Assembly: GCA_946481625.1 (NCBI GenBank)
Contig: CAMLOZ010000016.1
Span: 1 to 15,606 of the forward strand
Origin: an uncultured Haloferula sp.
GTDB taxonomy: Bacteria; Verrucomicrobiota; Verrucomicrobiae; Verrucomicrobiales; Akkermansiaceae
Direction: 5' to 3'
DNA length: 15,606 nucleotides
Under the pieces are notes generated by a model. The model saw only the letters and a program-made list of their open reading frames with translations. It did not search any database and was not told the DNA's origin. A program made the position numbers and the translations under genes. Position 1 is the first letter of the stretch, and each line of letters opens with the position of its first letter. Positions 1 to 15,606 of this stretch are shown piece by piece.

Positions 1-1
1 C

Positions 2-685
2 CGCGCGACGGCAGGGGAGATCAATGCCTCCTTCTTCTCCGTGGGCCTGCACCAGGTGCTCGACATGTATGTCGGCGAGTCCGAACAGAAGCTGCACAAG
101 ATCTTCGAACTCGCGCGCAAGTCCGCACCCGCCGTGCTCTTCTTCGACGAAACGGACGCGCTCGCCGCGGACCGCCGGGACATGCGACAGTCCGCCGGAC
201 GCAATCTGATCAACCAGTTCCTCAGCGAACTGGACGGTGCGAACGCCGCCAATGACGGCCTCCTGATTCTCGGGGCGACGAATGCGCCTTGGCACCTCGA
301 CGGCGCCTTCCTGCGTCCCGGCCGCTTTGACCGAATCATCTTCGTGCCGCCGCCGGACGCGGGCGCGCGTGAGGAGATCGCGAAGATCCACGCGAAGGGC
401 AAACCGCTGGTGGATTTCGATCCCGCCGACATCGCCAAGCGTACCGACGGATTCTCCGGCGCGGACCTGCGCGCGGTCTTCGACCAAGCGACCGAACTCG
501 CCCTCACCGAGGCGATGAAGAAGGGCAGCGTGGTCCCGGTCAGCGGCAAGATGCTCGCGAAGGCCAGCAAGGAAGTGAAGCCCTCCACCCGCAAGTGGTT
601 CGAGAGCGCGAAGAACCATGCGCTCTACGCCAACCAGAGCGGCTTCTATGATGACGTGCTCGTGTATCTCGGATTGAAGAAATGA
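2..685 (+). CDS. AAA+ ATPase, C-terminal part (5' end outside window)
   Basis: The reading frame is open from base 2, so the gene begins upstream of the window; GTG at 41 is an internal valine codon. The visible part carries Walker B with LFFDET (bases 137-154), a sensor-1 region with LILGATN, and the second region of homology with LRPGRFDR, whose arginines would act on the neighbouring subunit. An FSGADL segment of the small helical lid follows. Walker A lies outside the window. The order fits the classical AAA clade (Vps4/CDC48/spastin-like), ring ATPases that remodel or unfold proteins. Walker B reads DET rather than the commoner DEI/DEID. The TGA stop overlaps the ATG of the downstream TPR gene (ATGA), so the two are probably translated together and may act together. 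The substrate is unknown. Confidence 0.9.
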   Translation, partial: RATAGEINASFFSVGLHQVLDMYVGESEQKLHKIFELARKSAPAVLFFDETDALAADRRDMRQSAGRNLINQFLSELDGANAANDGLLILGATNAPWHLDGAFLRPGRFDRIIFVPPPDAGAREEIAKIHAKGKPLVDFDPADIAKRTDGFSGADLRAVFDQATELALTEAMKKGSVVPVSGKMLAKASKEVKPSTRKWFESAKNHALYANQSGFYDDVLVYLGLKK

Positions 686-1956
686 GCACGCCTCTTGCCC
701 GCGCCCGGATGCTCCGCCAGCACCGCCGTCATGACGAGGCGGTCGCGATGCTGCACTCTCATCTCGCCCACGAACCGGACGATCCTATGGCTCACATCGA
801 GCTCGCGCTGAACCGCATCGAGATCCCCGGATCGAAGGCGCTGGCGCTGGAAGACGCGCGCAAGGCCACCGGCCTCCTGCCGAACGATCCGTTCCCGCAG
901 GCGCTTCAGGCGAATATCCTCTGCCAGCTCGACCGCGAGAAGGAGGCTCTGGCGCTCGCGGATGCCGCCATCGCGATGGACCCCGAGGACGTCTATTCGT
1001 GGAACGCGAAGACCCTCGCGCTCTGCGGGCTGAGCCGCTGGAAGGAGGCGGAGGAGTCCGCGAAGCAGGCGCTGGAACTCGACCCCGACGATGAGGGCGC
1101 CTCGAACCTGATGGCGCACGTGCTGCGCCTCCAGAACAAGCTGGAGGAATCCCAGCAGGAATCGCGACGCCGTCTCGCGCGCGATCCCGACAATGCCTTC
1201 TCCTTCGCGAATGCCGGCTGGGCCGCGCTTCAGCGCCGGCAGGTGAAAGAGGCGGAGGATCTTTTCAAAGAAGCGCTGCGCCTGAACCCGGATCTCAAGT
1301 TCGCGAAGGATGGTCTCAAGGAGTCCTACCGCGCGCGCTCGGCCTTCTACCGCCTGTTTCTGCGCTGGGCCTTTTTCATGCAGCGCTTCAGCGAGAAGCA
1401 CCAGACGCTGATCATCATCGGCCTGGTGGTGGGCTTCAAGGTTGTTCGGAACATCGCCGCCGCGGTGCATCCCTTGCTCGCGCTGCTGGTGGTGATTGTT
1501 TACTACCTGTTCCTCTTCGGCACCTGGCTGTCCTCGGGCATCGCGAATTTCCTGATTCTGAAGGACCCGGTCGCCCGGATGTCGCTGGACCGCTCGGAGA
1601 AGGTGGAGGGTCTGGTGATCGGCTTCCTGTTCTTCGTCGGTCTCGTGGTGCTCGTGACCGGAGCGGTCACCGGCATGCTTCCGGTGGCCGTGGCCGGGGG
1701 AGCCATGATGGTCGCCGCGATCCCTTCGTCGCTGGTCTTCACGAACGCTTCAGCGATGGGCCGTGTTGTCTTCAGTGTCTGCGCCGCCGCCGTGCTCGTG
1801 CTGGGTGCTGCCGTCGCCTTGGACATGGCCGCGAATCCGAATATCGATCTCGGCGAAGGCAAGTCGGCTCCGGCCCTCGGCTTCATGGTCCTGATCGCGA
1901 TGGGCTCCACCTGGCTGGCGATGGTCCCAGCCCTGCGCAAGGCCAAGCCGGAGTGA
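682..1956 (+). CDS. TPR-repeat protein with C-terminal multi-helix membrane domain
   Basis: A 424-residue protein. Residues 1-215 hold about six tetratricopeptide-like helical pairs, seen as repeated A-x-x-x-A-L-x-L-x-P-D/N-D endings (for example near 95-104, 126-137, 160-171, 193-204). TPRs form protein-binding superhelices. Residues 240-418 are strongly hydrophobic, with about six predicted membrane helices (near 242-258, 263-285, 309-331, 333-353, 361-381, 397-417). There is no N-terminal signal peptide, so the TPR part is probably cytoplasmic and tethered to the inner membrane. The start overlaps the stop of the AAA+ ATPase by 4 bp, so it needs little own ribosome-binding signal. I infer that it anchors or delivers substrates to that ATPase. 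No named family is recognised for the whole chain. Confidence 0.9.
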   Translation: MSTPLARARMLRQHRRHDEAVAMLHSHLAHEPDDPMAHIELALNRIEIPGSKALALEDARKATGLLPNDPFPQALQANILCQLDREKEALALADAAIAMDPEDVYSWNAKTLALCGLSRWKEAEESAKQALELDPDDEGASNLMAHVLRLQNKLEESQQESRRRLARDPDNAFSFANAGWAALQRRQVKEAEDLFKEALRLNPDLKFAKDGLKESYRARSAFYRLFLRWAFFMQRFSEKHQTLIIIGLVVGFKVVRNIAAAVHPLLALLVVIVYYLFLFGTWLSSGIANFLILKDPVARMSLDRSEKVEGLVIGFLFFVGLVVLVTGAVTGMLPVAVAGGAMMVAAIPSSLVFTNASAMGRVVFSVCAAAVLVLGAAVALDMAANPNIDLGEGKSAPALGFMVLIAMGSTWLAMVPALRKAKPE

Positions 1957-2236
1957 TCCGAAAAGGTCCGGCTGGGGCCGGTTGTGAAACGGCGTAGCCG
2001 TCCCGAACCGGGGTTGCCGCGGCTTGCGGCAGGCCGTGCTTGCGGCGGTCCGCCGTCAAGGTCCGGCCATGGAAGGCCGCAAATTCCGCACACGCGGCCA
2101 CGTCATTTCGCAGACCGTTCCGGGGGCGGCTGCCCGAGGGAGATCGGCTCCGACAGAGGGGACGATGACGGCTTGGTAGAAGTCACGTTCTCCGCCGGAC
2201 CGCTCGGGAAGCGGGTTCCTGCCTGTGTCTCTTGCC
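1957..2236. other. GC-rich convergent intergenic region with hairpins
   Basis: This 280-bp gap lies between the convergent TPR gene and rbfA, and I see no credible gene in it. It holds a nested hairpin: outer arms CCGGTT (1978-1983) and AACCGG (2006-2011), inner arms ACGGC (1989-1993) and GCCGT (1997-2001). A second inverted repeat is GGCGG/CCGCC at 2044-2054, with outer CTTG/CAAG (2039-2060). The 10-mer AAGGTCCGGC occurs at 1963-1972 and 2058-2067. None of the hairpins is followed by a T-run, so intrinsic termination is not shown, though the nested hairpin could still end or stabilise the transcripts. Confidence 0.45.
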
Positions 2237-2596
2237 TCAACCCTCCTCCGTGTCCCGCGCCGTCGGCAGCTTGGCCACCTCGTCGAGCAGGTTCACGATC
2301 TCCACCCCGCGCTCGGCGGAGCTGTCGTGGCGGAAGCTCAGCACCGGCATCGACTTAAGCACCACGCGCTTGGAGATCTTCTTCTGGATGCTGCCGTGGT
2401 CGTGGTTGAGCTTGTCGAGCACGTTGTCCACGCGACCGCCGAGCACGCTCACCCAGACTTTCGCCTCCTTGATGTCCTGCGTGGTCTCCACCGCGCTCAC
2501 GGTCACCAGCGCACCGGTCCACTCGTAGTCCTTCTGGACCACGGTGCCGATCTCGCGCTTGAGAAGCTCGTTAACCCTGTCGATTCGATGGCTCAT
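2237..2596 (-). CDS. rbfA: Ribosome-binding factor A
   Basis: A 119-residue protein, the usual RbfA size, starting MSHRIDRVNELLKREI. RbfA is a single KH-like domain that binds the immature 30S subunit and helps 16S rRNA 5'-end maturation, including during cold shock. The N-terminal helix with RVNELLKREI, the central strand VSAVETTQDIKEAKVWVSVL and the C-terminal block with LSFRHDSSAERGVEIVNLLDEV match the family. It is last in the nusA-infB-rbfA cluster; no truB follows, since the next gene is convergent. The ATG is preceded by a C-rich stretch without a Shine-Dalgarno sequence. A large inverted repeat separates it from infB and could affect its translation or mRNA stability. Confidence 0.95.
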   Translation of the reverse strand: MSHRIDRVNELLKREIGTVVQKDYEWTGALVTVSAVETTQDIKEAKVWVSVLGGRVDNVLDKLNHDHGSIQKKISKRVVLKSMPVLSFRHDSSAERGVEIVNLLDEVAKLPTARDTEEG

Positions 2597-2613
2597 GGGG
2601 TGGGGCGGGGGTG

Positions 2614-2727
2614 AAGTTCCAAGTAATAAGTGCCAAGTTCCAGGAAAGGCAAATGGCAGCCTTCGCCGAGAAGTTGCGGTTCCAAGGAGGCTGCTCCTCG
2701 GAACTTGGAACTTCGAATTTGGAACTT
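2614..2727. repeat. Imperfect inverted repeat (two ~31-bp arms) between infB and rbfA
   Basis: The left arm (2614-2644) and the reverse complement of the right arm (2697-2727) share about 25 of 31 positions by eye. Both contain AAGTTCCAA near the start and CCAAGTTCC near the end. The interior adds further pairing: GCAGCCT near 2656 against AGGCTGC near 2687. The right arm runs into the infB stop codon (2726-2728). In the infB-rbfA mRNA this would fold into one long hairpin. The arms are more AT-rich than the flanking genes and contain a tandem motif (GTTCCAAG), like dispersed palindromic intergenic elements. That it is dispersed in this genome is inference. Confidence 0.7.
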
Positions 2728-4888
2728 ACAAGGTCTGCGGGATCTTCTCGAGCGTGTAGCACTCGATGATATCGCCTTCCTGGTACTCGTTGAACTCGCC
2801 CAGGCGGATACCGCACTCCATGCCCGACTTCACCTCTTCCACTTCGTCCTGGAAGCGGCGGAGCGTGGACATCTTGCCATCGAAGACCGGCACGCCGCCG
2901 CGGAGGACGCGGGCGTGGGCCTTGCGATGAATCTTGCCGTCCTTCACGAAGGAACCGGCAGCGCGGCCCTTCGACTTGGAGAGCTTGAAGATCATGCGCA
3001 CCTCGGCGTGGCCGATGATGTTCTCGCGGGTCAGCGGCTCGAGCATGCCGAGCATCGCGTCGCGTACCTGGTCGATCAGTTCGTAAACGATCGAGTAGAG
3101 CTTCACCTGCACGCCCTCGGCCTTGACCGTCTTCACGGCGTTCGCCTCGACCTTCACGTTGAAGCCGAGCACCACGGCGTCCGCGGAACTGGCCATCTGC
3201 ACGTCGCCTTCCGTGATCGGACCGGCGCCGGCGATGATGATCTGGGTGGTGACCTTGTCGGACTGGATGTCGCCGATCGCCTTCTTGATCGCCTCCACCG
3301 AGCCCTGCACGTCGCACTTGAGAACGAGCTTGAGGATCGCCTTGCCGGTGCCCTCGATCACGTTCGAGAAGAGATCCTCCATCCGGCTCTTCTGCGTCAT
3401 CTTGAGACGCGAGTTGCGCAGGTCGAGCTGGCGCTCGTCGGCGAGCTTCTGGGCGGCACGGACGGAGTCCATCTCGACCAGTTCGTCACCCACGTTCGGC
3501 ATTTCCTCGAAGCCGATGACCTCCACCGGAGTACCGGGCTTGGCTTCCTTGATCGATTCGCCGCGGTCGTTGATCAGTGACTTCACCTTGCCGGCGAAGG
3601 GACCGCAGATGAAGGGCGTGCCGACCTTGAGCGTGCCGGTCTCGACGATCACCGAGGCGGTGGCACCGCGCCCGGGTTGCACGCGGGCCTCGATGATGGC
3701 CGCGCGTGCGTTGCCCTTGGGGTTCGCCTTCAGCTCGAGCACCTCGGCCTGCAGGGCCAGGAGTTCAAGCAGATCCGGAACGCCGGCGCCGGTGAGGGCG
3801 GAAATTTCCACGCATTCGACGTCGCCGCCGAAATCGACTGTCTGCAAGCCCTTCTCGGCGAGCTGCGTCTTCACGCGCATCGCATTGGCGGTCGGCAGGT
3901 CGATCTTGTTGATCGCGACGATGATGGTCTTGTGGGCCTTCTTCGCGTGTTCGATCGCCTCGAGCGTCTGCGGCATGATGCCGTCGTTCGCGGCGACCAC
4001 GAGCACCACGATGTCCGTGATGTCCGCGCCGCGGGCGCGCATGTCCGAGAAGATCGCGTGGCCCGGGGTATCGATGAAGGTGATCGGCTTGCCCTCGTGC
4101 TCCACCTTGTAGGCAGCCACGTGCTGGGTGATGCCGCCGGCCTCGCCCGCGGTGATCTTGGTCTTGCGGATGTAATCGAGCAGAGAGGTCTTCCCGTGGT
4201 CCACGTGACCCATGATCGTGATGATCGGCGGGCGGAGCTGGAGCAGGTCTTCCGGTTCGTCCTGCGGCGCTTCTGGTTCGGCCACCACTTCCTCCACTTT
4301 GTGCACGCCTCCGCCCTTCTCGCGCTTCTCGCGCTCGAAGATGAAGCCGTGCATTTCGCAGACCTTGACCGCCGTTTCCGGCTCGATCGCTTGGTGTGGC
4401 GCGACGAAAACCTGCAGCTTGATCAGATCGGCCAGCAGGCGGAAGGGCTTCAGACCCATGCGCGTGGCAAGATCGGCGACGATGATCGGCGGCTTGATGC
4501 TGATCACATTGCCGGTGTCTTCCTCTTCGGCTGCAGTCTCGGCTTCGGCCGGAGGAGCGGGCGGGGAGACGGTTTCAGCCGGGGGCGGCGGAGTGGCCGG
4601 GACCACCGCCTTGGGTTCCTCTTCTTCGAGGACCTTGGAAATACTCGGAAGCACCGCCTTGCCGGACTGCTCGGTCTTGCGCACCCCGGAACGCTTCTTC
4701 TTCCCGCCCTCGTCGAAGATATCGAGGGCGTTGGCCTTGGCCGCGTCCAGCTTGCTGGGCGGGGCAGGTGCCGCTTCCGCGGCCTGCGCCGCCCGCTGCC
4801 GGTCACGGCGCGAGGCTGGCTTCGGCTGCTCGATCAGGTCGAGAACCTTGCGTTTCGGTGGAGTGCTGTCGCTGCTGTCTTTGGCCAT
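2726..4888 (-). CDS. infB: Translation initiation factor IF-2
   Basis: A 720-residue translational GTPase that brings fMet-tRNA to the 30S subunit and promotes subunit joining. Residues 1-125 are a low-complexity K/A/P/E-rich linker. An IF2N-like domain follows at about 130-190. The G domain carries G1 GHVDHGKT (227-234), G2 GGIT (251-254), G3 DTPGH (273-277), G4 NKID (327-330) and G5 SAL (363-365). Domains II, III and the fMet-tRNA-binding C-terminal domain (ending near GDIIECYTLEKI) are all present. It lies 72 bp downstream of nusA and 129 bp upstream of rbfA on the same strand, the usual gene order. The ATG follows CCCGCCTG, so no Shine-Dalgarno is visible. It is shorter than the E. coli long form because the N-terminal extension is reduced. 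Confidence 0.98.
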   Translation of the reverse strand: MAKDSSDSTPPKRKVLDLIEQPKPASRRDRQRAAQAAEAAPAPPSKLDAAKANALDIFDEGGKKKRSGVRKTEQSGKAVLPSISKVLEEEEPKAVVPATPPPPAETVSPPAPPAEAETAAEEEDTGNVISIKPPIIVADLATRMGLKPFRLLADLIKLQVFVAPHQAIEPETAVKVCEMHGFIFEREKREKGGGVHKVEEVVAEPEAPQDEPEDLLQLRPPIITIMGHVDHGKTSLLDYIRKTKITAGEAGGITQHVAAYKVEHEGKPITFIDTPGHAIFSDMRARGADITDIVVLVVAANDGIMPQTLEAIEHAKKAHKTIIVAINKIDLPTANAMRVKTQLAEKGLQTVDFGGDVECVEISALTGAGVPDLLELLALQAEVLELKANPKGNARAAIIEARVQPGRGATASVIVETGTLKVGTPFICGPFAGKVKSLINDRGESIKEAKPGTPVEVIGFEEMPNVGDELVEMDSVRAAQKLADERQLDLRNSRLKMTQKSRMEDLFSNVIEGTGKAILKLVLKCDVQGSVEAIKKAIGDIQSDKVTTQIIIAGAGPITEGDVQMASSADAVVLGFNVKVEANAVKTVKAEGVQVKLYSIVYELIDQVRDAMLGMLEPLTRENIIGHAEVRMIFKLSKSKGRAAGSFVKDGKIHRKAHARVLRGGVPVFDGKMSTLRRFQDEVEEVKSGMECGIRLGEFNEYQEGDIIECYTLEKIPQTL

Positions 4889-4960
4889 CAGGCGGGTATA
4901 ATGTCGTCGTTTCGGAGCGGGGGATTAGTTCTGCTCCGGGAAGGTAAGATGGATGATGTG

Positions 4961-6226
4961 TCAAGCGGAGGCGGCATTCGCCTTCGCCCGGGCAATGATA
5001 TCGAGCGCCCGTTCTTCGGAAACTTCCAGGTTTTCCGCGATGTAGTCGGCGTCCATGTCCGCCACCATGTCCGCGCTCATGCCGCCGGCGCGGAAGAGCT
5101 TGTCGGCGAGGTCGTCGTCGATCCCGAGCAGTTCGCCGATCGAGTGCGCCGCACCGGCGATCTTCTTCTCGAATTGCTCCAGCTTGCTCTCGTCCTTGCG
5201 GACCTGCACGTCCCAGCCCATCAGGCGGGAGGACAGGCGGGCATTCTGGCCGCGGCGGCCGATCGCCTTGCTGAGATCTTCCTCGTCCACGGTGACGTGG
5301 AGCACGCGGTTCTCGGTATCGACCGTGATAGTGCGCAGCACGGCGGGTTTGAGCGCCTCGCGGACGAATTCTTCCGGATTGTCGCTCCAGCGGATAATGT
5401 CGACCTTCTCGTTGTTGAGCTCGCGGACGATGTTCTTCACGCGCGCGCCGCGCAGGCCCACGCAGGCGCCCACCGGGTCCACCTTGTCGTCGGTGCTCCA
5501 CACGGCGACCTTGGTGCGGTAGCCGGCTTCGCGGGCGATACCGCGGATCTCGACGGTGCGGTCGGAGATCTCGTTCACCTCCGCCTCGAAGAGACGGCGC
5601 ACGAAATTCGGGTGGCTGCGGGAAAGAATGATCTCCGGGCCGCGGCCTTCGTTCTCCACCGCCACGACGTAGGCGCGGATGCGGTCGCCGATGTTGTATT
5701 CCTCGGTCTGCACGCGCTCGCGGGAAGGCATCACCCCCTCGAACTTGCCGAGGTCGATCAGCACGTCGCTGCGGTCGAAGCGACGGACGGTGCCGGAGAC
5801 GATGTCCCCCGCGCGGTCCTTGAACTCCTCGTAAATCATCTCCTTCTCCGCCTGGCGGAGGCGCTGCATCATCGTCTGCTTCGCGGTCTGCACGGCGATC
5901 CGCCCGAAGTCCTTCGGCGTGACGTCGAATTCCATCGTGTCGCCCGAGACGGTCCCCGGCTTCTTCTTCGCAGCCAGCTTGAGCGGGACCTGGTTGAACT
6001 TGTCGGAGTATTCCTCGTCGTCCACCACCGTCAGGGTCGCGTGGATGCGGGTCTCGCCCTTCTTGGTATTGACCTCCGCGCGCAGCACCTCGATGGCATC
6101 GGCACCGGGAACCATCTTGCGGTAGGCGGAAATGAAGGCGTACTCGAGCGCGGCGACGACCTTGTCCCGGTCGATGCCTTTTTCTTTCTCGTAGTAATCG
6201 ATGAGTGCGACGATGTCGTTGGTCAT
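4961..6226 (-). CDS. nusA: Transcription termination/antitermination factor NusA
   Basis: A 421-residue RNA-polymerase-associated protein that modulates pausing, termination and antitermination. The N-terminal RNAP-binding domain occupies about 1-130. The S1 domain (about 138-203) includes GDIVSGTV and GVMPSRE. Two KH domains follow with GLRG (257-260) and GRRG (323-326). A helical C-terminal segment (360-417) resembles one acidic/HhH repeat rather than the two of E. coli, so it is the short form. I chose the ATG at 6226 (MTNDIVALIDYYEKEKGI) because family members start there; an upstream in-frame start at 6271 would add 15 unrelated residues. No Shine-Dalgarno precedes the ATG. It is first in nusA-infB-rbfA, and rimP, often its upstream partner, is absent here. 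Confidence 0.97.
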   Translation of the reverse strand: MTNDIVALIDYYEKEKGIDRDKVVAALEYAFISAYRKMVPGADAIEVLRAEVNTKKGETRIHATLTVVDDEEYSDKFNQVPLKLAAKKKPGTVSGDTMEFDVTPKDFGRIAVQTAKQTMMQRLRQAEKEMIYEEFKDRAGDIVSGTVRRFDRSDVLIDLGKFEGVMPSRERVQTEEYNIGDRIRAYVVAVENEGRGPEIILSRSHPNFVRRLFEAEVNEISDRTVEIRGIAREAGYRTKVAVWSTDDKVDPVGACVGLRGARVKNIVRELNNEKVDIIRWSDNPEEFVREALKPAVLRTITVDTENRVLHVTVDEEDLSKAIGRRGQNARLSSRLMGWDVQVRKDESKLEQFEKKIAGAAHSIGELLGIDDDLADKLFRAGGMSADMVADMDADYIAENLEVSEERALDIIARAKANAASA

Positions 6227-6322
6227 GGCGGGCAGTGCGGCGCGGGGCGCTCCGTATGTCCAGAGACGCAAAAGAGCGGGTATTTCGACCCACTCCTTCG
6301 TGTCGGAAGATTGATCGGCGGG

Positions 6323-6351
6323 GGGATACGGCGGAATACCTTGAGTTGCAA
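6323..6351 (-). promoter_or_regulatory. Candidate promoter for nusA-infB-rbfA
   Basis: On the minus strand, TTGCAA (6351-6346) and TATCCC (6328-6323) are separated by 17 bp. They match the sigma70 -35 box at 4/6 and the -10 box at 3/6. They lie in the 144-bp gap between the upstream lipoprotein gene and nusA, giving a leader of about 90 nt. The -10 box is poor, so this is only a candidate. Confidence 0.25.
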
Positions 6352-6370
6352 GCCGAATCTCCCGCCCGCC

Positions 6371-7021
6371 TCAGGGGCGCAAGCCCCGCCAGCGCAAGCC
6401 CTTGAATTCACCCGTGGTCTGCCAGGTGGCCAAGCCAAAGGGAACGCAGCAATCGACCGGGCCCGGCCTTAGACCCAGCGTGCGGCCGGTGGTATCGAGG
6501 CTGATCACCGGTTCGCCGTCGATCCACGCATCCAGCCCCTCGCCCTCCCGCCGCAGCCTCAACCGGTACCAGCGCCCCTTCTCGAAGACCCGGTGCCTGG
6601 TCGTCTCATTCTCGGACGCGTCCTTTCCGTCGATCGACGAAATCCCGACCAGCGCGCCACCCCAGCCGCCGACCACCCAGGTGAGGCACTCGCCCGACTC
6701 CCGGGCCGGAAAGGTGAGGCCGGAGAAGAAATCGCTCCCGTCGATCCGCCGTGCCTCCCACTCGACCTCGAAGGGCAGGGTGATCGGCTCACCGCTCCAC
6801 CGGATCGCGCTCAGGGCCTCGCCCCATTGGATCCGCAAAATCCCGGGCTCGGGCCGCGTGAACTCCCCGCCCATCGCGTGCTCCCAATAGTCCATGAGCG
6901 GATGCCAGACCGGCTCCGGGGCAGGGGAGGCGGCGGGGGCAGCCGTGACTGCCTCCCGCCTTCGGCAAGAAGCCCCGCACCCGGCGGCAAGCGCCCCGAC
7001 CATCCACTCGCGCCGATTCAT
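6371..7021 (-). CDS. Exported (probable Tat-type lipoprotein) LamG/DUF1080-like protein
   Basis: A 216-residue protein beginning MNRREWMVGALAAGCGASC. This has a twin arginine, a short hydrophobic stretch and candidate lipobox cysteines (C15 or C19), so export, perhaps by Tat, followed by lipidation is likely. A low-complexity A/P spacer follows. From about residue 45 the chain looks like a concanavalin-A/LamG-type jelly roll of the DUF1080 (3-keto-disaccharide hydrolase-like) group. Recognisable features are the closing pattern GRWYRLRLR...AWIDGEPV...DTTGR and VPFGLATWQTTGEFKGLRWR. Such domains bind or act on carbohydrates, but I see no catalytic residues that prove an enzyme. It is upstream of nusA on the same strand and divergent from the HAD gene. 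Its start lacks a Shine-Dalgarno. Confidence 0.75.
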   Translation of the reverse strand: MNRREWMVGALAAGCGASCRRREAVTAAPAASPAPEPVWHPLMDYWEHAMGGEFTRPEPGILRIQWGEALSAIRWSGEPITLPFEVEWEARRIDGSDFFSGLTFPARESGECLTWVVGGWGGALVGISSIDGKDASENETTRHRVFEKGRWYRLRLRREGEGLDAWIDGEPVISLDTTGRTLGLRPGPVDCCVPFGLATWQTTGEFKGLRWRGLRP

Positions 7022-7110
7022 CGGGCGGATTTACGTCCGGCACCCGCCCTCATTGCAATCCCGTCCCCGGGATCTTGTCTCATGCCCGGTCCCCCTTCAG
7101 CATCCGCACC

Positions 7111-7791
7111 GTGATCCGCGCTCTTTTCCTCGATGCCGCCGGCACCTTGATCGAACCTGCCGAACCCGTCGCGGAGGTTTATGCCCGGATGGCTGCGGCC
7201 TTTGGACATCCGGTCGAGCCGGAGGCGGTGAAGCAATGGTTCGGCGCGGCGTTCAACGGCGTCGGCGACCCGGATTTTATAAAATACCCGAATGGCGATG
7301 CTGCGGAGCGCGAATGGTGGATGTGGGTGGTGAACATTGTCTTTAACAAGACCCTGGGGGTTCCCCTTCCGGCGGGGTTCTTCCAGCCCTGCTTCGAGAC
7401 GCTCTTCGCCCACTACGCCGATCCCGCGGCGTGGCTCGTCTTCCCGGAGGTCCCGCAGGTGCTGGCGGAAGCCCGCGCCGCCGGTCTGAAACTCGCCGTG
7501 GTCTCGAATTTCGATCGCCGCCTGCACGGCATCCTCGCCGGGCATGGACTCCACTTCGATGCCGTGATCACCTCCGCCGATGCCCGTGCCCGGAAGCCGG
7601 ACCCCGCGATCTTCCAAGCCGCCCTCTCCGCCCTCGACCTCCATCCCGCGGAAGTGTTGCACCTCGGCGATTCCCCCGTCGCCGATCTCAAGGGAGCGGC
7701 CCGCGCCGGGATCGATGCCCGCCTCGTCAAACGCCCCACCCACGACCTCCGCGCCGCCCTCGCCGGGGTCCTTGCCCCGGGGGCAAAATGA
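7111..7791 (+). CDS. HAD-superfamily hydrolase (REG-2/HDHD3-like), DxAGT motif
   Basis: A 226-residue protein if started at GTG 7111; TTG at 7075 is possible but adds 12 residues before the first strand. Motif I is FLDAAGTL (nucleophile D8), with alanine where most HAD phosphatases have the second, acid/base aspartate. Motif II is VVSNFD (S132), motif III has K162 in RKPDP, and motif IV is HLGDSPVADL (D187/D192). An alpha-helical C1 cap lies between motifs I and II (about 15-105). This suggests a small-molecule phosphatase or related hydrolase of the cytoplasm; the DxAGT form, also known in phosphonatase-type enzymes, makes the exact chemistry uncertain. A TTGCCCC/GGGGCAA palindrome (7772-7786) overlaps the last codons but has no T-run after it. 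Confidence 0.88.
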   Translation: MIRALFLDAAGTLIEPAEPVAEVYARMAAAFGHPVEPEAVKQWFGAAFNGVGDPDFIKYPNGDAAEREWWMWVVNIVFNKTLGVPLPAGFFQPCFETLFAHYADPAAWLVFPEVPQVLAEARAAGLKLAVVSNFDRRLHGILAGHGLHFDAVITSADARARKPDPAIFQAALSALDLHPAEVLHLGDSPVADLKGAARAGIDARLVKRPTHDLRAALAGVLAPGAK

Positions 7792-7869
7792 TCTTGCCAA
7801 ACCCGGACCCCGCCACTACCCATCCCCGCCCCGGCGACCGGCAGAGGTCACCGGAACGGAAGAAAAAAA

Positions 7870-7942
7870 GCGAGGATAGCTCAGTCGGTAGAGCAGTTGG
7901 CTTTTAACCAATTGGTCCTGGGTTCGAGTCCCAGTCCTCGTA
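7870..7942 (+). tRNA. tRNA-Lys (anticodon UUU)
   Basis: A complete 73-nt cloverleaf. The acceptor GCGAGGA pairs with TCCTCGT (7935-7941; the first pair is G-U) and the discriminator is A at 7942. The D arm is GCTC/GAGC, and the anticodon stem GTTGG/CCAAT encloses loop CTTTTAA with anticodon TTT at 7903-7905. The T arm is CTGGG/CCCAG with loop TTCGAGT. The 3' CCA is not encoded (CTT follows). It decodes AAA and AAG lysine codons. It lies 78 bp after the HAD gene on the same strand; no own promoter is obvious. Confidence 0.98.
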
Positions 7943-7993
7943 CTTCTCTGATTCTCACCCGAGGATGCGGCCGGCGGCCCTTGCGAAGCGCCG

Positions 7994-8236
7994 CTAGTCG
8001 CCGTCGGGTAGTGCCAGTTCGCTCGCCAAGACATCGAACTCGCCGGGGTCCAAACCGGTGAAGTAGGCTTGCCTGCTACCGTCGGCCATCCGGATCACGG
8101 CATCGGTGATCCTGCCTCCATACCAACGGCGCTCCACCGCCACCGCGCGCGCGCCCGGCGGCGAGTTCGACAGAGCCTTCACGACAGCCTCCGCCACCGG
8201 GTTCCGGATGCCTTTGGATGCAGCTAGAGAGATCAC
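7994..8236 (-). CDS. Small uncharacterised protein (80 aa)
   Basis: Not recognised. An 80-residue protein starting at GTG 8236, with no signal peptide or membrane helix. It begins with an alanine-rich helix (AEAVVKALSN) and then has strand-like segments (RAVAVERRWYGGRITDAVIRMADGS, QAYFTGLDPGEFDVLASELAL), so a small alpha/beta fold is likely. It is convergent with tRNA-Lys and divergent from the kinase operon. A TTGACA box lies upstream such that its transcript might be nearly leaderless. A coding role is supported by the normal amino-acid composition and clean start/stop, not by homology. Confidence 0.55.
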   Translation of the reverse strand: MISLAASKGIRNPVAEAVVKALSNSPPGARAVAVERRWYGGRITDAVIRMADGSRQAYFTGLDPGEFDVLASELALPDGD

Positions 8237-8245
8237 GGCTCTACT

Positions 8246-8274
8246 CGTATGCCGCTATTGTTACGGATTGTCAA
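8246..8274 (-). promoter_or_regulatory. Candidate promoter for the 80-aa gene, overlapping the kinase promoter
   Basis: On the minus strand a perfect TTGACA (8274-8269) is followed, after 17 bp, by CATACG (8251-8246; 3/6 to TATAAT). Transcription would start near 8239, about 3 nt before the GTG, so the mRNA would be leaderless or nearly so. The -35 box overlaps that of the divergent kinase promoter, so polymerases would compete for the site. Confidence 0.35.
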
Positions 8275-8296
8275 ATAATACCTAAGCCCGTAATAT
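8268..8296 (+). promoter_or_regulatory. Candidate sigma70-type promoter of the kinase operon
   Basis: TTGTCA (8268-8273, 5/6 to TTGACA), a 17-bp spacer and TAATAT (8291-8296, 4/6 to TATAAT) lie in an AT-rich gap. The predicted start near 8303 gives a leader of about 105 nt before the ATG at 8410. Good spacing and box scores in an otherwise GC-rich genome make this the best promoter in the window. Confidence 0.55.
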
Positions 8297-8409
8297 CTTC
8301 CCCTCCGCTGTTCGGCACCCGCAAATCCGCGCAGCAAACGCCTGCAAAAATTTCAGAAATAAAGAAGAATATCGCCAGAAGTGAATAAAATGGTTTTCTA
8401 AATGTTACG

Positions 8410-10446
8410 ATGTTGCCCGGTGATCGGTCGGAGTTGAAGGAGCCGCGCGTGCGGGAAGAGGCCCTCTTCTCCGCCGCGTTCCGGCATGCGGCTATCCCGA
8501 TGGCCATCGTATCCCTCAAGGGAGGATGGCTCGGGGTCAACCGCGCCTTTTGCGATCTAACAGGTTTGTCCGAGGACGGCATCCTCTCCGGTGTCCCTAC
8601 CCGGGCAGACGACTTGAAGCCTGGCTTGACGGAAATGCGGCAGTTGCTCGAGGGCGGGATCGCGGAGGCCTGCCTCGGTAGGCGCTGTGCGGGTCCCGGG
8701 GGAGAAACGGTAGCTGTCCTGTTGAGGGTCTCGCTCGTTCGCAGCGGGGGCGGGACCCCAGGGTTTTACCTGCTGCAAGTACGGAACTCTGGCGAGCAAC
8801 TCCCGGGGACCGAACCGCTGATCCGGGAGAAGGCTCTCCTGGACAGTCTGATGAACACCAGCCCGGACCACATCTACTTCAAGGACCGCCAAAGCCGGAT
8901 CGTGCGGATCAACCGCAGGATGGCCGAGCACCTCCACTTCGATGACCCGGCCCAGGCGATCGGCCTCACCGATTTCGATTTCTTCGACGAGGACCACGCC
9001 CGCCAGGCCTATGACGATGAGCAGCGCATCATGGCCACCGGCGAGATCGTCCTCAATCAGGAGGAGAAGGAGATCTGGTCGGACGGCCGGGTGAGCTGGG
9101 TCTCCACTACCAAGGTGCCGCACCGCAACGAGCAGGGCGAGATCATCGGCATCATCGGGATCTCCCGCGAAATCACCCGGCAGAAGCTGACCGAGGAGAA
9201 GATGCGCCACGATGAAGAGCGCTACCGGACGCTGATCAAGGCCACCTCAACGATGGTCTGGAGCACCGGCGCCTCGGGCACCTTCGAGGCACCGCAGCCC
9301 GCGTGGACGGCTTTCACGGGACAAAGTTTCGAACAACTCAAGGGCTGGGGCTGGCTCGATGCCGTGCATCCGGAGGACCGGACGCTCACGGTCAAGACCT
9401 GGTCGGACGCCCTCGCAAGCCGTGATACTTATCTCGTGAGGCACCGCTTGCTGCGGCACGACGGGGAATATCGCCACCTCACGGTTCGCGCGGTCCCGCT
9501 GCTGGGCGAGGAAGGCGAGGTCGTCGAATGGGTCGGCTTCCACACCGACATCACCGAGCGGGTCCTCGCGGAAGCCGAAAAGGACCGTCTGAACGCCCAA
9601 CTCGTGGATCTGTCCCACCGGGCCGGGATGAGCGAGGTGGCCACCAGCGTCCTTCACAATGTCGGCAATGTGCTCAACAGCGTGAACATTTCCTGTTCGG
9701 TCATTTCGGAGAAAGTCCGCCGCTCGCGCGCCAGCAGCGTGGCGAAGACCGCCGCGCTCCTGAAGGAGCACGAGGACCATCTGGCGGCCTTCGTCACCAC
9801 CGATCTCCAGGGGCGGCAGCTTCCGGAGTTCCTGGCCAAGCTGGCCGGGCGCCTCGCCGCCGAGCAGGCGGAGGTGTTGGCCGAGATCGACCTCCTCTAC
9901 CGGAATATCGAACACATTTCCCAGATCATTAGCGTCCAGCAGAGCTACGCCAATGTCGGCGGTGTCCACGAGTCGCTGCCGGTCGAAAGGCTGGTCGAAG
10001 ACGCACTGCGGATGAACACGGGCGCGATGAGCCGCCACGAGATCACCTTGATCCGCGAGTTCGCCGAGCTCCCTCCCATGCTGGTGGAGAAACACAAGGT
10101 CCTCCAGATCCTCGTGAACCTGATTCGCAACGCCAAGCATGCGCTGACCGACGGCAATCCCTTGGAGAAGCGCCTCGTGGTCCGCATCGCCATGAAGGAC
10201 CCGGATCACGTCGCCATCAGCGTGAGCGACAACGGCATCGGCATCGCGCCGGAGGACATGAACCGCATCTTCTCCCACGGCTACACGACGAAGCCGGACG
10301 GCCACGGCTTCGGCCTCCACAGCGGCGTGCTGGCCGCACGGGAAATGGGCGGCTCGTTGACCGCGCATAGCGACGGCCGCGGCACCGGCGCGACCTTCAC
10401 CCTCGAACTGCCCTTCCGGACGAACGGCAGTGCCTACCAACCTTGA
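8410..10446 (+). CDS. Soluble PAS-PAS-PAS sensor histidine kinase
   Basis: A 678-residue protein without membrane helices. PAS1 spans about 15-127 (AFRHAAIPMAIV), PAS2 about 140-258 (SPDHIYFKDRQSRIVRINRR), and PAS3 about 268-386 (MVWSTGASG...GFHTDITER). The dimerisation/phosphotransfer region contains VLHNVGNVLNSVN with H416. H403 (SHRAGM) also lies here, but the paralogue at 11063-12985 has arginine at that position, so H416 is the likely phosphorylation site. An unusually long helical linker follows (430-525). The ATPase domain has the N box LIRNAKHA (571-578), G1 DNGIGI (607-612) and KPDGHGFGLH (628-637). It is first in a three-gene operon with a CPC thioredoxin-like protein and a second kinase. 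It is cytoplasmic, so it senses an internal or diffusible signal. No response regulator is nearby. The start lacks a clear Shine-Dalgarno. Confidence 0.93.
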   Translation: MLPGDRSELKEPRVREEALFSAAFRHAAIPMAIVSLKGGWLGVNRAFCDLTGLSEDGILSGVPTRADDLKPGLTEMRQLLEGGIAEACLGRRCAGPGGETVAVLLRVSLVRSGGGTPGFYLLQVRNSGEQLPGTEPLIREKALLDSLMNTSPDHIYFKDRQSRIVRINRRMAEHLHFDDPAQAIGLTDFDFFDEDHARQAYDDEQRIMATGEIVLNQEEKEIWSDGRVSWVSTTKVPHRNEQGEIIGIIGISREITRQKLTEEKMRHDEERYRTLIKATSTMVWSTGASGTFEAPQPAWTAFTGQSFEQLKGWGWLDAVHPEDRTLTVKTWSDALASRDTYLVRHRLLRHDGEYRHLTVRAVPLLGEEGEVVEWVGFHTDITERVLAEAEKDRLNAQLVDLSHRAGMSEVATSVLHNVGNVLNSVNISCSVISEKVRRSRASSVAKTAALLKEHEDHLAAFVTTDLQGRQLPEFLAKLAGRLAAEQAEVLAEIDLLYRNIEHISQIISVQQSYANVGGVHESLPVERLVEDALRMNTGAMSRHEITLIREFAELPPMLVEKHKVLQILVNLIRNAKHALTDGNPLEKRLVVRIAMKDPDHVAISVSDNGIGIAPEDMNRIFSHGYTTKPDGHGFGLHSGVLAAREMGGSLTAHSDGRGTGATFTLELPFRTNGSAYQP

Positions 10447-10451
10447 ATGCG

Positions 10452-11075
10452 ATGAAGCGTGTCCCGATTGGTGCGGTCAAGGTGATGGCCGCGATATGGC
10501 TGGTGGCGGTCCTGGGCGTGATGGTCGCGTTGCTCTGCTACTCGGCCTCGTCAGGTACCGCAGGCGCGGTTCCCCAACGTTGGCCCGCAGCCAGCCGGAT
10601 CTCCTTCGATACCGGCCGTCCCAATCTCGTCCTCTTCGCTCATCCCCGTTGCCCGTGCACACAGGCGACGCTCGGCGAATTGGAGATCCTCATGGCGCGT
10701 TGTCAGGGAAGGATCGCTGTCCAGGTTTGGTTCATCCGGCCTGCGGACACCCCGGAGGATTGGGCCGCCACGGCCTTGTGGCGCAGGGCCTCCTCGATCC
10801 CCGGCGTCACGGTCCGGCGCGATGAGGACATGGCCGAGGCGCGGCGCTTCGGGGCCGAGACCTCGGGCCAGACCCTTCTCTATGACCGCGACGGGAAATT
10901 GCTGTTCCGCGGTGGCATCACGGTTGCCCGCGGTCATTCGGGCGACAATGCCGGACGCAGCGCCTTGGAGGCCCTGCTGGAGCAGCGGTTCCCCCGCGAA
11001 ATCCGGACGCCCGTTTTCGGGTGTCCGCTCTATAACTCCGATTGCCAGCAAGGAGGGATCGCATGCAAACCGTAG
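10452..11075 (+). CDS. Membrane-anchored thioredoxin-fold protein with CPC motif
   Basis: A 207-residue protein from ATG 10452, 5 nt after the kinase-1 stop; a TTG at 10443 overlapping that stop is an alternative. One membrane helix (about 10-29) is followed by a probably periplasmic domain. The motif LFAHPRCPCTQATLGEL (61-77) resembles the TlpA/thioredoxin active site, but with C67-P-C69 instead of CxxC. It is followed by thioredoxin-like TLLYDRDGKLLFRGG (141-155) and GHSGDNAG (161-168). The C-terminus has FGCP plus more cysteines (C191, C198, C205), which could bind a metal or form disulfides. I recall similar proteins annotated RedB-like, unverified. Translation is coupled to kinase 1, and the last 13 bp overlap kinase 2, whose ribosome-binding site lies inside this gene. 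It may supply or relay the redox or metal signal to the kinases. Confidence 0.85.
   Translation: MKRVPIGAVKVMAAIWLVAVLGVMVALLCYSASSGTAGAVPQRWPAASRISFDTGRPNLVLFAHPRCPCTQATLGELEILMARCQGRIAVQVWFIRPADTPEDWAATALWRRASSIPGVTVRRDEDMAEARRFGAETSGQTLLYDRDGKLLFRGGITVARGHSGDNAGRSALEALLEQRFPREIRTPVFGCPLYNSDCQQGGIACKP
11051..11056 (+). promoter_or_regulatory. Shine-Dalgarno AGGAGG deciding the kinase-2 start
   Basis: A perfect AGGAGG lies 6 nt before ATG 11063 and inside the 3' end of the CPC gene. It selects ATG 11063 over TTG 11042. It is the only canonical ribosome-binding site at a major start in this window. Confidence 0.85.
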
Positions 11076-12985
11076 CCGGACTCGATATCGCCGTCGCAGA
11101 CAGGGCGCGGGAACTCTTCCATGAGGCCCGGGAGCGCATCTTTCGCCAGACCGACCGTCTGTTTGCCAATCTGATGATCTTGCAATGGTTCGCGGGAATC
11201 GCCGCGGCCCTGGTGATCTCCCCGCGGACCTGGATCGGGACCGCAAGCCAGACGCACTGGCATGTCTGGGCGGCCGTCTTCCTCGGTGGCGCGATCACGG
11301 GATTCCCCGTTTTCCTCGCTTGGAAACAGCCGGGGCGCGCGCTGACCCGCCACACCGTCGCGGTCGCCCAGATGCTCTTCTCGGCATTGCTGATCCACCT
11401 GACCGGCGGACGCGTCGAAACCCATTTCCACGTTTTCGGCTCGCTCGCGTTCCTGGCGATTTATCGCGACTGGAAGGTCCTCATCTCCGCGACCGTCGTC
11501 GTCGCCATCGACCATTGCGTGCGCGGTTTGTTCTGGCCCCAGTCCGTCTTCGGGGTGGTGACGGCCAGTCCGTGGCGCTGGCTTGAACATGCGGGCTGGG
11601 TGGTGTTCGAGGATGCGTTCCTCCTCATCTCCACCCGGCAGAGCCTGCGTGACATGTTCGAGGTCGCCTCCCGCCGTGCCAACCTGGAGATGCTCAACTC
11701 TCGGATCGAACATCAGGTCGCGGAACGGACCGCCCAGTTGACCGCTGCGCATCAGGACCTCCAGCGGAGCGAGGAACGCTTCTCCAGCGCGTTCGAGCAC
11801 GCTTCGATCGGCATGGCCCTTGTTTCACCCGAGGGACGCTGGATCAAGGTCAACCGGGCGCTTTGCCGGTTGATCGGTTACTCGGCGGAGGAGCTGTATG
11901 AACGGACCTTCCAGGACATCACCCATCCCGAGGATCTGGAAGCGGATGTCGCGCAGGTGCGGCAGGTCTTGGCGGGCGAGATCCTTTCCTACCAGATGGA
12001 GAAGCGCTATCATCACAAGGAAGGTCAAGTGGTCTGGGTCTTGTTGAGCGTCTCGCTGATCCGGGATGCCCGGGGACTGCCAGTTCATTTCATCTCGCAG
12101 ATCCAGGACATCACCGAGCGCAAGGAGGCCGAGGCCGCGCTGGGTGTCATGCACCGGGAGCTGCTGGAAGCCTCCCGCCGCGCCGGCATGGCGGAAGTCG
12201 CGACGAACGTGCTCCACAACGTGGGCAACGTCCTCAACAGCGTGAACATCGCCTGTGCGGTGGCGGCCGAAAAGATCCGCACCTCGCGCGTCGGCAGCGT
12301 GAAGAAAACGGCCGACCTGCTCGAGGAACATGCCGGTGATCTGGCCGAGTTCGTCGCCGGCGATCCGAGGGGCCGGAAGCTTCCCGAGTTCCTCCGCAAT
12401 CTCGCCGGGAAGCTCGTCGAGGAGCAATCGGAGGTGCTGGAGGAGCTGCAGGGGCTCGGCAAGAACATCGATCACATCAAGGAGATCGTGGCAATGCAAC
12501 AGGGCTATGCGAGGGTTTCCGGCGTTACGGAGACGGTCGAGGTCGCCGATCTGGTCGAGGACAGCCTGCGCATGAACGCCGGTTCCTTGTCGCGTCATGA
12601 CGTGCAGGTGATCCGCGACTACGCGAACGTGCCCCCGATCACGGTGGAGAAGCACAAGGCATTGCAGATCCTGGTGAACCTCATCCGCAACGCGAAGCAC
12701 GCGTGCGATGATTCCGGCTCTCCGGACAAGAAGATGACCGTGCGGGTGGCCAACGGCTCGGGAAGCGTCCGCGTCTCGGTGATCGACAACGGCGTGGGCA
12801 TCTCGCCGGAGAACCTGACCCGCATCTTCGCCCACGGCTTCACGACCAAGCCGGACGGCCACGGCTTCGGCCTCCATAGCGGCGCCTTGGCCGCGAAGGA
12901 AATGGGTGGCTCTCTCACCGTTCATAGCGATGGAGAGGGCTCGGGCGCGACCTTCACTCTCGAACTTCCGGCCGAGAGGCGTTAG
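11063..12985 (+). CDS. Membrane-bound sensor histidine kinase with His-rich 6-TM domain and PAS
   Basis: A 640-residue protein. Residues 30-192 form about six membrane helices with conserved-looking HFH (121-123), YRDW (134-137) and D150-H151. This pattern resembles membrane sensor regions I recall in some chemoreceptors and kinases. The histidines could bind metal or a cofactor (inference). A coiled coil (about 205-237) leads to one PAS (238-353), similar to PAS1 of kinase 1. The transmitter has VLHNVGNVLNSVN with H385, the N box LIRNAKHA (540-547), G1 DNGVGI (575-580) and KPDGHGFGLH (597-606). It is closely paralogous to the kinase-1 transmitter, including near-identical DNA at 10292-10324 and 12851-12883. 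The gene overlaps the CPC gene by 13 bp. No response regulator or terminator follows directly. Confidence 0.93.
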   Translation: MQTVAGLDIAVADRARELFHEARERIFRQTDRLFANLMILQWFAGIAAALVISPRTWIGTASQTHWHVWAAVFLGGAITGFPVFLAWKQPGRALTRHTVAVAQMLFSALLIHLTGGRVETHFHVFGSLAFLAIYRDWKVLISATVVVAIDHCVRGLFWPQSVFGVVTASPWRWLEHAGWVVFEDAFLLISTRQSLRDMFEVASRRANLEMLNSRIEHQVAERTAQLTAAHQDLQRSEERFSSAFEHASIGMALVSPEGRWIKVNRALCRLIGYSAEELYERTFQDITHPEDLEADVAQVRQVLAGEILSYQMEKRYHHKEGQVVWVLLSVSLIRDARGLPVHFISQIQDITERKEAEAALGVMHRELLEASRRAGMAEVATNVLHNVGNVLNSVNIACAVAAEKIRTSRVGSVKKTADLLEEHAGDLAEFVAGDPRGRKLPEFLRNLAGKLVEEQSEVLEELQGLGKNIDHIKEIVAMQQGYARVSGVTETVEVADLVEDSLRMNAGSLSRHDVQVIRDYANVPPITVEKHKALQILVNLIRNAKHACDDSGSPDKKMTVRVANGSGSVRVSVIDNGVGISPENLTRIFAHGFTTKPDGHGFGLHSGALAAKEMGGSLTVHSDGEGSGATFTLELPAERR

Positions 12986-13367
12986 CGACCGGGAGCGCAA
13001 CCGGCGCTGATGCGTCGCTCCTGCGGCCGGGGTAAGGGCAGGGGCATGCAGGCGGCGCGAGGTTCTCCAACATTTGCAGAACGAACGACGGCATTGGAAA
13101 ATGCGCCGCTTTTTCGGGAAACGAACCGGGCTCCGCCGCGTCTAATTCCGTGATGCCCATTCCCCCTCCTTCCCCGTCGTCACGTATCATGCATGACGGT
13201 AAGAAATGGTTCTTCCTTTCCCCCGGTGCATCTCCTCCCGTGACGGTGGACGCGGAGGCTCCGAATCCGGAGACGCGCGACCGGGATTCCCGTTCCCGTG
13301 GGCGCGGCCTACTGCTGGATTTCTCCGCGCCGCCGGCAGGCGGAAATCCGCTCCCCGGTAACTAACA
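12986..13367. other. Intergenic region after the kinase operon, no convincing gene
   Basis: I find no supported gene in these ~380 bp. A weak hairpin, GGAGCG (12992-12997) with CGCTCC (13016-13021), lies just after the kinase stop and lacks a T-run. The short open frames here have biased, repetitive composition typical of shadow frames. Kinase-operon transcripts may read through to the terminator near 13493. Confidence 0.5.
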
Positions 13368-13373
13368 GAATTC

Positions 13374-13401
13374 TTGCAATTCTCCCGGAAATAGCTATGA
13401 A
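13374..13401 (+). promoter_or_regulatory. Candidate promoter of the small RNA
   Basis: TTGCAA (13374-13379, 4/6) and TATGAA (13396-13401, 4/6) with a 16-bp spacer. The -35 sits in the inverted repeat GAATT-cttgc-AATTC (13368-13382), and the -10 lies in a perfect 8+1+8 palindrome. This is a layout expected of a repressible promoter. Confidence 0.4.
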
Positions 13402-13410
13402 TTTCATAGC
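13394..13410. promoter_or_regulatory. Operator-like perfect palindrome
   Basis: GCTATGAA-t-TTCATAGC is a perfect 8+1+8 inverted repeat covering the candidate -10 box. Its size and symmetry fit a dimeric transcription-factor site. The regulator is unknown. Confidence 0.45.
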
Positions 13411-13533
13411 ACAGGTGAACCTGTCGTTCGGGTTCCGGTGCGATACACACCCAGCCTGCATGGATCCGGGGGGACCCTGCAGATAAAAAGGCGGCCTCCG
13501 CAGCCCCATCCTGCGGAGGCCGTTCCTTTCTTT
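13408..13533 (+). ncRNA. Candidate intergenic small RNA (~125 nt)
   Basis: The predicted start near 13408 is followed by three hairpins. Hairpin 1 is ACAGG-tgaa-CCTGT (13411-13424). Hairpin 2 pairs CTGCA (13456-13460) with TGCAG (13478-13482), extended by inner GG/CC and TCC/GGA pairs around a GGGG loop. Hairpin 3 is the strong terminator (13493-13521). No open frame of substance lies within it. An alternative is that this is the 3' untranslated end of the kinase operon. Structure was read by eye; no covariation or expression data are available. Confidence 0.4.
13485..13533. terminator. Strong intrinsic terminator, probably bidirectional
   Basis: A perfect 11-bp stem, GGCCTCCGCAG (13493-13503) with CTGCGGAGGCC (13511-13521), and a 7-nt loop. 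On the plus strand it is followed by a T-rich tract (13523-13533). On the minus strand the stem is followed, after three bases, by TTTTT (complement of 13489-13485). It can end transcripts from the left (small RNA or kinase operon) and from the right (the 60-aa membrane protein gene on the minus strand). Confidence 0.85.
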
Positions 13534-13602
13534 ACACCGTCCCTCCCTCGCCGCACGCGGGCGCGAGGCCACGGCCCGCCGGAGCACACCCTTGTAGCGC
13601 CG

Positions 13603-13785
13603 CTACAATCCGGAGAAGTCCCAGATCGCCATGACCAGCGCGATCATGGCGACGAGGCAAACCCCGATGACGAAAGCCATTTCCACTCGCGTCAGCTCCA
13701 GCCTGTTCCCGCGTTCCTCCGCCGCCTCACCATCGTCGGGACGCGCATCTCCGGGTTCCGGACGGTTCTGATCGGGATCATGCAT
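13603..13785 (-). CDS. Small single-pass membrane protein (60 aa)
   Basis: Not recognised by family. The 60-residue chain has a charged, proline- and acid-rich N-terminal half (MHDPDQNRPEPGDARP...EER). One clear C-terminal membrane helix follows (about 34-54, VEMAFVIGVCLVAMIALVMA), ending WDFSGL. This looks like a tail-anchored small protein of the inner membrane. The frame stays open further upstream, but the upstream part is R/S/P-rich shadow sequence, so ATG 13785 is preferred. No Shine-Dalgarno is visible. Its transcript would end at the bidirectional terminator 70-115 bp downstream. It is divergent from the first WYL-like gene. Confidence 0.55.
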   Translation of the reverse strand: MHDPDQNRPEPGDARPDDGEAAEERGNRLELTRVEMAFVIGVCLVAMIALVMAIWDFSGL

Positions 13786-14020
13786 GGATGTTGCGATCGG
13801 GGTTGAACGAGAGCAGCCGGTTCTCCCCCCTTCCGGGAAGGCAGCGAAGCCGGGTCTTCGAATGGACTCGGTTGGCGCGAGCCAGCATGATCGGAGGATC
13901 CATTGCAGGTCTCTTTGCACGGGGCGTGCCGGGGCGGAGGTCGCGGGTCCGCAGGATGCTGAAAAATGCGCGGCACTTCGCGATTGAACGGCCCGTTCGA
14001 TCGAAACCATCCTGCGGGCA

Positions 14021-14323
14021 ATGTCCAAACTCGAATACGCGGTGGTGTCGGACCTGAGGCGCGCGATAGAAGTGAAGAAGGTGATCCAATTCTCCTGTCT
14101 GGGCGAGCAGTACGAGGTGGAACCCCATTTGCTGGGAAACGCGATCCGCACCCGGGCCATGATCCTGATCGCGTGGGTCCGCGCACCGGAGGCCGGATGG
14201 CGGACCTTCCGTTTCTCCCTCATCCGCGCCCTCGAATTTTCGAAGGAGACCTTCCACTCCGCGAGGCCCGGCTTCAATCCCCACGATCCCCGAGTGGAGA
14301 GCATCGACACCCTTGTGAAGTAA
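14021..14323 (+). CDS. Single-domain WYL-like protein (copy 1)
   Basis: A 100-residue protein. SDLRRAIEVKKVIQFSC, EQYEVEPHLLG, LIAWV and WRTFRFSLIRALEF follow the order of a WYL core (helix, strand F-x-Y/C-x-G, V-E-P-H, strand, closing strand), as in short WYL proteins lacking a DNA-binding domain. WYL domains bind ligands or nucleic acid ends and often act as regulatory sensors. The usual W-Y-L triad is not conserved, so the call is by overall pattern. It is clearly paralogous to the convergent gene at 14462-14731. It carries no HTH, so it may act through a partner. Confidence 0.75.
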   Translation: MSKLEYAVVSDLRRAIEVKKVIQFSCLGEQYEVEPHLLGNAIRTRAMILIAWVRAPEAGWRTFRFSLIRALEFSKETFHSARPGFNPHDPRVESIDTLVK

Positions 14324-14461
14324 CGGAATCGTCACCCGAACCCCCCAAGGAATCGCAGCGATGTCCTTTTTACCAACTCGTCCCCGCGGACCATACCTTC
14401 GGTTCCGGCGCAGCCGTTCGATTGATGGTTGGAAGAGTGGTGATTGAGAATTTCCACCCTC

Positions 14462-14731
14462 CTACCACCTCGGCCGCGCGCGGGGCAGGAAGCCTTCCCG
14501 CAGCACCTCCATCTCGCGCATCTGGTAGAAACGCACCGTCTTCCATCCCGGCCCGCCGGGCCCGTCCAGAATCCACAGCACCACCTCGAAGGAGCAGGTT
14601 CGCCGGCTGTTCTCGATCGCGTGCGGTTCCGCCAGGTAGTGCAGGCCGGAGCATACGAAGCGGATCTGTTTGCGGGTTGCGATCGCCTCTCGCAGATCGC
14701 TCATTTCGGCGTACTTCAAAGCGGTGGCCAT
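14462..14731 (-). CDS. Single-domain WYL-like protein (copy 2)
   Basis: An 89-residue paralogue of the protein at 14021-14323. Shared blocks are YA-x-x-SDLR-x-AI, F-x-C-x-G-x-x-Y, EPH, N-x-x-RT, GW-(R/K)-T-x-RF and E-x-F-x-x-ARP, in the same order. The copy-1 C-terminal tail is missing. Function as for the WYL-like core: a ligand- or nucleic-acid-binding sensor domain, with no HTH. The two genes converge with a 138-bp gap that shows no terminator. Upstream, TTGACA (14764-14759) is present, but the following -10 (TAACTT, 15-bp spacer) is poor. Confidence 0.75.
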   Translation of the reverse strand: MATALKYAEMSDLREAIATRKQIRFVCSGLHYLAEPHAIENSRRTCSFEVVLWILDGPGGPGWKTVRFYQMREMEVLREGFLPRARPRW

Positions 14732-14808
14732 GGTGGCAAGTTACTGCAATCCGCCAGCTGTCAAATGATTCGGCATGGCGTCCGTCGCCGGACCCGCCCG
14801 GGAAGCGG

Positions 14809-15120
14809 TCATTTCTTCTCCTGTGGCCTGCCGGACCCTCCCGCGGTGGGAGCACCGCTCGGGTTTCCCCCGGCATGCCCGCCGGTCCCGACATGATCCC
14901 CCGAACCTGGACTTTGCCCGCCTGCAACGCCCTCTCCACTGCGGGTCTCGGCGTCGCCGGTTGCTTGGGCACCCTGCGGGATCCTCTGCTCCAGATCCGG
15001 CCGGTGCCCCGGACCCGAAGGTTGCAGGTAAGCGTGACCCTCGCGGAGCGGAGTCGGTTCATCGCGGTCGCAGGATACCGCGACCAGACACAGCGGCAGC
15101 AACAGTCGGTGAGCTTTCAT
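14809..15120 (-). CDS. Small lipoprotein with Gly-rich low-complexity tail
   Basis: A 103-residue protein from ATG 15120 (MKAHRLLLPLCLVAVSC). A typical signal peptide ends in a lipobox-like VAVSC (C17), followed by DRDE. The mature chain is hydrophilic and rich in G, P, S and A, without a recognisable fold, so it is probably an envelope-anchored spacer or structural peptide. The longer open frame upstream lacks a signal sequence and looks like shadow coding, hence this start. AAGAAGG sits immediately before the ATG. It is divergent from the GH13 gene across 196 bp. Confidence 0.6.
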   Translation of the reverse strand: MKAHRLLLPLCLVAVSCDRDEPTPLREGHAYLQPSGPGHRPDLEQRIPQGAQATGDAETRSGEGVAGGQSPGSGDHVGTGGHAGGNPSGAPTAGGSGRPQEKK

Positions 15121-15316
15121 CCTTCTTGCTTCGCAATCCGCGTGCCCGGCGCGGGAGCCGGTAGGTCTGCTTCTCCTCCCGTCCTCGAAAGGCGATCTGC
15201 AATCCCGGCTTTTGCACAACGCCACCTCCTGCGCGTGCTTCGCCGCCGCTTTGCCGCGCACCGGTTGCCACCGGCCGCTTGGAACGGGAAGTGCGAAAGC
15301 GCCGCCCGTCGTCTCC

Positions 15317-15606
15317 ATGGAATCGCCACAGTTGAATCTGAAGACCTTGTCCGGCTCCGACATCGAGTTCCGCGCGGAGACCATCTATTTCCTCGTGCTC
15401 GACCGTTTCCACGCGGGCAATCCAGACAAGGCACGCGAGGAGGACGACTTGTTCGATCCGCATCATCAGGACTGGGGAAAGTATTGGGGCGGCGACCTTC
15501 AGGGCGTGTTGGATAAACTCGGGTACCTCCGCTCCTTCGGCATCGGGGCCATCTGGACCACACCCTTGTTCGAGCAGGTAGAGGCCGTGAGCATCGGCGA
15601 AGGGGA
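15317..15606 (+). CDS. GH13 (alpha-amylase family) glycosidase, N-terminal part
   Basis: The frame runs open to the window edge, so the 3' end is missing. From ATG 15317 the 96 visible residues include AETIYFLVLDRFHAGN, then KYWGGDLQGVLDKLGYLRSFG and GAIWTTPLFEQVE. These are the first strand and helix of the alpha-amylase (beta/alpha)8 barrel, with the aromatic-GGDL-x-G motif common in GH13. Family members hydrolyse or rearrange alpha-glucans such as starch or glycogen. The catalytic Asp/Glu/Asp lie beyond the window, so activity cannot be judged. There is no signal peptide at this start, which suggests an intracellular enzyme if the start is right. No Shine-Dalgarno is visible. Confidence 0.88.
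   Translation, partial: MESPQLNLKTLSGSDIEFRAETIYFLVLDRFHAGNPDKAREEDDLFDPHHQDWGKYWGGDLQGVLDKLGYLRSFGIGAIWTTPLFEQVEAVSIGEG

What the first reader, a model, noticed from the sequence alone, without database searches (positions are those of the whole stretch)
8410..12985. Kinase - CPC thioredoxin-like - kinase module: candidate redox/metal signalling system
Two paralogous PAS histidine kinases of the VLHNVGNVLNSVN type flank a membrane-anchored thioredoxin-fold protein with a CPC centre and extra C-terminal cysteines. The genes are coupled (5-nt gap, then 13-bp overlap). One kinase is soluble with three PAS domains; the other has a His-rich membrane sensor. There is no response regulator. The layout suggests that the CPC protein presents a redox or metal state to the kinases. 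The link between the three is inference.
Basis: partly seen in the sequence, partly recalled or inferred. Interest (0 to 1): 0.75.

Follow-up and report, generated by a model that had tools for sequence, protein, structure and literature searches.

The report
Membrane sensor with dedicated thioredoxin-like partner
A small cell-surface protein built like thioredoxin is usually encoded directly ahead of a particular membrane sensor, in many bacterial phyla and whatever signalling machinery that sensor drives, so the two probably form one receptor that reports a redox or metal condition outside the cell.

Summary
The three genes are real and placed as described. The real unit is a pair inside them. 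P0002 (10452-11075) belongs to the "RedB" family, on which no study turned up in this library. Its constant partner is not the VLHNVGN kinase core but the His-rich six-helix membrane domain of P0003 (residues 1-235). That domain lies directly downstream of RedB, same strand, in 76 of 80 loci from about 12 phyla. In three phylum samples (440 genomes) both occur in 52, sensor alone in 4, RedB alone in 2 (both at contig ends). Its outputs vary: histidine kinase, hybrid kinase, GGDEF, chemotaxis and Ser/Thr kinase domains. RedB keeps H64-P-x-C67-P-C69, H162 and C191 almost without exception, but has His at the usual nucleophilic Cys and Gly at the proline before strand four. That points to a metal or special thiol site rather than an ordinary oxidoreductase. 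In a Myxococcus the pair heads an operon laid out like redCDEF. Best reading: a two-protein receptor with RedB as periplasmic subunit, comparable to RegB with SenC. Contact, ligand and metal are inferred. The soluble three-PAS kinase looks like a clade-specific addition.

The parts
8410..10446 (+). P0001, soluble histidine kinase with three PAS stretches and an HNVGN-type core (H at residue 416, codon 9655-9657; HATPase_c about 10096-10419); probably a clade-specific companion
   Evidence: own clade in a kinase-core tree, not sister of P0003
10452..11075 (+). P0002, RedB-family membrane-anchored thioredoxin-fold protein
   Evidence: (sources name two homologues 'RedB protein')
10467..10547 (+). 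RedB N-terminal membrane helix (residues 6-32), positive N-terminus inside, rest predicted periplasmic
10641..10658 (+). RedB H64-P-R-C67-P-C69 motif
   Evidence: H64 129/130, C67 130/130, C69 130/130 distinct homologues
10935..10937 (+). RedB H162 (RGHxGDN)
   Evidence: 129/130
11019..11024 (+). RedB G190-C191 (FGC), aligned with the C-terminal GC of 2cvb
   Evidence: 129/130, one gap; alignment
11063..12985 (+). P0003, sensor histidine kinase: six-helix membrane domain, PAS (about 11774-12112), HNVGN core (H codon 12215-12217), HATPase_c (about 12659-12976)
11063..11767 (+). RedB-linked six-helix membrane sensor domain (residues 1-235); only weak Pfam matches in relatives (best E 0.0033), no sequence match in the PDB
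   Evidence: same strand directly downstream of RedB in 76 of 80 loci
11396..11440 (+). signature HLTGGRVETHFHVFG (residues 112-126); G116, R117, E119, H121, F122, F125 invariant in RedB-paired sensors
   Evidence: 119/119
11063..11075 (+). 13-nt overlap of RedB and sensor genes

Best explanation
RedB (P0002) and the six-helix membrane domain of P0003 form one two-protein receptor. RedB, tethered in the inner membrane with its thioredoxin fold in the periplasm, carries a site made of H64, C67, C69, probably with H162 and C191. This site takes up a transition metal (Cu(I) first guess) or switches thiol state. RedB docks on the periplasmic loops of the six-helix domain (H65/H67, H112-H123, R172-H176), and its state changes the dimer arrangement. 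The change passes down the long last helix and PAS domain to whatever output is fused, here the HNVGN kinase. Shown: gene pairing, overlap, co-occurrence, varied outputs, near-invariant residues. Predicted: the two folds. Inferred: contact, ligand, metal or redox nature, direction of the signal. The soluble kinase P0001 probably joins the same output, since its core resembles that of P0003, but only in this clade.
For: Sensor directly downstream of RedB, same strand, in 76 of 80 loci. RedB directly upstream of a sensor in 7 of 8 Verrucomicrobiota, 17 of 19 Planctomycetota (other two at contig ends) and 28 of 35 Myxococcota cases. Co-occurrence in 440 genomes: both 52, sensor only 4, RedB only 2, neither 382; Fisher p 2e-14, 2e-18 and 2e-21 per phylum, relatedness not corrected. 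Outputs vary while the pair stays: HATPase 40, HisKA 35, receiver 23, Hpt 5, GGDEF 1, MCP 1, Pkinase 1 of 44 proteins. The next gene downstream has a receiver domain in 25 of 46 loci scanned. RedB C67, C69 130/130; H64, H162, C191 129/130. Some loop residues are less conserved in sensors without adjacent RedB: R172 28/38 against 119/119, H67 26/38 against 115/119, H65 22/38 against 112/119, while Y134 stays 38/38. RedB and sensor distances correlate (r 0.51 over 147 pairs, 0 of 499 permutations as high), but see against.
Against: Many sensors have no adjacent RedB: 38 of 66 in the Myxococcota sample. Most of their histidines remain (H121 33/38, H176 32/38), so the domain can work without an adjacent RedB. 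In 7 of 35 Myxococcota cases and in G181, RedB stands apart from a sensor. G406 keeps only about 23 residues of RedB before a sensor, and in G447 the sensor operon has a receiver gene but no RedB before it. Distance correlation does not single out the pair: in 68 loci r is 0.39 for RedB-sensor and 0.37 for RedB-HATPase (an earlier cruder version gave 0.31 against 0.39). No metal, redox or contact evidence was obtained. The neighbour families shown include one AcrB-type transporter (1 of 37 upstream genes) but no other evident metal-transport or respiratory gene (first 25 families of each only).
Confidence: 0.6

Rival explanations
1. RedB matures the sensor but does not sense: it delivers a metal or cofactor to the sensor's own histidine cluster, or repairs it, as SenC/Sco proteins load copper into oxidases. 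The sensor then reads its own site.
For: The sensor's H121, H176, E119 and E175 are 119/119 in paired sensors and mostly kept in sensors without adjacent RedB (33, 32, 33 and 36 of 38); several myxobacterial genomes have one or two RedB genes but three sensors, which fits action in trans; thioredoxin fold with a His/Cys site.
Against: Three sampled Myxococcota genomes (G406, G412, G447) have sensors and no RedB hit of at least 130 bits, although only part of the first-look candidates were scored; a maturation factor would not need to be next to its client so regularly.
Confidence: 0.25
2. RedB is a structural or inhibitory subunit whose cysteines form fixed disulfides or a structural metal site; the sensed ligand is something else (lipid, quinone or small molecule) bound by the six-helix domain.
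Confidence: 0.12
3. The three genes are neighbours by chance and P0002 is an unrelated thiol protein.
For: None found beyond the sensor copies and RedB copies that stand alone.
Against: 76 of 80 loci in about 12 phyla and three phylum samples.
Confidence: 0.01

Closest known systems
Myxococcus xanthus Red system (redCDEF, with upstream redB)
   Same: RedB-family protein directly upstream of a histidine kinase with the same six-helix domain; L066 (Myxococcus dinghuensis) reads receiver, RedB, kinase, double receiver, kinase-like ATPase, receiver, matching the T1-R1R2-T2-R3 layout of redCDEF told in PMC3018481 (passages)
   Different: No receiver gene was found in the window; its sensor kinase has a PAS domain and an HNVGN core, and a soluble kinase lies upstream. 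That redB lies upstream of redC in M. xanthus itself is recalled; the primary papers were not held.
RegB/PrrB with SenC/PrrC (Rhodobacter)
   Same: Six-helix redox histidine kinase whose gene or regulator gene is cotranscribed with a periplasmic copper-binding protein (PMC9147068 passages); that SenC has a thioredoxin fold is recalled, though Sco structures are in RedB's fold list
   Different: No Sco family match for RedB; RedB has CPC with a preceding His, not the Sco CxxxC (motif recalled); the window's sensor lacks the NPF string of the RegB quinone motif (recalled; read)
Six-helix membrane anchors of class III adenylyl cyclases and the CqsS quorum receptor
   Same: Six-helix domain feeding a helical linker to an exchangeable output; best second-look fold matches AC9, ImcA, AC8; PMC4821796 (abstract) and PMC9433096 (passages) argue that such anchors are receptors
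Thioredoxin-like proteins of the 2cvb/2ywi/3u5r type
   Different: In the 2cvb alignment the first CxxC cysteine is H64 in RedB, C69 is new, and the proline before strand four is Gly139

Membership tests
RedB family (name used by sequence sources) | Sequence homology to proteins named RedB | tested here: met
   P0040 (56%, UniRef 'RedB protein') and P0043 (61%, NCBI 'RedB protein')
RedB family (name used by sequence sources) | H-P-x-C-P-C, RGH and C-terminal Gly-Cys | tested here: met
   Residues 64-69, 160-162, 190-191
Myxococcus Red system | RedB followed by six-helix sensor kinase | tested here: met
   Window and L066, L045
Myxococcus Red system | T1-R1R2-T2-R3 operon with receivers | tested here: not met
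   Pfam found no receiver in the 20 other window ORFs scanned or in P0001-P0003; the window is only 15.6 kb, so receivers elsewhere are not excluded
Sco/SenC copper chaperones | Match to a Sco/SenC family model | tested here: not met
   No Pfam family for P0002 up to E 1; no Sco family among the six weak families of 32 members. Two Sco structures do appear in the fold list (4hde E 7.5e-5, 4bpy E 1.2e-4, TM 0.42-0.43)
Sco/SenC copper chaperones | CxxxC plus distal His binding copper (recalled) | not testable with these tools
   Spacing differs (CPC); copper binding needs protein
Canonical thioredoxin/TlpA oxidoreductases | Nucleophilic Cys of CxxC and cis-Pro | tested here: not met
   His64 and Gly139 align with those positions of 2cvb; 129/130 each. 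That the proline is the cis-Pro is inferred from the fold
Canonical thioredoxin/TlpA oxidoreductases | Thioredoxin fold | tested here: met
RegB/PrrB kinases | Six membrane helices before the kinase | tested here: met
   Six long helices in the predicted model of residues 1-235; a plain hydropathy scan showed five peaks above its cut-off
RegB/PrrB kinases | Quinone-binding motif and redox Cys in the linker (motif recalled) | tested here: inconclusive
   No NPF string in P0003 by reading; no profile search was made
Adenylyl cyclase type six-helix anchors | Shared fold | tested here: inconclusive

The most novel reading that the evidence does not exclude
RedB is the natural, genetically linked protein partner of a six-helix receptor domain of the adenylyl-cyclase-anchor kind. 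Together they are a portable two-protein receptor for periplasmic copper or thiol redox state, spread over about a dozen phyla and fitted to many kinds of bacterial output: histidine kinases, diguanylate cyclases, chemotaxis receptors and Ser/Thr kinases.
Probability: 0.25. Interest if true: 0.8.

Novelty: new variant of a known kind. Interest (0 to 1): 0.6.

Why it matters
One unnamed membrane input domain with a linked periplasmic partner appears to feed many signalling systems, yet neither half matched a Pfam family beyond weak E values. If true it would give a testable input for the myxobacterial Red developmental pathway. It would also offer a bacterial model for the open question of what six-helix receptor domains bind, and a parallel, differently built case of the RegB-SenC pairing of a redox kinase with a copper protein.

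Tried and rejected
Local duplication of the flanking kinases: a 12-sequence comparison suggested that P0001 and P0003 were closest to each other from P0001's side (62%). With 130 kinase cores P0001 sits in its own clade, far from P0003 (distance 1.53), so I dropped this for the window. It holds for L007 (upstream kinase 89% to the sensor kinase, support 1.0) and L013 (downstream kinase 72%, support 0.93).

Co-evolution test: distance correlations did not separate the RedB-sensor link from RedB-HATPase.

Literature: searches for RedB, RedC-F and the pair listed no paper on RedB as a thioredoxin-like partner. Higgs 2005 and the paper recalled as the Red phosphorelay work were not held. Absence is therefore only from this open-access library, judged by listings.

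Viral contigs: no relative of P0002. The window's own genome is not held.

Thresholds and dropped rows: one search used matches of at least 130 bits, chosen after seeing the tables. Dropped were weaker sensor-like rows (six Verrucomicrobiota including G114 at 122.8 bits, one Planctomycetota, one Myxococcota) and weaker RedB-like rows (7, 9 and 10; E 9e-9 to 7.4e-6). The samples contain the centre genomes G001, G003, G004 and also G010, which were known to have the pair. The search scored only part of the first-look candidates in larger genomes (for example 34 of 106 in G406). Gene starts were taken as the first start codon from 60 nt before the RedB stop, which favours overlaps (69 of 76). L043, L049 and L051 count among the 76 although their sensor frames are broken. 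Of the four loci without the standard arrangement, L028 and L057 end 245 and 344 nt after RedB with no visible sensor start, L073 has a kinase/receiver-like fragment but no sensor, and L031 has the sensor on the other strand. In one search the 20 loci L191-L210 fell out by an upstream-length filter; one search puts them back (38 distinct unpaired sensors after identical ones were merged). Neighbour scans used 46 of 62 downstream and 37 of 60 upstream ORFs listed, chosen by eye; ORF picking was crude and missed the receiver gene upstream of RedB in L066 and left out the L007 and L013 kinases. The sensor family scan used 44 proteins: P0003 and 43 of the 76 others. In one search other-type kinase ATPase hits upstream of RedB occur in L009, L054 and L059.
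Full report
What is there. Three genes follow each other on the + strand: P0001 8410-10446, P0002 10452-11075 and P0003 11063-12985. P0001 has three PAS stretches and HATPase_c; P0003 has a membrane domain, one PAS and HATPase_c; neither matches HisKA. The kinases share 50% identity over 407 residues, including the HNVGNVLNS box. No receiver domain was found in the 20 other window ORFs scanned, of 60 others listed. Upstream lie rbfA, infB and nusA homologues, a HAD hydrolase and tRNA-Lys, which say nothing on function.

The constant partner. Of 80 loci found in one scan of one-per-species genomes (189 relatives in all; the best 80 kept), 76 have the membrane domain of P0003 (residues 1-235) directly downstream on the same strand (three of these frames are broken). 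By record titles, assigned by me, they span Verrucomicrobiota, Planctomycetota, Acidobacteriota, Myxococcota, Binatota, Armatimonadota, Latescibacterota, Cyanobacteria/Melainabacteria, Omnitrophota, Eisenbacteria, Elusimicrobia and Rhodothermales. Only 14 of the 76 sensor proteins show the HNxxNxLN box.

Reciprocal test. In genomes drawn evenly by the tool (194 Verrucomicrobiota, 149 Planctomycetota, 97 Myxococcota) and at 130 bits or more, both occur in 8, 16 and 28 genomes, sensor only in 0, 1 and 3, RedB only in 0, 2 and 0, neither in 186, 130 and 66. The two RedB-only genomes have RedB at a contig end (G342: contig ends 25 nt after the match; G273: match ends at base 121 of its contig). 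RedB is directly upstream of a sensor in 7 of 8, 17 of 19 and 28 of 35 cases. Myxococcota carry many extra sensors without RedB beside them (38 of 66). G406 keeps only about 23 RedB residues before the sensor, while the following genes look like those of the L066 operon (by resemblance; not scanned). In G447 a similar operon has a receiver gene but no RedB before the sensor. Seven Myxococcota cases and G181 have RedB apart from a sensor.

Outputs and neighbours. Among 44 RedB-linked sensor proteins, 40 have HATPase_c, 35 HisKA, 23 a receiver, 5 Hpt, 1 GGDEF, 1 an MCP domain (L047) and 1 a Ser/Thr kinase (L080). The next gene downstream has a receiver in 25 of 46 loci scanned and a kinase ATPase in 13; upstream a receiver in 8 of 37, a low count since my ORF picking missed at least one (L066). 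The pair therefore often heads signalling operons. In L066 the order is receiver, RedB, sensor kinase, double receiver, kinase-like ATPase, receiver, the T1-R1R2-T2-R3 layout that PMC3018481 (passages) gives for M. xanthus redCDEF.

The soluble kinase. P0001 belongs to a clade of 11 kinases in a tree of 130 cores and is not the sister of P0003. RedB homologues and P0001-clade members share longest-contig lengths of 131108, 4336 and 10346, and the first is also the length listed for a 639-aa kinase with the sensor domain (P0215). So the triad probably exists in close relatives; this is circumstantial. Elsewhere a HNVGN-type kinase upstream of RedB was seen only in L007 of 76 loci. L013 has a propeller-type kinase with a related core downstream.

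Mechanism and standing. The best-supported account is a two-protein receptor with RedB as periplasmic subunit; a maturation role is the main rival. [quoted passage not shown] Against my reading stand the RedB-less sensors, the RedB genes that stand apart, the undecided correlation test and the lack of any direct metal, redox or contact evidence.

Noticed in passing
window 14021-14323 (+) and 14462-14731 (-): Two small inverted ORFs whose products are 41% identical over 85 residues; no Pfam match. An unnamed paralogous pair.
   Followed up: partly
window 7870-7943: tRNA-Lys (ttt) gene between the HAD hydrolase and the kinase operon; mechanical ORFs run across it.
   Followed up: no
window 9649-9687 and 12209-12247; The HNVGNVLNS-type kinase core (Asn after the His instead of the usual acidic residue; that expectation is recalled) gets no HisKA match, yet all 8,000 candidates scored matched the core query, a capped number; I did not check all for the box. 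They carry many sensor types.
   Followed up: partly
L185 6068-6822 (genome G406): A red-type locus in which only about 23 N-terminal residues of RedB remain before the sensor kinase frame; the following genes resemble those of L066. A natural loss of RedB.
   Followed up: partly
L186 (genome G447): A red-type locus with a receiver gene, sensor kinase and following genes resembling L066 but no RedB.
   Followed up: partly
L060: Record titled 'Comamonas sp. KCTC 72670' lies in genome G010, which was drawn in the sample of the phylum of Myxococcus genome G004; the title looks mislabelled.
   Followed up: no
L007 5305-10573: Kinases on both sides of RedB share 89% of their kinase core against about 50-61% to others, a recent duplication or conversion.
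   Followed up: partly
L013 9660-12857: Reg_prop/Y_Y_Y kinase with a HNVGN core next to the RedB-sensor pair.
   Followed up: no
L108, L109, L110, L111, L113, L114, L140: Distant relatives of the six-helix domain (49-123 bits, six of seven over part of the model only); four of the seven lie in genomes without a RedB hit of 130 bits. Possibly a wider unnamed superfamily.
   Followed up: no
L050 8564-9682: RedB-linked sensor ORF of 372 aa with no recognised output domain.
   Followed up: no
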